Positions 1 through 64,000 of a DNA stretch of 64,000 nucleotides are shown here, piece by piece. Position 1 is the stretch's first letter. Each line of letters opens with the position of its first letter. Origin of the DNA: Bartonella sp. 220B. GTDB lineage: Bacteria; Pseudomonadota; Alphaproteobacteria; Rhizobiales; Rhizobiaceae. The notes beneath the pieces were generated by a model. That model was not told the origin of the DNA, searched no databases, and worked only from the letters and a program-made list of their open reading frames with translations. The translations under genes and the position numbers were made by a program. The DNA lies in the NCBI RefSeq assembly GCF_026930205.1, contig NZ_JANHOI010000008.1, positions 1 to 64,000 of the forward strand, in the 5' to 3' direction.

Positions 1-1
1 T

Positions 2-943
2 GGGACCTACGGAACGCAAGAGTTTGTTGACAACTACAAAAGTGCACTTGCCGAATTACAAGGGCTTATACTCCCTAAATCCAAAACAGGAAAACTTGTT
101 GAGGGTTCATTTGCATGGCTGGTTAAACAGTATTTTAACAGCTCCAATTGGCATAACCTTGCTAAAGCTACGAAAAAACAAAAAGAATTCATCCTTATGA
201 AGGTATGCGATTCAATAGGAAATATTCCATATCAAGCAATCGAAAAAAAACATATCATAGCCGGTGTTGAACGGCGTAAAGAAACACCAGCTATGGCTAG
301 AGACTTTATTAAAACACTTAATGGACTTTTTAAATGGGCGATTGAACAAGGTCTTTTAGAAGATAATCCGGCTTTAGGAGTCAAAAAACCTTCTCTTAAA
401 AACAAAGAGGGCTTTCCTGTTTGGACAGAAGAAGATGTTGAGAAATATTATCAAAAATGGGCTCTAGGTACGCATGAACGCGTCTGGATTGATGTCCTTC
501 TTTACACAGGTTTGCGTCGTGGTGATGCGGTTCGCATTGGTTGGAAAGACGTCAAAGATAATATCATTCACTTAAAAACCGAAAAAAGCCAATTTAAAAC
601 AGATGTTTTTCTACCCATTTTGCCTGAATTAGCAGAAACTCTGAAAATTGGTCCTATTGGAAATGAAACATTCATTTGTAATAAACGTGGAAACAAAATA
701 CCCAAAGAAAGTTTTGGGGTTTTATTTCATAATGCCTGTATCAAAGCAGGAATTAAAAAATCAGCACACGGTTTGAGAAAATTAGCAGCAACGCGTGCCG
801 CTAATTCCGGTGCAACAGTTGCACAATTGAAAGCACTGTTTGGCTGGACAGAAGATCAGATGGCATCTCTTTATACAAAGAGCGCAGACCGCAAAAGACT
901 AGCTATAGAAGCGATAAAAAAGCTCCAAAAAAATGAGGGATAG
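2..943 (+). CDS. Tyrosine recombinase (phage-type integrase), 5' end outside window
   Basis: The reading frame is open from base 2, so the N-terminus lies upstream of the window; the first ATG inside is at 197 but is internal. The protein is a tyrosine recombinase that would cut and rejoin att sites of an integrated element. Catalytic features are visible: the first arginine in TGLRRGD near base 515, the HGLR box at 767-778 and the nucleophile tyrosine in LYTKSADR near base 872. The usual second histidine region reads LFGWTEDQ, with Trp instead of His, a known variation. It ends at TAG 941-943, 190 bp before the convergent ftsK gene. It belongs to an element other than the prophage at 12.8-64 kb, which has its own unrelated integrase. 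Confidence 0.85.
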   Translation, partial: GTYGTQEFVDNYKSALAELQGLILPKSKTGKLVEGSFAWLVKQYFNSSNWHNLAKATKKQKEFILMKVCDSIGNIPYQAIEKKHIIAGVERRKETPAMARDFIKTLNGLFKWAIEQGLLEDNPALGVKKPSLKNKEGFPVWTEEDVEKYYQKWALGTHERVWIDVLLYTGLRRGDAVRIGWKDVKDNIIHLKTEKSQFKTDVFLPILPELAETLKIGPIGNETFICNKRGNKIPKESFGVLFHNACIKAGIKKSAHGLRKLAATRAANSGATVAQLKALFGWTEDQMASLYTKSADRKRLAIEAIKKLQKNEG

Positions 944-1133
944 GCGCAAAAAAACGTAATAGAATCAATAACCACCCAATCCCTTATATTAGGCATAATT
1001 ATTTGATTTTGTTATTAAAACTTTCCCCACAGTTAAAAACAAATATAGCCCCCGCTCTCACAACATAAAGCAAACATTAACCATTAAAATGAGGCATTTT
1101 TAAAGCCATATATTGTTAAAATTGTTTTGCTTA

Positions 1134-3656
1134 CTACGTGTACTCATTGAGTAAAATTTCACGTTTCCCTACATGATTAGCAGCTCCAACAACGCCTCTT
1201 GCTTCCATAAGCTCAACGAGAGAAGCTGCCTTATTATAACCGATTGCAAGCCTGCGTTGAATATAGGATGTTGAACATTTTTTATCACGCATAACAATCT
1301 TTACAGCTTGCATATAAAGTTCTTCACCATCTTCATTAAATTTTTCCTCCTTTGAAACTTCAGAAACTGAAGCGGCCAACTCATCTTCTTTGTTATCGTC
1401 TTCACTATCTGTTACTGTTGCTAAATAATCAGGCTTTCCTTGCATTTTAAGATGTGCAACCACAGCTTCAACTTCTTCGTCAGAAACAAAAGGTCCATGA
1501 ACCCTTACAATACGCCCACCGCCTGCCATATGAAGCATATCTCCTTGCCCCAAAAGTGTTTCAGCACCTTGTTCCCCCAAAATTGTACGACTATCTATTT
1601 TTGATGTAACCTGAAAAGAAATACGGGTTGGGAAATTTGCTTTAATCGTACCAGTGATGACATCAACAGAAGGACGCTGTGTAGCCATAATAAGATGAAT
1701 ACCCGCCGCACGCGCCATTTGCGCTAAACGTTGAATGGCATTTTCAATTTCTTTGCCTGCCACCATCATGAGATCAGCCATCTCATCAACAATCACAACA
1801 ATATAAGGAAGCTGCGTTAAATCCATTGCTTCTTCATGATAAAGCATTTCCCCACTTTCCTTATCAAAACCCGATTGTACAGTACACATAATCGTTTCGC
1901 CTTTTTGTGCTGCAAGAGCAACACGAGCATTAAAACCATCAATATTACGCACACCTAGCTTAGCCATTTTTCGGTAACGCTCTTCCATTTCACGAACCGC
2001 CCATTTTAAAGCTGTTACAGCTTTTTGCGGATCCGTCACAACAGGCGTTAAAAGATGAGGAATACCATCATAAACAGAAAGTTCTAACATTTTAGGGTCA
2101 ACCATGATCAAACGACACTGCTTTGGTGTCATGCGATAAAGAATCGACAAAATCATTGTATTAATTGCAACGGATTTGCCCGATCCTGTTGTTCCTGCAA
2201 CCAATAAGTGAGGCATTTTTGCCAATTCTGCAATAACCGGTTCACCATTAATCCCCTTCCCCAAAGCAAGAGCGAGTTTAAATTGGCTTTCACAAAAAGA
2301 ACTTGTTTGGATTAATTCCCGTAAATAAACGGTTTCACGAACCGCATTTGGCAACTCAATCCCAATAACATTGCGTCCAGGAATGACAGCTACGCGTGTA
2401 GAAATAGCAGACATAGAACGCGCAATATCATCAGCAAGATTAATAACCCTCGATGATTTTACTCCAGCGGCAGGCTCAAACTCGTACATTGTCACCACTG
2501 GCCCTGGATGAACATGGATAATTTCACCCTTAATGCCAAAATCTTCCAAAACACTTTCCAAAAGTCCAGCACCGCGTTCTAATGTTTCCTGCGGAATCAC
2601 CGTGCCTTCATGAAAAACAGGTTCCTGCAATAAATTGATTGGAGGATATTCATAAGTAGCATCATCAAAAGATTGAACATTTGACGTAAAAGCGGAATTA
2701 TAATTGCTGAACGACGTGCTAGCAGATCGTAATGATTTGCCTTTTGGTTTCATTACAGAAAAATCTTTCGAGTTCTTTATGATATTTTTTGATGCAGAGC
2801 AAGCAATATTGCTCGTATTTTTGGTTTCTATAGGAATCTCTCCATCGCTTAACGACTCAACAGAATCTCCAACAACAAGCTTAGAATGACACTCTTGATT
2901 TTCTTTAACAGGGTGTTTTTTTGTATGCATTAAATCAGAAATTTGCTTTCCTTCTCGATTCTCTCCTGCTGGAGTTTCTGCCGTAATTGAATCGTAAAAT
3001 TGCGGAAAGCGGTATTCAAGGACACGGTAAAGAGCAGTAATTGATTCATCAAAGGTAGAAGACGTATCGGATGTACTCTCATTATTTGTGCAATCAATTG
3101 GCAAATCCTTTCCTGAAATTTGAGCATCAACCTGTTCTAGCATAAAGGATTCACACTCAAAAAATGCATCATCAGAAAGATGAAAAACAGGCTTTATTTT
3201 TTTCTCCACGTTTTCTACTTGTAATTTATTCTCCTTTGTATCCTTCTCAAGTGGCGTACTAACAGCTTGCCGTGACAACTGCTTCAAAACAGCTGAATGA
3301 CAAATTGACGCTTTATTCTCTATCGATTGAGAATTAATAACTCTTTTTGTTGATGAGAGATTTTTTGTTTTTTTGTGTGTACGTGTAATGTTGGTCAGAT
3401 TTTTTTGCTCTTGCTTTGTAAAAATTTTAAACTGTTTTGCAAAAATTGGATCTTCTTCTATCCGACGACGTAAAATTTCAACTTCTGGTGTTCGCGTAAA
3501 ACGCACATTCTGTCCCAAAGCAAACGCCTTCTTCCATACTTCCGGATAAGGAAATATCTCAACAATCTTAGTAGATGCATTTCCTTCTGATGCACTTTGT
3601 GAATTCTCATCAGAAAAAGAAGACGTAGAAACAGATTTTTTTTTCGAATTATGCAT
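1134..3656 (-). CDS. ftsK: DNA translocase FtsK-type ATPase
   Basis: FtsK/SpoIIIE motor that pumps DNA toward dif during chromosome segregation. The N-terminal ~340 residues are polar, Ser/Lys/Glu-rich and probably disordered. The motor domain follows, with Walker [11 protein letters not shown] near residue 490, Walker [13 protein letters not shown] near residue 625 and the [12 protein letters not shown] segment. The last ~65 residues form the winged-helix gamma domain that reads KOPS sequences ([15 protein letters not shown]). No hydrophobic membrane segments are visible at the N-terminus, unlike classical FtsK with four. The frame extends to a TTG at 3668; I prefer ATG 3656, but no strong ribosome site decides it. 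It could be the soluble-type second FtsK paralogue known in some Rhizobiales. Confidence 0.9.
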
Positions 3657-3668
3657 GATACCCAACAA

Positions 3669-4093
3669 ACTTATAATAATGAGAACAATTGCTTCAAAAA
3701 GAATACATAGAGACTATAGCATGAAGGTTAATAACCTTTTGCTGGCTGTCACTTTTTAACAAAAAATAATGCCATAATTTCTTTTCATGAGATTGTCTCC
3801 GTAAACACTGTATGAATTACAAAATTCATGATGTCATGAAGCTGTATTCTCTTTATTTTGAAGAAAACTCTCTGATAAAAAATGTTAATTATTCTCTTCC
3901 CTGCTTCTTTCATAAAAATGATGAGCACAATAATATAAACAACTTGTATCATAAGTGCTCTTTCAATTCTCCGTGCTTTGTTGTCATAAAAATAAATCAA
4001 TTTCTTGCTTTGATAAAATTATCCTTGTTATTCTTGTTTAAAAAGGATCAAATAGGATAAAATTTAACAATATAAAAAGAGAAAAATGAGGGA
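3669..4093. other. Gene-free interval between ftsK and the aldehyde dehydrogenase gene
   Basis: 425 bp, strongly AT-rich, between two divergently transcribed genes, so it should contain both promoters. Short frames at 3812-4060 (+) and 3785-4000 (-) lack ribosome sites and family resemblance, and I do not call them. No tRNA, repeat or clear terminator is seen. Confidence 0.5.
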
Positions 4094-4099
4094 ATGTTC

Positions 4100-5530
4100 A
4101 TGTTTAATAAGCGGAAATTTTATATCAACGGTCTATGGGATGATCCAAGCACTCCCCACGATCTACATGTCATTGATCCATCGACAGAAGAAGCTTGTGC
4201 TGTTATTAGCCTTGGTAGCGTAAAAGACGCAGACAAAGCAATTAACGCTGCTAAAAGAGCTTTTCAAACTTGGAAAACAACCCAGCCTAGTGAACGTCTT
4301 GGTTTCGTTGAAAAAATTTTAGAAATCTACGAAAGACGCTCGCAAGATATGGCAAAAACCATTTCAATGGAAATGGGGGCACCGATTGATATGGCACTCA
4401 ATGCGCAAACAGCAACCGGCAGTTCTCATATTCGCAACTTTATCAAAGCTTATAAAGAATTTTCATTCCAAGAGGCTTTAATAGAAGGAAATGAACAAGC
4501 AATTCTTCATTATGATCCCATCGGCGTTGTAGGACTCATTACTCCGTGGAATTGGCCTATGAACCAAGTAACACTTAAAGTCATCCCTGCTCTCTTAGCT
4601 GGCTGCACAATGGTGTTAAAACCTTCTGAAATTGCTCCTCTTTCTGCTATGCTCTTTGCTGAAATTTTAGATGAAGCCGCTTTGCCTGCCGGTGTTTTTA
4701 ACTTAATCAACGGTGATGGTGCTAACGTTGGCTCTTACCTCTCTGCTCATCCAGATCTCGAAATGATTAGTTTTACCGGATCAACCAGAGCTGGAAAAGA
4801 TATTTCTAAAAATGCCAGCAATACTTTAAAACGAGTCTGTCTGGAACTTGGAGGTAAAGGCGCTAATATCATCTTTGCTGATGCCGATACAGACGCTATT
4901 CAACGTGGAGTACGACACTGCTTTTATAACAGTGGACAAAGCTGTAATGCACCAACCCGTATGCTTGTGGAACAAGCCCTCTATGACAAAGCTATCCAAA
5001 CAGCTAAAGAGATTGCCGAACAAACAAAAGTGGGACCAAGCCATCAAGCAGGAAATCATATTGGTCCCGTAGTTTCAAAACAACAATACGATAAAATTCA
5101 AAATCTTATCCAATCCGGAATTGATGAAGGCGCAACTCTTGTTGCAGGTGGAACTGGTTTACCAATGGGAATGGAGCACGGCTATTATGTACGCCCCACA
5201 GTTTTTGCTGATGTAAAACCTCATATGCGTATTTTTCGAGAAGAAATCTTTGGTCCAGTTCTCTCAATTCTTTCTTTTAATACAGAAGATGAAGCAGTAG
5301 CACTCGCCAATGACACTGAATATGGTCTTACAAACTATATACAATCACAAGATCGCAGCAAATGTCGTCGTATCGCTGCGCAAGTACGGTCTGGTATGGT
5401 AGAAATTAACGGACATGGGTTGCCTAGTGGGAGTTATTTCGGAGGCGTAAAATTTTCTGGACGTGCGCGTGAAGGCGGTCATTGGGGAATTAAAGAATTT
5501 CTCGATACCAAAGCAATTTCATGTTGGTAA
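4100..5530 (+). CDS. NAD(P)-dependent aldehyde dehydrogenase
   Basis: Aldehyde dehydrogenase superfamily: oxidises an aldehyde to the acid with NAD(P)+; the substrate cannot be read from sequence. Counting from the ATG at 4094, the conserved stations are TPWNWP (oxyanion Asn153), FTGSTRAG (227 onward, cofactor loop), ELGGKG (general base Glu251) and GQSCNAPTR (nucleophile Cys284). EEIFGPVLS comes later. The full length of about 476 residues is normal for the family. The GAGGGA ribosome site abuts the ATG at 4094 but is well spaced from the ATG at 4100, so 4100 is chosen. The rluD-type gene follows 32 bp downstream on the same strand and may be cotranscribed. Confidence 0.9.
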   Translation: MFNKRKFYINGLWDDPSTPHDLHVIDPSTEEACAVISLGSVKDADKAINAAKRAFQTWKTTQPSERLGFVEKILEIYERRSQDMAKTISMEMGAPIDMALNAQTATGSSHIRNFIKAYKEFSFQEALIEGNEQAILHYDPIGVVGLITPWNWPMNQVTLKVIPALLAGCTMVLKPSEIAPLSAMLFAEILDEAALPAGVFNLINGDGANVGSYLSAHPDLEMISFTGSTRAGKDISKNASNTLKRVCLELGGKGANIIFADADTDAIQRGVRHCFYNSGQSCNAPTRMLVEQALYDKAIQTAKEIAEQTKVGPSHQAGNHIGPVVSKQQYDKIQNLIQSGIDEGATLVAGGTGLPMGMEHGYYVRPTVFADVKPHMRIFREEIFGPVLSILSFNTEDEAVALANDTEYGLTNYIQSQDRSKCRRIAAQVRSGMVEINGHGLPSGSYFGGVKFSGRAREGGHWGIKEFLDTKAISCW

Positions 5531-5562
5531 AAAGATCTTATTAAAAGCTTAATAGGAATTGT

Positions 5563-6561
5563 ATGATCACACAGCGAATAACGGATGAAGATGCTCTTGG
5601 GCAACGACTCGATCAGTGGCTTGCTAAACAATACCATAATGCGCTGTCACGTTCACGCCTACAAACCCTCATCCGTGAAGGCTGTCTTAAAGTTGATGGT
5701 CAACGCGTAAAGGAACCAAAAACAAAATTAAGGCCCAACCAAATCATTGAATTGACAATGCCTGTCCTTCGTGATGCAGAACCTCGTGGTGAAGCCATCA
5801 CTTTGGATATTCTTTTTGAAGATGATCATGTTATTGTCATCAATAAGCCAGCTGGTCTTGTTGTTCATCCCGGCAATGGGAATTGGACTGGAACATTGGT
5901 TAATGCCCTTATTTATCACTGTGGGAATAGTTTATCTGGTATTGGCGGAGTTAAGCGCCCTGGTATTGTTCATCGTCTCGACAAAAACACAAGTGGGGTT
6001 ATGGTTGTTGCAAAAAATGATCTCGCTCATAAAAGTCTCAGTGCCCAATTTTCTGATCATGGACGTACTTGTGCATTAGAGCGGCGTTATCACGCTTTGA
6101 TTTGGGGAATACCTCACCGCAATGTTTGGACAATTGATGCATCCCTTGGTCGTTCTCCCCATAACCGAACAAAGCAAGCTGTCGTCCATAACCAAAATAC
6201 TCATGCGCGCCATGCTGTTACACATTTTTCTCTCCTTGAAAAATATAAAACCTGTGCAAATACCCCCCCTTTTGCCAGTCTTGTGGAATGTCGTTTGGAA
6301 ACAGGACGCACACATCAAATTCGTGTTCATATGGCTCATATTGGACACCCGCTCATAGGGGATACTGTTTATGGAAATGCTTTTAGAACAAAATCAAATA
6401 TGCTTAATCCCACCCTTAAAAATGCAATCGATCAATTCAAACGTCAAGCACTCCATGCTGCTAGCCTTACTTTTGAACACCCTGCGACAAGCCAAATTGT
6501 GTCTTTTTTTTCACCACTCCCTCAAGATATGGCTGAACTTATCAAGCATTTTAAAAAATAA
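5563..6561 (+). CDS. rluD: RluA/RluD-family 23S rRNA pseudouridine synthase
   Basis: Converts uridines to pseudouridine in 23S rRNA helix 69 if it is a true RluD. An N-terminal S4 RNA-binding domain (about residues 12-60, LDQWLAKQYHNALSRSRLQ) is followed by the catalytic domain with HRLDKNTSG, where Asp140 is the predicted catalytic residue, and RLETGRTHQIRVHM near the C-terminus. At 332 residues it has the usual length for RluD. rpoH follows on the same strand about 150 bp downstream; this neighbourhood is common in Rhizobiales. The exact RluA/C/D specificity is inferred from the S4 domain and the neighbour. Confidence 0.88.
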   Translation: MITQRITDEDALGQRLDQWLAKQYHNALSRSRLQTLIREGCLKVDGQRVKEPKTKLRPNQIIELTMPVLRDAEPRGEAITLDILFEDDHVIVINKPAGLVVHPGNGNWTGTLVNALIYHCGNSLSGIGGVKRPGIVHRLDKNTSGVMVVAKNDLAHKSLSAQFSDHGRTCALERRYHALIWGIPHRNVWTIDASLGRSPHNRTKQAVVHNQNTHARHAVTHFSLLEKYKTCANTPPFASLVECRLETGRTHQIRVHMAHIGHPLIGDTVYGNAFRTKSNMLNPTLKNAIDQFKRQALHAASLTFEHPATSQIVSFFSPLPQDMAELIKHFKK

Positions 6562-6713
6562 ATTGAAACTTTTTTCCTTATCAGGATTTCACAATAGATA
6601 TCTCTTTTTGAACAAATTTGAAAATTATGCTAGGATCGAGTTGAAAAGATGTTTATAATATCTGGAAAAAGAATTTGCCTTATGAGGGAATTCATACAAA
6701 AGGAGGGTGCTTT

Positions 6714-7592
6714 ATGGCCCATATGAATCTGCTATCAGTTACAACAGGTGACGGAGGATTGAATCGTTACTTAGAAGAAGTGCGTCGTTTTCCAATGCTT
6801 GAGCCAAAGGAAGAATACATGCTGGCTCAGCGTTATCGTAAACATAATGATTTAAAAGCTGCGCATAAACTGGTAACCAGTCACTTGCGCCTTGTCGCCA
6901 AAATCGCCATGGGATATCGAGGCTATGGGCTGCCTATTGGGGAAGTTATTTCAGAAGGTAATGTTGGGCTTATGCAGGCTGTTAAGCGTTTCGAGCCAGA
7001 ACGGGGTTTTCGTCTTGCAACCTATGCGATATGGTGGATTAAAGCATCCATTCAAGAATATGTATTGCGGTCTTGGAGTTTGGTAAAAATGGGGACAACC
7101 GCTAATCAAAAGCGTTTGTTTTTTAATCTTCGTAAATTAAAAAGTAGGCTTCAAGCCCTTGACAGCGGCGATCTTAACGCAGAACAAGTAAAAGAGATTG
7201 CAACCCAATTGAATGTTACAGAAGATGAAGTTGTTTCTATGAACCGCCGACTTGGTGGTGACACTTCGCTCAATGCACCTCTTCGCACAAAAGAAGGGGA
7301 AAACGGCGAATGGCAAGATTGGCTGGTGGATGACTCCGACAATCAGGAACAAGCTTTGATTGAACAAAGTGAATTAGAAAATCGTCGTTCCATGCTTATA
7401 AATGCTATAGACAATCTGAATGAACGTGAAAAGCGTATATTCAAAGCTCGTCGTTTGAGCGATAAGCCATTAACGCTGGAAGAGCTCTCAAGTGAATTTA
7501 ATATCAGTCGTGAACGCGTCAGACAAATTGAAATGCGTGCATTTGAAAAAGTACAAAATTCTATCAAAGCTTTCGCTTTATCCCAAAGTTAA
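6714..7592 (+). CDS. rpoH: RNA polymerase heat-shock sigma factor RpoH (sigma-32)
   Basis: Sigma-70 family alternative factor directing RNA polymerase to heat-shock promoters. Region 2 is seen at residues 50-110 (GEVISEGNVGLMQAVKRFEP, then ATYAIWWIKASIQEYVL). The RpoH box QKRLFFNLR lies at 132-140 and separates it from the housekeeping sigma. Region 4 ends with ISRERVRQIEMRAFEKV. The start is fixed by a perfect AGGAGGG at 6701-6707, six bases before ATG 6714; an in-frame ATG at 6675 has no such site. The resulting 292 residues is the normal length. Confidence 0.95.
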   Translation: MAHMNLLSVTTGDGGLNRYLEEVRRFPMLEPKEEYMLAQRYRKHNDLKAAHKLVTSHLRLVAKIAMGYRGYGLPIGEVISEGNVGLMQAVKRFEPERGFRLATYAIWWIKASIQEYVLRSWSLVKMGTTANQKRLFFNLRKLKSRLQALDSGDLNAEQVKEIATQLNVTEDEVVSMNRRLGGDTSLNAPLRTKEGENGEWQDWLVDDSDNQEQALIEQSELENRRSMLINAIDNLNEREKRIFKARRLSDKPLTLEELSSEFNISRERVRQIEMRAFEKVQNSIKAFALSQS

Positions 7593-7748
7593 ATGTAGAG
7601 CTTACGAAATGAGATATAAATTCAATTTGTTTGCATGTTCTTGATAAGGAGAAAGCTATATTAGCTTTATGCTCTTGGGTCAGTCAACAGAATCCTTTTG
7701 AGAGAAAGGATTCTTTATAGAGTTTTTTGCATTACTCACATTGGTGTT

Positions 7749-9176
7749 TTATTTTTTCTGACCAAGAACTGTGAGCTTATCTGGTTGCGCAAGCCATTGT
7801 CCAATAACTTCATTAAAAATAGACTCACCTGTTGGCCCTTTTGCAAAGGTTAATTCATTGATACGTCCATTTTTATCAGTTAACACCAAACGCACCCAAT
7901 CTAATTCCCGCATCAATTGTAAATTTCGATCAAGGAATGGATGATTATCACTCAAAGCAACAAGAAAAAAATCATCACCAATCTTCGCTGCAACTGCTCT
8001 TGTTAAAGCCTGTCCAATGGATTGTTCACTTGCTTTAAAAGTTAATGCTTGAACATTACTTATAGCTTGACCTGAAAATTTATCAGAAAGAATAAAAATA
8101 AGATCCATCATATAGGCAGCAGGAAAAGATATATCGGTGTTACGACGTAAAATTAACCGCAATGATAACCCTTCATCTGGAATTGTTATATCACCTTGTA
8201 TAGCTGACTCTTCCGGAGCCCCCTTTACACGGGACTCCTTTATAAGCGTCCAACGAGCACTCCCTGTCGCCACTTTTTCTGTATCAGAATTTGTACGCGC
8301 TTGATAAAAAACAGCTTCACCTAGTTGCTCAGATAATTGCATATTATTCGCAACAACTGTTGAGGTTCCTTCTTCATTCGAAGAATCCGCTGTTTTATCT
8401 AAACCGACGTCAACTTCGCTTCCATCCTCTAGTAAGCGTTTCGTTAACTTTTGATTAGCCGACATTGCCTTTGGTAATGTATGAGAAACTTGAAGGTTTT
8501 GCCCCGTCAACTCGTAATCATCTGATACAAACACACGCCCCCCAACGAAACAAATACTAGCAGTTAAAACAACAAGACTAGCAAAAACAGCAGTACTTAT
8601 CACAATACGCTTTTGCATCGACGACCGATGAGCACGACGCAAAGCCTGAGAAAAAATATGCGACACAATGTGCGAATTATCTCCTTGCGAAGAAGAAGTT
8701 AAAGGGGAAATTTTTAACATATTGTCATCAATATGTTGAGAAGGAAAAACAGCTTTCATATTGACAGGCTCTGCATCTGGCATGACTGGTACATAAGGCT
8801 TATTAAGCGCCTTTTTGTCCTTTGAACCTGTAAAAGACTTCTGTCTTTCTTTTGTTTCTACCTCTAAAAACGCATTATTCTTTGACAATAGAGAACTTTG
8901 TATGTGCTTGTCATCTTCAGCTCTGTGTGCAGGATTCCATCCAATTACTGAAGAAAGCAACTTTTTTTCAACGGCTAAATACTCTTCTTCAACAGTTGCA
9001 ATGGCACTTTGTAAAATCTTTCTCTGCTCATCTACTATTGCGTGTGGTACTTTTGCTGCGGAAAACTGATGTTCTAATGTTTCGATAGCCCGTTTATAAA
9101 TCTGCTTACGTACTTGTGGTGTACCATGACTCTGCGCATTAATTGCCTTTTTTAAGATTCCAACGAAATCCACCAT
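7749..9176 (-). CDS. Uncharacterised single-pass membrane protein
   Basis: 475 residues with no enzyme motif that I recognise. Residues 1-75 are helical and charged. About 120 polar residues follow, then one clear transmembrane helix at 191-213 (IVISTAVFASLVVLTASICF) preceded by arginines and lysines, so the N-terminal part should be cytoplasmic and residues 214-475 periplasmic. The periplasmic part has a beta-rich look (SLRLILRRNTDISFPAAYMM). It is convergent with rpoH, and purA lies upstream on the same strand. I believe similar proteins occur next to purA/rpoH in other Rhizobiales, but their function is not known to me. Confidence 0.75.
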   Translation of the reverse strand: MVDFVGILKKAINAQSHGTPQVRKQIYKRAIETLEHQFSAAKVPHAIVDEQRKILQSAIATVEEEYLAVEKKLLSSVIGWNPAHRAEDDKHIQSSLLSKNNAFLEVETKERQKSFTGSKDKKALNKPYVPVMPDAEPVNMKAVFPSQHIDDNMLKISPLTSSSQGDNSHIVSHIFSQALRRAHRSSMQKRIVISTAVFASLVVLTASICFVGGRVFVSDDYELTGQNLQVSHTLPKAMSANQKLTKRLLEDGSEVDVGLDKTADSSNEEGTSTVVANNMQLSEQLGEAVFYQARTNSDTEKVATGSARWTLIKESRVKGAPEESAIQGDITIPDEGLSLRLILRRNTDISFPAAYMMDLIFILSDKFSGQAISNVQALTFKASEQSIGQALTRAVAAKIGDDFFLVALSDNHPFLDRNLQLMRELDWVRLVLTDKNGRINELTFAKGPTGESIFNEVIGQWLAQPDKLTVLGQKK

Positions 9177-9406
9177 ATCTTCTATGTCTTTCTCAGACTG
9201 AAAAAAGAAATCGCAACCATAAAGCTAAAAACGCCCTCATTTTAGCCTTCTAAATTGATTGCCATTTATATCGATACAACTATCGTAATAATTTAAAATG
9301 AATGTGAAAAATAAACAATGCTATTTTATACTTTTCTCTCCTTTGCTCTTAAAACTCTCTTGGTAGAAAAACACAGAAAAAATTGTAGAGAAATCATAAA
9401 TAATGA

Positions 9407-10696
9407 TTAATTTGCAAAAGGGTCCGTAATAAGGATAGTATCTTCACGCTCAGGGCTCGTGGATAATAAAGCTACCTTTGTGTTAATCTGTTCTTCAATA
9501 TACCGTATATATTTGATAGCCTGCACCGGTAAATCCTTCCATCTCAACGCATGTGCCGTTGCTTCCTTCCAACCTTCTAATGTCTCATAAATAGGTTTTA
9601 CACAGGCTTGGGCTCCCATGGAAGAGGGTAAATAATCAATCCTTTTACCATTAAGCTCATAACCAATACAAACTTTAATTTCATCTAAACCATCCAAAAC
9701 ATCAAGCTTCGTCAGCGCTATCCCCTGAACACCACAAACCGTTACCATCTGTCGTACTAAAACTGCATCAAACCAACCACATCGGCGTTTTCGACCCGTT
9801 ACAACACCAAATTCACACCCACGCATCCCAAGAAATTCGCCAATATCATTTATCTGCTCTGTTGGAAATGGTCCTTCTCCAACACGTGTTGTATAAGCTT
9901 TTGCAATCCCCAAAACATAATGAATTGCGCTAGGTCCCGTACCTGAACCAGTACATGCTTGTCCAGCAACTGTGTTAGATGACGTCACATAAGGATAAGT
10001 TCCAAAATCATTATCGAGTAAAGCACCTTGTGCACCCTCAAAAAGAACGTGCTTTCCCATTCGATAACTTTCATCTAAAAGACGCCACGTACAGTCCATA
10101 AAGGGTAGAATTTCATCCGCCACTTGCATCAACTCATCATAAAGCGTTTGAGAATCAATCTCTGCAACACCCATCCCACGCCGCAAAGCATTATGATGTC
10201 CTAAAAGCCGTTCGATCTTAGCCATAAGCGTTTCAGATTCTGCCAAATCCATCACGCGGATAGCACGACGCCCCACTTTATCTTCATAAGCTGGTCCAAT
10301 ACCACGCTTTGTCGTACCAATTTTTAAACCAGATAAACTGCCTTCACGCGTTGCATCAAGATCACGATGCAAAGAAAGAATCAACGGAGCATTTTCAGCA
10401 ATACGTAAAATTTCTGGAGTAATTTTTACACCCTGATCACGTAGTTTTTTTAATTCTGCTACAAAATGGTGGGGATCAATAACAACACCATTACCGATAA
10501 TCGATAACTTCCCACGAACTAAACCAGACGGTAAAAGCGATAATTTATAACTAACCCCATCAACAACCAACGTATGACCTGCATTATGCCCTCCTTGATA
10601 TCTCACTACAATATCTGCCCGTTCAGACAGCCAATCTACAATTTTACCTTTGCCTTCATCACCCCATTGTGTACCGACAACTACTACATTGGCCAT
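9407..10696 (-). CDS. purA: Adenylosuccinate synthetase
   Basis: Joins IMP and aspartate using GTP, the first committed step to AMP. The N-terminal P-loop GDEGKGK spans residues 12-18 with catalytic Asp13, and catalytic His41 lies in [18 protein letters not shown], the RRCGWFD loop and TKLDVLDG (guanine recognition) follow. At 429 residues the protein is complete. Downstream is the membrane protein gene; upstream a 400-bp gap separates it from serC on the same strand. Confidence 0.97.
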
Positions 10697-11099
10697 AACT
10701 TTCTCCGTCGCGTCTTGTCACATAAAACCAGCATTCAAAAACAAATGTCTCTTTATAACGAAACCTTAAAGCAAGTGCGACTCTTCATTTCAGCTTTTTC
10801 CCAATCTTTAAGTTATTAAATTTTCAGATTCATGATAATAAAAGGCAAAAAAATACTAGGTATAAAATATATCTTTATTTCAAATCAGTCATTTTTTCAC
10901 AACAAGTAAAAAGATTGGGCGCTTTTGGTAGTTTTTTCGTCAACACTTGACAAAGCATCTATCCTCCCTTGTAATCTTTTACAATCTATGCAGCATTTGC
11001 AAATTGTTTGTACGATATAAGAAAGGATACGAAAGATCATGATAATCTGCCGTATTCTTTTTTCTGGGAAAATGCATTATAAAAATCACTAAGAGTGAC
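10697..11099. other. Gene-free interval between purA and serC
   Basis: 403 bp, AT-rich. It must hold the purA promoter (minus strand) and the end of the serC transcript. I find no frame of substance on either strand and no readable serA remnant, although serA commonly follows serC in related bacteria. Confidence 0.5.
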
Positions 11100-12263
11100 T
11101 TAAAGCCGCGCTTTTTCAACTTGAAATGCCCATTCAAGCCATCGCGTTAAAATTTCAAGATCAGAAGCCTCAATCGTTATACCCGTCCAAATCCGCAGTC
11201 CTGGAGGAGCGTCTCGATACGAACCAATATCATAAGCAGCTCCCTCCTCATCAAGACGCTTCACCACCGCTTTTATAAAAGATACCCGCTTTTCAGTCTC
11301 TAAAGCAGTAACAACTGGATCCACAATATCCAAACAAACAGATGTGTTAGAACGTATTTGAGGATCTTTTGCCAAATAATCTAACCACGGTGTTTTGCGA
11401 ACAAAAGCATCAAGTACAGCAAAATTTTTCTCAACGCGTGCCATTAATGCCCGCAAACCACCCTGCGCCTTTGCCCACTTCAAGCCATCAAGAAAATCCT
11501 CAACACAAAGCAAAGAAGGCGTATTGATGGTTACCCCTCTAAAAATATTTTCAATTAACTTTCCATCTTTTGTCATACAAAAAATTTGCGGCATAGGCCA
11601 AGCTGGAACATAATTCTCAAGTCTTTCAACAGCACGAGGACTTAAAATTAACATACCATGTGCTGCTTCCCCTCCTAAAACTTTTTGCCATGAAAAGGTA
11701 ACAACATCTAATTTTGAAAAATCAAGATTTTGTGCAAAAGCTGCTGATGTTGCATCACAAATTGTTAACCCTGTTCGCTTATCTGGAATGAAATCTGCAT
11801 TAGGTACACACACACCAGAAGTTGTTCCATTCCATGTAAAAACAACATCACGATCAAAGTCAATTTGTGTCAAATCTGGTAATTCACCATAAGGGGCTTC
11901 AAAAAGACGCACATCAGAAAGCTTTAATTGCTCAACAACATCTGCAATCCATCCCGATCCAAAACTTTCCCACGCAGCCATATCAACGCCACGTTCACCT
12001 AATAGAGACCATAGAGACATCTCAACAGCACCGGTATCTGAAGCAGGCACAATTCCTATGCGATAATCAGAAGGGACTTCAAGAATCTCACGCGTTAAAT
12101 CAACAACTTCAGCAAGTCTTAATGCTGCTTCTCTCGATCGATGTGAACGTCCAACTAATGCATTTTTAAGAACTTCAAGAGTCCAGCCAGGACGTTTACT
12201 ACAAGGACCTGAAGAAAAATTAGGATTATTTGGACGACAACTTGGTTTTTGTAACATTATCAT
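11100..12263 (-). CDS. serC: Phosphoserine aminotransferase
   Basis: PLP enzyme converting 3-phosphohydroxypyruvate plus glutamate to phosphoserine. The N-terminus carries [15 protein letters not shown], typical of the alphaproteobacterial SerC type. The PLP lysine is Lys194 in [11 protein letters not shown] and the PLP aspartate is in TICDATSAA. Length 387 is normal. ATG 12263 has a GGGGAG ribosome site five bases upstream (plus-strand 12270-12275). A structured leader precedes it. serA does not follow; purA does, after 403 bp. Confidence 0.94.
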
Positions 12264-12345
12264 TATTTCTCCCCTTTAGACGATTTACCTTTCTTTAAAG
12301 AAAGGCGTCTTACTACAAAGACTGCACCAATAATCTTTGTAGACA
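12264..12345 (-). promoter_or_regulatory. Structured serC leader (candidate serC RNA motif)
   Basis: Reading the minus strand, two hairpins stand directly before serC. The first pairs CTACAAAG (12335-12342) with CTTTGTAG (12313-12320). The second is the perfect palindrome CCTTTCTTTAAAGAAAGG (12288-12305), extended by AGACG/CGTCT on its flanks so that its base reaches the ribosome-binding site. A two-hairpin leader upstream of serC, with the last stem near the start codon, is known as the serC RNA motif of alphaproteobacteria. I assign it by position and shape, not by a covariance search. Confidence 0.6.
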
Positions 12346-12676
12346 AAAATCAAAAATGTTTTCTATTTATTTCGTAGGCTCAAAATACGCGGAAACCTTT
12401 TAAAAACATCTCTCTTAAACCATGCTTCGAGATTGATTCTCTAAAATAATTCCCTCGCGTCATCACCTCGATAAAGACAGCATCCTGATAACGGTACACT
12501 AACGTGTCATAATATAGCTATCAAGTTTATTTTATTAGAAAGAGTCATTATATTGCTTAATATTGCTTAGAATACGGAGATAAACTTATAAAAAATCAAT
12601 TATTTTTCGTTTCATGACTGGACAGAGAAAATTTTAATGTTATAACCGCACACGTTTCACATGTTTTGTGAAATGT
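12346..12676. other. Gene-free interval between serC leader and tRNA-Phe
   Basis: About 330 bp without a coding frame of note. It should contain the serC promoter (minus) and the tRNA-Phe promoter (plus). Nothing else recognised. Confidence 0.4.
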
Positions 12677-12752
<76 letters not shown>

Positions 12753-12809
12753 CTTTTTGCTTTGAATATATTGAAATATATAGATTTTTTCTTTAATTGG
12801 CAATTTTCA

Positions 12810-12832
12810 GTCCACCTTTTAGACCACCTTCT
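12810..12832. promoter_or_regulatory. Candidate integrase arm-binding repeats at left prophage end
   Basis: GTCCACCTTTT (12810-12820) is followed at once by the related AGACCACCTTCT (12821-12832), 57 bp after tRNA-Phe. GTCCACCTTTT recurs just upstream of the integrase start at about 63984-63994, at the other end of the prophage. Paired short repeats beside both att sites are what integrase arm sites look like; the assignment is inference. Confidence 0.45.
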
Positions 12833-12851
12833 ACAATTTATACAACTTTAT

Positions 12852-13055
12852 CTATATTGCTCTTATTTGCTCCTTATTTTTCTTTGGAGTGAATGCCAAA
12901 ATCTCTTTCTTTCTCCATCTCACTGCTCTACCTAGTTTATAGGGTTCAGGAAATTCTCCTTGAAGCACCCAATTGCGAATCGTTGTTGTGGATACGCTAA
13001 AAAGCTCTGCACATTCACGTGTCGTTACATATCTATCGCCATCATCAAATATCAT
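12852..13055 (-). CDS. AlpA/MerR-like helix-turn-helix protein, probable excisionase
   Basis: 67 residues with a winged helix-turn-helix near the N-terminus (RECAELFSVSTTTIRNWVLQ) and a basic wing (GRAVRWRKKEIL). Proteins of this size and type act as recombination directionality factors (Xis) or small activators. It is the first prophage gene after tRNA-Phe, which fits Xis. ATG 13055 is preferred because AAAGG stands seven bases ahead; a GTG at 13070 is also in frame. Confidence 0.7.
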   Translation of the reverse strand: MIFDDGDRYVTTRECAELFSVSTTTIRNWVLQGEFPEPYKLGRAVRWRKKEILAFTPKKNKEQIRAI

Positions 13056-13127
13056 CTCATGACCTTTCACTCTTTTATATTACATAAATGGGCGGGGGTG
13101 CTGGGAGGAGAGAGCACCCCCATAGGG

Positions 13128-13751
13128 TTAAGCAGCTTTCGTCAAGATCTGCTCCATGTCTTGCTCTATTTCTGCTAAAAAGACCTCAACTGCTTTAGTA
13201 ATCTGTTCAATTTGTTCATCATCACGGTGGATGCGTTTGACTTTCATTCTCAAACCAGTAGATCTACCTACAAATTGTGGATTATAGCTAATGAAATGAC
13301 ACCATTTGCGCCCTGTACAAGCCATTTGGAATTGCATCTGCGCTATGTATTCAGGTTTAATCTCGTCATACATAAAAAAACGAAGATGTGTCGTGGATTG
13401 TGGACATTTGGCTTCAACTAAACCGTCTTCTCCAATCAAGCCATCAGGACTAGCCCCCGCCATTTTTATGGTAGGATGTGGTATAAAACCGCATTTTATG
13501 ATATCGGCATCATAAATGAATTCATATTCTTTCAGGGCGTCCTCTTCATGTTCAATCCCCCATTGCATAGATGGTGTTATATAAGATTGGCTTATCTCTC
13601 CTGTTAGACGTTCAGTGATGAGTTTCATTTTGTAGTCTTCATATTTACTCGTTGGCAATCCTTTGGCTGTTTTACTGAGGACATTGTAAACATTAGACGC
13701 GGTAACTTTCCCTAATCTTGCTTGAAACCATTCTGCTGTTCTTTGTTCCAT
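13128..13751 (-). CDS. YqaJ/lambda-exonuclease-family recombinase nuclease
   Basis: 207 residues; 5'-3' double-strand exonuclease that prepares 3' single-stranded ends for phage recombination. Active-site parts of the PD-(D/E)XK fold are visible: GIEHEEDALKEYE, then GASPDGLIGEDGLVEAKCP (Asp ... Glu-x-Lys) and QMQFQMACTGRKWCHF. It lies one base downstream of the ERF gene on the same strand, the expected exonuclease-annealase pair. A 57-base gap leads to the Xis-like gene. Confidence 0.88.
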   Translation of the reverse strand: MEQRTAEWFQARLGKVTASNVYNVLSKTAKGLPTSKYEDYKMKLITERLTGEISQSYITPSMQWGIEHEEDALKEYEFIYDADIIKCGFIPHPTIKMAGASPDGLIGEDGLVEAKCPQSTTHLRFFMYDEIKPEYIAQMQFQMACTGRKWCHFISYNPQFVGRSTGLRMKVKRIHRDDEQIEQITKAVEVFLAEIEQDMEQILTKAA

Positions 13752-13752
13752 A

Positions 13753-14508
13753 TCACACCGCCGTTTGTTGTTGTGTTGAAACCATTTGCTTATTTTGTTT
13801 ATCTTTTAAAAGGTGCAAAATGGTTTGCGCGCTCTGATCAGAGATATCGTCAAGCGTTTCAACATTTGCATAAGAAAGTATCTTTTCTTCTTCTACCTTT
13901 GTTTGTACCATCAGTCTTCTGATTTCATTGATCTGTTCCGGAAAAGCTGATTTTTCAGGCATATTCCCATCTTTATCGTCTTCTTTGCTTGCGACATTGA
14001 GAAGCATGCCTAACAGATATCTGCGTGCATAAGTGATAGTAGAACCAAGAGATTGAATGTTATTTTTGCTCCCTTGTCCATCAATTGGAAATGTTCCTTC
14101 TGTTGAGATTTGATTGCCTGAAGGATGAGACAGAGTTATTTCTATGGTAATGTTTTTTTCTGTTTGATTTTTAATATGAGAAAACAAAGCGAAGCGGTGT
14201 TTTGCAAGAGTGTCCTTTACAGCGTCAATATACTGATCAAGGGTTGCATATGCACTCTTAGTATGGTTGTTTTTCGCATTTTTGGTGATTGTTTGATATT
14301 CGATTTGCATAGCCGAAAGATCATGGATAAAGCTCTGATGGTTCTGTCGTTTTATTTCTTTTTCTCTTAAATCAAGAAGACGTTCTAAGCGGTCCATATC
14401 GACGTCACTTTCTAAGGCTTTATTTAAAATGCGTTCCATAGCAGTTTGTTCGACGTCTAAATGTTGCGTTTTTTCAACTTCTGTTAAGTTCGTGTTTTGT
14501 TCATTCAT
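13753..14508 (-). CDS. ERF-family single-strand annealing protein
   Basis: 251 residues. ERF proteins coat single-stranded DNA and anneal homologous strands in phage recombination, working with the exonuclease encoded just downstream. The conserved core SAYATLDQYIDAVKDTLAKH followed by GSTITYARRYLLGMLLNV and a DDKDGN tail is typical. The start at 14508 is fixed by GGAGG ahead of ATG; an upstream in-frame ATG at 14538 has no such site. The C-terminal ~70 residues are variable. Confidence 0.9.
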   Translation of the reverse strand: MNEQNTNLTEVEKTQHLDVEQTAMERILNKALESDVDMDRLERLLDLREKEIKRQNHQSFIHDLSAMQIEYQTITKNAKNNHTKSAYATLDQYIDAVKDTLAKHRFALFSHIKNQTEKNITIEITLSHPSGNQISTEGTFPIDGQGSKNNIQSLGSTITYARRYLLGMLLNVASKEDDKDGNMPEKSAFPEQINEIRRLMVQTKVEEEKILSYANVETLDDISDQSAQTILHLLKDKQNKQMVSTQQQTAV

Positions 14509-14612
14509 CTTTATTTCCTCCATTAGCGTGCAACTCACCTGTTGCGTGAATCACGCTTTTGTTAAAATGGTCGTTGTTAGAGGTCTGTTTCTAAATGCTG
14601 TGTGATATTGAC

Positions 14613-14640
14613 CACCTCCCCGCCTTTAAAAACGAGGAGA
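14613..14640. repeat. Cassette-end hairpin
   Basis: CTCCCCG ... CGAGGAG inverted repeat located just past the 3' end of the minus-strand antirepressor gene. Related GC-rich hairpins stand at 29942, 40443, 50757, 58136 and 60470, each at the edge of a toxin-antitoxin or antirepressor cassette. It may end transcription, but the usual T-run is missing on the gene side. Confidence 0.5.
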
Positions 14641-14652
14641 TGACGTTATAAA

Positions 14653-15183
14653 CTAAGCAGCTTTTACGACAGATCTTTCTAAAACCTGTTTTGCTTCTTT
14701 AATGAGAGCTTTGTATTTTCTGTTCTCTTCGTCTACTCTAAAAGAATCGATAAGACGCATATGAATTGGACCTAAAAGATACAAAACTTTTTCACCAGCG
14801 TTCATACCCTCCCAATAGCTTGGTAAAGCAAAGCGTGTATCACTATCATAATCAACAGATTGGCTTCTTAATTTCTTTTCACACTCAATAAAGTAACGAC
14901 GAGCTTGCCTGCCTTTTTCATTCCTCTCAACCATGGAAAGCTCTTTTGCCATATCTAATGTGAGGTAATATTCTGTCATACTTACATTTTGACGCTCCCC
15001 CGTTTTGGGGAACGTTAAAATATAATCTTTTGCACAAACAAATTTATATGTTTTGATACGGTTTTTAATCCATGTCGTAAAATCACGACCTACTTCTAAA
15101 AATGTATGTAATTCACGTGCATTGACCGTTTGAACCGTTTCTTTACCAATAGTTTGTTCTGTGATTTCTATGAGAGTGTTCAT
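14653..15183 (-). CDS. AntA-type phage antirepressor (RNA copy A)
   Basis: 176 residues. The N-terminal AntA/AntB domain (about 1-105, VNARELHTFLEVGRDFTTWI ... YYLTLDMAKELSMVERNEKG) is known from phage antirepressors that bind and neutralise the phage repressor. The C-terminal ~60 residues (LGPIHMRLIDSF ... KQVLERSVVKAA) match the end of the gene at 50798-51319, which has a different N-terminus, so domains are shuffled. Start 15183 has AGGAG (15190-15194) which is part of the third arm of RNA copy A. Translation is therefore predicted to be under control of that RNA. Confidence 0.85.
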   Translation of the reverse strand: MNTLIEITEQTIGKETVQTVNARELHTFLEVGRDFTTWIKNRIKTYKFVCAKDYILTFPKTGERQNVSMTEYYLTLDMAKELSMVERNEKGRQARRYFIECEKKLRSQSVDYDSDTRFALPSYWEGMNAGEKVLYLLGPIHMRLIDSFRVDEENRKYKALIKEAKQVLERSVVKAA

Positions 15184-15189
15184 AATGAA

Positions 15190-15430
15190 CTCCTGTTTGT
15201 TAAACATTTTCTATTAACACTCTAAAAAGAGTGCCGGGTGCTAGAAAACACGGCAAACAGTCCGCCGTTATGCTTTCCCCATAAAGGGTATTGTATAGCA
15301 TAACTACACCCGACGGGATCATTATATGCGTGTAGCATAGAATGAGTCAAAGTCTTTAATGTGCGGAAGAGAGATTGTTTCGGCAATCTATCCGCTGTTT
15401 GCTTAAGGTGTTTTCTAGGCACCTGATTCG
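15190..15430 (-). ncRNA. Brt-like structured RNA, copy A
   Basis: One of eight homologous elements. Promoter on the minus strand: TTGACA (15455-15460) and TATTGT (15431-15436), 18-bp spacer. Minus-strand arms: arm 1 GCAAACAG (15395-15402), arm 2 CTGTTTGC (15253-15260), arm 3 CAAACAG running into the ribosome site GAG (15190-15199). A second segment behaves likewise: CTAGAAAAC (15410-15418) versus GTTTTCTAG (15241-15249) and AGAAAATG near arm 3 (15205-15214). Conserved internal hairpins include GTTATGC/GCATAAC and CACTC/GAGTG. It stands directly before the AntA gene. Confidence 0.85.
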
Positions 15431-15530
15431 ACAATAGGCATATTAGTAGTGCATTGTCAAATAAAAAATTAGCAAACCTACGCCTATAAACTATATCGAT
15501 TTCATCAGTAAATTCGTATTTCTTTTCCAT
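15431..15530 (-). pseudogene. Remnant of a small phage gene cut by RNA copy A
   Basis: A good ribosome site (AAGGGG) precedes ATG 15530 on the minus strand. The protein begins MEKKYEFTDE, then runs into the promoter of RNA copy A and on through the RNA in a frame that is not conserved among copies. The opening resembles starts of small phage proteins known to me only vaguely. I take it as the 5' stump of a gene interrupted when the RNA cassette arrived. Confidence 0.3.
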
Positions 15531-15542
15531 GATGGTCACCCC

Positions 15543-16286
15543 TTAATGCACGCTTTGTCTTTTAAGTTCTTGAGAAAGCACACCAATGCCTTTTGTTGTG
15601 ATTTTTGCCGAAGGAATAACTTTATTTATTCCGCCAGAAGTTTGAATCGTGATGGTAGGACAATCCATAAGACCTTTTTTGATTTTGTCTTGATAAGGCA
15701 ACAATGGAGTGCTAGGAACACGCCGATAGATCCAACCTTTTTGCTGTAAGAAGAGAATGAACTGTTTTGGTTGCATTTCGAGTATTTTAGCAGCCTCAGT
15801 AAGACCAAAGAGCCCATCATGGCGTTGTAAAGTTTCAAGAGCCATTGCCTTTGGTTTTAATTCCGCAATCATATTGTCTTTTTGTTCATTCTCATTTTTG
15901 AGATAAGTTAAAACCCCTAACATGACTTGTGGACTAGAGTAATCGATTTGCGGTGCTGCTACTTGCTGTTCTAATTGTTGCCACCGGTCAATGATTTTTG
16001 CTCGCAAGGTAGTACTATAACCTGAGACGAGGATTAAACATTCACGCTTGGGGAGATTATAACAAGGGAGAGTGCGACCTGTTGAATCTTTGTAAAAACC
16101 TACAAATTCACTCAGCCCAAATTTGGGCTCAGTACTTTTAGAGTGTAGCTCTTCAAGCATTTGCTTAATATCACGCATAACGTGTTTATGTTGTTTACTA
16201 CACAATTCTGCAATTTCACGACTTGACATGGTTGGAGCGGTTTGATTGTTAAAATTGTTTTCTGCTGCTGTGATAAGATTATGCAT
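15543..16286 (-). CDS. Rha-type antirepressor/regulatory protein with shared C-terminal domain
   Basis: 247 residues. The N-terminal Rha domain ([20 protein letters not shown] ... [17 protein letters not shown]) is the phage pRha regulator domain. Residues ~120-247 are the C-terminal domain found in five other genes here (QKDNMIAELKPKAMALE, then GLFGLTEAAKILEMQPKQF and PLLPYQDKIKKGLMDCPTI). This copy is the most diverged of the set. ATG 16286 is chosen because GGAG precedes it by seven bases; upstream in-frame codons lack a site. It has no RNA element in front and follows the 130-residue acidic gene. Confidence 0.8.
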   Translation of the reverse strand: MHNLITAAENNFNNQTAPTMSSREIAELCSKQHKHVMRDIKQMLEELHSKSTEPKFGLSEFVGFYKDSTGRTLPCYNLPKRECLILVSGYSTTLRAKIIDRWQQLEQQVAAPQIDYSSPQVMLGVLTYLKNENEQKDNMIAELKPKAMALETLQRHDGLFGLTEAAKILEMQPKQFILFLQQKGWIYRRVPSTPLLPYQDKIKKGLMDCPTITIQTSGGINKVIPSAKITTKGIGVLSQELKRQSVH

Positions 16287-16348
16287 GCCTGCACTCCATT
16301 TGTGATGATATTTGAAAGAAAGAAAAGGAGGCGTTTTTAAAAACGCCT

Positions 16349-16741
16349 TTAATAGTTTGGATAATTTGGAAGAACATCCCAAAAAGTCAGGCGGTGCTGT
16401 TCTTCATAAGTACCGTAAACTTCATCATTATATTTTTCGTCTGCAATTTCTTCTAAAAGACTATTGTAGGCAGCGCTTTCACATACATAATAATGAACCT
16501 TACTGTCCTCATCGAGAAATTCTCTGTTTTCTTTTATGTATGCTTCTGCGATTTCTTCAGAAATATCTTCGCAACTGTTTTCAGAAGGATTTATGCGAAG
16601 GATTTGTATGACATCATCTGCCTCGTCAACAATTGCTAGAATTTGGTTTTCATCAAGTGGACCAGAATACCCAATGTGTTCATCATCACCGTAGGCAACT
16701 AATAAAATTTCATCGGAATTAATAAGAATTTGCTTATCCAT
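16349..16741 (-). CDS. Acidic phage protein of unknown function
   Basis: 130 residues rich in Glu/Asp (DDEHIGYSGPLDENQILAIV, SCEDISEEIAEAYIKENREF), no family recognised. The acidic character would suit a DNA mimic or inhibitor, but that is only a guess. ATG 16741 has GGGAGGGG upstream, a strong ribosome site. The operator-like TATACGCAAATGTATA lies 58 bp upstream, so the gene is probably controlled by one of the neighbouring repressors and sits in the early leftward operon. Confidence 0.6.
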   Translation of the reverse strand: MDKQILINSDEILLVAYGDDEHIGYSGPLDENQILAIVDEADDVIQILRINPSENSCEDISEEIAEAYIKENREFLDEDSKVHYYVCESAAYNSLLEEIADEKYNDEVYGTYEEQHRLTFWDVLPNYPNY

Positions 16742-16798
16742 AATTTCCCCTCCCTGACGCCTCTTGGCGATCTCTTGTGTTTGGTTTATATAATTACT

Positions 16799-16814
16799 TA
16801 TACGCAAATGTATA
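16799..16814. promoter_or_regulatory. Operator candidate, TATACGCAAATGTATA
   Basis: Inverted repeat TATAC-N6-GTATA upstream of the leftward 130-residue gene. The site at 18370-18385 read on the other strand is TATACGCAATTGTATA, 15 of 16 identical. Two near-identical palindromes flanking two repressor genes are strong candidates for their binding sites. Confidence 0.6.
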
Positions 16815-16857
16815 AATATAAGCAAGCAAAAAATTACATATATTTCATTTTTTTTTT

Positions 16858-16909
16858 GCATTTTCACTTAAATGCTATCTTCAAAAATAATAAAATTAAA
16901 AGTTGATTT
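16858..16909. repeat. Duplicate of the repressor gene 5' end and leader
   Basis: About 50 bp almost identical to 17654-17703, which covers the start codon and leader of the repressor gene at 17013-17663. The copy still encodes MKMQK before diverging, so it looks like the stump of a second repressor gene left by a deletion or recombination. Confidence 0.65.
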
Positions 16910-17012
16910 TAGAATCAGTAAATGTGCAGTTTACTGATAAAAATTAATTAAACTCTCTAGAACCTGTTGATGGCAATCTAATTGATAAGGTGAATAGAGA
17001 ACCGTATTGCTT

Positions 17013-17663
17013 TTATAAGTCAAGAATAGTACGTCGTACACGACCTATTATAGAGATAGCGCCTTCAAGTTTTGGAGCTTTTATTGTTTTATCGTATGAA
17101 GCGGGCTGAAAAGGAGGATTATCATTGGGTCTGTATCTTTTATATGTCGCCTGCCCAGATTTATCTGCTATTACATAACAGGCATTAGGAACAAGTTTTT
17201 TATCTCGCATATTTACAAATATTATAGAATTTGGAGGACTCATTTTATTCATAGATGCGCCATCCACACGTAAAGCAATCCATTCACCGGCGGGAAGATT
17301 AACAGCCTCTATCATAGGATAATCTGAAAAATCCATTATTCCATCCTGCTCACTTAACTCTCCGGCACTAATCCATGAAATGAGAGGAATGCTTATATTA
17401 AGGCTAGGATTTTCTTGAGAAGACTCGCCATATAAAATCCATCCTGGATCTACATTAAATACTTGTCCATATAGCTCTGCTATTTGGCGAGAAATACCAC
17501 GATTTCCATTTTCGTGACTAATTAGAGTATTTTGATTAAGAGCTGGTATAGCGCGTGCAGCTTCGCTTGGTGTTGCATACCCAGCGTTCTTACGTGCTAT
17601 TTTAAGTCTATCTTTTGGCAAACAAGTCATTCGTACATTATCCACTAGTTTTTGCATTTTCAC
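17013..17663 (-). CDS. CI/LexA-type phage repressor with S24 peptidase domain
   Basis: 216 residues. An N-terminal helix-turn-helix domain (~residues 15-75, LKIARKNAGYATPSEAARAI ... TLISHENGNRG) binds operators. A C-terminal S24 domain holds the Ser nucleophile in VDGASMNKMSPP and the catalytic Lys in QATYKRY, allowing RecA-stimulated self-cleavage and induction of the lytic cycle. It is transcribed leftward, 46 bp downstream of a second repressor gene. The first codons (MKMQK) and the leader are duplicated at 16858-16909. Confidence 0.88.
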   Translation of the reverse strand: MKMQKLVDNVRMTCLPKDRLKIARKNAGYATPSEAARAIPALNQNTLISHENGNRGISRQIAELYGQVFNVDPGWILYGESSQENPSLNISIPLISWISAGELSEQDGIMDFSDYPMIEAVNLPAGEWIALRVDGASMNKMSPPNSIIFVNMRDKKLVPNACYVIADKSGQATYKRYRPNDNPPFQPASYDKTIKAPKLEGAISIIGRVRRTILDL

Positions 17664-17703
17664 TTAAATGCCATCTTCAAAATAAGAGAATTAAAGGTTG
17701 ACT
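17654..17703. repeat. Repressor leader repeat, second copy
   Basis: Pairs with 16858-16909 (see there). This copy is the functional one: it contains the ATG of the repressor gene ending at 17013. Confidence 0.65.
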
Positions 17704-17709
17704 TGTTAA

Positions 17710-18312
17710 TTATTTTGTAAACAAGCGATAAGCTTTACGTGGCAGTATTGAAACTATTTCCCCAATCCATTTTATCTTAACATTTTTAATGGGATCTGCA
17801 TTCCATGATTTGAGTACAATCCCCTCTGAAGAGCGAACAATTTGTTTTATGAATCGCCTATTGTCTTCTGTTAGAACAACAACTTCATCACCGTAATAGT
17901 CGCTTATTGGCTTTGTTTGCAGATGTTTAACTACGATTAAGTCCCCATCTTTATACACAGGAAACATAGAAGTTCCACGAACCATGAAACCTATTGCTTC
18001 AAAAGGCAAATCAAATGGTATTTCAATTGTTTCAAGCCCATCTTCTGGGATTTGCTCAACATCGGTATCAATCTCTAATCCTGCTCCTACATACCCCATA
18101 ACAGGAACAAGTGTAGTAACTTGATTATAACCCTTTAAGCTTTTATAAAGTTCTAAAATTGCGTCTCTGTGTGAACCTCTGGGATCAGATTCATTTCCTA
18201 ACCATCTTGATACGGTTGCTTGGGTTACATTTAGTCTATCAGCAAGATCTTTTTGATTAAGACCAAACTCAGATTGCAATATTTGCAATGTCGCAATGAT
18301 ATTTTTCGTCAT
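17710..18312 (-). CDS. Second CI/LexA-type phage repressor with S24 peptidase domain
   Basis: 200 residues. XRE helix-turn-helix at ~10-55 (LNQKDLADRLNVTQATVSRW), then an S24 domain with Ser in VRGTSMFPVYKDGDL and Lys in RRFIKQIV. It is divergent from the Cro-like gene at 18412, with the operator-like palindrome 18370-18385 between them, the classical layout of a lysogeny switch. Having two cleavable repressors in tandem is unusual. The two share the architecture but little sequence. Confidence 0.9.
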   Translation of the reverse strand: MTKNIIATLQILQSEFGLNQKDLADRLNVTQATVSRWLGNESDPRGSHRDAILELYKSLKGYNQVTTLVPVMGYVGAGLEIDTDVEQIPEDGLETIEIPFDLPFEAIGFMVRGTSMFPVYKDGDLIVVKHLQTKPISDYYGDEVVVLTEDNRRFIKQIVRSSEGIVLKSWNADPIKNVKIKWIGEIVSILPRKAYRLFTK

Positions 18313-18369
18313 AATTAGTTACTTATGATTTTTAAATTAAAAAAATCTATTGTTTTTTTTATTATATAC

Positions 18370-18385
18370 TATACAATTGCGTATA
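18370..18385. promoter_or_regulatory. Operator candidate in the divergent repressor/Cro region
   Basis: TATACAATTGCGTATA, an inverted repeat whose complement matches the site at 16799-16814 in 15 of 16 bases. It overlaps the likely rightward -10 (TATACT/TATACA) and lies 58 bp upstream of the repressor start, so one bound repressor could block early transcription. Confidence 0.6.
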
Positions 18386-18411
18386 TGGTTAAAATAAAGG
18401 ACTTAACTCAA

Positions 18412-18657
18412 ATGGACACAGAGGGAAAATTTAAGGTTAAATCTATCCGAAAGTGTTTATCGCTAACACAAAAGGAATTAGCAGATATTTTAGGTGTTAA
18501 GCAAGCTTCTGTTTGTCGTTGGGAACAAGGCAAAGGACTATCTTTAAAGAGTTATTTAAAATTGCAACAATTGAAAGACAGCTCTGTTTCTAGTTCTGCT
18601 TTTATTGCTGCTCCTTTATCTGACAACAAACACCACCAACCCAATTCACACTCTTAA
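18412..18657 (+). CDS. Cro-like XRE-family DNA-binding protein
   Basis: 81 residues with one helix-turn-helix (LTQKELADILGVKQASVCRW). First rightward gene opposite the S24 repressor, hence the Cro-like role: a small antagonist that turns down the repressor promoter. ATG 18412 follows AAAGGA at about ten bases; another in-frame ATG at 18385 overlaps the operator and would leave almost no leader, so it is less likely. Confidence 0.75.
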   Translation: MDTEGKFKVKSIRKCLSLTQKELADILGVKQASVCRWEQGKGLSLKSYLKLQQLKDSSVSSSAFIAAPLSDNKHHQPNSHS

Positions 18658-18726
18658 AAGAGATCAAATTAATTCCGCGTCATCATACGCACACATATAA
18701 ATACACAACAATCTAAAGGGGGGATT

Positions 18727-19203
18727 ATGATCACTAACGCATCAACCATTCTTTGCCTTGATCTAGGTACCAAAACGGGCTGGGCAATACGTGGTGCTGA
18801 TGGTCACATCTTTAGTGGTACGGTCAATTTTCAATCACGCCGTTTTGAAGGCGGAGGTATGCGTTATTTGCGCTTTAAGCAATGGCTTACAGAAATGAAA
18901 GCAACAGCTGGTGATATTGATGCCGTGTATTTTGAGGAGGTGCGTCGTCATGTTGGTACTGATGCGGCACATGTTTACGGTGGTTTTCTAGGTCATTTAA
19001 CAGCTTGGTGTGAACATCATGAAATACCTTATGAAGGCATCCCTGTTGGCACAATTAAGAAGGCAACGACAGGAAAAGGCAATGCCTCAAAAGAAGAGAT
19101 AATACAGGCGATATGTGCAAAGGGACACGAGCCTAAAGATGATAACGAAGCAGATGCTTTAGCAATTTTATATTTAATGAAAGAAGGGGGTATATATGTC
19201 TAG
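18727..19203 (+). CDS. RuvC-like Holliday junction resolvase (phage)
   Basis: 158 residues with the RNase H-like fold of RuvC. The first acidic residue is Asp12 in LCLDLGTKTGW, a Glu is in VYFEEVRRH, and the C-terminal pair is in DDNEADALAILYL. It would cut branched DNA made by recombination or replication before packaging. Strong ribosome site AAGGGGGG ahead of ATG 18727. The stop overlaps the start of the replication gene by 8 bp, so the two are co-translated. Confidence 0.85.
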   Translation: MITNASTILCLDLGTKTGWAIRGADGHIFSGTVNFQSRRFEGGGMRYLRFKQWLTEMKATAGDIDAVYFEEVRRHVGTDAAHVYGGFLGHLTAWCEHHEIPYEGIPVGTIKKATTGKGNASKEEIIQAICAKGHEPKDDNEADALAILYLMKEGGIYV

Positions 19204-20266
19204 TAAAATACCTTGGACAAGGCTTTTTGCCGATAAATGGATTCTTGATCTCACTTGTTTGTCTTCTATTGAAGGCAATATATACATGAGGTTACGGTTG
19301 CAAATGCTTCACACGGGTGAACCTCTCTTAAATAGCATTAAGGTTTGGGCTAATTATACTGGCTATTCAGTGAAAGCATTTGTAAAAGCATTAGACGTTT
19401 TACAGAGCACTGGTCATATTATTCGTTTAGAAGATGGTCGTTTATGGAATCTAGATGTTGAAGCAGAATTAAATGATAGCGTGGGAAAATCGGAAGCTGC
19501 ATCAAAAGCTGTTAGTGCTAGATGGAAAAAATCTAAAGAAAAAGATGTAAAGTGTAATACGGAATCTATACAAACTAAATACGGAAGTAATACGGATTCT
19601 ATACGAACTGAATACGAAAGCGATACGCAATCGATACCATATAACAATAACATTAACAGTTATAATAAAAAAACTAACACTATCGTGTTAGCAAAAAAAG
19701 AAATTGATTTTGAAGATTTAGAAACAAACGAACAGGTTGACAAGCCACCAGAGGTTGCTGCTGTTGAGAACCTTGAAGATCAAATCGCAACGGTATCAGA
19801 AAACCAACCTCCCATTCACGAGCAAGAGAACGTTTCCAAAAAAGCTAAGCGGTCTAGAAGTAATCGGGGTTGTCGATTGCCTGATGATTTTGAACCTGAT
19901 TACGATTTTGCAATTGCAGAGGGTTTGCCTCCAGAACGCGTGAAAGTCGAGATGGCGAAATTTCGAGATTATTGGAAAGCCAAGACAGGCAAGGATGCAA
20001 CCAAGATCGATTGGCAAGCAACATGGCGTAATTGGATTAGAAATTCAAAAGATCATAAAATTAATCAAATAGGTGGTAATTATGGAAATCACTCTCAAAG
20101 GCAAAAAAGCGTTGGTGAACGCATCGCAGACAGCATCCTTGATATCGGAAATCGAGGTTACTTTGAAGCACATTCACGAGATGATAGCCCCGGGATTTCC
20201 TTTGGTTTTGAAGGATGGCAGTCAGTTAACGAAACAGCAGGAAGCGATTGCCTTAGATGCTTGTGA
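19196..20266 (+). CDS. Phage replication protein, DUF1376/DnaD-like
   Basis: 356 residues. The N-terminal ~100 (IPWTRLFADKWILDLTCLSS ... GYSVKAFVKALDVL) is the winged-helix-like domain of phage replisome organisers. A low-complexity linker with repeated SI-TEYES/NTDSI units follows. The DnaD-like end (LPDDFEPDYDFAIAEGLPPE ... WQATWRNWIRNS) is typical of proteins that load helicase at a phage origin. The last ~60 codons overlap the next gene in another frame for 185 bp, unusually long. The tail beyond WRNWIRNS may be a late frame extension rather than functional sequence. Confidence 0.75.
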   Translation: MSSKIPWTRLFADKWILDLTCLSSIEGNIYMRLRLQMLHTGEPLLNSIKVWANYTGYSVKAFVKALDVLQSTGHIIRLEDGRLWNLDVEAELNDSVGKSEAASKAVSARWKKSKEKDVKCNTESIQTKYGSNTDSIRTEYESDTQSIPYNNNINSYNKKTNTIVLAKKEIDFEDLETNEQVDKPPEVAAVENLEDQIATVSENQPPIHEQENVSKKAKRSRSNRGCRLPDDFEPDYDFAIAEGLPPERVKVEMAKFRDYWKAKTGKDATKIDWQATWRNWIRNSKDHKINQIGGNYGNHSQRQKSVGERIADSILDIGNRGYFEAHSRDDSPGISFGFEGWQSVNETAGSDCLRCL

Positions 20267-20675
20267 CCAACTTCACGAGTTGTTTTCAGTGAAAGCGAGC
20301 AAAGAGGACATAGCCAAGGCAATTCGGATGCTTTCATGTGGTTTGAAAATATCGCAACAGGCAGATCATGAGGGGATGGCACTTACCTATGGAATGGTTT
20401 TGGAAAGTGTTTCAGCGTGGTCACTGATGACAACGGTAAAACGGATTTTGTGTGATGAGGTAGAAGGCTTATCAGATACGTTTTTCCCAAGCACCGGTGA
20501 GTTAGTGAGATTATGCCGTGATTTGGAAAGCGATCTTTTGACGAAAGCAAATCTTGTACGCAAGGCTGTTTTGAATACTCGTGAAAAAGCAGAGAAAGAG
20601 AAGGCAGAGAAAGAGCAATTTAGACCTTTAACGTTCACTGAACAGCAAAAGATAGCAAATGAGATGTCGATTTGA
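20082..20675 (+). CDS. Phage protein of unknown function in replication operon
   Basis: 197 residues, predicted largely helical, ending in a charged run (EKAEKEKAEKEQ). No family recognised. The position after the replication gene would fit a helicase loader or a replication-linked factor, but no ATPase motif is visible. ATG 20082 has AGGTGG five bases ahead. Its first 185 bp overlap the end of the preceding gene in a different frame. Confidence 0.6.
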   Translation: MEITLKGKKALVNASQTASLISEIEVTLKHIHEMIAPGFPLVLKDGSQLTKQQEAIALDACDQLHELFSVKASKEDIAKAIRMLSCGLKISQQADHEGMALTYGMVLESVSAWSLMTTVKRILCDEVEGLSDTFFPSTGELVRLCRDLESDLLTKANLVRKAVLNTREKAEKEKAEKEQFRPLTFTEQQKIANEMSI

Positions 20676-20823
20676 GATTGGATATGCGTTTAAATCGATA
20701 AAAAGGCGCCGTACAGAGCGATTAAGTAATTTTTTGATGTAAAACCATATACGGAATATAAAACGCACTGTGCGGTTAAATTTGAGGCAAATAGACCAGT
20801 TGGTAAAATTATGGACTAAAAAC

Positions 20824-21150
20824 ATGAGAATATTAAAAGACCTGTTCTTAAAAAACCGTAAACAGCCAAGGCAAAAGAAGTTTGTTGCAACGGCTGTTGG
20901 GTATGTTCCATGGGGCGATGGAGCAGCTGAGTATTTTTACAATCTCTACGAATATGAAGACGGCACAAGAGAGTGTGAAAAATTTGATGGTGGTCAATAT
21001 TACAAAACACCTAAAAATGCGGATTTTAGTACCAAAGCGCAAGTGAAAGCATGGGTTTATGGAGGCAATGTTCCTAAAAGCGTTCTGAATATCGAACCTC
21101 TCATAGATGAGATCAACAAAAGTATCAAACAATTAACAGAAGCTGCTTGA
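20824..21150 (+). CDS. Small phage protein of unknown function
   Basis: 108 residues, basic N-terminus (LFLKNRKQPRQKKFV) then a compact aromatic-rich section (GAAEYFYNLYEYEDGTRECE). No domain recognised. Start uncertain: ATG 20824 is chosen, GTG 20770 also fits and neither has a convincing ribosome site. Confidence 0.45.
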   Translation: MRILKDLFLKNRKQPRQKKFVATAVGYVPWGDGAAEYFYNLYEYEDGTRECEKFDGGQYYKTPKNADFSTKAQVKAWVYGGNVPKSVLNIEPLIDEINKSIKQLTEAA

Positions 21151-21193
21151 TTTTAAAGGACATGATCTCTAAGTGGTAAGCTGGGTTTAAGTT

Positions 21194-21490
21194 CTAAAGA
21201 TGCCCTGCTTGCTCTAAAGGTGAAATATGAGGGATTGGGTTGTTATGCCGAGCTTGCCAAAGATCATGCTTTTGTTGCAATTTCAGCCAAAATTCCGCAT
21301 CATTTAACCCCGCTTTTTCTAAGCGTAAAGCTAGATTGATACTAATTGCTGCATGACAGTTTAAGACGCGTGATAAAGTTAAACGCGCAACACCGAGGCG
21401 ATTTGCCGCTTCCGTTACTGTTAATCCTAACTCATCAAGCAATTCTTCTTTCAAAATACCACCAGGGTGTGGAGGATTGTACATCATCAT
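21194..21490 (-). CDS. higA: HigA-family antitoxin
   Basis: 98 residues; XRE helix-turn-helix antitoxin of the HigA/VapI type (PPHPGGILKEELLDELGLTV ... ANRLGVARLTLSRVLNCHAA; C-terminal AEFWLKLQQKHDLWQA). It binds the HigB toxin and represses its own operon. It lies 13 bp downstream of higB, the reversed toxin-first order normal for this family. Confidence 0.88.
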   Translation of the reverse strand: MMMYNPPHPGGILKEELLDELGLTVTEAANRLGVARLTLSRVLNCHAAISINLALRLEKAGLNDAEFWLKLQQKHDLWQARHNNPIPHISPLEQAGHL

Positions 21491-21503
21491 AATACCTCAA
21501 AAA

Positions 21504-21767
21504 TCAATGATAGTCTTGATAATCAACCAGTTCAACATCTGTACCAATGAAACGAAAGGTAACTCGCCAATTGGCATTGACACGCATTGACCAATAACCT
21601 TTTAAATCGCCTGTAAGCTCATGGAGACGATACGATCTAAGGGTTATTTGCTCAGGAGAAGATATCGTATCTAAAATTACCAAAATATTTGCTAATTTTT
21701 TAGCATGTGCGGGCTGTATACCTTTGCAAACTCCTCTTTCGAAGAATAATTTCAACCGTTCTATCAA
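21504..21767 (-). CDS. higB: HigB-family toxin (RelE/ParE-like mRNA interferase)
   Basis: 87 residues. KGIQPAHAKKLANILVILD, RLHELTGDLKGYWSMRVNAN and WRVTFRF are the signature of HigB killers, which cut mRNA on the ribosome. Only TTG 21767 is available as start and the IS607-type tnpB ends 16 bp upstream. The first residues (MIERLKLFFERG) lack the usual MI-x-SF-x-x-K-G-L opening, so the insertion may have replaced the original 5' end and promoter. Confidence 0.8.
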   Translation of the reverse strand: MIERLKLFFERGVCKGIQPAHAKKLANILVILDTISSPEQITLRSYRLHELTGDLKGYWSMRVNANWRVTFRFIGTDVELVDYQDYH

Positions 21768-21783
21768 ACTTATGTAAATATGA

Positions 21784-22980
21784 TCATTTCTGATTAAATA
21801 TACTGTTGATTTTCTGCTTCTTCGAGGCTGGTTTCACCAAAGTCACAGGACATTGGCCAGAGCCTTCCTCTCCACAGGCTGACACGGTGGAACTCACCGC
21901 CAAGTTTTTTAAATTAATCGCGGCATTAATGTCTCGATCATGGTATGTACCACAATGAGAACATCTCCACTCACGTATGTTAAGAGGCAATTGTTCAATC
22001 TTACATCCGCAATGATGGCAGATCTTACTGCTCGCATACCAACGATCTGCAATAACAATCTGTCGACCATAACGTGCCGCCTTATATTCCAATTGACGGC
22101 GAAACTCGAAAAAACTTTGATCGGCAAGGGCACGCGATAAATGCTGATTTTTCAGCAAGCCTTTTACATGAAGATCTTCGAGACAAAATGTACCAAAACG
22201 CTGAATTAAATCTGTTGTAACCTTATGCAAATTATCCGTTCTTATATTGCTTATCCGCGCATGAAGCTTAGCGAGTTTTTGTTTCTCCTTATAGCGGTTG
22301 CTCGAGCCTTTTTGCTTACGACTTAGCCTTCGTGAGAAGCGCCGTAAACGATTTAGCAAAGCCTTATAAGGTTTAACGCCTCCTATGGTTTCTCCTGTCG
22401 AAAGCGTTGCAAGTGCATTGATGCCCAAATCAAGACCAACAATAGCTTGGTTCTCGCTCAGTGGCTTTTGATGATCTGTTTCAATGCTAAGACTTACAAA
22501 CCACCGATCCGCTTTACGGCTAATGGTTGCTGACAAGATCTTTCCTTGAAATCGCAATTGTTCTCGCAAACGAACCCAACCAAGTTTGGGAATTCTTATC
22601 TTGAAACCTTGCAACTGTATTTGATCATTGGTCAAAGTAAAACGATCGTGCACTCCTTTCTTTCTAAAAGTGGGATATCGGCTTCTCCCTGAAAAGAAAT
22701 TCTGAAAAGCCACACCCAATTGAATAATTGCCATTTGTGGAGCATTTTTAGTAACTTCCATCATCCATGGAAATTGTTCTCGTTTTAGAGAATTGAATTG
22801 TCTACGTAGTGCATAGTCATTAGGCTTTGGTAAATTATTATCTTTCTTCCATGCTTCATATTGCTGCTGCCATTCCTTCAGTGCCCAATTATAAGCAAAG
22901 CGCGCGCAACCACTGGCTCGAGCCATGTAGCTTCGTTGTTTATTGTTTAAGTCTAGAGCTATTTTGTGAGCAACAATCAT
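21784..22980 (-). CDS. tnpB: TnpB, RNA-guided nuclease of an IS607-type element
   Basis: 398 residues. RuvC-like catalytic residues are all present: Asp184 (VGLDLGINAL), Glu268 (FCLEDLHVKG) and Asp350 (HDRDINAAINL). The zinc ribbon is CHHC (321-324) with CSHC (340-343). TnpB of IS200/605 and IS607 elements is an omega-RNA-guided DNA nuclease that preserves the element. Its ATG overlaps the tnpA stop in ATGA. The omega RNA would cover the 3' end and the downstream edge, but only 16 bp separate the stop from higB, so the guide would read into or near the toxin gene. All catalytic residues are intact, so it is probably active. Confidence 0.92.
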   Translation of the reverse strand: MIVAHKIALDLNNKQRSYMARASGCARFAYNWALKEWQQQYEAWKKDNNLPKPNDYALRRQFNSLKREQFPWMMEVTKNAPQMAIIQLGVAFQNFFSGRSRYPTFRKKGVHDRFTLTNDQIQLQGFKIRIPKLGWVRLREQLRFQGKILSATISRKADRWFVSLSIETDHQKPLSENQAIVGLDLGINALATLSTGETIGGVKPYKALLNRLRRFSRRLSRKQKGSSNRYKEKQKLAKLHARISNIRTDNLHKVTTDLIQRFGTFCLEDLHVKGLLKNQHLSRALADQSFFEFRRQLEYKAARYGRQIVIADRWYASSKICHHCGCKIEQLPLNIREWRCSHCGTYHDRDINAAINLKNLAVSSTVSACGEEGSGQCPVTLVKPASKKQKINSIFNQK

Positions 22981-23600
22981 TGCGACGCCTCTACAGCTTG
23001 ACGGACATTCTCTAATAACCTTTGATTTTTTCTCGAACGACTTCCATAAAGACGAGCACTAAAGACAGTAATAATTTCTAAAACATCTTTGGCTAAATCC
23101 TCTTCAAAACTGCTTTCTTCCCCCTGATTAAGAATGATAACCTCAACTTGCTTGGCTTCACAAATGGCAAAGACCAATTCCGCACCAAAGCGCAATAAAC
23201 GATCTTTATGCGTAATCACCAAACGACCTATCTCATTTTCAATGAGAGCATCCAATAAATGTTTAAGACCCTTTTTACGATAATTCATCCCTGACCCTAA
23301 ATCAGAGATGAGTTCATAAGTCCAACCTTGGCTTGCGCAATAAAGCTCAAGAACCTGTTTTTGTCGTTCTAAATCGTCTTTTTGATCATGGCTCGATACA
23401 CGCGCATAGGCAATGGTTGTTCTTTGTGATAGTTCTCTCGAATGAAAAAGCTCAGGTCTAAGCCTAGATAGGTCATAACGGCGGTGACCTCCTGCCGTAT
23501 ACTCAGAAATAATTTTGCCTTCACCTTCCCAACGGCGTAGAGTGCTAATCGAAACACCCAAAACTTGAGCGGCCTTACCTATCCCAACAAATCTATCCAT
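22977..23600 (-). CDS. tnpA: Serine recombinase TnpA of an IS607-type element
   Basis: 207 residues. A MerR-like helix-turn-helix (KAAQVLGVSISTLRRWEGEG) precedes the small-serine-recombinase domain with the nucleophile Ser in AYARVSSHDQKDDLERQ and a C-terminal helix. IS607 TnpA differs from normal resolvases by carrying its DNA-binding domain first, as here. It moves the element through a circular intermediate. Expected element ends are near 21.78 kb and 23.6-23.7 kb; I could not fix them. Confidence 0.9.
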   Translation of the reverse strand: MDRFVGIGKAAQVLGVSISTLRRWEGEGKIISEYTAGGHRRYDLSRLRPELFHSRELSQRTTIAYARVSSHDQKDDLERQKQVLELYCASQGWTYELISDLGSGMNYRKKGLKHLLDALIENEIGRLVITHKDRLLRFGAELVFAICEAKQVEVIILNQGEESSFEEDLAKDVLEIITVFSARLYGSRSRKNQRLLENVRQAVEASQ

Positions 23601-23770
23601 AATGTATATTATTACACAGATATAAATAGATTACAAGCAAACTGTTAAAGCCCTTTATGCTTAAAGCTAACAATTGCCATATATTTCCCTTTTGATACTT
23701 GATACTATACACCATGCACTTGTGTCAAGAGTACTCTAAAACCTTATCCTTTAGGGTGAGAGAAGGATAT

Positions 23771-24199
23771 TTAAGCCGCGTCTTTAATTGTAATAACGAC
23801 TTGCTTGCCAAGAACACTCAGTGCTTGCTCTAATGTTTGAAGCTTAGTTGGATAGTTTGGATCAAGAATGCGTCGTGCTTCTGTTTCTTTTTTACCCAAA
23901 CGATTAGCCAATTCTGTTTTTGTGATATTCGCTTCATTAAAAGCTTCTACCACTGCTAGCTTAAGAGCATTCCACGCATCTACCGTAACCTCTACAAGGT
24001 CTTTATACTGTTGTGGCATTGGTAAAGGCAAACCACGCATAGGATAGCTCCGTAATGCTAACCCTAAAGCTTCAACAGCATTCTCTAATGCCTCAGTTCT
24101 ATTTTCTCCAGCTGTTATTGCTTCTGGTACATCTGGAAAAGTTACAATAAAACCACCATCTGGATCAGATTCCAGTTTTGCTTGATAAGTATATTCCAT
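23771..24199 (-). CDS. hicB: HicB-family antitoxin with XRE domain
   Basis: 142 residues. The N-terminal HicB fold (YQAKLESDPDGGFIVTFPDV ... ALENAVEALGLALRSYPMRG) and a C-terminal helix-turn-helix (ITKTELANRLGKKETEARRI) are both clear. It neutralises HicA and represses the pair. GAGGAG precedes ATG 24199. Downstream of hicA on the same strand. Confidence 0.88.
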   Translation of the reverse strand: MEYTYQAKLESDPDGGFIVTFPDVPEAITAGENRTEALENAVEALGLALRSYPMRGLPLPMPQQYKDLVEVTVDAWNALKLAVVEAFNEANITKTELANRLGKKETEARRILDPNYPTKLQTLEQALSVLGKQVVITIKDAA

Positions 24200-24266
24200 G
24201 TTTAGGTCTCCTCGCCATGATCGAAATATTTTTGAAACGAAAAATTAAAGCCGTTGAGAGAGTAGC

Positions 24267-24458
24267 TCATGCCCCCAACTGCTTTTTTATTATTTTCACG
24301 TAAAGTGGTGTTAATTCACCAGATTTTATAACGGTTGTCTTGTCTCCAAAAGTTACCAAATAATGTGAACCTTTGCCTGCATCAGGAGCTTCACTGTAAT
24401 GAATACCTCTTTTTCTGGCTTCTTTACGTAATTCTCTAAGCAGTGCTTCTCGTTTCAT
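24267..24458 (-). CDS. hicA: HicA-family toxin
   Basis: 63 residues with the dsRBD-like HicA fold and the catalytic His in GKGSHYLVTFGDKTTV. Translation-independent mRNA interferase. Length is typical. The toxin precedes the antitoxin by 67 bp. Confidence 0.85.
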   Translation of the reverse strand: MKREALLRELRKEARKRGIHYSEAPDAGKGSHYLVTFGDKTTVIKSGELTPLYVKIIKKQLGA

Positions 24459-24695
24459 TTAGCCTCCCCTTAATTTTATAAAATCAATATCGTACAAAAA
24501 AGTTCGATTGTCAATAATAAATCAAGAAAAAAGCCTTGCCTTTTTATGGCATAGATATTTGGTGAATTTATCAAATAAAATTATAATGTAATACATTAAA
24601 TATGTGTTATTAATTTACTGAATTATTTGATAAAATATGCAAATTATGCTAAGATTTAGCATGTATAAATTGCAAATCAAACGGAACTTACAAGC

Positions 24696-25148
24696 ATGCT
24701 AAACAAAGTGACATTAATCGGGCATTTGGGTGCTAATCCCGAAAGCAAAACCATGACTTCTGGAGCAGAAATAGTCAATTTTCGTATAGCTACTTCTGAA
24801 AGCTATACTGATAAAAAGACCAATCAAAAAATAGAAAAAACAGAATGGCATTCCGTTGTAGTTTTCAATCCACATTTAGCAAAAATTGCTCTTCAATATT
24901 TGAATAAAGGTTCAAAGGTTTATGTAGAAGGAAAATTACAGACACGCAAATGGCAAGATAAAAACGGTCATGATCGTTACTCAACAGAGATTGTCTTACC
25001 ACAATTCAAAGGCGAACTGTATTTGCTTGATGCAAAGAAAAATCAACTTGCCTCCCCTACCCCTTCATCTGTCACTTCCCAAAGTTATGCCGCCGCTTCA
25101 GGAGCTGCTGATTTTAGTACATCTCTTAATGATAGCGTGCCATTTTGA
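24696..25148 (+). CDS. ssb: Single-stranded DNA-binding protein
   Basis: 150 residues. OB fold from residue 1 (NKVTLIGHLGANPESKTM ... TEWHSVVVFNPHLAKIALQY, VYVEGKLQTRKWQDKNG), a flexible Ser/Ala-rich linker and the acidic tip DSVPF that recruits partner proteins. It is shorter than chromosomal SSB and has a divergent tip (VPF instead of IPF), as expected for a phage copy. The next gene starts in the overlap with its stop codon. Confidence 0.93.
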   Translation: MLNKVTLIGHLGANPESKTMTSGAEIVNFRIATSESYTDKKTNQKIEKTEWHSVVVFNPHLAKIALQYLNKGSKVYVEGKLQTRKWQDKNGHDRYSTEIVLPQFKGELYLLDAKKNQLASPTPSSVTSQSYAAASGAADFSTSLNDSVPF

Positions 25149-25696
25149 TTGAAAAAAATATGACAAAGAGAAAAAAACGTGCAAAACGTGGGCGCCCACG
25201 AATTCAGGGATGTGTAAGAGAACCGAATGGACGCATCTCAAGAGCCAAAACACCGCGTGAACCTGTTGATCAATTGGCAATAGAAATACGTGCTAAACGC
25301 TTCTGTTTAACCATACAAGACGCCAAAAATCCGCTTGCTGGTACCTATATCGGGCGGCTTTATTTGCAAGGTCAACTTACTCAAGATCAGTATGAGGCTG
25401 CACAAAAATATCTTGAAGTAAAAAATGATTATCTCTGTGCAAAGGCATTGCCTAATGCGGTTTATAATGAAATGCCATCCTCTTCTGATGATAGAGCAAG
25501 AGAGAAATGGGTTGAATTTGCAACCAAACAGTTTTTAAGCATGCAAGAAGTGATAAGAAAAACACAGGCTTTAAATCGACAGTTTAATCTTTACGCTGCA
25601 TTACAATATCTTGTTATAGAAGATCAAATGCTACCGCATCTTGTTAATTCACTCTGTATTGTACTTGATGCGCTTCACAAATATTGTAACCACTAA
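25145..25696 (+). CDS. Phage protein of unknown function after ssb
   Basis: 183 residues. A basic N-terminus (KRKKRAKRGRPRIQG, AT-hook-like GRPR) is followed by helical sequence. TTG 25145 overlaps the ssb stop; ATG 25160 is the alternative start. The position directly behind ssb suggests a DNA-related or terminase-regulating role, but no family is assigned. Confidence 0.6.
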   Translation: MIEKNMTKRKKRAKRGRPRIQGCVREPNGRISRAKTPREPVDQLAIEIRAKRFCLTIQDAKNPLAGTYIGRLYLQGQLTQDQYEAAQKYLEVKNDYLCAKALPNAVYNEMPSSSDDRAREKWVEFATKQFLSMQEVIRKTQALNRQFNLYAALQYLVIEDQMLPHLVNSLCIVLDALHKYCNH

Positions 25697-25764
25697 ACAA
25701 AGAATTGACATCAAATGAGAAATCATTAAAATGTGTATATATTTACACATTATGAGTTTAGGTA

Positions 25765-25965
25765 ATGGAACAAGATAGCCGAAAAATCATTGCAAAATTA
25801 AAGCGTGATGGCTTTGAACTTGTGAAAGTGAGAGGTTCTCATCATAAATTAAAAAAAGATGATAAAGTTGTTATTGTCCCACATCCTAAAAAAAATCTTC
25901 CTATTGGTACAGCACGTTCTATTGCGCAACAAGCAGGCTGGTTAAAAAAAGGAGAAGAAGAATGA
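25765..25965 (+). CDS. hicA: HicA-family toxin, second pair
   Basis: 66 residues, closer to classical HicA than the copy at 24267: KIIAKLKRDGFELVKVRGSH with catalytic His, then HHKLKKDDKVVIVPHPKKNL and IPIGTARSIAQQAG-like end. Start ATG 25765. The hicB start overlaps its stop in ATGA, indicating translational coupling. Confidence 0.88.
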   Translation: MEQDSRKIIAKLKRDGFELVKVRGSHHKLKKDDKVVIVPHPKKNLPIGTARSIAQQAGWLKKGEEE

Positions 25966-26357
25966 AAAGATTTTTTGCTCTTGTTCATAAAGATGAAGAT
26001 TCTGCTTTTGGTGTTCAGTTTCCTGATTTTGAAGGACTTTTTTCTGCTGCAGATGAAGAAAAAAATCTCATCACAAATGCAACTGAAGCTCTTCAACTTT
26101 ATTGTGAAGATATGGATACAGTGCCTATGCCCTTAAAATTTGAAGAAGTCATACAACGGCAATCTGTCAAAACAGCTTTGGCCGAAGGAGCTTTTTTAAT
26201 ACAAGTCCCCTTTATTGAAAATGATGCTGAAGTGGTCCGCACAAATATATCTATTGAACGAGGGCTTTTACGTGCCATTGATGATTGTGCACAAGAAAGA
26301 GGCTTAACAAGATCTGCTTTTTTAGCAACAGCAGCACGTCACGAGCTTAATATTTAG
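25962..26357 (+). CDS. hicB: HicB-family antitoxin, second pair
   Basis: 131 residues. HicB N-terminal half (HKDEDSAFGVQFPDFEGLFS) followed by a ribbon-helix-helix type end (VRTNISIERGLLRAIDDCAQ ERGLTRSAFL), so it belongs to the RHH subclass whereas the other HicB here is of the XRE subclass. Last gene of the early region. Confidence 0.88.
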   Translation: MKRFFALVHKDEDSAFGVQFPDFEGLFSAADEEKNLITNATEALQLYCEDMDTVPMPLKFEEVIQRQSVKTALAEGAFLIQVPFIENDAEVVRTNISIERGLLRAIDDCAQERGLTRSAFLATAARHELNI

Positions 26358-26436
26358 AGTTTCTTGCTTTTTTGTTTCTAAAAACACTAGATTTTGATCA
26401 AAAAAATAAAAAAATACTAGATTATGATTTTTTCTG

Positions 26437-26464
26437 TTGACATCGTGTAAAAAATCGTATTTTA
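26437..26464 (+). promoter_or_regulatory. Candidate promoter ahead of the virion genes
   Basis: TTGACA at 26437-26442 followed by AT-rich sequence with TATTTT about 15-16 bases further. The 297-bp interval 26358-26654 has no gene. It also holds a near-direct repeat ACTAGATTTTGAT / ACTAGATTATGAT just upstream of the -35. The spacing is short of ideal, so this is tentative. Confidence 0.4.
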
Positions 26465-26654
26465 TGACACTGCTGTACTAGTCGTGTTGCGTCTAAAATT
26501 CAAAAATACCCCCTGAAAATTCAGTAAAATGTGGACTTGAAACGTGGCTAAAAAGCCCTGTTTTCTTGCAAATTTTGGCTAATCCATTTTTCAAATAACA
26601 AAAATCAATATTTGACTCATTATGTCATTAAATAATTCCCCAAAAGGAGCTATG

Positions 26655-26975
26655 ATGAAAGCTGTCATCACTAAGCCAATGTGTGTCGTTGGCGACAATA
26701 AAAGCACCGTTCGTTTTGAACCTTCAACACAAAATACCCCATTTGTTGAAATTTCCAATCAGGTCTATGCACGTCTCAAACGTGCCAATGCTGCAAAACC
26801 TTTTATTGAAGTCAAGACAAAAGCAAAGCCTGCTAAAATAGTTGAAAAGGTTGAGAAAGCAGAAAAAGAAATTGTACAAACATCAACTGAACCAGTGGTA
26901 GAGGAAATCATACCAGAACAGCCAAAAGCATCTAAAGCTTCCAAGTCATCAACACCTACTCCCAAAAAAGCTTAG
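26655..26975 (+). CDS. Small phage protein, possible head/tail accessory
   Basis: 106 residues. The N-terminal half (MKAVITKPMCVVGDNKSTVR ... FVEISNQVYARLKRANAA) looks folded; the C-terminal half is a Lys/Glu/Ser-rich tail. No family assigned. ATG 26655 is preferred over 26652 and 26622 because AAGGAG stands five bases before it. It precedes a minor-tail-Z-like gene by three bases. Confidence 0.5.
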   Translation: MKAVITKPMCVVGDNKSTVRFEPSTQNTPFVEISNQVYARLKRANAAKPFIEVKTKAKPAKIVEKVEKAEKEIVQTSTEPVVEEIIPEQPKASKASKSSTPTPKKA

Positions 26976-26978
26976 AAG

Positions 26979-27563
26979 TTGAAATTAATCATCCGCCAAA
27001 AATGGTATCTTCAACAGGTGAAGGATACCTTTACAAGTCTTCAAGCACCACGCCTTAATTGGGCTTTGCGGAATGCTCTAAACACCACAGCAAAACAAGT
27101 GGAACGCTTTGCAGAAAAACAAATTGCCGATGTTACATCAGCCAAATCAAAGCGTATCAAGCGAGGCGTTTATATTAAAGAAAAGGCTACAGCACGGCTT
27201 CTCGAGACAGATATCATTGGCTCTGGAACACCGATACCTCTTAAATTTTTTCAAGCAAGAGAAACAAAACGCGGTGTAACTTACAAAATGTTTGGAAAGA
27301 AAGAAATCTTACCTCATGCTTTTATCAAAGGTGGGAGTTTTCCAAAGCGTGTTGAATTAAAAAAGCTGAATGGTAATGTCTTTCAAAGAGCCGATGGTGA
27401 TCAATTCCCCATTGCAAAACAAGAAGGGCCCTCAATTGCTGGGGTAATGTCCAAGCCAGAAATTGCAAATACTATTACACAATATGCCAATGAGAGATTA
27501 ATTGCCAATATACAGAGACAACTTGATCGTCAAGAATATGCCGCTAACAAGAAAGCTAAATAA
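26979..27563 (+). CDS. Minor tail protein Z-like phage protein
   Basis: 194 residues, basic and helical (LNWALRNALNTTAKQVERFA ... IADVTSAKSKRIKRGVYIKE), resembling the GPZ/HK97-gp10-type proteins that sit at the head-tail joint or tail completion step. It starts with TTG 26979 immediately behind the previous gene. It stands apart from the other tail genes, which begin near 41 kb, with an RNA/antirepressor cassette and the head genes between. Confidence 0.6.
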   Translation: MKLIIRQKWYLQQVKDTFTSLQAPRLNWALRNALNTTAKQVERFAEKQIADVTSAKSKRIKRGVYIKEKATARLLETDIIGSGTPIPLKFFQARETKRGVTYKMFGKKEILPHAFIKGGSFPKRVELKKLNGNVFQRADGDQFPIAKQEGPSIAGVMSKPEIANTITQYANERLIANIQRQLDRQEYAANKKAK

Positions 27564-27876
27564 TATTCTTATGCTATGCCTATGTATTACATACTACGAT
27601 GTTAATTTTTAAAGCAGATTATCGCTTATACTTTGGTTTTTCCAGAAAAAATACAATAAAATCAATGCAAAAGGTACTTCCCAGCGGGTTGGGGCTGTTG
27701 CGGGGCAGGACAGCGCGAATTATCGCTAGCGTTAGAATTTTCAAATTGACTGTACATTGTACACATAACACATTGATAAATAACGATTTCAATATGTACA
27801 CTGTACAATATATGATTATTTAAAGACAAAAATTATCGAAAGATACTTGACATTATCTCTGTAATATATATTTTCG
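27564..27876. other. Gene-free interval before RNA copy B, with twin palindromes
   Basis: No coding frame with support. It holds the twin 13-bp palindromes at 27751-27807, an imperfect hairpin-rich stretch (27680-27730) and the promoter of RNA copy B (TTGACA 27847-27852, TATTTT 27869-27874). Confidence 0.5.
27751..27807. promoter_or_regulatory. Twin palindromes TGTACA-N-TGTACA
   Basis: TGTACATTGTACA (27751-27763) and TGTACACTGTACA (27795-27807), 44 bp apart from start to start, are near-perfect dyads of the kind bound by repressor dimers. They lie 70-125 bp upstream of the RNA copy B transcript. The regulator is unknown. Confidence 0.5.
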
Positions 27877-28115
27877 AATCAGGTGCGTAGAAAACACCTT
27901 AAGTGCATAGCGGATAGATTGCCGAAACAGTCTTTTTTCCGCACATTAAAAACTTTGACTCGTGATATGCTTGTGGCGTACAAGAGACTTGTCGGGTGTA
28001 GTTACACCATACAATACCCTGTGTGGGAAAAGTGTAACGACGGACTATGCACCGTGTTTTCTAGCACCCGGCACTCTTTTAGAGTGTCAATAGAAAACCT
28101 CTAACTGCATAGGAG
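27877..28115 (+). ncRNA. Brt-like structured RNA, copy B
   Basis: Promoter TTGACA 27847-27852 and TATTTT 27869-27874. Arm 1 GTGCATAG (27903-27910), arm 2 CTATGCAC (28045-28052), arm 3 TGCATAG (28106-28112) which overlaps the ribosome site AGGAG (28111-28115). Secondary segment TAGAAAAC (27888-27895), GTTTTCTA (28056-28063), TAGAAAAC (28091-28098). The central stem is GTTACAC/GTGTAAC, where copy C has GCTATG/CATAGC: compensatory change. It leads into the Rha-type gene at 28121. Confidence 0.88.
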
Positions 28116-28120
28116 TTATC

Positions 28121-28657
28121 ATGAATACTTTTATAGAAACTGTGGGAAACACTGCTAATAGTAGTGCAGCGGTTCAGACTATGTCTAGTCGTGAAATTGC
28201 AGAATTATGTAACAAAAGACACGATCATGTTATGCGCGATATTAAGCAAATGCTTGAAGAACTTAACGCCCCCAAATTTGGGGTGGTTGATTTTATCGGT
28301 ACTTACGTTGATGCAAAAGGTGAAAACCGTCCTTGTTATAACCTGCCTAAACGCGAATGTCTTATTCTTGTCTCAGGTTACAGCACGGCGTTACGAGCAA
28401 AGATCATAGATCGTTGGCAGGCACTGGAAGCACAGGTAGCAACACCGAAAATTGATTATTCAAGTCCTCAAGCTATGATTGGCTTTTTAAATCACTTGCA
28501 AAGCCAAATCGAACAAAAAGATCATGTGATTGCCGAATTAGAACCAAAGGCAAAAGCACTTGATGGTTTAAAACGTTCTGATGGCTTGTTTGGTTTGATT
28601 GAAGCAGCAAAACAGATTATCTGCGTAAAAACATTACATTGCCACTTGACAATGTAG
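28121..28657 (+). CDS. Rha-type antirepressor, C-terminally truncated (RNA copy B)
   Basis: 178 residues. Rha domain ([20 protein letters not shown] ... [20 protein letters not shown]), linker and the first half of the shared C-terminal domain, which stops being colinear after [10 protein letters not shown]. An internal deletion joins it out of frame to a later segment (CAGATTATCTGCGTAAAAAC) and the protein ends within the promoter of RNA copy C. The identical junction occurs at 39118-39169. The truncated form may still bind partners through its N-terminal domain. Confidence 0.8.
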
Positions 28658-28674
28658 CGACAATATGAATAATC

Positions 28675-28912
28675 GAATCAGGTGCCTAGAAAACACCTTA
28701 AATCGATAGCGGATAGATTACCGAAACAATCTTTCTGCCGCACATTAAAGGCTTTGACTCACGATATGCACGTAGCATATAGTAGTCCTGTCGGGTGTGG
28801 CTATGCCATAAAATACCTTTTTGGGAAAAACATAGCGACGGACTATCGACCGTGTTTTCTAGCACCCGGCACTCTTTTAGAGTGTCAATAGAAAACCTCT
28901 AATCGATAGGAG
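28675..28912 (+). ncRNA. Brt-like structured RNA, copy C
   Basis: Promoter TTGACA 28646-28651 with AATAAT/ATAATC at 28668-28674. Arm 1 TCGATAG (28703-28709), arm 2 CTATCGA (28843-28849), arm 3 TCGATAG (28903-28909) fused to AGGAG (28908-28912), six bases before ATG. Secondary segment CTAGAAAAC / GTTTTCTAG (28854-28862) / TAGAAAAC (28889-28896). Other stems: GCGG/CCGC with AGATT/AATCT, TATGC/GCATA, GCTATG/CATAGC and CACTCT/AGAGTG. Confidence 0.9.
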
Positions 28913-28918
28913 TTCATC

Positions 28919-29650
28919 ATGAACACTCTTATAGAAATTACAGAACGGATTATTGATAGGGAAGCTGTTCAAACCGTCAATGCTCGTGAATTACATGCAT
29001 TCTTGGAAGTAAAAACCAGTTTTAAAGATTGGATTATCAGACGCATTCAAGATTGTAAATTTAAAGAAGGATACGACTTTTGCTCTTTTTTGAGCGAAAG
29101 TTCAGGTGGGCGTCCTTCTAAAGATTATGCTCTTACATTAGACATGGCTAAACACCTTTCAATGATCGAGCGTAATGACAAAGGGCATGAAGCACGTCAA
29201 TACTTTATCAAATGTGAACGGCTTTTGAAACAAGTAGTGACACCACAAATAGACTACTCTAAGCCTGAAGCATTGCTAGGCGTCTTGAATCACTTACAAA
29301 ATCAAATCGAACAGAAAGATCATGTGATTGCCGAATTAGCACCAAAGGCAAAAGCACTTGATGGTTTAAAACGTTCTGATGGTTTGTTTGGTTTGATTGA
29401 ATCTGCAAAAATGTTAGAAGTACGACCTAAGGACTTAACTGATTATTTGCGTAAACATGATTGGGTCTATCGCCGTGCTCCAAGTGGTCCATTGTTACCT
29501 TATCAGGATAAGATCAAGAAAGGTCTCATGGATTGCCCTGCTATTACTATTCAAAGACCAGATGGTACAGAAAAGGTGCTCCCTTCAACAAAAATCACAT
29601 CCAGAGGATTAGCTTGCTTGAGAGAACAAATCTTTGGGGGTGTGCAATGA
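28919..29650 (+). CDS. AntA-type antirepressor with full shared C-terminal domain (RNA copy C)
   Basis: 243 residues. AntA domain 1-100 (VNARELHAFLEVKTSFKDWI, YALTLDMAKHLSMIERNDKG), linker with PQIDYSKPEALLGVLNHLQ, helix [20 protein letters not shown], then the C-terminal domain (GLFGLIESAKMLEVRPKDL ... YQDKIKKGLMDCPAITIQR ... TKITSRGLACLREQIF). The C-terminal part resembles the KilAC/ANT-type DNA-binding end of phage antirepressors. Its stop overlaps the ATG of a 92-residue companion gene. Confidence 0.85.
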   Translation: MNTLIEITERIIDREAVQTVNARELHAFLEVKTSFKDWIIRRIQDCKFKEGYDFCSFLSESSGGRPSKDYALTLDMAKHLSMIERNDKGHEARQYFIKCERLLKQVVTPQIDYSKPEALLGVLNHLQNQIEQKDHVIAELAPKAKALDGLKRSDGLFGLIESAKMLEVRPKDLTDYLRKHDWVYRRAPSGPLLPYQDKIKKGLMDCPAITIQRPDGTEKVLPSTKITSRGLACLREQIFGGVQ

Positions 29651-29925
29651 AAGTAGATACCAATTTTTTATGTGATTTGTGGATGGCGTTGTCTCAATTT
29701 TCTAATCATCAAGGCATTGGAGATGCAGATTGTAACGCCTTAGTTCAAGTCATGGGCATTGTAGAAAAAGCTTTGATTTTAAAGCTTCAAGATGAAGTGC
29801 CAAATATTACAAAGATTCTAGCAGTTCTTACAGACTTTGGAGCTTCAGAGTTTCCTACGGCTATAGATCCTTTTTTAAAAGCTTACCAGTCGAATTGGGA
29901 AAACTCTATTAAAAAGGTTGCTTAA
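29647..29925 (+). CDS. 92-residue antirepressor companion protein, copy 1
   Basis: Helical small protein (NFLCDLWMALSQFSNHQGIG, CNALVQVMGIVEKALILKLQ, ILAVLTDFGASEFP). Three close copies exist in the window (also 40155 and 60514), each starting in an ATGA overlap with a full-length antirepressor gene, so the pair is co-translated. A long upstream frame extension overlapping the antirepressor is not used. Function unknown; a binding partner or modulator is inferred only from the fixed coupling. Confidence 0.75.
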   Translation: MKVDTNFLCDLWMALSQFSNHQGIGDADCNALVQVMGIVEKALILKLQDEVPNITKILAVLTDFGASEFPTAIDPFLKAYQSNWENSIKKVA

Positions 29926-29941
29926 ATAAAAATATGACTTC

Positions 29942-29966
29942 CCCATCTTTAAAGGTGGGGAGGTGG
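29942..29966. repeat. Cassette-end hairpin
   Basis: TCCCCATC-TTTAAA-GGTGGGGA inverted repeat between the companion gene (+) and the yafQ/dinJ pair (-). On the minus strand it is followed by TATTTTTATT, so it could end the leftward toxin transcript. Same class as 14613, 40443 and 50757. Confidence 0.55.
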
Positions 29967-29976
29967 TTAATTACAA

Positions 29977-30258
29977 CTACAGATTAAGCTGTGAATGAGA
30001 ACCAAGACGTACCAAAATGAGTCTATCTTGACCGATTAATCGATAAATCAAAACCAAATCAGGTCGAATATGGCAATCTCGATAATCTTTCCAATTTCCA
30101 GTTAATGCATGATCATGATGTCGAGGTTCTAAAGGTTGATCATTTGCTAACGCTGCAATGATTTGGCGCAAATCAGTCTCTAGAAGATGCCGATATCGTC
30201 CTCTCATTTCACGCTTAAAATCACGTTTAAAGATAGTGGTACGTTCAATCCTCCGCAT
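29977..30258 (-). CDS. yafQ: YafQ-family mRNA interferase toxin
   Basis: 93 residues, RelE superfamily. The YafQ signature RHHDHALTGNWKDYRDCHIR followed by PDLVLIYR carries the active-site histidines. ATG 30258 lies inside the last codons of dinJ, giving a 14-bp overlap. It cuts mRNA at in-frame codons on the ribosome. Confidence 0.88.
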   Translation of the reverse strand: MRRIERTTIFKRDFKREMRGRYRHLLETDLRQIIAALANDQPLEPRHHDHALTGNWKDYRDCHIRPDLVLIYRLIGQDRLILVRLGSHSQLNL

Positions 30259-30508
30259 ATAAATCATCAAATAATTCGTCTACAGAATTAAACTTTCTTA
30301 AATTGCCTTCGTCTAATTCAGTAAAAGCCGCTATGGTCTCTGCATTGGGTTGAAATAAGAAGGACGGAATAGCTTTATCTTGCGCAATACGCGTCATCAA
30401 CACTCTCACAACATCACTCACCGATAAGCCAGAGGCTTGAATAACTTGATTAGCGACATTTTGGATCTCTTCTGGTACACGCGCTTGCACCATGCGACTG
30501 GTAGCCAT
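30245..30508 (-). CDS. dinJ: RelB/DinJ-family antitoxin
   Basis: 87 residues; ribbon-helix-helix N-terminus (MVQARVPEEIQNVANQVIQA SGLSVSDVVRVLMTRIAQDK) typical of DinJ, with an acidic C-terminus (DELFDDLYAED) that wraps YafQ. GAGAGGAG lies upstream of ATG 30508. Antitoxin first, overlapping the toxin. Confidence 0.88.
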   Translation of the reverse strand: MATSRMVQARVPEEIQNVANQVIQASGLSVSDVVRVLMTRIAQDKAIPSFLFQPNAETIAAFTELDEGNLRKFNSVDELFDDLYAED

Positions 30509-30632
30509 GATGATTTCTCCTCTCTTAACTGTATTGCAATGTAATACAATTGAAGTTTGATTTCAACCACAAAATATTTAGCTTTCCTGATACGCCATAA
30601 AGTATCACTTTTTAGAATGAAGAGACTACCTA

Positions 30633-31181
30633 ATGAACAAGAAGCATCGTGATGGTCTCTCGGTTCGAGCCTTTGCGAAAAAGATGCGTGTTTCTCCTAA
30701 TGCGGTTGTTTCTCGGATAAAAACAGGCAAATTTGATGCTGCTCTTTTTGAAGACGGTTCTGTCAATGAAGCTCTTGCAACAGTAATATGGAACCAAAAT
30801 CCTACTAAGAAAGCTCATCAGAAATCTGCTCAAATTAAGCAGGATTCCGTAAAAGCAGCCAATGAATTTGAGATCAAATTGGAGAGAATGCAGGTTGCGC
30901 TAGCAAAAGAAAAGATTGCTCTGGAAAAGCTACGCGAAACAACTGTTGATCGTGAAGAAGTGAGGAAAGAAGCGTGGCGCTTTGGAAGAGCGCATCGAGA
31001 TACAATGCTCAATTTTGCCTATCGCTTTGGTGCTGAAATTGCCGCGCAAGTAGGATGTGATGCTGCTAGCCTTATTGGAGCTATCGATCATCATATGCGC
31101 AAAGCTTTAATGGAAAATGTCGTCCCTGTTTCTTTTCACGATCCCGATATTTTAGAAGAGAAAACAGAACATGACAAATGA
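30633..31181 (+). CDS. Terminase small subunit-like DNA-packaging protein
   Basis: 182 residues. N-terminal helix-turn-helix-like part (SVRAFAKKMRVSPNAVVSRI), coiled coil (KLERMQVALAKEKIALEKLR) and a helical C-terminal part. Position and architecture match small terminases of lambda-like packaging machines that recognise cos/pac. The stop overlaps the large-subunit start by 11 bp. Confidence 0.7.
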   Translation: MNKKHRDGLSVRAFAKKMRVSPNAVVSRIKTGKFDAALFEDGSVNEALATVIWNQNPTKKAHQKSAQIKQDSVKAANEFEIKLERMQVALAKEKIALEKLRETTVDREEVRKEAWRFGRAHRDTMLNFAYRFGAEIAAQVGCDAASLIGAIDHHMRKALMENVVPVSFHDPDILEEKTEHDK

Positions 31182-33117
31182 TGCTTCTCCCCCATCCTTT
31201 GGGGCTGGACTCTTTTTTTCCTATGCGAATGAAGGACGCCGTCCTGACCCGCCTTATACTGTTTCTCAGTGGGCTGATAAAAATCGTTATTTGAGTACAG
31301 TCACGAGTGCAGAGCCTGGATTATGGAGGACGATGCGTACCCCTTATTTGCGCGAAATCATGGATAATCTTTCTGTTTATGATCCGACTGAAACAACGGT
31401 TGTGATGAAGGGGGCTCAGGTTGGAATGTCGGAAGCAGCGTTGAATTTTTGTGGTTATGCTATTCATCATAGTCCAGGACCGGCACTGTATGTGATGCCG
31501 ACAGTTGAAACCGCTAAGAAACTATCAAAGTCTCGTCTTGATCCGATGATTTCCGCTAGCCCTGCTTTAAGTGAACGCATTGCCCCTGCCCGTGCACGCG
31601 ACAGTGGAAATACAATGTTTTCAAAGGAATTTTATGGGGGAACATTGATGATTACCGGAGCAAATAGTGCTGCTGGATTGCGTTCTTCTCCTATTCGCTA
31701 TTTGGTTTTGGATGAAGTCGATGCTTATCCATTGAATGTGGATAACGAAGGCGATCCTGTAACCATTGCTGAAAAGCGAACCTCTGCATTTATTCAACGT
31801 AAAATTTTTAAATTGTCCACGCCAACACACCGTGACACAAGTCGTATTGCCAAAGATTTCGTGCTTGGTGATCAAAGATATTACAATGTTCCTTGTGATG
31901 CGTGTGGGGTTCTACAGCCCATTGTTTGGTCGCAAATCAAGTGGCCGAAAGGCGCCCTCGAAAAAGCTGTTTTTGTTTGTGCGCATTGTGGTCATGAACA
32001 TGCCGAACACAGAAAAACGGATTTAATGGCGGAAGAAAACGGTGCTTGCTGGATCGCAACACAGGAGTCAAGTAAACCTCGTCTGCGTTCTTACCATATT
32101 TCAGCGCTTTATTCGCCATGGCTGACTTGGGGCGATTGTGCGCGCGAATTTTTAAGAGCCAAAGAAGACCCTGCTCTTTTACAAGTTTTTATTAACACCG
32201 TGCTTGGAGAGCCATGGGAAGACAGAACAGGTGAAGTTGTTGATCCCGACAGCCTCTATGCAAAACGCGAAGATTATCCCATTGCACCGCCGCAAGCCGT
32301 GTTATTGACAGCAGGCATTGATGTGCAAAACGACCGATTAGAGCTTGAAGTGGTAGGATGGGGACGTGGTGAAGAAAGCTGGCATATTGATTATCACGTC
32401 ATCCCTGGTGATCCGTCTTCTTTTGAAGTGTGGGACCAGCTGGATGAATATCTCACAAGACGCTGGCCGCACTCTGGTTACAAAGATGGCATCAGAATAA
32501 CGGCTGCTTGTATTGATACCGGTGGTGGGCACACACAAGCGGTTTACAACTATGTGCGCCCTCGTGAAGGACGGCGCATCTGGGGAATTAAGGGACAAGC
32601 AGGATGGCGTGCAGTATGGCCGCGCCGTCCAAGCAGAAACAATAAAGGACAGATTAATCTCTATATTGTTGGTGTTGATGCGGCAAAAGACATTATCACG
32701 GCACGGTTTAAAAAATCCGGTCCTGAAGCATCAGGGGCTGGTGCCACACACTTTCACAAAAACCTTGATCGGGAATATTTTGATCAGCTGACCGCTGAAA
32801 GAAAAGTCATCAAATATTTTAAAGGCTTCAAGCGCATTGAATGGCAAAAAAGTGAGAAGGCAAGAAACGAGGCTTTGGATTGTAGGGTCTATGCTTATGC
32901 TGCTTTACAAGGTTTGATTTCGGCAGGAATAAACCTGAATCGAGAAGTCGATATCTTAGAAGAGCGTTTGGAAAAACTTAAAGTTGAAGGCTCTTTAGAG
33001 CAGCCAACATCAAGACCTTCCCCCTCTCCTTCTCTGAGAAAATTACAAGCAACAAAGCCTCAAAGGAAACAATCCAGAACGGTAATGAATCCTTATATGC
33101 AAGGGGATTGGAGGTAA
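31171..33117 (+). CDS. Phage terminase large subunit (GpA family)
   Basis: 648 residues, close to lambda gpA (641). Packaging ATPase and nuclease: ATPase motif VVMKGAQVGMSEAALNF near residue 75, LVLDEVDAYP as Walker B, CxxC pair (CDACG, CAHCGHE) in the middle and the RNase H-like nuclease domain after residue 370 (AGIDVQNDRLELEVVGWGRG). Cuts concatemers and drives DNA into the prohead. Confidence 0.93.
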   Translation: MTNDASPPSFGAGLFFSYANEGRRPDPPYTVSQWADKNRYLSTVTSAEPGLWRTMRTPYLREIMDNLSVYDPTETTVVMKGAQVGMSEAALNFCGYAIHHSPGPALYVMPTVETAKKLSKSRLDPMISASPALSERIAPARARDSGNTMFSKEFYGGTLMITGANSAAGLRSSPIRYLVLDEVDAYPLNVDNEGDPVTIAEKRTSAFIQRKIFKLSTPTHRDTSRIAKDFVLGDQRYYNVPCDACGVLQPIVWSQIKWPKGALEKAVFVCAHCGHEHAEHRKTDLMAEENGACWIATQESSKPRLRSYHISALYSPWLTWGDCAREFLRAKEDPALLQVFINTVLGEPWEDRTGEVVDPDSLYAKREDYPIAPPQAVLLTAGIDVQNDRLELEVVGWGRGEESWHIDYHVIPGDPSSFEVWDQLDEYLTRRWPHSGYKDGIRITAACIDTGGGHTQAVYNYVRPREGRRIWGIKGQAGWRAVWPRRPSRNNKGQINLYIVGVDAAKDIITARFKKSGPEASGAGATHFHKNLDREYFDQLTAERKVIKYFKGFKRIEWQKSEKARNEALDCRVYAYAALQGLISAGINLNREVDILEERLEKLKVEGSLEQPTSRPSPSPSLRKLQATKPQRKQSRTVMNPYMQGDWR

Positions 33118-33120
33118 TTT

Positions 33121-33369
33121 GTGGATGAAACTTTAGAACCAATTAACAGCACCATTGAGAGACTTGAAAGTTTAAAAAAGCGGCGTGAACAAATTGAAGA
33201 GGCTCTTTATTCAGGGGCACAATCGGTGCGCCATGGCGATAAGCAAGTAAGCAATCGTTCTGTTGAGGAACTGCGTAGAGCGCTTGAAATGCTGAACACA
33301 CAAATAGCCAACCTTGAAGGACGCAAGCGTTCACGTGTTTTCTATTTTAATATATCACGAGGCTATTAA
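33121..33369 (+). CDS. Head-to-tail joining protein, gpW-like
   Basis: 82 residues from GTG 33121 with GGAGG upstream. Helical hairpin (TIERLESLKKRREQIEEALY, SVEELRRALEMLNTQIANLE) as in lambda gpW, which completes the head so a tail can bind. Placed between terminase and portal as in lambda. The stop overlaps the portal ATG (TAATG). Confidence 0.8.
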   Translation: MDETLEPINSTIERLESLKKRREQIEEALYSGAQSVRHGDKQVSNRSVEELRRALEMLNTQIANLEGRKRSRVFYFNISRGY

Positions 33370-34913
33370 TGGCTGGCTTGTTCAATAAACTCACGGGCTT
33401 TTTTACAATTTCTCGTCAACACAATCCGCCTTTTGAGGCTGCAAGTAAAAGCCGTCGCATGGGTGGTTTTGACCCCGCAAAAAAACATATCAATAAAGCG
33501 ATTGAAGAATGCGGAGAGACCATTGTTGCCCGTTCAAGATGGCTTTATGACAATGAAGCTCTTTATGGCTCTGCAACAGAAGAATGGGTCTCGGCTGCTG
33601 TTAGTGACGGTATTAAACCTTATCCTCGTATTGAAGGATTTCAAGAAGAAAAGAAAAAGCTTTTAGACTTATGGTGGCAATGGGTTGATGAGGCCGACTA
33701 TGATGAAGATGCCAATTTTTATGGACTTCAAGCAACCATTGCACGAGAGGTCTTTTTAACCGGAGAATGCTTTGTAAGATTACATTATGTTGACCTCTAC
33801 GGGCGCTCTGGTGTGCCTCTTCAGTTGCAAGTTTATCCCACCGAAATGTTAGACCTTACCTACAATGGTCCTGCGGAAATTGAAGGTAATTACATCCGCA
33901 TGGGAATTGAATTTGATGCCAGTGGCAAGCGCGTTGCTTACCATTTTTGGGAACACCACCCTTATGATGATTGTCCTGTAAACAGTGCATTTAAGAACCA
34001 AGAGCGCGTGCGCATCCCTGCTGAAATGGTCATTCATATCAAAGAGCGCCGTATTGCCGGACAATTGCGCGGTTCTCCTAAAATAACGCGCTGTATGACA
34101 AAGATCTTTCAACTGGAATCCTATGACGACGCAGAACTCGATAGAAAAAGGACGGCGGCTCTTTTCGCAGCGTTTGTCAAGGACAATTCACCAAACGTCG
34201 AAAAATTATCCGATAATCGTGATAAAAACAACGTTGAAGAAGAATACAAAGCACCTGTCATTGCGCCCGGTGCATCTCTTTATTTAGGAGAGAATAAAGA
34301 GGTTACATTCTCAAATCCTGTTGAGGTTGGTGGCTCTTATGAGGCTTTTCAATTTCGCAATATCTTGAAAATTTGCTCGGCTCTCAATATGCCTTATGCC
34401 GTTGTCACTGGAGATGTTACGCGGGGGAATTTTTCCAATGTGCGTACCTCCATCATTCAGTTTAGACGTCATGTTAAACAATGGCGCGAACATATCATTG
34501 CTTTTCAGTTTAACCGCATTATTTGGGAGCGTTTTGTTGAAATGGCAGTGCTTGGCAAATGCGTAAATTTACCGGACTGGGAGGAAAATCCCTTGCCATG
34601 GCTTCAATGTGAAAGCTTTGCGCCCCCACTTGAAATGATTGATCCAAACAAGGATATCTCGGCAGAAAAAGAAGAAATTCGCGCCGGTTTAAAAACACGC
34701 CGTATGGCACTTGCCGAACGGGGTTTTGATATCGACAGCATCCATGCCGAACTTGAAGAAGAACACACCGATGCTCGTGCCCGTGGTTTATCTTTTGATA
34801 CCGATATGGCTGCACCCTCCGGTGAAAATCAAACGACGAATTTCACAGATTCAGATCCTTCTGAGACTTATGAAAGCAATCAAGGCAGTGAGGCGCACAA
34901 AAATGACCAATAA
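33369..34913 (+). CDS. Phage portal protein (lambda gpB family)
   Basis: 514 residues. Forms the dodecameric DNA gateway at one capsid vertex. Typical lambda-portal segments are TEEWVSAAVSDGIKPYPRIE, LTGECFVRLHYVD, VIHIKERRIAGQLRGSP and YAVVTGDVTRGNFSNVRTS. The C-terminal tail is polar and overlaps the protease gene start. Confidence 0.93.
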   Translation: MAGLFNKLTGFFTISRQHNPPFEAASKSRRMGGFDPAKKHINKAIEECGETIVARSRWLYDNEALYGSATEEWVSAAVSDGIKPYPRIEGFQEEKKKLLDLWWQWVDEADYDEDANFYGLQATIAREVFLTGECFVRLHYVDLYGRSGVPLQLQVYPTEMLDLTYNGPAEIEGNYIRMGIEFDASGKRVAYHFWEHHPYDDCPVNSAFKNQERVRIPAEMVIHIKERRIAGQLRGSPKITRCMTKIFQLESYDDAELDRKRTAALFAAFVKDNSPNVEKLSDNRDKNNVEEEYKAPVIAPGASLYLGENKEVTFSNPVEVGGSYEAFQFRNILKICSALNMPYAVVTGDVTRGNFSNVRTSIIQFRRHVKQWREHIIAFQFNRIIWERFVEMAVLGKCVNLPDWEENPLPWLQCESFAPPLEMIDPNKDISAEKEEIRAGLKTRRMALAERGFDIDSIHAELEEEHTDARARGLSFDTDMAAPSGENQTTNFTDSDPSETYESNQGSEAHKNDQ

Positions 34914-35973
34914 TCTTGACATGCCGTTCTTAGTATCACGGCTTTTTGGTGTTCCACATATGCTTGCCTCGACAAAGCTTGATGTCATTCTTAATGCTCT
35001 TGCACCGCGTCTTTTTGCTGGAGAAAAGTTTGCCCCTCAGGCTTTTTTGCAAGGGGATACAGCATCTTTCAGACCACCTGAGAGTTACGTGGTGCAAAAC
35101 AATGTTGCCATCCTACCGGTTCATGGCACGCTTGTGCGCCGCGGTGCATGGCTTGGTGCTCTTTCAGGGTTAACCTCTTATGAAGGCTTAAGTGCTTCTT
35201 TTCGTGAAGCCATTGCACAGCCTGATGTTCGTGCTGTTTTGCTCGATATTGACAGTAGTGGTGGAGAAGCCGGCGGTGTGTTTGATTTGGTTGAAGAGTT
35301 TCAAACACTCTCAAAACAATACAACAAACCCATTTGGGCGCATGCCAATGAATTTGCCTGTTCTGCGGCTTATGCCATTGCCTGTTCTGCTTCGCAAATA
35401 TGGATTGCTCGCACAGGGGTTGTGGGCTCGATTGGTGTGGTTTGTGCGCATCTTGACCAATCAAGCGCAGATGAAAAACAAGGGTTTAAATGGACCTTTG
35501 TCTTTGAAGGTGATCACAAGGTTCACGGTAATCCTCACGAGCCATTGGCTGATGCAGCGCTGAACAAAATGCAAGCAGATTGCGCCCTACTCTACGAGAT
35601 GTTTGTCGATTGGGTAGCACAAAACAGACCAATGAATACGGACGCAATCCGTGACACAAAAGCAGAAACTTTTATAGGCACCCAAGCTATCACGCTTGGA
35701 TTAGCAGATGCGCAAGGCACTCTTGCGCAAGCTTTGGAATCCTTAACGGATTTCATCTCACAAAACCCAACTGTAACAGCAAAAGAAGGACAAAACACAT
35801 GGCACGCACACAATACCGCGCCCAACAAGAAGAAGATGAAAAGATCGTCGACATCATCAACGAAGACGAAGAGGACGAAGACGATAGTGACATCGACAAA
35901 AATGCCGAAATCTTTGACGACGAAGAAAACGAAGATGAGGAGGAAGACAATGAAAACAAACGCGAAAACCTAA
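34903..35973 (+). CDS. S49-family head maturation protease (gpC-like)
   Basis: 356 residues from ATG 34903, overlapping the portal stop. ClpP/SppA-like fold: GTLVRRGAWLGALSGLTSYE, ILLDIDSSGGEAGGVFDLVE, catalytic Ser in EFACSAAYAIACSA and Lys further on near GFKWTFVFEGDHKVHGNP. It trims scaffold and head proteins. The last ~60 residues are extremely Lys/Thr/Ser-rich (MKRSSTSSTKTKRTKTIVTS) because an acidic protein is encoded in another frame over the same DNA from 35799. Confidence 0.9.
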   Translation: MTNNLDMPFLVSRLFGVPHMLASTKLDVILNALAPRLFAGEKFAPQAFLQGDTASFRPPESYVVQNNVAILPVHGTLVRRGAWLGALSGLTSYEGLSASFREAIAQPDVRAVLLDIDSSGGEAGGVFDLVEEFQTLSKQYNKPIWAHANEFACSAAYAIACSASQIWIARTGVVGSIGVVCAHLDQSSADEKQGFKWTFVFEGDHKVHGNPHEPLADAALNKMQADCALLYEMFVDWVAQNRPMNTDAIRDTKAETFIGTQAITLGLADAQGTLAQALESLTDFISQNPTVTAKEGQNTWHAHNTAPNKKKMKRSSTSSTKTKRTKTIVTSTKMPKSLTTKKTKMRRKTMKTNAKT

Positions 35974-36236
35974 AAGCCATCCTTGAACAAGAAAGAAAGC
36001 GCGCAAAAGCACTGACAACCCTTGAAAGGCAAGCAAAGCGCCTAGGCGTTTCTTTTGATGCCGCAAAGGCTATTCAAAACGGTATGCGTATCGAGAAAGC
36101 ACGCCAGTGCGTCTTGACGGAGGCTAGCTCGCAAAGCGCCTCTTTAAAACTATCGCCTTATGTTCCTCATGCTGATGGAGAAAGCAAGGCAAAAATTCAT
36201 GCAAAATGGCAATCAATTTGGAAGGCAATAAAATGA
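35799..36236 (+). CDS. Acidic protein overlapping the protease gene, scaffold candidate
   Basis: 145 residues. The first ~60 are Asp/Glu-rich (IVDIINEDEEDEDDSDIDKN), then a coiled helical part (RENLKAILEQERKRAKALTT) and a globular end. Its first 175 bp overlap the protease gene out of frame. In lambda the scaffold Nu3 is encoded inside gene C, though in frame; an acidic helical protein at the same spot before the decoration and capsid genes suggests an analogous scaffold. The ATGA overlap with the next gene supports translation. Confidence 0.65.
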   Translation: MARTQYRAQQEEDEKIVDIINEDEEDEDDSDIDKNAEIFDDEENEDEEEDNENKRENLKAILEQERKRAKALTTLERQAKRLGVSFDAAKAIQNGMRIEKARQCVLTEASSQSASLKLSPYVPHADGESKAKIHAKWQSIWKAIK

Positions 36237-36607
36237 ATAATATTGTTTATGAAGATGTTCGCAATGGCGCTTATCTTGGGCGCTACGACCCTGACATGTC
36301 AAATGAACAAGTGGTGTTTGCATCAGGAGCCTTTATTGAGGCTGGGACTGTCATGGGAAAGATAACAAAAACGGAAAAATATGTCCCTCTTAATCCGGCA
36401 GCAGCAGATGGCAGTGCGGTGCCCGCAGGGATTTCTTATGCCACTGTTGATGCAACAGGTGAAGAACAACGTGCCGTCATTACAGCACGTTTGAGTACTG
36501 TAAAAGCTTCTGAACTGATATGGCCCGATGCAATACTGGAGCAAGAAAAAATGGCAGCTATTCAGTCTTTAGAAGACAATCATCAAAATTATGTTACAAT
36601 GTGCTAG
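36233..36607 (+). CDS. Head decoration protein (gpD family)
   Basis: 124 residues; small trimeric capsid-cementing protein of the lambda gpD type (YDPDMSNEQVVFASGAFIEA GTVMGKIT, PLNPAAADGSAVPAGISYAT, ITARLSTVKASELIWP). ATG 36233 overlaps the preceding stop; an upstream in-frame ATG at 36206 would lie inside the previous gene. Directly before the major capsid gene as in lambda. Confidence 0.87.
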   Translation: MNNIVYEDVRNGAYLGRYDPDMSNEQVVFASGAFIEAGTVMGKITKTEKYVPLNPAAADGSAVPAGISYATVDATGEEQRAVITARLSTVKASELIWPDAILEQEKMAAIQSLEDNHQNYVTMC

Positions 36608-36617
36608 GAGGTTATAT

Positions 36618-37688
36618 ATGGATATGAATTTTTTTAAACATGATGCTTTCTCAACCACAACAATGATGAAAGCCATTGAAAACTATGAGTTTCAGCCTGG
36701 TATTATCGGTTCTCTCAATCTTTTTGAAGAAATCGAGACGAATACAACAAAGGTTGGCATTAAAAAGAATGATATATCACTTATTCAAACCAGTGAACGC
36801 GGGGCACCTTTCGTAGAAGGTGACAGAGATGATCATAATCTTCGGTTTTTTAAAACAACACGTATTGCCAAAAGTGATACCGTGAAATTAGAAGAAATCC
36901 AAAACCGGCGTGAATTTGGTACAGAAGATCAGTTGGAGACGGCAATGAAATATATTGCCAGAAAACAAAAGAAACTGATTTCTGAAATCGAATTGACATG
37001 GGAAAACATGCAGCTTGGCGCTGTTCAAGGTGTTGTCCTTGATGCTGATGGTTCGGTGATTATCGATTGGTACAAGGAATGGGAAATCACACCACCAAAG
37101 CCGATTGACTTTAAACTGGAGAATGAAACAACCAATGTTGCCGACAATGTTGATCGGGTCATTATGCGAATGATTGAAGCTTCAAAAGGAGCGTTTTCTG
37201 ATCGTTCACGGATTATTGGACTTTGTGGGAATGAATTCTTTTCCAAACTAAAAAACCATAAAACAATTCGTGAGACCTATTTAAACACAGCCTTAGCACA
37301 AACCCTCAACAGCGCAGGAGGTGTTGCAACACCAAGTGCTCTTGGTACGGGAAGCTTTGGCAGTTTTGACTTTGCGGGTGTGACCTTTATCAATTATCGA
37401 AGCATTCACAACTATAATGTGCGTGCGAAGGCAGAGACAAAGCGCGCTATAGGAATTAAGCCTGATGAATGTCAATTCTTTCCAATTAATGCGCCTGGTG
37501 TATTTCAGAAAACCTTTGCCCCTGGCGAAAGCTTGGATTTTGCCAACACGGTTGGAAAACCTCTCTACACGATGCTTATAGTCGACCACGACCGTAATGC
37601 ATGGGTGAAACCTGAAGTGTACAGCTATCCGCTTTACATTTGCACACGTCCTGAAATGCTGTTCAAAGCAGTCATTGGAGGGAAATAA
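36618..37688 (+). CDS. Major capsid protein (lambda gpE family)
   Basis: 356 residues. Typical E-family features: N-terminal AFSTTTMMKAIENYEFQPGI, central TTRIAKSDTVKLEEIQNRRE FGTEDQLE and C-terminal YSYPLYICTRPEMLFKAVIG. Strong AGGAGG ahead of ATG 36618; the frame start at 36591 is internal to the previous gene. Forms the icosahedral shell. Confidence 0.93.
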   Translation: MDMNFFKHDAFSTTTMMKAIENYEFQPGIIGSLNLFEEIETNTTKVGIKKNDISLIQTSERGAPFVEGDRDDHNLRFFKTTRIAKSDTVKLEEIQNRREFGTEDQLETAMKYIARKQKKLISEIELTWENMQLGAVQGVVLDADGSVIIDWYKEWEITPPKPIDFKLENETTNVADNVDRVIMRMIEASKGAFSDRSRIIGLCGNEFFSKLKNHKTIRETYLNTALAQTLNSAGGVATPSALGTGSFGSFDFAGVTFINYRSIHNYNVRAKAETKRAIGIKPDECQFFPINAPGVFQKTFAPGESLDFANTVGKPLYTMLIVDHDRNAWVKPEVYSYPLYICTRPEMLFKAVIGGK

Positions 37689-37689
37689 T

Positions 37690-38040
37690 ATGCTATGGCA
37701 CGGGCTGCTAAACAAAATGGTCAAAGATGTGCGCAATACCTTTGGGCAGCCCATCATCTATACGCGAAAGGACAATCAACAATCTTTTCGAATTACAGCA
37801 ATTTACGGCATCAAACATTCGGAATCGGACGCCGGTGGTAGAATCCCTACCACAATCGCAAGAAAGGAACTTGATCTCTGCATCAATGACATTGGGGGAT
37901 TGCCACCAAAAGCTGAGGATAGTGTCGTGGTGCTCGCCCCTGAAAACACTGAAGAGACAGCCCTAGAGCGCTTCGTTGTCACAGATGTCCAAGCCTCAGA
38001 ATCCGGTATGTATAAGCTTATTTTAAGGGAGGTAAAATAA
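37690..38040 (+). CDS. Head-tail joining protein, FII-like
   Basis: 116 residues. Beta-rich small protein (IIYTRKDNQQSFRITAIYGI, VVVLAPENTEETALERFVVT) of the lambda gpFII/phage head-tail joining class, located right after the capsid gene as in lambda. ATG 37690 chosen over 37675, which overlaps the capsid stop. It ends the head module; RNA copy D starts 70 bp later. Confidence 0.7.
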   Translation: MLWHGLLNKMVKDVRNTFGQPIIYTRKDNQQSFRITAIYGIKHSESDAGGRIPTTIARKELDLCINDIGGLPPKAEDSVVVLAPENTEETALERFVVTDVQASESGMYKLILREVK

Positions 38041-38109
38041 AGAACCCTCTTATCATTTTTAAAAAATCTTATATTACTGCTTGACAAGATTATGGGAATA
38101 TGAATAATC

Positions 38110-38310
38110 GAATCAGGTGCCTAAGAAACACCTTTAAAAATACCAAGCGGATAAGCTACCGATATAGTTTGTTTTCCGCAATTTAAAAACTTTGACTCAT
38201 TGTATGCTACACGCATATAATGACCCTGTCGGGTGTGGTTATGCCATAAAATACCCTTTGGGGAAAAGCATAACGACGGACTTGGTACCGTGTTTCTTAG
38301 CGCCCGGCAT
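38110..38310 (+). ncRNA. Brt-like structured RNA, copy D (orphan, no gene)
   Basis: Promoter TTGACA 38081-38086. Arm 1 TACCAAG (38141-38147) and arm 2 CTTGGTA (38281-38287) are complementary and private to this copy; secondary segment CTAAGAAAC (38121-38129) matches GTTTCTTAG (38292-38300), also different from all other copies. Internal stems are kept: GCGGA/TCCGC, GTTATGC/GCATAAC. The element ends at CCCGGCAT without the terminal hairpin, third arm, ribosome site or gene, and the promoter of copy E follows within 50 bp. Confidence 0.85.
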
Positions 38311-38385
38311 CAAAGATCAAATTAGCAAAAAATATTAAAAAATTATCGAAAGATACTTGACATTATTTATGTAATATATATTTTC

Positions 38386-38626
38386 GAATCAGGTGCCTGA
38401 AAACACCTTAAAACATCTAGCGGATTGGTTGCCGAAATAATCACTCTTCCGCGCATTGTAAAGGCTTTGACTCATTGTATGTGTGTAGCATATAATGGCT
38501 TTGTCGGGTGTAGTTACGCTATAAAATACCCCTCGTGGGAAAGGTGTGACGACGGACTAGATGCCGTGTTTTCAGCGCCCGGCACTTTTTATCGAGTGTC
38601 AATGAAAACATTCAAACATCTAGGAG
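38386..38626 (+). ncRNA. Brt-like structured RNA, copy E
   Basis: Promoter TTGACA 38357-38362, upstream region nearly identical to copy B. Arm 1 CATCTAG (38414-38420), arm 2 CTAGATG (38557-38563), arm 3 CATCTAG (38617-38623) fused to AGGAG (38622-38626). Secondary segment CTGAAAAC / GTTTTCAG (38568-38575) / TGAAAAC (38603-38609). Stem TGGTT/AATCA replaces AGATT/AATCT of copy C. Seven... to nine bases separate the ribosome site and ATG 38633. Confidence 0.88.
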
Positions 38627-38632
38627 TTTACC

Positions 38633-39169
38633 ATGAACACTCTTATTCCAATATTGGAACAAACAATTGATCAGGAAACTGTTCAAACAGTCAACGCACG
38701 TGAGTTGCATGCATTTTTAAACATCACATCAAAGTTTGCAGACTGGATTAAAAATCGCATAAAAGAATGTAAGTTTCGAGAAAACAAAGACTTTGTAACG
38801 CTTTCTAAAAATTTAGAAAACGGTGGAAAAGTAAAAGAGTACCACCTAACTTTAGACATGAGTAAACACCTTGCCATGATCGAGCGTAATGACAAGGGAC
38901 ATCAAGCAAGAGAATACTTTATCGAATGTGAAAAACTTGCAAAGCAGATAACAACACCACAGATTGACTACTCAAGTCCTCAAGCTATGATTGGCTTTTT
39001 AAATCACTTGCAAAGTCAAATCGAGCAGAAAGATCATGTGATTGCCGAATTAGAACCAAAGGCAAAAGCACTTGATGGTTTAAAACGTTCTGATGGCTTG
39101 TTTGGGTTGATTGAAGCAGCAAAACAGATTATCTGCGTAAAAACATTACATTGCCACTTGACAATGTAG
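38633..39169 (+). CDS. AntA-type antirepressor, C-terminally truncated (RNA copy E)
   Basis: 178 residues: AntA domain (VNARELHAFLNITSKFADWI ... YHLTLDMSKHLAMIERNDKG), linker and half of the shared C-terminal domain. It is cut after [10 protein letters not shown] with exactly the same out-of-frame junction and ending ([11 protein letters not shown]) as the Rha-type gene at 28121-28657, and ends in the promoter of RNA copy F. Confidence 0.82.
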   Translation: MNTLIPILEQTIDQETVQTVNARELHAFLNITSKFADWIKNRIKECKFRENKDFVTLSKNLENGGKVKEYHLTLDMSKHLAMIERNDKGHQAREYFIECEKLAKQITTPQIDYSSPQAMIGFLNHLQSQIEQKDHVIAELEPKAKALDGLKRSDGLFGLIEAAKQIICVKTLHCHLTM

Positions 39170-39186
39170 CGACAATATGAATAATC

Positions 39187-39424
39187 GAATCAGGTGCCTC
39201 AAAAACACCTTAAATGTACAGCGGATGGATTGCCGAAACAATCTTTTCTCCGCCAATTAAAAGCTTTGACTCGTTATATGTTGCACGCATATAATGACCT
39301 CGTCGGGTGTGGTTATGCCATAAAATACCCTCGTGGGGAAAGCATAACGACGGACTGTACGCCGTGTTTTTGAGCGCCCGGCACTCTTTTAGAGTGTCAA
39401 TCAAAAACATCTAATCGTACGGAG
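39187..39424 (+). ncRNA. Brt-like structured RNA, copy F
   Basis: Promoter TTGACA 39158-39163. Arm 1 TGTACAG (39215-39221), arm 2 CTGTACG (39355-39361), arm 3 CGTACGG (39416-39422) overlapping GGAG (39421-39424); arm 1/2 and arm 2/3 pairings each need a G-U pair, so the two alternatives stay balanced. Secondary segment CTCAAAAAC (39198-39206) / GTTTTTGAG (39366-39374) / TCAAAAAC (39401-39408). Stem GTTATGC/GCATAAC. Confidence 0.88.
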
Positions 39425-39429
39425 TTCAT

Positions 39430-40158
39430 ATGAACACTCTTATAGAAATTAAAGAACAAATCATTGATCAGGAAACTGTTCAAACGGTCGACGCACGTGA
39501 GTTACATAGTTTTTTAGAAATAAAGTCTGAGTTTAGAAATTGGATAAAAAACCGTATTAAAGAATGTAAATTTCGTGAAAATCAAGACTTTGTAACTACG
39601 GTAAATTTTTACCGGGGTGGAAAAGTGAAAGAATATTACATCACGTTAGATATGGCTAAACATCTTTCGATGATCGAGCGTAATGACAAAGGGCACCAAG
39701 CAAGAGAGTATTTTATCGAATGTGAAAAACTTGCAAAGCAGATAACAACACCACAGATTGACTACTCGAGCCCTGAAGCTGTATTAGGTGTTTTGAATCA
39801 CTTACAAAGTCAAATCGAACAGAAAGATCATGTGATTGCAGAGTTAGAACCTAAGGCCAAGGCACTTGATGGTTTAAAACGTTCTGATGGTTTGTTTGGT
39901 TTGATTGAATCTGCAAAAATGTTAGAGATACGACCAAAGGATTTAACCGATTACTTGCGGAAACATGATTGGGTGTATCGGCGTGCTCCGGGGGCTCCTC
40001 TATTACCTTATCAGGATAAAATCAAGAAAGGCTTCATGGATTGTCCTGCTATTACCATTCAAAGACCGGATGGAACAGAAAAGGTCCTGCCTTCAACAAA
40101 AATCACATCCAGAGGATTGGCATGTTTGAGAGAACAAATCCATGGAGGTGTACAATGA
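39430..40158 (+). CDS. AntA-type antirepressor with full shared C-terminal domain (RNA copy F)
   Basis: 242 residues. AntA domain (VDARELHSFLEIKSEFRNWI ... YYITLDMAKHLSMIERNDKG), DYSSPEAVLGVLNHLQ linker, then the same C-terminal domain as 28919 (KMLEIRPKDLTDYLRKHDWV ... TKITSRGLACLREQI). It overlaps a 92-residue companion gene in ATGA. The ribosome site is inside arm 3 of RNA copy F. Confidence 0.85.
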   Translation: MNTLIEIKEQIIDQETVQTVDARELHSFLEIKSEFRNWIKNRIKECKFRENQDFVTTVNFYRGGKVKEYYITLDMAKHLSMIERNDKGHQAREYFIECEKLAKQITTPQIDYSSPEAVLGVLNHLQSQIEQKDHVIAELEPKAKALDGLKRSDGLFGLIESAKMLEIRPKDLTDYLRKHDWVYRRAPGAPLLPYQDKIKKGFMDCPAITIQRPDGTEKVLPSTKITSRGLACLREQIHGGVQ

Positions 40159-40433
40159 ATACCAGTATCGACTTTTTATGTGATTTGTGGATGGCATTGT
40201 CTCAATTTTCTAATCATCAAGGCATTGGAGATGAAGATTGTAACGCCTTGGTTCAAATCATGGGCGTGGTAGAAAAAGCTTTGATTTTAAAGCTTCAAGA
40301 TGAAATGCCGAATATTACAAAGATCTTGGCTGTTCTTACAGATTTTGGAGCTTCAGAGTTTCCCACGGCTATGGACCCTTTTTTGAAAGCTTATAATCCA
40401 GATTTGGAAAACCCCATTAAAAAGGTTGCTTAA
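40155..40433 (+). CDS. 92-residue antirepressor companion protein, copy 2
   Basis: Near-identical to the proteins at 29647 and 60514 (SIDFLCDLWMALSQFSNHQG; EKALILKLQDEMPNITKILA). GGAGGTG precedes ATG 40155, which overlaps the antirepressor stop. Confidence 0.75.
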   Translation: MNTSIDFLCDLWMALSQFSNHQGIGDEDCNALVQIMGVVEKALILKLQDEMPNITKILAVLTDFGASEFPTAMDPFLKAYNPDLENPIKKVA

Positions 40434-40442
40434 ATTAAAATC

Positions 40443-40471
40443 CCCCTTCCCCATCTCTAAAGGTGGGGAGG
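40443..40471. repeat. Cassette-end hairpin
   Basis: TTCCCCATC-TCTAAA-GGTGGGGAG inverted repeat, close relative of 29942-29966, again between a companion gene and a leftward toxin-antitoxin pair. Confidence 0.55.
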
Positions 40472-40474
40472 TGG

Positions 40475-40771
40475 TTAAACTCTACATTCAAATTTATTGA
40501 TTTTAGAAAATTCGTCTGCTTTTTCAGTTTGTAATATACTAACGTCGTAAGCAGCTTGCATGTTAAGCCAAAATTCAGCAGTGGTATCAAAAAAATAGGC
40601 TAATCTTAGTGCTGTATCGGGAGTTACTGGACTGTTTTCAGCAACAATACGTTCTATCCTCGTGCGTGGAACATTCAATGCTTTTGCAAGAGCATAAGCA
40701 GAGAGAGCATATTCTTTTAAATATTCTTCCCGTAAAATTTCTCCGGGATGTATTGCTATATAATTTCTCAT
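40475..40771 (-). CDS. higA: HigA-family antitoxin, second pair
   Basis: 98 residues; IHPGEILREEYLKEYALSAY, helix-turn-helix (ALAKALNVPRTRIERIVAEN SPVTPDTALRLAYFF) and C-terminal AEFWLNMQAAYDVSIL. Typical HigA, 16 bp downstream of higB. GGAGGT upstream of ATG 40771. Confidence 0.9.
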   Translation of the reverse strand: MRNYIAIHPGEILREEYLKEYALSAYALAKALNVPRTRIERIVAENSPVTPDTALRLAYFFDTTAEFWLNMQAAYDVSILQTEKADEFSKINKFECRV

Positions 40772-40787
40772 CTCGACCTCCTGTAGA

Positions 40788-41069
40788 TCAATGATAATCT
40801 ACGATTTCAACTCCATAGGCGCCATTAGAACGCCATTCAAAACAAATACGAAACTGGTCATTAATACGAATAGAATATTGTCCTTTACGCTCTCCTTTCA
40901 ATGCCTCTAGACGATTTCCCGGGGGACTGCGCAAATCCTTGAGATCAACTGCTTTATCAAGCATAAACAATTTTCTTTGGGCGATACGCACTAGAGTTGA
41001 AGGAAAGCCTCTGGGCGGGTTCCCTTCTAAAAGATCTTTACATCGCTTATCTGCAAAAGATTCAATCAC
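40788..41069 (-). CDS. higB: HigB-family toxin, second pair
   Basis: 93 residues from GTG 41069, giving the canonical opening IESFADKRCKDLLEGN; AAAGGTGAT precedes it. Longer starts at 41087 and 41102 are possible. RelE-fold signature: RIAQRKLFMLDKAVDLKDLR SPPGNRLEALKGERKGQYSI RINDQFRICFEW. Unlike the copy at 21504 this toxin looks fully intact. Confidence 0.88.
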   Translation of the reverse strand: MIESFADKRCKDLLEGNPPRGFPSTLVRIAQRKLFMLDKAVDLKDLRSPPGNRLEALKGERKGQYSIRINDQFRICFEWRSNGAYGVEIVDYH

Positions 41070-41154
41070 CAAATCACCTTTATTCATTCTTTTATGTATC
41101 ATAACATGATACCATGCTCAAAGAAAGAATAAATTTTGAATAACAGGAACTTTT

Positions 41155-41703
41155 ATGCATCCGAGAGAGACGATAAGAGAAAGCTTTGTTGCATTGATCA
41201 AAGCAGCAAAGACGGCTGCTGGTGACAATGTTTTCAATATGCGTGATTTCAACTTTTCCGTTGAGAAAATGCCGGCCATTAATATCTCAACACAAAGCGA
41301 AACAATTGAAGATGGATATGATTATGGAGTAAGGCGGCGTGTCTTAACCGTGGATGTTGAATGTTATGCTACACAAGAAGATGGTGCGCGTTTTGTCGAC
41401 CAATTAGCATGGGAGGTGGAAGAGATCTTCTACGCCAATCCCAATCTCAATAACACCGTGGAAACATGCTCCCTGCAAAATATTGCTTTTGCCTTTGGCG
41501 ATAATGGTGCTCAAGCACTCCATGGGGCAATTTTAACCTTTGAGGTCACTTATGTGACCAATATCCCCTCCCCTGAAACACAAGCAGGTGATGCAACCGC
41601 AAAACTTGTTGAACCTTTCTTGAGGATTACACCACAAACAGATGTGGGCAATGAAGACAAATATCATAAAATTGGGAACACCCATGTTAGAGCGGCGCGA
41701 TAA
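41155..41703 (+). CDS. Tail completion/terminator-like phage protein
   Basis: 182 residues (HPRETIRESFVALIKAAKTA, YDYGVRRRVLTVDVECYATQ). The fold impression is that of lambda gpU/P2-like tail completion proteins that cap the tail tube. It is the first tail gene after the cassette and overlaps the start of the spike gene. Assignment is by position and general look. Confidence 0.6.
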   Translation: MHPRETIRESFVALIKAAKTAAGDNVFNMRDFNFSVEKMPAINISTQSETIEDGYDYGVRRRVLTVDVECYATQEDGARFVDQLAWEVEEIFYANPNLNNTVETCSLQNIAFAFGDNGAQALHGAILTFEVTYVTNIPSPETQAGDATAKLVEPFLRITPQTDVGNEDKYHKIGNTHVRAAR

Positions 41704-42373
41704 AGACATCACCGATTTAAAAAGACGTGTAGCCAATATGGTTATGGTGGGCAAAATTAGCCATGTCGACCATAAAAACGCACGCTATCGGGTAAAAAGT
41801 GGCAATCTTATTAGTGACTGGATTCCAGATACCCAAGCTCGCGCCGGTAAAACACGCTCTTATGAAGGACGTGATGTTGGAGAACAAGTGGTGGTGGTTG
41901 CATCATCAGGGGATTTATCGCAAGGGGTGATTGTTGGTTCCATCCATACAGATGCCCATCAAGCCGCCGATAAAGGCAATATTCATAGAACAATTTATCC
42001 CGATGGCACCATCCTTGAATATGATGATGAACAAAACAGCTATAGTATTCATATCAAATCAGGCGGAAAATTCATTCTCACAATTGCGGATGGCGTGTCT
42101 CTTAAAGGTGATGGTGGCAAGCTAGAACTTACCGCACCAGAAGGCATAAAAATTGTTTCACAAAGCGATATCAATTTCAATGCAAAGGGCAGCATTTCTT
42201 TGAAAGCGGATGGGGGCGTTTCACTAAATGCCAATGATAGTCTCTCTCTTCATTCCGGTAATCATGTTTCCATTCATTCAAGTGGATTAAGGCATAACGG
42301 CACCAATGTAGGAGCAACCCATGTTCACGGTGGTGTTGTTCCTGGTGGATCCATGACAGGAGGTCCCAATTGA
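41684..42373 (+). CDS. Baseplate spike protein (P2 gpV family)
   Basis: 229 residues. N-terminal OB-like part (NMVMVGKISHVDHKNARYRV, SGDLSQGVIVGSIHT), then a repetitive beta-helix (DINFNAKGSISLKADGGVSL NANDSLSLHSGNHVSIHSSG) and a C-terminal HVHGG metal-binding tip. Punctures the outer membrane during injection. ATG 41684 is inside the end of the previous gene. Confidence 0.9.
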   Translation: MLERRDKDITDLKRRVANMVMVGKISHVDHKNARYRVKSGNLISDWIPDTQARAGKTRSYEGRDVGEQVVVVASSGDLSQGVIVGSIHTDAHQAADKGNIHRTIYPDGTILEYDDEQNSYSIHIKSGGKFILTIADGVSLKGDGGKLELTAPEGIKIVSQSDINFNAKGSISLKADGGVSLNANDSLSLHSGNHVSIHSSGLRHNGTNVGATHVHGGVVPGGSMTGGPN

Positions 42374-42711
42374 ACATAGGAATGGACCGTAGCACAGGAA
42401 AGCCCTTGACCGGCATTGCGCATTTGCGCCAATCAATCCTTGATATTTTATCAACACGCATTGGCACGCGTGTAATGCGTCGTGATTATGGTTCTCGCGT
42501 TGCGGATATCATTGATGCACCGGTCAATGATGCCTTTGCTGTTACCCTTTATGCCGCTATTGCTGAGGCTTTAGACAAGTGGGAACCACGTTTTAAACTG
42601 AACAAGATTGATTTTAAATGGAATGGGAATGGGCAAGTTTCCTTGTCCTTTGAAGGTCTTTATTTGCCATCAGGCAAGCCCATCACCATGGAAGGATTGC
42701 TGATAAAATGA
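42370..42711 (+). CDS. Baseplate protein (P2 gpW / T4 gp25 family)
   Basis: 113 residues. GP25-like core HLRQSILDILSTRIGTRVMR RDYGSRVADIID. Joins the wedge to the hub. Start TTG 42370 overlaps the previous stop; ATG 42382 is the alternative. The stop overlaps the gpJ start. Confidence 0.9.
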   Translation: MNIGMDRSTGKPLTGIAHLRQSILDILSTRIGTRVMRRDYGSRVADIIDAPVNDAFAVTLYAAIAEALDKWEPRFKLNKIDFKWNGNGQVSLSFEGLYLPSGKPITMEGLLIK

Positions 42712-43535
42712 ATGGAGCGCTTGTAAAACCAGATATCATCACAGAAATTTCCTTTGAAGAAATACGAGCTGCTGCTCTTGCCCATTTAAAAGAACTGTTG
42801 CCCGGATATATTGTTCTTGAAAGTGATCCAGCAGTCAAAGTCATTGAAGCTTTTAGCTATCGAGAACTGCTTTTAAGGCAACGTATTAACGAAGCCGCAC
42901 GCAACAATATTCTTGATTTTGCAACCGGTGAATCCCTTGATGCTTTGGGAAACTGGCATGGAATTGCCCGCATGGAGGATGAAAGTGACGAGAGGTATCG
43001 TGAACGTATTCAACTTCATGCCCGTGGTGGCAAGGGAAGCGGAACAGAACCCTATTACAAACTTATCGCCATGTCCGCAGATAGCCGTGTTAAGGATGCC
43101 ATTATTTATCGAAAAGGCAAAGATCCAACCATCTATGTTGCACTTTTTGGCAATAATGAAGAAGGGACAGCATCAGAAGACCTCATACAAATAGTCTCAC
43201 AAGCCCTTCACAGAAAAAATATCATCATGACCAATGATACAATCATTGTGCATGCTGCTGTCAAAAAAGTGGTGGATTTGCAAGCCGATGTTTGGCTGTT
43301 ACCCGAAACATCCTTGAAAATTCTCACGACAATGGAAACAAATTTAAGAGCTGCATGGCGAAAAGAACAAGCCATTGGTCGTGAATTAAGCCTTTCATGG
43401 TGGGTTTCTAAATTAATGATTGCGGGTGTTCAGAAAGTGATTGCCATTACACCAACACAAGACAGAACCGTTGGTGATGAAGAGGTTTTAGCGATTGGTA
43501 AGGTCATCTTAAACTTCAAAGGACGGGCACGCTAA
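42708..43535 (+). CDS. Baseplate assembly protein J (P2 gpJ family)
   Basis: 275 residues. SDPAVKVIEAFSYRELLLRQ RINEAARNNILDFATGESLD, DESDERYRERIQLHARGGKG and the C-terminal ITPTQDRTVGDEEVLAIGKV are characteristic. Edge of the baseplate. ATGA overlap at the start and one-base overlap with gpI. Confidence 0.93.
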   Translation: MNGALVKPDIITEISFEEIRAAALAHLKELLPGYIVLESDPAVKVIEAFSYRELLLRQRINEAARNNILDFATGESLDALGNWHGIARMEDESDERYRERIQLHARGGKGSGTEPYYKLIAMSADSRVKDAIIYRKGKDPTIYVALFGNNEEGTASEDLIQIVSQALHRKNIIMTNDTIIVHAAVKKVVDLQADVWLLPETSLKILTTMETNLRAAWRKEQAIGRELSLSWWVSKLMIAGVQKVIAITPTQDRTVGDEEVLAIGKVILNFKGRAR

Positions 43536-44641
43536 TGGTTGGCGCCCTCCTCCCAAACAATGCAACAGAATTTGAAAAACACCTTGCCGATGCTTGCGAC
43601 TTTCATCAAGATGTGGATGGCGCTGTTTTGGGGATTTCACGTTCTAAACTGATCACCCGCCCTCCCCGCTTCTTGCCATGGTTGATTGAAGAATATGGGC
43701 TTGGAGAGCTTACACCTTATGTTCCAAACCTCTATGATTTGATTGACCAAGGGCTCCAATGGCAGCGTTTGCGTGGTTCTCTTTCCGCCATTGATAGAGG
43801 GCTTGAATGGCTTCAAATTACAGCACGCTTCACGCCGGCATGGACGGGGCGTGCATGGTGGAATTCCTTTCAACTTTACTTTGATCAATTGCCTGAACAA
43901 ACACAGCTCGAAGCGATTGAAGCCATCACAGAGCTTTCCAAAAGCTTGCGCTCTGATTTTCGCCGCGGTGTCAATGGTTATGACGTACAAGCCATGGAAG
44001 GCAATATGTCACGCCTTGATGACAGTCTGCTGGAATATGAAAGCGGTGTGTGCATAACAGCGGGGAATACACTGTTTTCCTTCGGGCGCACCACAGAGAG
44101 CACCCATCTTCTTAGCAAAGAAGAAGGCAGGCTTATTGGCAATTGGATCGATGATGGGGACGAAGAATTAAGTTGGGATCAGATTGATTATCCATGGGAT
44201 ATGGCGAACTTTCCGTGGTGTTCGGTCAAAAAACATGAACGCGATATTTTGATGGCAGAGTGGTTTTGCAACCGCACGCTTTATCTCGTGTTAAGAGACA
44301 ACCAAAATGCCGTGATTGGGTATCGCAGATGCTATGCTGTAGCGCCTGTCGAACAGGCTTTGGAGGGTGTGTACAGCCATGCAGGCGGCAAATTTCAACC
44401 CTCCACGATGGGCACGGCGCTTTTTCTAGCAGCACGAACAGATTTTGGCGATGTTGACGGCAAACAAGCAGCCTCTTTTTCTGTTCTCGTTCACGCCATC
44501 CCCAAACAAGATGTTCCCTTTGGCAAACTTTGGTTGGAGCCTGATGAATTAAAGGGTGGTGTGGAGATCATCAAAACGCCCGTCAATATTCCTTTGCGCG
44601 GTGATGTTCGCGAGCAATTCAAGATTTTATTGAGGTTTTAA
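43535..44641 (+). CDS. Tail protein I (P2 gpI family) with long C-terminal extension
   Basis: 368 residues. The N-terminal ~190 residues match gpI (FLPWLIEEYGLGELTPYVPN LYDLIDQGLQWQRLRGSLSA). P2 gpI is much shorter; the extra ~180 residues (SWDQIDYPWDMANFPWCSVK ... GKLWLEPDELKGGVEIIKTP) look like a separate beta-rich domain at the fibre-attachment side. Confidence 0.87.
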   Translation: MVGALLPNNATEFEKHLADACDFHQDVDGAVLGISRSKLITRPPRFLPWLIEEYGLGELTPYVPNLYDLIDQGLQWQRLRGSLSAIDRGLEWLQITARFTPAWTGRAWWNSFQLYFDQLPEQTQLEAIEAITELSKSLRSDFRRGVNGYDVQAMEGNMSRLDDSLLEYESGVCITAGNTLFSFGRTTESTHLLSKEEGRLIGNWIDDGDEELSWDQIDYPWDMANFPWCSVKKHERDILMAEWFCNRTLYLVLRDNQNAVIGYRRCYAVAPVEQALEGVYSHAGGKFQPSTMGTALFLAARTDFGDVDGKQAASFSVLVHAIPKQDVPFGKLWLEPDELKGGVEIIKTPVNIPLRGDVREQFKILLRF

Positions 44642-44642
44642 G

Positions 44643-47600
44643 ATGAAGCATGAAAGTGATTTACCCTTTGCAATTGACAGATCTTGCGGCAAAGATGACC
44701 AACAAAGCGTTGTTTTCTATGGGCAACGTCCCTTTATCCAAAGTGGTGAACTGAATGAGGTTCAAACCATTATTCGAGGGCGCCATGACCGCTTGGGGCG
44801 CCTTGTTGCCAAAGAAGGAGACCGTGTTGAACGAGCCGATGCCTTTGTTAATAAAGACGCGAAGACCGTTACTTTAACAGAGGGCAAGATCTATATCGCA
44901 GGGGATATCTTTCCTGTTGCACCCGCTGTTCTCAACAATGTTTCCATGGTTGGGCGCCTTGAAATCGGTGTGAAGTTGCAAAAAACATGGATTACTCATG
45001 AGGATGATCCAGAGCTGTTGGGGCAAGTCCCCGGCACCTTGGCAGAAGGAGAGCCCGGTGCGGCGCGCGAGAGTGCAAAGCTTGTTTGGGCACTCAAAGA
45101 GGATGGGCAGCAAGGCACGTTCTTTCCGGTTTATATTTTGCAAGATGGCATTTTGATTGATCAAAAGTCCCCCTCTCTGCTTGAACCCGCCATGCAAGCC
45201 ATTGCTACTTATGACCGCGCGCATGGTCATTATATCGTCAATGGATGCCGTGTAACGGCATTAGGACCAAACAATAGTTGCCAAGTCTTTAGTATTCAAG
45301 AAGGAGAAGCCAATATCAATGGCTTTAAGCGCAAGCGCCTTGCTGCTTTGCGCCATGAAGAGAAAGAAGAGTTTTCGACAAGCGTTGTTCCTAGTGAAAC
45401 CCATATTTTGCACCTCAAAAAGGCAAAACAAGCTTTACCTTCAAAAGTTATTATGCGCCCATTGCCGATATTCACTCTCTTTTGTTGACAAAAGAAAAAA
45501 CCGTTAACGTCACTCGTGGTGCGGTCGTTGCAGGGCGTGATGGTGTTCCCGATAAAAGCATCACCTCTTTTCTCAAAGTCATGCAAGGCGACAAGGAATT
45601 TAAAGAAGGGACTGATTTTAAAAAGACCGGTGATACCATTGATTGGGCGCCCGTGGGAGATGAACCAGCTATAGGGAGTACTTATAAAGTCACTTACCGC
45701 TATCGTGCACAAGTGACCGCCGATAAGGTAACGGCACAAGAAATCACTGTCTCAGGGGGTGCGCAAGGGGGGGATATCATTGTCAGTTACACTTACAAAT
45801 TGCCGCGTATTGACCGTATAGGTCTCAATACACAAGGCAATGTGGTTTATATCAAGGGTATTTCCGCAGACCAACCGATGGCACCGAGTGTTCCTGATGA
45901 TGTGTTGTCCCTTGCAACTATCACCAACAATTGGCTTGAAACGCCGGTAGTTGTCAATGATGGCACACGGGTTGCCCCCTATGATGAGATGTGGCGTTAT
46001 TTTCAACGCGTGCTTTCCCTTGACCGGTTGATGCAGTTAGAGCGCATTAAAAGCAATGTCGACTCTAAAGAGCCTGTTGCCAAAAAAGGCATGTTTGCCG
46101 ACCCTTTTCTGGATGACTCTTATAGAGATGAAGGCTTTCAACAAACAGGAGCCGTAGGCAACGGTATTTTGCAGCTTGCCATTGATCCAACATTCTATAC
46201 CGCGCCTTTAAAAGCCCCTGTCACCCTTGACTGGACAAATGAAGTGATCATTGCGCAAGAATTGACAACCGCTTGCGAAAAAATCAACCCCTATCAAAAT
46301 TTTGCCCCCCTCCCTGGTACAGTAACCCTCACACCCGCAACAGACTTTTGGCACGAACAGCGCACCGATTGGCTCTCGAGTGTCACCAATCAATTGTTTA
46401 TGGGAACACACCGTGGCAGCAGTCTTCGCAAGACAGAGGCAAAGGATGAATTGATCAATGTTGCGCATGAACAAATCGATTTTTTAAGACAAATTACCCT
46501 TGACTTTAAAATTGAAGGTTTTGGCAAGGGGGAAATTTTAGACAGTCTCACCTTTGATGGTGTGAATGTCTTGCCAAAAAGCCGCCTTGTTGCCGATGGC
46601 AATGGTATTCTTGAAGGCACTTTCAAAATCCCTGAAAATATTCCTGCCGGCACCAAAAATGTTGTAGCACGAGGCAAAGGGGGAACCCTTGCGACAGGTC
46701 TCTTTACTGGGCAAGGTGTTATTGATGTGAAGGTGATGCGGCGCACCACAACGGTGAAGATCTGGACGCAAGTGGACCCGCAAGCGCAAGTCTTTACTCC
46801 CGATGAAACACGGCAAATCACCGGCATTGACTTTCATCTTTGCAAAATTGGCAATCAGGACCATGATCTGGTGATTGATTTGGTTACCACCGAAAACGGC
46901 TATCCGACCGCCAATATCCAAGCCCAAAGCTTTTATTCCATGAAGGGGGCAAAAACTGGATGGGCACAGGCACGCTATGATGTCCCACTCCTCGTGCCCA
47001 ATGACCGCTTAACCGCTTTTGTCATTAAAACCGATGATAGCAATCATTCCCTCTCACTCGCAAAGCTTGGGGGTTTTGATGAAGAACAGCAAAGATTTGT
47101 CTCAAGCCATCCCTATGTGACCGGTCCTCGTTTTTCCTCTGTCAATGCGCAAACATGGAATGCCCATCAAGATGAGGCTTTGGCTTTTCGTGTCTTGGCA
47201 GCACGCTATACACAAACAGAAAAAACCATTGATCTTGGCACATTTGATCTTGCTGACTGTTCTGATTTACAAATCCGTGCCGCGGTTGAATTGCCTTCAA
47301 GTGATTGTTCGGTGATCTTTGAAATTGAAAGAAACAATGGCACGATTTACCAGCTTCTTCCCTTTCAATTGTTAAGCCTCACCGAATATATCAGTGAAAA
47401 GGTTCAATTACGTGCCATTCTGAGAGGTACAGAGAAGCTCTCACCGGTTTTGTTTGCTCCTGTTCAGTTGATTGCGGGAAAAATCCATAATACAGCAACC
47501 TATGTTACCCGTGCTTTTGCCTTTGGTGAGAAGGCAAGATTGACCAGCTATATCAAGACCTTTTTACCAGGCGGCTCCACATTCACCCTCGAGATGCAAC

Positions 47601-47785
47601 TGGATGATGGTGCTTTTACCCCTCTGACCTTAGAGGAAACAAAACAACTTACTGAACCCCTTTGGGTGGAGCGAAAATTTGTCAGTCACGACCAAACAGC
47701 AAAGCAAGCGCGCTTGAAACTCACGCTAACCGGTGGACCTTCGGCGCGGTCAATGCTGCGTGATTTTGGTGCGGGTATTTTGTGA
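44643..47785 (+). pseudogene. Large tail/baseplate protein (DUF4815-like), split by a frameshift
   Basis: Two frames that make one protein: 44643-45488 (N-terminal ~270 residues, LPFAIDRSCGKDDQQSVVFY GQRPFIQSGELNEV) and 45482-47785 (ending GPSARSMLRDFGAGIL). They are linked by continuing homologous sense: past codon 47-49 of the 45440s the second frame reads YYAPIADIHSLLLTKEKTVN into the second part. A shift of -1 near 45440-45452 (TCAAAAGTTATTATG) restores a ~1050-residue protein. No canonical slippery heptamer is in phase, so a one-base deletion or sequence error is more likely than programmed shifting. Probably connects baseplate and fibre. Confidence 0.75.
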
Positions 47786-47852
47786 TACCCCCTTACTTTA
47801 AAAGATGAAATTTGGGGCTGCTTGAGAGATTTGGAAAATTTGGAGAATGGAA

Positions 47853-49241
47853 ATGACAAAAACCAAAAAGCTTGCCATGGAATTGCCGAAAGAAGGGCGT
47901 TTTATCAGTTCTGAATTCCCCATTTTGCGTGAGAACTTGACAAAACTTGATCAAGCCATCATGGAAGTTGAGGAAAAGCTAGACGACAAAGCCTCTGCAA
48001 AACATACACATAGCATAGGGGATGTTACAGATCTTGAGGCAGCCCTCAAAGGCAAGATGCCAGCGGATAAAACCTTTTCCTTTGCTGATTTGGGCGATAT
48101 CGAGGGCGCTAAGGATGCCGCCAATAATTATGTTCTCTACAAAGCAAGCAATAATCATTTTACCTTTGGCAGTGCTATCTCCCTTCTTGGAGCACACCAA
48201 CACAAAATTGAAGATATTGTTGGTCTTGATAGATTTAGAGCCAAGATTAACGAAGATTTGACAAGCTATGGGCGCCTAAAACAAGCCAATGAATGGCAGG
48301 ATTATAACAAGTTCACAAAAAAAGTCACTATGAGTGATGGTTTGGAAATCATAGGCAATTCATCATTAGCTCTCATGCATAATGGGGAAGTGGTCACAAG
48401 TTTAAGTGCAACAGGGAGCACGCTTAAAGGACCGCTGAAAGTGGATGGTGCAGAAGTTTATAGCAAAGATGAAGCTCTTGTTGCTCTTCAAGAAATACGT
48501 GATGAAATCACGAAATTGAGAAAAGCGACCTCTCCCCTTGAAATTCTTGTAAAAGAAAGTGGTCCCATCCCATTTCCTGATGGCGTCACTAATGACACCG
48601 ATATCGAAATATGGGCATGGGGTGGCGGTGGAGGTGGAGGATATGGAGGCTGGTTAAAAAATACCGGTTTTGTTAACAGCATGATCACCTACTACGGTGG
48701 CGGCGGTGGCGGTGGAAGTCAATATGCATGTATTAAAATCAAAGCTTCACGGCTAAAATCGGCAAAAGTTATTGAAGTTGGTCGAGGAGGACGAGGTGCT
48801 TCTCCGAGAGGCGGTGGGGGTGCTGGTGGTGATACACGTATTGAAGGAATTATTATAGCGTATGGGGGGGCTGGTGGAGGTGGGGGCGCCGGTGGTTCAG
48901 GAGGCGCATCATCCATCAATGGTAGCCGTGGCGGCGATTCTAGTTCTAATGGTTATAGAGGTAGCTCTTTTATTTACGCTGGTGGGAATGGCGGCGATGG
49001 GGGGAGTGGTAATGGCGGGAACTCTTTTTTTGGTGGCGGTGGCGGTGGAGGTGCTGGTGCTCAGAATGGAAGAGGTGGTTATGGCGGAGAGAGCCATAAA
49101 GGTGGCCATGGTGGTAAAGGCTGCAAAGGCAGTGGACAAGGTGGTGGCGGTGGGGGTGGCTACTTCCCAGGAGAAGATGGTGGATCTGATAAAAGTGGCG
49201 ATGGCGGTAATGGAGCAGTGTTGTTAAGATTTTTTATATAG
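47853..49241 (+). CDS. Tail fibre with polyglycine-rich receptor-binding tip
   Basis: 462 residues. Residues 1-220 are a shaft-like part with HTHSIGDVTDLEAALKGK and HQHKIEDIVGL repeats, typical of fibre N-termini, and a short coiled coil (ALVALQEIRDEITKLRKA). From about residue 255 the chain is dominated by glycine runs (WGGGGGGGYGGWL ... GGAGGGGGAGGSGGASS ... GQGGGGGGGYFPGEDGG). This composition recalls the polyglycine-II helix sandwich of gp38-type phage adhesins, whose loops bind the receptor. GGAG lies seven bases before ATG 47853. Confidence 0.8.
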   Translation: MTKTKKLAMELPKEGRFISSEFPILRENLTKLDQAIMEVEEKLDDKASAKHTHSIGDVTDLEAALKGKMPADKTFSFADLGDIEGAKDAANNYVLYKASNNHFTFGSAISLLGAHQHKIEDIVGLDRFRAKINEDLTSYGRLKQANEWQDYNKFTKKVTMSDGLEIIGNSSLALMHNGEVVTSLSATGSTLKGPLKVDGAEVYSKDEALVALQEIRDEITKLRKATSPLEILVKESGPIPFPDGVTNDTDIEIWAWGGGGGGGYGGWLKNTGFVNSMITYYGGGGGGGSQYACIKIKASRLKSAKVIEVGRGGRGASPRGGGGAGGDTRIEGIIIAYGGAGGGGGAGGSGGASSINGSRGGDSSSNGYRGSSFIYAGGNGGDGGSGNGGNSFFGGGGGGGAGAQNGRGGYGGESHKGGHGGKGCKGSGQGGGGGGGYFPGEDGGSDKSGDGGNGAVLLRFFI

Positions 49242-49250
49242 GAGTTTTTT

Positions 49251-49490
49251 ATGGAATATGCAGTTGTTGAAAATGGTGTGGTGACAAATATTATTGTGGC
49301 GCCAGAAGATTATGTTCACATCTTTGATGGTGAGGCCATTCCCTCAAATGAAGCGCAAATCGGCTGGACTTATAAAGATGGGGTATTCTCTCCTCCCATT
49401 ATTGATGAAGAAAATGCTTCTTCGTCTTCTGAAAGGGCTAAGACAGACACACCTGTAGAGTCTGTAGATGAACCGAAAGAGAAAGCTTAA
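49251..49490 (+). CDS. Small fibre-associated protein (tail fibre assembly-like)
   Basis: 79 residues: MEYAVVENGVVTNIIVAPED then IGWTYKDGVFSPP and an acidic tail. This short pattern is that of the N-terminal tag in tail-fibre assembly proteins; it lacks the chaperone domain. AGGAG before ATG 49251. Convergent with the small gene at 49487. Confidence 0.65.
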   Translation: MEYAVVENGVVTNIIVAPEDYVHIFDGEAIPSNEAQIGWTYKDGVFSPPIIDEENASSSSERAKTDTPVESVDEPKEKA

Positions 49491-49651
49491 ACAGGGCAAT
49501 TCTCTATTTCATAAGCTTCAATTAATGCAACAAGGATTTTCATTCTATCAAATTCTGGAGTATTCTCTTTAGGTTGATTGTCAAACATTGCAGACACAAT
49601 CTCTAAAGCTTCTTGATAATCTTTTTCAGTGCGAAGTGGTTTGATATTCAT
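49487..49651 (-). CDS. 54-residue HigA-like fragment
   Basis: ATG 49651 to TAA 49487 encodes a helical peptide beginning MNIKPLRTEKDYQEALEIVS and ending ALIEAYEIENCPV. This is the N-terminal helical half of a known class of HigA antitoxins that continue with a helix-turn-helix; here the stop comes just before that part, so the protein is truncated. It shares a divergent promoter region with the HigA-family gene at 49739. No toxin partner is beside it. Confidence 0.6.
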   Translation of the reverse strand: MNIKPLRTEKDYQEALEIVSAMFDNQPKENTPEFDRMKILVALIEAYEIENCPV

Positions 49652-49673
49652 TTCTTAAATTTCTTTAAATTAC

Positions 49674-49694
49674 ACAATATTGATATCATATTGT
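49674..49694. promoter_or_regulatory. Palindrome ACAATAT-N7-ATATTGT in a divergent promoter
   Basis: Perfect 7-bp arms around TGATATC, midway between the leftward 54-residue gene and the rightward HigA-family gene. Antitoxins of this family bind such dyads in their own promoter, so this is a likely operator. Confidence 0.55.
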
Positions 49695-49738
49695 TTAGAT
49701 TGTAATAGTTTTAAAATTAATTGCAAAGAAGACTGTCC

Positions 49739-50035
49739 ATGACCACACGTAATCCTAATCGCTGTCCTACTCATCCAGGAGAAATTTTAGCAGAAATTAT
49801 TCCTGAAACTGGCAAAACGAAGACAGAAATTGCACAGATGCTTGGTATATCACGCCAGCATCTTTATGATATTCTAAATGCAGAAAAACCTATCACCCCT
49901 TCTCTTTCAGCTTGTCTTGGCAAAATGTTTGGGAATGGAGCAGCCATATGGTTACGTATGCAAGCCAATTATGATGCTTGGCATGCCGAGCGTGAAACAG
50001 ATGTTAGTAAAGTTCCGATACTCCATACTGTTTAA
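49739..50035 (+). CDS. higA: Orphan HigA-family antitoxin
   Basis: 98 residues: CPTHPGEILAEIIPETGKTK, helix-turn-helix (EIAQMLGISRQHLYDILNAE KPITPSLSACLGKMF) and AAIWLRMQANYDAWHAE. HigA family, but no higB stands on either side. ATG 49739 chosen over the upstream in-frame ATG at 49721. It may act as a free-standing repressor or protect against another element's HigB. Confidence 0.82.
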   Translation: MTTRNPNRCPTHPGEILAEIIPETGKTKTEIAQMLGISRQHLYDILNAEKPITPSLSACLGKMFGNGAAIWLRMQANYDAWHAERETDVSKVPILHTV

Positions 50036-50044
50036 TTGTGTAAC

Positions 50045-50442
50045 TCAGTCTCTAGAAACTTTCCTAAGTGGTTTTATTGCTTTAACTTCTTTAATCTTAA
50101 GTGCAATTTTACGTATAAAAGCAGGACTAAAACGCCCTTGTGGTTTCAAATCTTCAAAGTCATAGAAAGCCTTGCAAGAAACAACATTAAATTCATCAAC
50201 ATGTATCCAAGACTGCTTTGTAAACCCACACGCTTACATTCTATTTCAGGTATTTTTAAGCTAAATTGCAAATTAAGAGGTTCCTGGGAAGTAATCGGAA
50301 ACAAAAAGAAATGACTTTCAGTTTTTACCATCATACAGGCAGGACGTGCTTTTCGCCCTGAATGTTCACCTTTTTGCGCTTGTTCATGCCACAAATAATA
50401 ATATCTAACGACATCACCTGCTTTAAACATATTCGTCGCCAT
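50045..50442 (-). pseudogene. PemK/MazF-like toxin gene disrupted by a frameshift
   Basis: From ATG 50442 the frame reads MATNMFKAGDVVRYYYLWHE, RKARPACMMVKTESHFFLFP ITSQEP and breaks after IECKRVGLQ. A different minus-strand frame then continues sensibly with QSWIHVDEFNVVSCKAFYDF and ends EDLKPQGRFSPAFIR ... PLRKVSRD, stop 50045-50047. A one-base indel near 50205-50225 accounts for the break. The start resembles PemK-like growth inhibitors. The Phd-type antitoxin overlaps upstream, so the pair now has an intact antitoxin and a broken toxin. Confidence 0.7.
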
Positions 50443-50674
50443 TTAAAATATCATCTAAACCACGATCTAAGTCGTCTAATATATTCTTCGGTGCATCCGT
50501 GTAAGAAAAAGCTTGTACACTGGAATGGGATTTGATTAATTCATTATATAAATTGATAGGAAGCATAACAATCTTTTCACGTCCTCGCTTTGTTAAGGCG
50601 ACAGGTGTAGACATTGCTTCGTCTAAAATATCGCCAGCTCCACGGTTTACATCGGTAAAACTATATTTCTTCAT
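50423..50674 (-). CDS. Phd/YefM-type antitoxin
   Basis: 83 residues. MKKYSFTDVNRGAGDILDEA MSTPVALTKRGREKIVMLPI is the Phd/YefM dimer domain; the C-terminal half is acidic (ILDDLDRGLDDILNGDEYV) and would cover the toxin. It overlaps the downstream toxin-like gene by 20 bp. Confidence 0.82.
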   Translation of the reverse strand: MKKYSFTDVNRGAGDILDEAMSTPVALTKRGREKIVMLPINLYNELIKSHSSVQAFSYTDAPKNILDDLDRGLDDILNGDEYV

Positions 50675-50756
50675 AGGCGCATCCTATCCTTAATTAAATA
50701 ACACGTATTGTACGTATAATATGTATTATGTAAAGATGTTTTACAAGGTTAATTTT

Positions 50757-50782
50757 CTCCCCGCCTAAAAGACGAGGAGATG
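50757..50782. repeat. Cassette-end hairpin
   Basis: TCTCCCCGCC-TAAAAG-ACGAGGAGA inverted repeat just past the 3' end of the leftward Rha-type gene. The flank up to the stop codon is closely similar to that at 14613-14653. Confidence 0.55.
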
Positions 50783-50797
50783 AAATTATGTTTTAAA

Positions 50798-51319
50798 CTA
50801 CGCAGCTTTTACAACAGATCTTGCTAAGACCCGCTTAGCTTCTTCAACAAGTGTTTTATAATGTTTGCTTTCTTCTGCTAATGTAAAGGCTTTGACAAGA
50901 TGCATGTGGAGAGGTCCGTAAATGTAAACAGCCTTTTCAGTAGCTCCCATTTCATCCCAGTTGCTTGGAAAATCAAATCGTGTGTCACGGTCATTATCAA
51001 TTAACTGTTTTTTTAAATCGTAGAAAGCTTTAACAAGTGCTTTTTTAAATGCACGCACCATATCATTGTTACGCATATAGGTCATGAGTAAGGTTGCTTG
51101 TGGTTCATTGAGGATAGCAACTTCTCTCTTTTGACCGCCTTTACCATCTTTTCTACTCACTCGCATTTCAAATGCGAGTGAACCAAATTCTTCAAAGTCT
51201 TTAATATTTTGACGAACCAGCTGCATAACTGTTTTATGAGTATGCCTCACCCCCTCTGCAACTTTTAAAGAGGTTGTGACAGCGATACCATCATTGTTAA
51301 TTGTTACTAAATTGTTCAT
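50798..51319 (-). CDS. Rha-type regulatory protein (RNA copy G)
   Basis: 173 residues. Rha domain (SLKVAEGVRHTHKTVMQLVR ... FEMRVSRKDGKGGQKREVAI LNEPQATLLMTYMRNN) followed by the same C-terminal piece as the AntA gene at 14653 (LVEEAKRVLARSVVKAA), proving domain exchange. ATG 51319 has AGGAG at 51326-51330, part of arm 3 of RNA copy G. Confidence 0.85.
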   Translation of the reverse strand: MNNLVTINNDGIAVTTSLKVAEGVRHTHKTVMQLVRQNIKDFEEFGSLAFEMRVSRKDGKGGQKREVAILNEPQATLLMTYMRNNDMVRAFKKALVKAFYDLKKQLIDNDRDTRFDFPSNWDEMGATEKAVYIYGPLHMHLVKAFTLAEESKHYKTLVEEAKRVLARSVVKAA

Positions 51320-51325
51320 GATGAA

Positions 51326-51565
51326 CTCCTTGTTGTTAGACGTTTTTCATTGACATTTTTTATAAAAATGCCGGGTGCTGAAAAACACGGCAACAAGCCC
51401 GTCGTTATGCCTTTCCCCCGAAAGGGTATTGTATAGCATAACCACACCCGACAAATCTATTATATGCGTGTAGCATATAACGAGTCAAAGTCTTTAATGT
51501 ACAGAAGACTGATTATTTCGGTAACCAATCCGCTTGTTGTTTTGAGGTGTTTTTCAAGCACCTTT
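51326..51565 (-). ncRNA. Brt-like structured RNA, copy G
   Basis: Minus-strand promoter TTGACA (51593-51598) and TAGATT (51571-51576), 16-bp spacer. Minus-strand arms: arm 1 CAACAAG (51533-51539), arm 2 CTTGTTG (51391-51397), arm 3 CAACAAG (51329-51335) fused to GAG. Secondary segment TTGAAAAAC / GTTTTTCAG / TGAAAAAC. The terminal hairpin is CATTTTT/AAAAATG where other copies have CACTCT/AGAGTG, a clean compensatory change. It precedes the Rha-type gene and sits between the fibre genes and the sheath gene. Confidence 0.87.
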
Positions 51566-51675
51566 TTATGAATCTAACGGTTTTAAAATTTTTGTCAAGT
51601 CGTTCTCAAGAGCGGTTTTTTGTCTCTGATTTTTTCCATTCATTTTATTCACCAATCATGCAAAGGAGCATCATA

Positions 51676-53067
51676 ATGACAACAGGTTTTTTACACGGTG
51701 TTGAAGTTGTCGAGGTGGACGATGGAACGCGTCCCCTTCGCGCAGTTCAATCGGCAGTTATCGGTATTGTCGGCACAGCACCCGATGCCGATGAACAGGC
51801 TTTTCCATTAAACACACCGGTGTTGGTTACCGGTTCACTTTCACAAGCAGCAAAACTGGATAAAACAGGAAAACGTCAAGGTACCCTACCCAATGCTCTT
51901 GATCTCATTTTCAAGCAAGTGGGCGCCATTGTTGTTGTCGTGCGTGTGCAAGAAGGCGATAATGAAAACGCAACATTGACCAATGTATTAGGCGGTGTGA
52001 ACGCAAATGGTACTTATGAAGGTGTGCATACTTTGATTGGAGCGCAATCCCTTCTTGGACAAACACCACGCATTCTGATTGCTCCAGGTTTTACCCATAA
52101 ACGCCCTGTTAGCCTTAGCAAGATTGATGTCACCAACAAAGGGAGCGGTTATACCCAAGCAACTGTTAAAATTGCCGGCGGGGCAAAAGCAGAAGCAATC
52201 CTTGCCAATGGACAAGTGACCTCAATTGTTCTCAAAGACAATGGCTTTGATTACCAAACCGCCCCCAATGTAACGATTGAAGGTGATGGAACCGGTGCAA
52301 CAGCAAAAGCCGAAATCAGTGCAACCTCTAATCCTGTAGCAGCAGAGTTAATTGGCATTGCCGAGCGTCTCCGTGCTATTGTGGTACTTGACGCACCAAA
52401 CACAACCGATAAAGCAGCTCTTGGAGCAGCAAAGGATTTTGATTCAAAACGCGCTGTTATTGTTGATCCTTTTGTAAAGGTAAATCGTGATAGAAAAATC
52501 CTAGAACAGCCTGCAAGTGCAGCGGTTGCTGGTGTCATTGCCAAAACAGATTTCACACATGGTTTTTGGCATTCCCCTTCAAACAAAGTGATCAATGGCA
52601 TTGTAGGAATTACCCGCCCAATTGATTTTTCCATTGGTGACAGATCAAGCCGTGCCAACCTCCTCAATGAACAAAACATCACAACAATTATTCGCGAAAA
52701 TGGTTATCGTCTTTGGGGCAATCGCACCCTTTCAAGCGACACAAAATTCGCTTTCTTATCCGTTGTGAGAACCGCGGATATGATCAATGACGCCATCTTG
52801 CGTGGACACATGTGGGCTGTCGACCGCAATATCAAAAAAACCTACATGAGTGATGTGAGTGAAAGCGTCAATGCCTATTTGCGTGATTTAAAAGCGCAAG
52901 GCGCCATTCTTGGTGGGCAGTGCACGCCTGATCCAGAGTTGAATACAGCAAGCGCCATTGAAAGCGGTAGAGTCTATTTCAATGTCGAATTTACACCAAC
53001 AACACCAGCAGAACACATCACATTCCGTTCACGCATCATCAATGATTACTTAGAGGAGATCTTTTAA
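51676..53067 (+). CDS. Contractile tail sheath protein (P2 gpFI family)
   Basis: 463 residues. FLHGVEVVEVDDGTRPLRAV QSAVIGIVGTAP opens the sheath domain. An inserted beta domain with VTNKGSGYTQATVKIAGGAK and VLKDNGFDYQTAPNVTIEGD repeats lies at about residues 150-215. The C-terminal domain (YRLWGNRTLSSDTKFAFLSV, FTPTTPAEHITFRSRIINDY) is typical. AAGGAG before ATG 51676. The sheath contracts to drive the tube through the envelope. Confidence 0.94.
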   Translation: MTTGFLHGVEVVEVDDGTRPLRAVQSAVIGIVGTAPDADEQAFPLNTPVLVTGSLSQAAKLDKTGKRQGTLPNALDLIFKQVGAIVVVVRVQEGDNENATLTNVLGGVNANGTYEGVHTLIGAQSLLGQTPRILIAPGFTHKRPVSLSKIDVTNKGSGYTQATVKIAGGAKAEAILANGQVTSIVLKDNGFDYQTAPNVTIEGDGTGATAKAEISATSNPVAAELIGIAERLRAIVVLDAPNTTDKAALGAAKDFDSKRAVIVDPFVKVNRDRKILEQPASAAVAGVIAKTDFTHGFWHSPSNKVINGIVGITRPIDFSIGDRSSRANLLNEQNITTIIRENGYRLWGNRTLSSDTKFAFLSVVRTADMINDAILRGHMWAVDRNIKKTYMSDVSESVNAYLRDLKAQGAILGGQCTPDPELNTASAIESGRVYFNVEFTPTTPAEHITFRSRIINDYLEEIF

Positions 53068-53573
53068 TGACTGTACCTGTTTTACCGAGAGTTCTAAAAT
53101 ATTTTAACATTTTTGTTGATGGTATTCCCTATCAGGCAAAATGCGAAAGCGTGACATTGCCAAATTTAAGTTTGGTTGTTGAAAACTATCGCGGTGGTGG
53201 CATGGATAGCTCTCTTGAGGTTGATCTTGGGCTTGAAACGCTCATCCTCACCATGACCATTTCTGATTGCTCTCCAGAGTTGATGGCACTGTTAGGGCGC
53301 TCTGATGTGAACATTTCATTGCGAAGTTCAATGCAAGCACAAGGCACACCAGCAGAAGGTGTTGTCATCACTATGAGGGGGCTTTGCAAAGGCTTTGAAA
53401 TGGCAGAATGGCAACCGGGAAGCAAAGCAACATCCACTGCTACATTTACATTGCAGTATTTCAAATATGTCCAGAAAGATGTTGAAATTGTTGAGATAGA
53501 TGTCCTCAACTTAATCAGAAAATTCAATGGTGTTAATCAATTAGCAGAACATAAAAACTTTTTAGGAATATAA
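53067..53573 (+). CDS. Tail tube protein (P2 gpFII family)
   Basis: 168 residues, NIFVDGIPYQAKCESVTLPN LSLVVENYRGGGMD at the N-terminus and TLQYFKYVQKDVEIVEIDVL NLIRKFNGV near the C-terminus. Overlaps the sheath stop by one base (TAATG). Confidence 0.92.
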   Translation: MTVPVLPRVLKYFNIFVDGIPYQAKCESVTLPNLSLVVENYRGGGMDSSLEVDLGLETLILTMTISDCSPELMALLGRSDVNISLRSSMQAQGTPAEGVVITMRGLCKGFEMAEWQPGSKATSTATFTLQYFKYVQKDVEIVEIDVLNLIRKFNGVNQLAEHKNFLGI

Positions 53574-53575
53574 AA

Positions 53576-53863
53576 ATGACCGTACAATCAAGCATTACGC
53601 ATCAATTGCTTATCCCTGTTACCTTTGAAGGAAAAGAGCATACCACAATTACCTTACAGCGCCCCAAAACAAAAGATGTGCAAGCAATCGATAAAAAAGA
53701 AGGTATTGAACAAACAATTGCTATGGTTGCACGCCTTTCTGGATGGCCCCATGAAGCTGTTGGGGAACTCGATATTAGTGACTTATCGAGCATTGGAGAA
53801 ATTTTAGAGTCTTTTATCAAGCGGCGGGATACCTCGACTGGGAAACCGCCGCTAAACTCATAG
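53576..53863 (+). CDS. Tail assembly chaperone E (P2 gpE family)
   Basis: 95 residues (TITLQRPKTKDVQAIDKKEG, IAMVARLSGWPHEAVGELDI SDLSSIGEILESFI). Located between tube and tape measure genes, where contractile phages encode E. The zero-frame product ends at TAG 53861-53863. Confidence 0.82.
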   Translation: MTVQSSITHQLLIPVTFEGKEHTTITLQRPKTKDVQAIDKKEGIEQTIAMVARLSGWPHEAVGELDISDLSSIGEILESFIKRRDTSTGKPPLNS

Positions 53864-53973
53864 CGGATATTGCCATTGTTTTTCATTGGTCCCTTGCAGA
53901 CATGATGGAAATGGAACCGCAAGAGTTAATCTTCTGGCGAAAACAAGCAGCAGAAAGGTATAAGACAAAATGA
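53576..53973 (+). CDS. Tail assembly chaperone E+E', by -1 frameshift
   Basis: A second frame, -1 relative to E, is open from 53782 to TGA 53971-53973 without a start codon. It encodes GYLDWETAAKLIADIAIVFH then WSLADMMEMEPQELIFWRKQ, the look of P2 E' (W-S-L-x-D-M and a polar helical end). In P2 the E+E' fusion arises by -1 ribosomal frameshifting. The overlap window is 53782-53863; T-rich GTCTTTTATC near 53808-53820 is a candidate slip site, though not a canonical heptamer. The stop overlaps the tape-measure ATG. Confidence 0.75.
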
Positions 53974-56204
53974 GTGAAAAAGTTGCTGATGCAAAGGTAA
54001 AATTGTCTCTTGAAGACAATCTCACCGCACCTCTTAAACATCTTCAAAAAAAATTTGATACATTGTCAAAGACACTCTCCCATAGATTGAGTATCCCCCG
54101 CTTTTCTGCTGCGGTAAAAAATATGACATCACGTTTGCAAGGCGTTCAAAGTGCCCTTGGTACAGCGGCAAGCCGTGCTTCGCTCTTTACCGGTGCTTTA
54201 GGGCTTGCCGGTGGAGGTCTTATCGCAAGTATCACCGCTGTCACCATGAAAACCATGCATCTTGGGGATAGTCTTCATCACGCATCACGGCATTTGGGCA
54301 TGAGTGTTACAGCACTTCAGTTATGGGGTGATGCGGCAGACAACTCAGGATATTCTGCTGAACTTTTTCAACAATCCTTAGCAACTTTAAATAGGCGTTC
54401 GGCACAAGCATATGCCGGACAAAAAAGAGGCATTATGGGGTTTGAGGCACTTGGCATTTCTGTCAAAGATGCCTCTGGAAAACTCAAATCAAACTCCGCT
54501 TTGTTAGAAGAAATTACCGACAAGATGAGTAAGATGAAAAATCAAGCGCAAAGACAGCATATTGCTGCTCTGCTGTTTGGTGGTGATGGAAAAGAAATGG
54601 CCGCCATGCTTGCACAAGGGATGGCGCCCATCAAAGAGCTGTTTGCAAAGGCACGAAAAGGAAAATGGCTTATCGGTGCCGATGTTGCACGCTATGCAGC
54701 AGACTTAAGTGACAAAATGGGAGCTTTTAAGAAAAAAATAGGCGGTGTCGCTAGCTTTATTGGCGCGCGCTTTATGCCCGTGATCAATGATATGATTGAT
54801 GCTTTTTCAAGATTGATTGATGAAAACCGTGACCTCATTCAAACAACCGTTGCTGGGTGGGCAAAAACTTTAAAAAAAGTCTTTAATGATTTGCTTAATC
54901 CTACCTCTGATTTGAGAAAAACTATAAGCGATCTCACAGAAAAAATTAAAGGCTGGTTTCGCTGGATGGAACCGCTTGTTGGTGAAATAACTCTCTTAAA
55001 GGTAGGACTTATAGCGCTTGGTTCCTTTATTTTTGGTCCACTTATTGCCGCATTAGCCGCAGTGAGTGCAGCTTTTGTCACGCTTGGCTATACAATCTTG
55101 ACCACTCCCATAGGCTGGATACTTGGCGGCATTGCATTGCTTGTCGGGGCTGGATATCTGCTCTACAAAAACTGGGACAAAATCAATGGATGGTTAGCTA
55201 CATCCTTAACTGTCGTTAGTGCAGTTGTTATCAGACTGGCTGTTGCTTTTACAGGACCGCTGTTTTCAGCAATAGGTTCAGTTTGTTCAGCATTTATGAG
55301 GCTTACTGTAACTCTTGCAAAAACACTCTTTTCAGCCTTAGTCTCTGTTAGTTCCGCTCTTTTTTCACTTGCTGCAACTCTTATAGGCTCTCTGCTTTCA
55401 GCATTAACTGCGGCGGCATCTGCTTTTATATCGCTTGGTGTCGCAATCATGACCACTCCTATTGGTTGGATAATCGGGGGCATTGCAGCACTTGTTGGCG
55501 CTGGATATCTGCTCTACAAAAACTGGGATACCGTCGTGAATTTCATAAGCAAATTATGGGATTCTTTTGCTAGCTTATGCAGTAACGTTTTCAGTAAACT
55601 CTTTAATCTCTTTAAAAAGTTTTCACCGCTGGCTTGGATAGCAAAAAAAATCAATGCACTGATTGAATGGTTGTTTGGGGTCAATTTAATGGATGCAGGT
55701 GCTAATCTCATTGGTAGCTTGTGGGATGGTATCAAAAGCAAGTGGCAAGCCCTATCCGAATGGTTTAGCGGCATGATAAGCACATTAACCAGTTGGATGC
55801 CTGATTGGATGAAAGAAAAGCTTGGTTTTCATGTTTCAATCAACAAAACTTCAACAGAAACGATTAAAACCTTTACCGATGAAACCAACGCACGTGCAAA
55901 AAGAATGGTTGATACAGCCGTTGTACCCAATAGTCCATCTGGAAAACGCAACAGTGGTTTTAATACAGATACAGTTGAGACAGGATACATGCAGGCTCCA
56001 AATGCAAAAATGAGTGCCTTCAAAGCTCCTAAGCCCATTACAGTTCATAAAGCTGTTGAAGTAGACGCCCGCGTGACCATTACAAATTTAAATATTTCAG
56101 TACCAAATGGTCTCAAGAACGAAATCAGAGACGCTGTCAATCAAGCCCTTGAACGCTATGCCAAACAGCAACGTTTGGCGATAGCCTCTAGCCTTTCGGA
56201 TTAA
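53970..56204 (+). CDS. Tail tape measure protein (P2 gpT family)
   Basis: 744 residues. N-terminal coiled region (LTAPLKHLQKKFDTLSKTLS), the tape-measure core SLHHASRHLGMSVTALQLWG DAADNSGYSAELFQQSLATL, then hydrophobic segments that may reach the host inner membrane. A duplicated unit TTPIGWILGGIALLVGAGYL LYKNWD (55099-55190) and TTPIGWIIGGIAALVGAGYL LYKNWD (55453-55540) brackets hydrophobic sequence. Sets tail length: 744 residues would correspond to a rather short tail. Confidence 0.93.
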   Translation: MSEKVADAKVKLSLEDNLTAPLKHLQKKFDTLSKTLSHRLSIPRFSAAVKNMTSRLQGVQSALGTAASRASLFTGALGLAGGGLIASITAVTMKTMHLGDSLHHASRHLGMSVTALQLWGDAADNSGYSAELFQQSLATLNRRSAQAYAGQKRGIMGFEALGISVKDASGKLKSNSALLEEITDKMSKMKNQAQRQHIAALLFGGDGKEMAAMLAQGMAPIKELFAKARKGKWLIGADVARYAADLSDKMGAFKKKIGGVASFIGARFMPVINDMIDAFSRLIDENRDLIQTTVAGWAKTLKKVFNDLLNPTSDLRKTISDLTEKIKGWFRWMEPLVGEITLLKVGLIALGSFIFGPLIAALAAVSAAFVTLGYTILTTPIGWILGGIALLVGAGYLLYKNWDKINGWLATSLTVVSAVVIRLAVAFTGPLFSAIGSVCSAFMRLTVTLAKTLFSALVSVSSALFSLAATLIGSLLSALTAAASAFISLGVAIMTTPIGWIIGGIAALVGAGYLLYKNWDTVVNFISKLWDSFASLCSNVFSKLFNLFKKFSPLAWIAKKINALIEWLFGVNLMDAGANLIGSLWDGIKSKWQALSEWFSGMISTLTSWMPDWMKEKLGFHVSINKTSTETIKTFTDETNARAKRMVDTAVVPNSPSGKRNSGFNTDTVETGYMQAPNAKMSAFKAPKPITVHKAVEVDARVTITNLNISVPNGLKNEIRDAVNQALERYAKQQRLAIASSLSD

Positions 56205-56209
56205 ATACC

Positions 56210-56590
56210 ATGATGCTTGCTTTAGGTGGTTTTATTTTTTCAATCGAAACGGCAGCCTATCAAACCCTTGATCTGTCTTATGGGGTGCCATGGGTGGAGC
56301 AAGGGCGTTTGGGGCGAAAAGCAGCCCTTCAATTACCTGCTGTTGCAAATGCAGAATTTTCCTTAACGGGTATAATTTATCCAGATTTTAAAGGTGGTCA
56401 TGGACAGCTCGAATATTTGCGGCAAATAGCCCATGAGGGACCTCACATCCTTATAACGGGACAAGGCAAGATTTTAGGAAAATTTGTCATTCTTTCCGTG
56501 GAGGAAAAGCAAAGTGTTTTTCATCATAATGGCACCCCAAAAAAACAAGAATTTACAGTCAAATTGAGAGAATATGGTGAAGACCTATGA
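56210..56590 (+). CDS. Tail protein U (P2 gpU family)
   Basis: 126 residues. MLALGGFIFSIETAAYQTLD, RLGRKAALQ and GHGQLEYLRQIAHEGPHILI TGQGKILGKFVILSVEEKQ are gpU features. Tail completion. Stop overlaps the X start by ATGA. Confidence 0.9.
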   Translation: MMLALGGFIFSIETAAYQTLDLSYGVPWVEQGRLGRKAALQLPAVANAEFSLTGIIYPDFKGGHGQLEYLRQIAHEGPHILITGQGKILGKFVILSVEEKQSVFHHNGTPKKQEFTVKLREYGEDL

Positions 56591-56811
56591 GTGATCTTTA
56601 CAGGACCAAAGAAGGCGATATGGTCGATGCCATTTGCTGGAAATACTATGCCAAAGGTCAACAAGCGCTTGCTGTTGAACGTGTTTATGCAGCCAATTTT
56701 GGACTTGCAGACTATGGACCCATTTTAACAGCAGGCATCACAATCATTTTGCCATCCCTCCCCTATCCTAAAGCCACACCCGTGATCAGAATTTGGGGCA
56801 GCAAATCATGA
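56587..56811 (+). CDS. Tail protein X (P2 gpX family, LysM-like)
   Basis: 74 residues: DMVDAICWKYYAKGQQALAV ERVYAANFGLADYGPILTAG ITIILP. Tail tip/baseplate hub protein, small and complete. Overlaps gpD in ATGA. Confidence 0.9.
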   Translation: MSDLYRTKEGDMVDAICWKYYAKGQQALAVERVYAANFGLADYGPILTAGITIILPSLPYPKATPVIRIWGSKS

Positions 56812-58118
56812 AACCTTTTTTCATGGTTCTGGCAAATGGAGAAGACATTACCAAAACTCTCATGGATTATGTTTTGTCGATTGAAATAACCGATGAGGCA
56901 GAAGACAAGAGTGACCGTATCACCATAGAGCTTGATGACCGTGCACGGAATAGTGATAATGGCTTTCTTGATATACCTCTTATCGGAACAGTTCTTTCCG
57001 TAACACTTGGCTATGATAGCGGCAAAATACGCGATATGGGGGCATATCTGATAGACGAAATCTCTGTAAGCAGTCCACCACAAAGCTTAACTGTTACAGG
57101 GCGTGCCGCGGCAATGAACACGTCTTATAGAACACCAAAAAGCCAATCTTATCACCAGCAAACACTTGGCAATATTGTTCAAGAAATCGCACAGCGTAAT
57201 GGTTATACCGCAAAAGTTGATCCTTCTCTTGCGAAAATTGTTGTGCGTCATATTGATCAAACCACTGAAAGTGATATGGCTTTTGCCGCCCGCCTTGCAG
57301 AGGAATATGATGCGGTAGCAAAGCCTGTTGATGGTAAGCTTGTACTTGCCAAACGGGGGGAAGGCAAAGCCATCACCGGCGAGACACTCCCCGTTGTTGT
57401 CATTCATGAGGAACAGTGCACCTCTTGGGATTTTAAATACAGCGCACGGGATGAAGCAGGTGCAGCCAATGGTTTAGAAATGGATGGTGATGAGGACCAA
57501 AAAGCCGCAGCGGATGCACGTGCACCAGAAGAGATAGAGGAGGATGAAAACACCATCCATATGGATGAAAATGATCTACCAGTTCCACCTGAACCAGAGA
57601 GAGGAGAAAAAACAGAAAAAGAAGCGGAAAAGCAAGAACAAGAGAAAAAAGGCGGCGTTATCGCAACCTATTATGATATCCGCAGTGGTGAAAAGAAAGA
57701 AGTCAAATCCGGTCATTCACCGTTTCATGAACTCAAATATACCTATCATAATCAATCAGAAGCTGTTGCAGCCATTGCTGCTTATCGTAACAAATCATCA
57801 CGGGGTAAGTCTTCTTTCTCCTGTGATATTGGAGGTAATCCCTTTGTGCAAGCAGAGGCAAAACTTGTTCAAGAGCCCCCTTTCCGTCCTTATATACCAG
57901 CAGAATGGCGCATCAAAAGCGTCAAGCACAAACTTGATAAAACGGGTGGTTACACCACAAAAATAGAGTGCGAACTTTTTGACAAAGCACAAGAAGATGC
58001 AGCTGGAAATGTTGCAAACACAACGCCAGACAAGGATGATACCCTTGATCCAAACGCTCCACAAAATGCATGCGATGAAGGTGAAGGCGTCATCCATATG
58101 GATGAAGGAGATATTTAA
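56808..58118 (+). CDS. Late control/hub protein D (P2 gpD family)
   Basis: 436 residues from ATG 56808. DYVLSIEITDEAEDKSDRIT IELDDR, YRTPKSQSYHQQTLGNIVQE IAQRNGY and RPYIPAEWRIKSVKHKLDKT are family landmarks. A charged insert (residues ~245-285, with IHMDENDLPVPPEPERGEKT) separates the two halves, and the chain ends with a second IHMDEGDI. Baseplate hub; completes the tail operon. Confidence 0.9.
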   Translation: MKPFFMVLANGEDITKTLMDYVLSIEITDEAEDKSDRITIELDDRARNSDNGFLDIPLIGTVLSVTLGYDSGKIRDMGAYLIDEISVSSPPQSLTVTGRAAAMNTSYRTPKSQSYHQQTLGNIVQEIAQRNGYTAKVDPSLAKIVVRHIDQTTESDMAFAARLAEEYDAVAKPVDGKLVLAKRGEGKAITGETLPVVVIHEEQCTSWDFKYSARDEAGAANGLEMDGDEDQKAAADARAPEEIEEDENTIHMDENDLPVPPEPERGEKTEKEAEKQEQEKKGGVIATYYDIRSGEKKEVKSGHSPFHELKYTYHNQSEAVAAIAAYRNKSSRGKSSFSCDIGGNPFVQAEAKLVQEPPFRPYIPAEWRIKSVKHKLDKTGGYTTKIECELFDKAQEDAAGNVANTTPDKDDTLDPNAPQNACDEGEGVIHMDEGDI

Positions 58119-58135
58119 AGAAATTGTAACGTTTC

Positions 58136-58160
58136 TCTCCGCTTAAAGGACAGAGAATTG
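58136..58160. terminator. Hairpin after the tail operon
   Basis: TTTCTCTCCGC-TTAAAGG-ACAGAGAATT: CTCTCCGC/..GACAGAG type inverted repeat about 18 bp after the gpD stop, same general class as the other cassette-end hairpins. Plausible end of the late transcript; T-run weak. Confidence 0.4.
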
Positions 58161-58185
58161 TTTGAGATTTTTAAAAATACTGGAA

Positions 58186-58231
58186 CTAATATTAATTATA
58201 TGATATTATAATTGTAATAAATTGATATTAG
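58186..58231. promoter_or_regulatory. vapBC operator candidate
   Basis: CTAATATTAA (58186-58195) and TTGATATTAG (58222-58231) form an inverted repeat (nine of ten matched) around a second dyad ATTATATGATATTATAAT. It lies 17 bp upstream of the vapB start, beside GGAGG, where autoregulatory antitoxins bind. Confidence 0.5.
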
Positions 58232-58247
58232 TTTTGGAGGTTAGAAA

Positions 58248-58511
58248 ATGTCTGATACACTTTTTGTTCCGAATAAAAATGTTAAAAGATTAGCTGATGA
58301 AGTCAAAAACCTTTATGGTTATAATACTTATACTCAAACAATTGAAGCAGCACTTTTGATGTTAAAAGAAGCTAAGAAAAAAGAAGTCTCTTATCAGGAA
58401 AAGGCTATAGAGCTTCAGCAACGAACCAAAAAATTTTTAGGTAAAGAATATAATTCTTATACGGAAGAACAGCGCAAGGCGTTTTTTGATGATTTAAGCG
58501 GAGGCTTTTAA
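58248..58511 (+). CDS. vapB: VapB-type antitoxin (Rv0623/PSK family)
   Basis: 87 residues. N-terminal DNA-binding part (LFVPNKNVKRLADEVKNLYG YNTYTQTIEAALLMLKEA), then a charged tail ending YTEEQRKAFFDDLSGGF. GGAGG before ATG 58248. Directly abuts the PIN toxin gene. Confidence 0.85.
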   Translation: MSDTLFVPNKNVKRLADEVKNLYGYNTYTQTIEAALLMLKEAKKKEVSYQEKAIELQQRTKKFLGKEYNSYTEEQRKAFFDDLSGGF

Positions 58512-58934
58512 ATGTTTCTCGACGCTTCGGCTATTCTTGCTATTTTGTTAGGTGAGGAAGAGGCACCTGTTTTTATCGAAAAGATGGAAAAAACTCAGCA
58601 AAATCATACGTCAGCAATGGCTGTGTGGGAAGCTGTCGCTGGACTTTGCTTTGAGAAAACACAAGAAGGAAAACCTGTTGCACGCTCAACAGTTGTAGAA
58701 GCAAAAGCTTTAGTTGATAATTTTCTAGAATTTTACAATATTCAATTTGTCACTATTGAGGATCGCGAATATCAAACTGCTGTTCATGCTTATATGAATT
58801 TTGGTAAGGGAACAGGCAGCAAAGCACGACTTAATATGGGTGATTGTTTTGCTTATGCTTGTAGCAAAAATTATGAATTACCACTGTTATTTAAAGGAAA
58901 CGATTTTATCCATACAGATATCGAAAAAATATGA
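58512..58934 (+). CDS. vapC: VapC toxin (PIN-domain ribonuclease)
   Basis: 140 residues. PIN acidic residues: Asp4 (MFLDASAILAIL), Glu in AVWEAVAG, Asp in MGDCFAYA and Asp in GNDFIHTDIE. Typical VapC cleaves tRNA or rRNA. All acidic positions are intact. Confidence 0.9.
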   Translation: MFLDASAILAILLGEEEAPVFIEKMEKTQQNHTSAMAVWEAVAGLCFEKTQEGKPVARSTVVEAKALVDNFLEFYNIQFVTIEDREYQTAVHAYMNFGKGTGSKARLNMGDCFAYACSKNYELPLLFKGNDFIHTDIEKI

Positions 58935-58935
58935 T

Positions 58936-59080
58936 CCGTTACGAGCAAAGGACTTGACTGGTCATTTACGTCAACATAATTGCACGAATCTTAGTATCAC
59001 TGGATGTCCCGACCTGCTCCAGTCCCTCCTTTGTTGTCATATCAAGATAAAATCAAGAAATGTTTGATGAGTTATTCTGT
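58936..59080 (+). pseudogene. Decayed fragment of an antirepressor C-terminal domain
   Basis: CGAGCAAAGGACTTGACTGG and following bases align with the RPKDLTDYLRKHDW coding part of the full-length antirepressors. After a small gap, CGACCTGCTCC ... TATCAAGATAAAATCAAGAA matches RRAPSGPLLPYQDKIKKG. Frameshifts and substitutions leave no usable frame. It marks a former antirepressor cassette behind the vapBC pair. Confidence 0.7.
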
Positions 59081-59187
59081 ATAATTTGCTAATTGTTAAA
59101 ATATTGAGAAAGAATTTTATCATTAATAAAACAAGTAACAGCTGTTGAATTTTCTGGTCGTTACTCAATCAAGAAACTTTAAGTGTC

Positions 59188-59211
59188 CATCCATAGAGGT
59201 GGGCTTTTTTT
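59188..59211 (+). terminator. Short hairpin with T-run before the lysis genes
   Basis: CCATC-CATAGA-GGTGG followed by GCTTTTTTT. The 5-bp stem and seven T residues look like a weak intrinsic terminator just upstream of the endolysin gene, possibly tempering read-through into lysis. Confidence 0.45.
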
Positions 59212-59223
59212 ATGGAGAAACCT

Positions 59224-59886
59224 ATGAGAAAAATATCATCAGAAGGATTAGCACTGATTAAACAATGGGAAGGTTTACGTCTACACGCCTATAAAGATGT
59301 CATTGGTGTATGGACCATTGGTTATGGGCATACAAACGCTGCTGGAAACCCCTTTGTTCATAAGGGCATGATAGTCACTGAAGAACAAGCCGAAGCGTTT
59401 CTTTGCCAAGATTTAAGACAATTTGAGAATACTGTCGAACGCGCCGTTCAAGTTTCCTTAACGGATGAACAATTCGCAGCACTCGTGTCCTTTTGTTATA
59501 ATGTAGGAACAGGAGCCTTTTGCAATTCAACACTGTTAAAAAAGCTCAATCAAGGTGAATATGAAGCAATTCCCTCCGAACTACAGAAATGGACCAAAGC
59601 AGGCGGGAAACGCTTACAAGGTCTAGCACACCGGCGTGCAGCAGAAGCAGGATTATGGGCAAAAGGAGCTTATGTTTCCTCCAATTATCAACCAGTAGAA
59701 ACCAAACAGCCGACGGGGCTTTTCAAAGCAGAAGCCCTAACCCCAATCATTGGTTCTTTCTCTGGTCTTGGCGGTTTGTTGGCGGGCAATGGTCCTATCC
59801 AATGGGCTCTCGCTGCCATTATGGTTTTAGCAGCCTGTACTGGACTTTTCTTTGTGGCCAAACGTTTTCAGGAACACCGCCTATGA
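59224..59886 (+). CDS. Endolysin, GH24 lysozyme with C-terminal membrane segment
   Basis: 220 residues. The T4-lysozyme type active site is Glu in LIKQWEGLRLHAYKD, Asp/Thr in VIGVWTIGYGHTN. A C-terminal hydrophobic helix (WALAAIMVLAACTGLFFVAK) is unusual, as most GH24 endolysins have it at the N-terminus or none. GGAG stands six bases before ATG 59224, deciding against 59212. Overlaps the Rz-like gene in ATGA. Confidence 0.9.
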   Translation: MRKISSEGLALIKQWEGLRLHAYKDVIGVWTIGYGHTNAAGNPFVHKGMIVTEEQAEAFLCQDLRQFENTVERAVQVSLTDEQFAALVSFCYNVGTGAFCNSTLLKKLNQGEYEAIPSELQKWTKAGGKRLQGLAHRRAAEAGLWAKGAYVSSNYQPVETKQPTGLFKAEALTPIIGSFSGLGGLLAGNGPIQWALAAIMVLAACTGLFFVAKRFQEHRL

Positions 59887-60110
59887 TCTTATGGATGAAA
59901 AAAAATCTGATGCTAACTGGTGCGGCTTTAGCCGCTTTTTTTATGATTGTAGCAAGAGCTTTTACCCTTGGAAAAAAGGCTGAACAACAAAAGCAAACAG
60001 AGAATGCTTTAAAGACAGCAAAAACACGGCTCGAGGTGGAAAATGAAATTAATCAAAAAAGTGATGCTGATGTACGCGCTGCTCTCTCTGACTGGTTGCG
60101 CGACAAATAG
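59883..60110 (+). CDS. Rz-like inner-membrane spanin candidate
   Basis: 75 residues: an N-terminal transmembrane helix (NLMLTGAALAAFFMIVARAF) then a coiled-coil helix (KAEQQKQTENALKTAKTRLE VENEINQK). This is the architecture of an i-spanin, which with the outer-membrane partner fuses the membranes at lysis. The partner gene is nested in its 3' end in another frame. ATG 59883 overlaps the endolysin stop; longer upstream readings are not needed. Confidence 0.75.
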   Translation: MILWMKKNLMLTGAALAAFFMIVARAFTLGKKAEQQKQTENALKTAKTRLEVENEINQKSDADVRAALSDWLRDK

Positions 60111-60261
60111 AGTCGTTTCTTCTTGTGTTGGTTGGTTGCCTATTTATTTAAACCGGCAAGATTTAAACGCCATCAGTCCAAACTTAGCAAGAGAGATCTT
60201 AAAGCATAACAAGCAGGGTGAATACTTGTGTGGATGGAAACATGGCCAGAAAAAAAACTGA
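60043..60261 (+). CDS. Rz1-like outer-membrane lipoprotein spanin candidate
   Basis: 72 residues with a lipoprotein signal: KLIKKVMLMYALLSLTGCAT, lipobox LTGC. Starts inside the Rz-like gene in a different frame and extends beyond it, as Rz/Rz1 pairs do. The mature ~55 residues are polar. Nested location and lipobox make the assignment fairly secure. Confidence 0.78.
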   Translation: MKLIKKVMLMYALLSLTGCATNRVVSSCVGWLPIYLNRQDLNAISPNLAREILKHNKQGEYLCGWKHGQKKN

Positions 60262-60460
60262 AAAACATACCGAGCTTACAGAAGCAGAAAAGGAAATGCT
60301 TCAGGAAATGATACTCACCTATCAAAGTGTGAAAATGATGTCTCGCTTGATGAAGTGGATAGCGTTTTTTCTCTTTTTGCTTATCCTTGATTTTGCTCGT
60401 CTTATGGATGCGATAGACAATGTCTTTGCACATTTAAAACAGTGGCTAAGCAAAAACTAA
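60242..60460 (+). CDS. Small membrane protein, holin candidate
   Basis: 72 residues. Charged N-terminus (ARKKTEKHTELTEAEKEMLQ), one transmembrane helix (WIAFFLFLLILDFARLM) and a short tail. Its place behind endolysin and spanins suggests a holin or antiholin. ATG 60242 lies in the end of the Rz1-like gene. Confidence 0.6.
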   Translation: MARKKTEKHTELTEAEKEMLQEMILTYQSVKMMSRLMKWIAFFLFLLILDFARLMDAIDNVFAHLKQWLSKN

Positions 60461-60469
60461 AAGCTTTAT

Positions 60470-60496
60470 CCCCTCCCCATTTTTGAGACGGGGAGA
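60470..60496. repeat. Cassette-end hairpin
   Basis: CCCCTCCCCATTTTTGAGACGGGGAG region forms CTCCCCAT.../..ACGGGGAG; it separates the rightward lysis genes from the leftward companion/antirepressor genes. Confidence 0.5.
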
Positions 60497-60513
60497 AGAG
60501 TTCTGTTTTTTAC

Positions 60514-60792
60514 TTAAGCAACCTTTTTAATAGGGTTTTCCCAATTTGGCTGGTAAGCTTTAAAAAAAGGATCTATCGCTGCGGGAAACTCTGAAGCTCC
60601 AAAGTCTGTAAGAACTGCTAGAATCTTTGTAATATTTGGCACTTCATCTTGAAGCTTTAAAATCAAAGCTTTTTCTACAATGCCCATGACTTGAACTAAG
60701 GCGTTACAATCTGCATCTCCAATGCCTTGATGATTAGAAAATTGAGACAACGCCATCCACAAATCACATAAAAAGTCGATACTGGTATTCAT
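60514..60792 (-). CDS. 92-residue antirepressor companion protein, copy 3
   Basis: Near-identical to the copies at 29647 and 40155. ATG 60792 overlaps the stop of the antirepressor gene (60789) and GGAGGTG precedes it. The leftward frame extension upstream of 60792 overlaps the antirepressor and is not used. Confidence 0.75.
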   Translation of the reverse strand: MNTSIDFLCDLWMALSQFSNHQGIGDADCNALVQVMGIVEKALILKLQDEVPNITKILAVLTDFGASEFPAAIDPFFKAYQPNWENPIKKVA

Positions 60793-61550
60793 TGTACACC
60801 TCCATGGATTTGTTCTCTCAAACATGCCAATCCTCTGGATGTGATTTTTGTTGAAGGCAGGACCTTTTCTGTTCCATCCGGTCTTTGAATGGTAATAGCA
60901 GGGCAATCCATCAAACCTTTCTTGATCTTATCCTGATAAGGTAACAATGGACCACTTGGAGCACGGCGATAGACCCAATCATGTTTACGCAAATAATCAG
61001 TTAAGTCCTTTGGTCGTATTTCTAACATTTTTGCAGATTCAATCAAACCAAACAAGCCATCAGAACGTTTTAAACCATCAAGTGCTTTTGCCTTTGGTTC
61101 TAATTTAGCAATGATATTGTCTTTCCGCTCGTTTTCATCTTTTAAATGCGTTAAGACACCAAGCATTACTGCTGGACTGGAGTAGTCGATCGATTGAACA
61201 TAGGATTGCTTTATCTCGCCCCTACGCCATGCAACAAATAACTTAATAAGCATATAACGGACTTGAGAAGATTTTTCTGTATTCGATAATGTCGCAATCA
61301 ATAACGCCTGCTCTTCGTTAAGCCAATATTCTGTTACGTTATTGCCCTTTATTACGTGCGCCACAGTGGCGCACCTCCCAAACCGTTCTATTTCTTGTAT
61401 ATTTCTTGTAATTAATTTTCTAACGTCACGTGTACGAACAAACCCTAATTTTTCTGCTAAATCCACATCGCGAACACGAGGCTCGTTTTCGACTTCTCGT
61501 AATTTGATTAATTTGTCTTTATTGATAGGTAAGTATGTGCTATTATTCAT
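60789..61550 (-). CDS. Antirepressor-like protein with a distinct N-terminal domain
   Basis: 253 residues. The N-terminal ~115 (RVRDVDLAEKLGFVRTRDVR KLITRNIQEIERFG ... TEYWLNEEQALLIATLSNTE) is a helix-turn-helix phage regulator domain different from AntA and Rha. Residues ~120-253 are the shared C-terminal domain, complete and almost identical to those at 28919 and 39430. There is no Brt-like RNA upstream; instead an Arc-like repressor gene overlaps its start by 8 bp. Confidence 0.82.
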   Translation of the reverse strand: MNNSTYLPINKDKLIKLREVENEPRVRDVDLAEKLGFVRTRDVRKLITRNIQEIERFGRCATVAHVIKGNNVTEYWLNEEQALLIATLSNTEKSSQVRYMLIKLFVAWRRGEIKQSYVQSIDYSSPAVMLGVLTHLKDENERKDNIIAKLEPKAKALDGLKRSDGLFGLIESAKMLEIRPKDLTDYLRKHDWVYRRAPSGPLLPYQDKIKKGLMDCPAITIQRPDGTEKVLPSTKITSRGLACLREQIHGGVQ

Positions 61551-61746
61551 TGTAATTGACCTCTTTCAGGTTAGTTAGATGTAAAGCGTTAGAGAGAGTT
61601 TTTGCGGACTTATGCTCTAGCGCTTTTTCTTTTTTGAGAATGTTAATTATTTCAGATGAAAGAGAGCGATCATTCTCAGTCGCCCGATTAAACAACCACT
61701 CCTTTAATGTATGTGGCATATTTATTTTATATTGGATCGTTTTCAT
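61543..61746 (-). CDS. Arc-like ribbon-helix-helix protein (leftward)
   Basis: 67 residues: TIQYKINMPHTLKEWLFNRA TENDRSLSSEIINILKKE is an Arc/MetJ ribbon-helix-helix. Overlaps the antirepressor start, so the two are co-translated. In phage P22 Arc controls the antirepressor Ant; the arrangement here is the same. Confidence 0.82.
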   Translation of the reverse strand: MKTIQYKINMPHTLKEWLFNRATENDRSLSSEIINILKKEKALEHKSAKTLSNALHLTNLKEVNYNE

Positions 61747-61770
61747 TTTACCTCCATATGCACATATTTA

Positions 61771-61819
61771 GTACCATAAAGGTACCTTGTGTCAAGTGTA
61801 TTTTAGGTATATTTTAGGT
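61771..61819. promoter_or_regulatory. Divergent operator region of the two Arc-like genes
   Basis: Inverted repeat GTACC-ATAAA-GGTAC (61771-61785) and direct repeat TATTTTAGGT (61799-61808, 61810-61819), the latter ending just before ATG 61822. Arc proteins bind such repeats cooperatively, so both divergent genes may be controlled here. Confidence 0.55.
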
Positions 61820-61821
61820 GC

Positions 61822-62046
61822 ATGACAAAAAAAGATCGTGTGCAATTTAAATTTCTCATTCCAATTGAACTGAAAAATCAATTGGAAGAGCTTGCTGAAG
61901 CAAATCATCGTAGCCTTACGGGTGAAATTCTTGCTCGTTTAGAAGATTCTATCCGCACTACCGTTACATTAAATCACCTACTGGCAATGAATTCAGAAGA
62001 TCTCAAAAAGCTCCTTGAACAACCACCCGTGAATAAAAAACAATAA
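61822..62046 (+). CDS. Arc-like ribbon-helix-helix protein (rightward)
   Basis: 74 residues: VQFKFLIPIELKNQLEELAE ANHRSLTGEILARLEDSI is an Arc-family domain with the SLTGEIL helix turn. Divergent from the leftward Arc gene. Its last ~55 bp lie antisense to the tail of the truncated antirepressor gene. Confidence 0.82.
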   Translation: MTKKDRVQFKFLIPIELKNQLEELAEANHRSLTGEILARLEDSIRTTVTLNHLLAMNSEDLKKLLEQPPVNKKQ

Positions 62047-62535
62047 GATACCACACATAGCCCCCTCAGAGCGCTTTAAACCATCCAAAGCTTTTGCCTT
62101 GGGTTCTAATTCGGCAATCACATGATCTTTCTGCTCGATTTGACTTTGTAGGTGGTTCAAAACGCCTAGCAATGCTTCGGGTTTGGAATAATCAATCTTT
62201 GGTGTGACTACCTGCTTTGCAAGTTTTTCACACTCAATAAAGTATAAACGAGCTTCTCTACCTTTCTTATTGTTCTCAAGCATAGAAAGTTCTTTAGCTA
62301 CACTTAAAGTCAGGTAATAGTCTTTACGATTGTGACCACCTCTGCCTTTGCTCGCCAAATTTGGCGACCAAACAAAGTCTTGATTTTCTAATAAATTATA
62401 TTTTTTGATACGGTCAGTAATCCAATTGGAAAAATCTTTACCTATTTCTAAAAACGCATGTAATTCACGTGCGTTAACGGTTTGAACAGTTTCCTGTCCA
62501 AAAGTTTGTTCCGATATCGGAATAAGAGTGTTCAT
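61993..62535 (-). CDS. AntA-type antirepressor, C-terminally truncated (RNA copy H)
   Basis: 180 residues. AntA domain (VNARELHAFLEIGKDFSNWI ... YYLTLSVAKELSMLENNKKG), linker PKIDYSKPEALLGVLNHLQ and [20 protein letters not shown]; then it leaves the shared domain after KRSEGA and runs into foreign sequence (MCGILLFFIHGWLFKELFEI) that is antisense to the rightward Arc gene. A third truncation, with a junction different from the two at 28.6 and 39.1 kb. Confidence 0.8.
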   Translation of the reverse strand: MNTLIPISEQTFGQETVQTVNARELHAFLEIGKDFSNWITDRIKKYNLLENQDFVWSPNLASKGRGGHNRKDYYLTLSVAKELSMLENNKKGREARLYFIECEKLAKQVVTPKIDYSKPEALLGVLNHLQSQIEQKDHVIAELEPKAKALDGLKRSEGAMCGILLFFIHGWLFKELFEIF

Positions 62536-62540
62536 GTGAA

Positions 62541-62784
62541 CTCCTGTTCGATTAGACGTTTTTGATTGACACTTGATAAAAGAGAGTGCCGGGTGCTCAA
62601 AAACACGGCGAACAGCCCGTCGTTACGCTTTTCCCATAAGGGTATTGTATAGCGCAACTACACCCGACAATGCCATTATATGCGTGTAACATACAATGAG
62701 TCAAAGCCTTTAATGTGCGGAAGAAAAATTGTGTCGGCAATCTATCCGCTGTTCGTTTAAGGTGTTTTTGAGGCACCTGATTCG
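62541..62784 (-). ncRNA. Brt-like structured RNA, copy H
   Basis: Minus-strand promoter TTGACA (62809-62814) and TAGTAT (62785-62790), 18-bp spacer; the -35 contains the TGA stop of the integrase gene. Minus-strand arms: arm 1 CGAACAG (62749-62755), arm 2 CTGTTCG (62609-62615), arm 3 CGAACAG (62544-62550) fused to GAG. Secondary segment CTCAAAAAC / GTTTTTGAG / TCAAAAAC. Precedes the AntA-type gene at 62535. Confidence 0.88.
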
Positions 62785-62810
62785 ATACTAGACACATTGA
62801 TGCCATATTG

Positions 62811-63968
62811 TCAAGTCATCCTTGATACAAAAGATGCCCATTGCTCCAAAAGAACACGCCGTTGCTCTAAGAAGTCTGTTCGCATGTAAGCTTTTGTCAC
62901 TGAATTACCAACTGAATGCGCAAGAACAGATTCTGCAATTTCAAATGGTGTTGATGTTGTCTCCGCTATCCAGTCACGAAGACTCGATCTAAAACCATGA
63001 GGTCTATAATCAAAGCCTTTGTCTTTCATGAATTTAGAAAGCGTTGCATCAGAAATTGGTTTTCCTTTAAGCCCCGCAAATAGAAAGCCCTTTTTTTCAA
63101 AAGGCAGAGTTTTTTCAATGACTTTCATAGCTTCACTACTCAGTGGCACACGAAAGTCTGAAACTTTTCCTACAATACCTTTCATATTTTCTTTGGGTAT
63201 GGTCCATATATTTTCATTAATTTGTTCAAGACGCAAATACCGCAATGGATATGATCGAGCACCTGTCAAAATCAGTAATTTTAGTGCTAAATTTGAAAGG
63301 ATATTATCCTCTAAGTTGTGATAAAAATCTGGGAGTTCTTGCCAAGGCATAGCAGGAATATTTGTCGATATCGCACGTGATTTTCCTAAAAGAGCTCGTG
63401 CTTTCATACAAGCCTGTAGGTCAACATCTAAGCCAAGAGCAGCAGCATATTTCAAGCAAATATTGATACGGTTAAGTGCTTTTCGCGCTGTATCTGCTTT
63501 TTCATGCCAAAGTGGAGCAAGAACATTGCGAATGATATTGGCTGTTAATTTTTCTATAGATAATTTGCCTATGTGTGGAATGACGTGCAACTCGAGTGGA
63601 GAAAACCAGCGGCCGTTTTTGCCTTCATTTTTCAACTCTGCTTTTTTGCTTTCAAAAGCCGCGTGTGCAATTTCACTGAATATATTGCTTTGCTGTTTTA
63701 AAATAGTCTGTTCTCTAAAGACAATAGGATCATTGCCTTCTTTAAGAATATCACTATAATACCTTGCAAGCTCGCGTGCTTCTTTTAAAGAAAGTTTCGT
63801 AACAGGACCAAGTCCCATTTCACGGCGCTTATTGTGGTGCGTATAGCGAAAAAACCAAGAGCGTGTATTATCTTTTCGGACATTTAACCATAGCCCTGCC
63901 CCATCACAATACTTACCCTGTGGAGACGTCTTTACGAATGATGCTGATAATCGATGAATCGCCCTCAC
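62811..63968 (-). CDS. Prophage integrase, tyrosine recombinase (DUF4102/P4-type)
   Basis: 385 residues. N-terminal arm-binding domain (residues 1-90, KYCDGAGLWLNVRKDNTRSW ... LGPVTKLSLKEARELARYY), core-binding domain, then the catalytic domain with Arg238 (LTGARSYPLRYL), His324/Arg327 (HGFRSSLRDW), His351 (LAHSVGN) and Tyr361 (KAYMRTDF). P4-type integrases use tRNA genes, matching tRNA-Phe at the left end. It is the last complete gene in the window. Confidence 0.93.
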   Translation of the reverse strand: MRAIHRLSASFVKTSPQGKYCDGAGLWLNVRKDNTRSWFFRYTHHNKRREMGLGPVTKLSLKEARELARYYSDILKEGNDPIVFREQTILKQQSNIFSEIAHAAFESKKAELKNEGKNGRWFSPLELHVIPHIGKLSIEKLTANIIRNVLAPLWHEKADTARKALNRINICLKYAAALGLDVDLQACMKARALLGKSRAISTNIPAMPWQELPDFYHNLEDNILSNLALKLLILTGARSYPLRYLRLEQINENIWTIPKENMKGIVGKVSDFRVPLSSEAMKVIEKTLPFEKKGFLFAGLKGKPISDATLSKFMKDKGFDYRPHGFRSSLRDWIAETTSTPFEIAESVLAHSVGNSVTKAYMRTDFLEQRRVLLEQWASFVSRMT

Positions 63969-63983
63969 TTAACGCCCCCTTCC

Positions 63984-63994
63984 GTCCACCTTTT
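63984..63994. promoter_or_regulatory. Right-end copy of the integrase arm-site repeat
   Basis: GTCCACCTTTT upstream of the integrase start, identical to 12810-12820 at the left end (position exact to within a base or two). The matching attR (copy of the tRNA-Phe 3' end) is not inside the window. Confidence 0.45.
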
Positions 63995-64000
63995 CAGGCA

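Follow-up and report, generated by a model that had tools for sequence, protein, structure and literature searches.

The window analysed here, a stretch of 64,000 nucleotides from Bartonella sp. 220B, contains eight copies, A to H, of a structured RNA unit with a copy-specific address, and we put at about three in four the probability that the full copies are prophage-borne antisense units of the C4 type, each of which would block the ribosome site of an antirepressor gene and carry, as arm 1, a decoy of that site. The parts of the units and their order, the covariation of their arms, the families of the genes behind them, the kinship with the Rfam family RF02221 (sRNA-Xcc1) and the match to the layout of P1 c4 are direct observations. 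The address pattern is real and strongly supported. The C4 design itself is known; new are the host range, the copy number, the two-part code and the drawing of RF02221 and Brt-type RNAs into the C4 design.

A scan of nine frames marks the window as prophage DNA, with a terminase, an integrase, a portal protein, a tail sheath and other tail genes, and an S24-type repressor. The latter (17710-18312, minus strand) may, as a guess, be the target of the antirepressors, and an IS605-type OrfB/TnpB gene with a Cas12f1-like domain (21784-22980, minus strand) lies within the same region. All eight copies of the initial annotation were found again at their positions, and they align over full length with a mean column identity of 75%. 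Copy C, on the plus strand, may serve as the type. A sigma-70-like promoter, TTGACA-16-AATAAT (28646..28673), has 11 of 12 consensus matches and is a candidate as a consensus match only; a transcript from it would start near arm 1. Arm 1 (28687..28709) consists of the segments a1 (28687-28694) and b1 (28703-28709), which complement the guides a' and b' exactly. The core (28789..28879), built as P1-P2-P3-linker-P1', was matched to RF02221 by cmscan with 42.5 bits, short of the 53 bits set as gathering score; guide b', which is arm 2, lies in the P3 loop (28843..28849) and guide a' in the linker 3' of P3 (28854..28861). Arm 3 (28889..28909) is made up of a2 (28889-28896) and b2 (28903-28909), the latter overlapping into the AGGAG ribosome site of a gene for an AntA/AntB antirepressor with a KilAC domain (28919..29650; PF08346, 4.5e-27; PF03374, 1.2e-21).

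The remaining copies on the plus strand follow the same order. Copy B has arm 1 at 27888..27910, the core at 27990..28081 (45.9 bits) and arm 3 at 28091..28112, followed by a Rha-type phage regulator (28121..28657; PF09669, 7.4e-19). Copy D (38110-38310) is an orphan truncated past its core, with arm 1 at 38122..38147 and the core at 38227..38317 (44.3 bits), and with neither arm 3 nor a gene. The unit of copy E starts about 75 bases past copy D, the two cores being 275 bases apart, with arm 1 at 38398..38420, the core at 38502..38592 (38.8 bits), arm 3 at 38603..38623 and an AntA/AntB antirepressor at 38633..39169 (PF08346, 4.5e-26). Copy F comprises arm 1 (39199..39221), the core (39302..39390; 44.9 bits) and arm 3 (39401..39422) before an AntA/AntB antirepressor with KilAC (39430..40158; PF08346, PF03374). 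Three copies are on the minus strand. Copy A has arm 1 at 15395..15417, the core at 15225..15314 (49.4 bits) and arm 3 at 15193..15213, and its target is an AntA/AntB antirepressor (14653..15183; PF08346, 1e-24), whose start was placed at the ATG that follows AGGAG, while the domain scan used the longest frame, which starts at 15207. Between 15183 and 15207 (minus), b2 of copy A lies within this in-frame upstream extension of the antirepressor gene and the ATG of the extension stands at the end of a2, and a short N-terminal extension could be translated across arm 3. Copy G consists of arm 1 (51533..51557), the core (51362..51452; 43.8 bits), arm 3 (51329..51349) and a Rha-type phage regulator (50798..51319; PF09669, 6.7e-17). 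Copy H has arm 1 at 62749..62771, the core at 62579..62669, arm 3 at 62544..62565 and an AntA/AntB antirepressor at 61993..62535 (PF08346, 4.6e-24); with 55.2 bits it is the only window copy above the RF02221 cut-off.

The initial annotation had described a segment that differs between the copies and is matched at three sites in each. The matching is exact over 7-8 nt in A, B, C, E, G and H; copy F agrees in six of seven bases on either side of arm 2, both exceptions being G-U pairs, and copy D falls out of the triple pattern, as it retains arm 1 and arm 2 (TACCAAG/CTTGGTA) but has no arm 3. When the arms were located letter by letter, the second, A-rich segment followed the same pattern as the b segment, arm 3 was found at the ribosome-binding site, running into AGGAG, and arm 1 was found to be a copy of that site. 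As to the genes, which had all been taken for phage antirepressors, the seven copies with a gene stand before five antirepressors of the AntA/AntB type (A, C, E, F and H) and before two Rha-type genes (B and G).

A structured RNA family with a copy-specific address was borne out, and so was covariation of arm 2 with both other arms in a larger set; for arm 2 and arm 3, the initial annotation would have taken its absence there as a refutation. The set comprised 86 loci of Bartonella, from the genome of strain 220B and its relatives, which represent the best-scoring part of the matches listed; 84 were testable, and because part of them come from related genomes they are not independent. At 78 of the 84 loci, arm 2 and the arm 1 of the same locus matched in 7 or more of 8 bases, compared with 303 of 6756 pairings between loci with different addresses (4.5%); for arm 3 the figures were 74 of the 84 and 150 of 6756 (2.2%). 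There were 36 distinct 8-nt b' addresses among the 84 loci. In either pairing, all four base-pair types occurred at address positions 3-6, and position 8 was mostly unpaired. The count of types was confined to the 78 and 74 matching loci; as these had been selected for matching it is illustrative, and the test proper is the comparison with other addresses. The address has two parts, few A-rich a-segments being combined with many b-segments, and b mostly ends in the AG of the ribosome site. Permutation of the partners gave the same picture by duplex energy. For 42 distinct Bartonella guides, none of 20000 permutations reached the observed mean with either arm, and a control stretch in the middle of the core was at chance (7459 and 8887 of 20000). 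This test used 113 of 116 loci, three being too close to contig ends, with the 42 distinct guides drawn from 45 Bartonella loci and 68 from 68 others; in the guide/flank run test 73 of 86, 68 of 70 and 62 of 81 loci were used, repeated guides and contig-end loci having been dropped.

That each address is private to its copy held as an average and not as a rule: own pairs were stronger (-20.5 vs -15.0 kcal/mol), but two of the 16 usable copies of the 220B genome, L004 and L016, share one address. Strict privacy, tried on a duplex-energy matrix of the 16 copies, was rejected, as the own target was the best in only 6 of 16 rows by this crude energy.

The sequence relative of the units is RF02221. 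This model matched in the core of all eight copies, with H above the curated score and the other seven below it (E 9e-6 to 0.003), and every match spans positions 1-87 of 87, the consensus stems included. Copy C gave only chance-level matches to other Rfam families. The 220B genome has 17 RF02221 places at E 0.001 or better, of which two exceed the cut-off. Within Bartonella, at least 41 of 61 genomes have a match and at least 32 of 61 have one over the cut-off; across Pseudomonadota the family was found in at least 58 of 398 genomes and at least 37 of 212 genera, which is a lower bound given strict filters and at most 10 candidates scored per genome. By BLAST, copy C matched three Bartonella plasmids, among them NC_010160.1 (11305-11421), and no phage record. 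At 68 loci outside Bartonella, the guides matched their own upstream partner with a z of -20.0 and their own downstream partner with a z of -7.8 (mid-core controls, -1.2 and -0.1), and none of 20000 permutations reached the values for the own leader or the own ribosome region; taken locus by locus the downstream match was weak, the own partner being best in 2 of 68 with a median rank of 18. These data show a C4-like matching of guide and leader in RF02221 over many genera. The family has been tied to Xanthomonas integrons and virulence regulators, with no mechanism given in the parts of the reports available; an 88-nt sRNA-Xcc1 accumulates, with ends mapped by RACE, and a cluster of five homologues has been reported in Xylella (literature consulted also includes PMC8070961, PMC2996969, PMC12444791, PMC2864571 and PMC8198154). 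We found no mechanism for RF02221 in the literature searched. Core sequence and structure are common to sRNA-Xcc1 and the Bartonella copies; unlike these, sRNA-Xcc1 is typed in Rfam as an sRNA gene, and the Xanthomonas loci examined are without arm 3.

In working parts the units resemble the C4 RNA of phages P1 and P7 (RF01695), whose targets are a1b1 (RF03163, c4-a1b1) and a2b2. Both have a leader target, an antisense core, a ribosome-site target and an antirepressor operon, and in both the core presents a pair of short guides, of which one lies in a hairpin loop and the other in a linker. The annotation of the P1 record runs a1, b1 (both as putative targets), c4, a2, b2, icd, ant1, and the C4 and RF02221 alignments from cmscan have a common topology, in which the outer stem encloses, in this order, an inner hairpin, a guide hairpin and a guide linker. 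Two guides complementary to a ribosome-site target and to a second copy upstream were found in seven of the eight window copies, and the place before a phage antirepressor operon is borne out by the gene families. In the guide/flank test, 15 C4 loci and P1 served as positive control: an own run of at least 7 was found upstream in 15 of 16 and downstream in 15 of 16, compared with 44 of 240 and 34 of 240 for foreign flanks. C4 is processed by RNase P. A review attributes the heteroimmunity of P1 and P7 to their c4 RNA, which binds the ant mRNA in the region of its ribosome site (PMC12197685).

The sequence models do not meet. P1 was matched by C4 and c4-a1b1 in cmscan, but C4 (RF01695) had no match at E 1 or better in the window and none in the 220B genome, and the C4 and RF02221 models gave no cross-match at E 1 or better at four loci. 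In the absence of a core-model match in either direction, we file the RNA as working like C4, outside RF01695. A covariance model of the RF02221 leader, R1, built on 31 loci hand-picked from 85 (of 147) found by a regular expression, matched the P1 c4 leader at b1 with E 0.0047; its E-values are rough. It also matched arm 1 of all eight window copies, but at E 0.24-3.9. Of 15 C4 loci, seven had a match in place, directly 5' of the core and in the correct orientation (E 0.015-6.9), and eight had none there; from E 0.2 on, the model also matches unrelated places. Layout and leader suggest, short of proof, that the two families are of common descent. The Bartonella units differ from C4 in being present in many copies per genome, in preceding single AntA or Rha genes and not icd-ant, and in the recurring two-part address.

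The initial annotation had presented the triple arm as not known to be described. The P1 annotation contradicts this by the same layout, with a1 and b1 as putative targets, and the P4 CI RNA and IsrK are further cases of the kind (PMC4825925). The P4 CI RNA is, as proposed for the present units, an antisense RNA that pairs with one complementary sequence upstream (seqA) and one downstream (seqC) (PMC4825925); compared by description only, it is unlike them in that it targets transcription termination of replication genes. In IsrK, with orf45 (STnc1160) and anrP of Gifsy-1, a leader RNA is likewise complementary to a downstream segment, and the translation of an antirepressor-like gene is controlled by leader/target pairing; the difference is that a terminator there gives rise to a short leader RNA which acts as an activator in trans, no such terminator having been found in copies B and C, and that the order of ribosome site and complementary segment is another. 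Activation of the antirepressor by this short Gifsy-1 leader RNA (PMC4825925) fits a decoy, and, by the same token, layout alone does not give the sign of control. A link of RF02221 or Brt RNAs to C4 was not found in the literature searched; PMC12189769, the only paper common to the sRNA-Xcc1 and C4 papers listed, names the two side by side, unlinked, in its accessible parts, and in the main text of PMC5387305 the terms 'phage', 'antirepressor' and 'Rfam' are absent at word start.

We propose that one promoter would give rise to a single transcript of the leader with the decoy arm 1 (a1b1), the RF02221-like core and the antirepressor mRNA. The core would present b' in its hairpin loop and, in the linker that follows, a'. 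In the cell, base-pairing of these guides with a2b2, where the ribosome binds the antirepressor mRNA, may repress translation of the antirepressor; a core that has been set free would do so in trans. By competing for the same guide, arm 1 would serve as a built-in anti-antisense that limits the core, and the (a, b) pair would define the immunity group, within which phages silence one another's antirepressors. Folding bears on this. The initial annotation had assumed a choice in cis, in which arm 2 pairs with arm 1, leaving the ribosome site free, or with arm 3, hiding it; neither state was predicted. In seven full transcripts, pairing of arm 1 with arm 2 was predicted at 0.81-0.98 in six and at 0.29 in copy E, pairing of arm 2 with arm 3 at 0.01 or less in all (in copy A, 0.97 and 0.00, respectively), and the ribosome site was unpaired at only 0.01-0.50. 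With arm 1 removed, arm 2 paired with arm 3 in cis at 0.94 in copy F and at 0.00-0.24 in the other six. As the pairing of arm 2 with arm 3 is almost never predicted in cis, arm 3 is better seen as the target of a separate or processed RNA. The core stems are conserved as an Rfam family and sRNA-Xcc1 is found as an 88-nt RNA, so the active form is probably the freed core, which would meet arm 3 as a separate molecule. Arm 1 with arm 2 is the predicted winner in six of seven uncut transcripts, and the full-length RNA would therefore be self-blocked unless processed.

A switch of the leader in cis only, with arm 2 alternating between arm 1 and arm 3 in one molecule and no RNA acting in trans, is possible but, in our judgement, rather unlikely. 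It would account for three covarying arms in one unit of about 240 bases, and IsrK offers a precedent with two alternative folds of opposite translation states (PMC4825925). The folding values given above speak against it, with arm 2/arm 3 at or below 0.01 in seven copies and, after removal of arm 1, high in F alone; so do the P1 C4 RNA, which is a separate RNA of 77 nt (P1 annotation; table of PMC12197685), and the 88-nt sRNA-Xcc1, whose length fits a core that lacks arm 1.

The initial annotation had named the Brt RNAs of Bartonella as closest relatives, but the RNA in the published Brt gene context is another sequence. Brt RNAs were identified here by this context, a small XRE gene with an RNA of about 200 nt upstream. 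Both B. tribocorum CIP 105476 (G049) and the 220B genome have such small XRE genes, and the RNA upstream of them is a separate family; in the three of its loci that were scanned, neither RF02221 nor C4 matched at E 5 or better, and Rfam gave nothing beyond one chance-level match. The RF02221-like units of the window, for their part, have AntA or Rha as next gene and not a small XRE helix-turn-helix gene. In B. tribocorum CIP 105476, in which 34 Brts were counted by Tu et al. (2016; PMC5387305), we found 24 RF02221 places at E 0.1 or better, including C1 11332-11421. The identity of copies A-H with Brt RNAs was ruled out by sequence and gene context, while a relation in design was kept. Brt-context RNAs were compared at 35 places from 20 loci in two genomes, with control of strand: leader and own guide shared a run of at least 8 in 27 of 35 places, compared with 134 of 1186 other pairs (none of 5000 permutations), and there was no arm 3 signal toward the gene (621 of 5000 permutations). 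Most of L327-L349, L354, L357-L363 and L373 thus represent a second Bartonella RNA family, before XRE genes, with a C4-like leader/guide address. In common with the window units, the Brt RNAs (PMC5387305) are of the same genus, multicopy, upstream of a regulator gene and designed with an arm 1/arm 2 address; they differ in sequence, in having XRE genes in place of antirepressors and in being without an arm 3 signal.

A comparable situation was seen in Xanthomonas, among the 81 places used from 80 of at least 120 genome stretches. At 13 loci arm 1 and arm 2 are retained and no arm 3 could be seen by eye. The loci L200, L208, L216, L227, L240 and L258 are near-identical, their addresses differ, and the stretch before the gene is constant and unmatched, a diversification of addresses with no target at hand. 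Of five frames checked in this set, that of L240 belongs to the XAC0095 family and four had no NCBIfam match; in a rescan of seven Xanthomonas frames there were three XAC0095 and four without an NCBIfam match. The retention of arm 1 and arm 2 where arm 3 is absent, in Xanthomonas and in the Brt type, implies that this pair has a use of its own for which arm 3 is not needed.

Such retention would also be expected of a transcription attenuator, in which the core stops transcription, pairing of arm 1 with arm 2 lets it through, and arm 3 is secondary. This comes closest to the published reading of Brt: the RNAs of about 200 nt are abundant and the genes behind them poorly transcribed (PMC5387305), and according to a review transcription of trp1 rises when the 3' part of brt1 is removed. 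Knock-down of Brt1 gave more badA, and the authors hold that this does not come about via read-through into trp1 (PMC5387305). These published facts agree with negative control by the RNA, but they concern a different RNA from that of the window. A simple consensus scan of the plus strand from arm 1 to the gene, made for copies B and C, found no intrinsic terminator in either, and the arm 3 match at 74 of 84 loci would be left unexplained. We therefore hold attenuation to be doubtful as the main function of the units.

A reading as metabolite riboswitch or thermosensor, of the kind put forward in the literature for Brt1 and heme, is far less probable. The structured core is conserved, and gfp cloned behind brt1 responds to heme according to the review; that report, however, is on a different RNA, for which temperature and pH had no significant effect, and what is conserved in the window units is a relation between variable segments, whereas a ligand pocket needs no copy-specific triple match. 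Copying of whole units between loci by gene conversion, with the arms drifting together and no regulation, is hardly credible, although the units are short and sometimes tandem, as in D and E, and related genomes have addresses in common. The number of addresses, 36, and the occurrence of all four pair types at positions 3-6 in both pairings imply repeated coordinated change in three places, and the control stretch lacks such a relation.

If the C4-type antisense reading is correct, RF02221 gains a concrete mechanism proposal which can be tested, and the Brt RNAs, discussed as riboswitches or as trans-acting virulence regulators, may be read as phage-type address RNAs. The 36 natural addresses in one genus also lend themselves to asking at what minimum length a private RNA code still holds. 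One step further, prophage-rich genomes might hold a library of C4-type RNAs in a two-part code as an RNA immunity between phages, in which a resident copy would silence the antirepressor of an incoming phage of the same code and copies without a gene, such as D, would be a memory, the same scheme applying to the Xylella cluster and, without arm 3, to the Brt RNAs; this we offer as speculation and consider improbable.

Copy D is not the only orphan. L045, L143, L153 and L176 likewise consist of leader and core without arm 3, followed by the apparent promoter of another unit. None of the remaining 15 usable copies in the 220B genome has the address of copy D at arm 3, but the full address is matched at arm 3 of L151, from another Bartonella genome. 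A search of the 220B genome for a trans target of this orphan, with TACCAAGGAG and at most one mismatch, gave 36+42 places compared with 38+57 for the reversed control, which is no signal; five of the places were exact.

The frames behind the cores were called by rule at 217 of 237 loci, and some of them are surely not genes. Behind Bartonella cores (n=76) there were 40 AntA, 11 Rha and 16 beta-solenoid (YdcK-like) frames; outside Bartonella (n=140) there were 27 Bro-N, 7 Rha, 3 P22_AR_N, 5 SymE-like and 34 of the XAC0095 family. Phage antirepressors and Rha regulators are the majority in Bartonella and a large minority elsewhere. RF02221 units near SymE have been reported for Xanthomonas integrons. 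In our set, units before SymE-like frames, picked by eye, are L047, L067, L077, L084 and L092, and two of these, L047 and L067, have a run of 7 toward the start codon.
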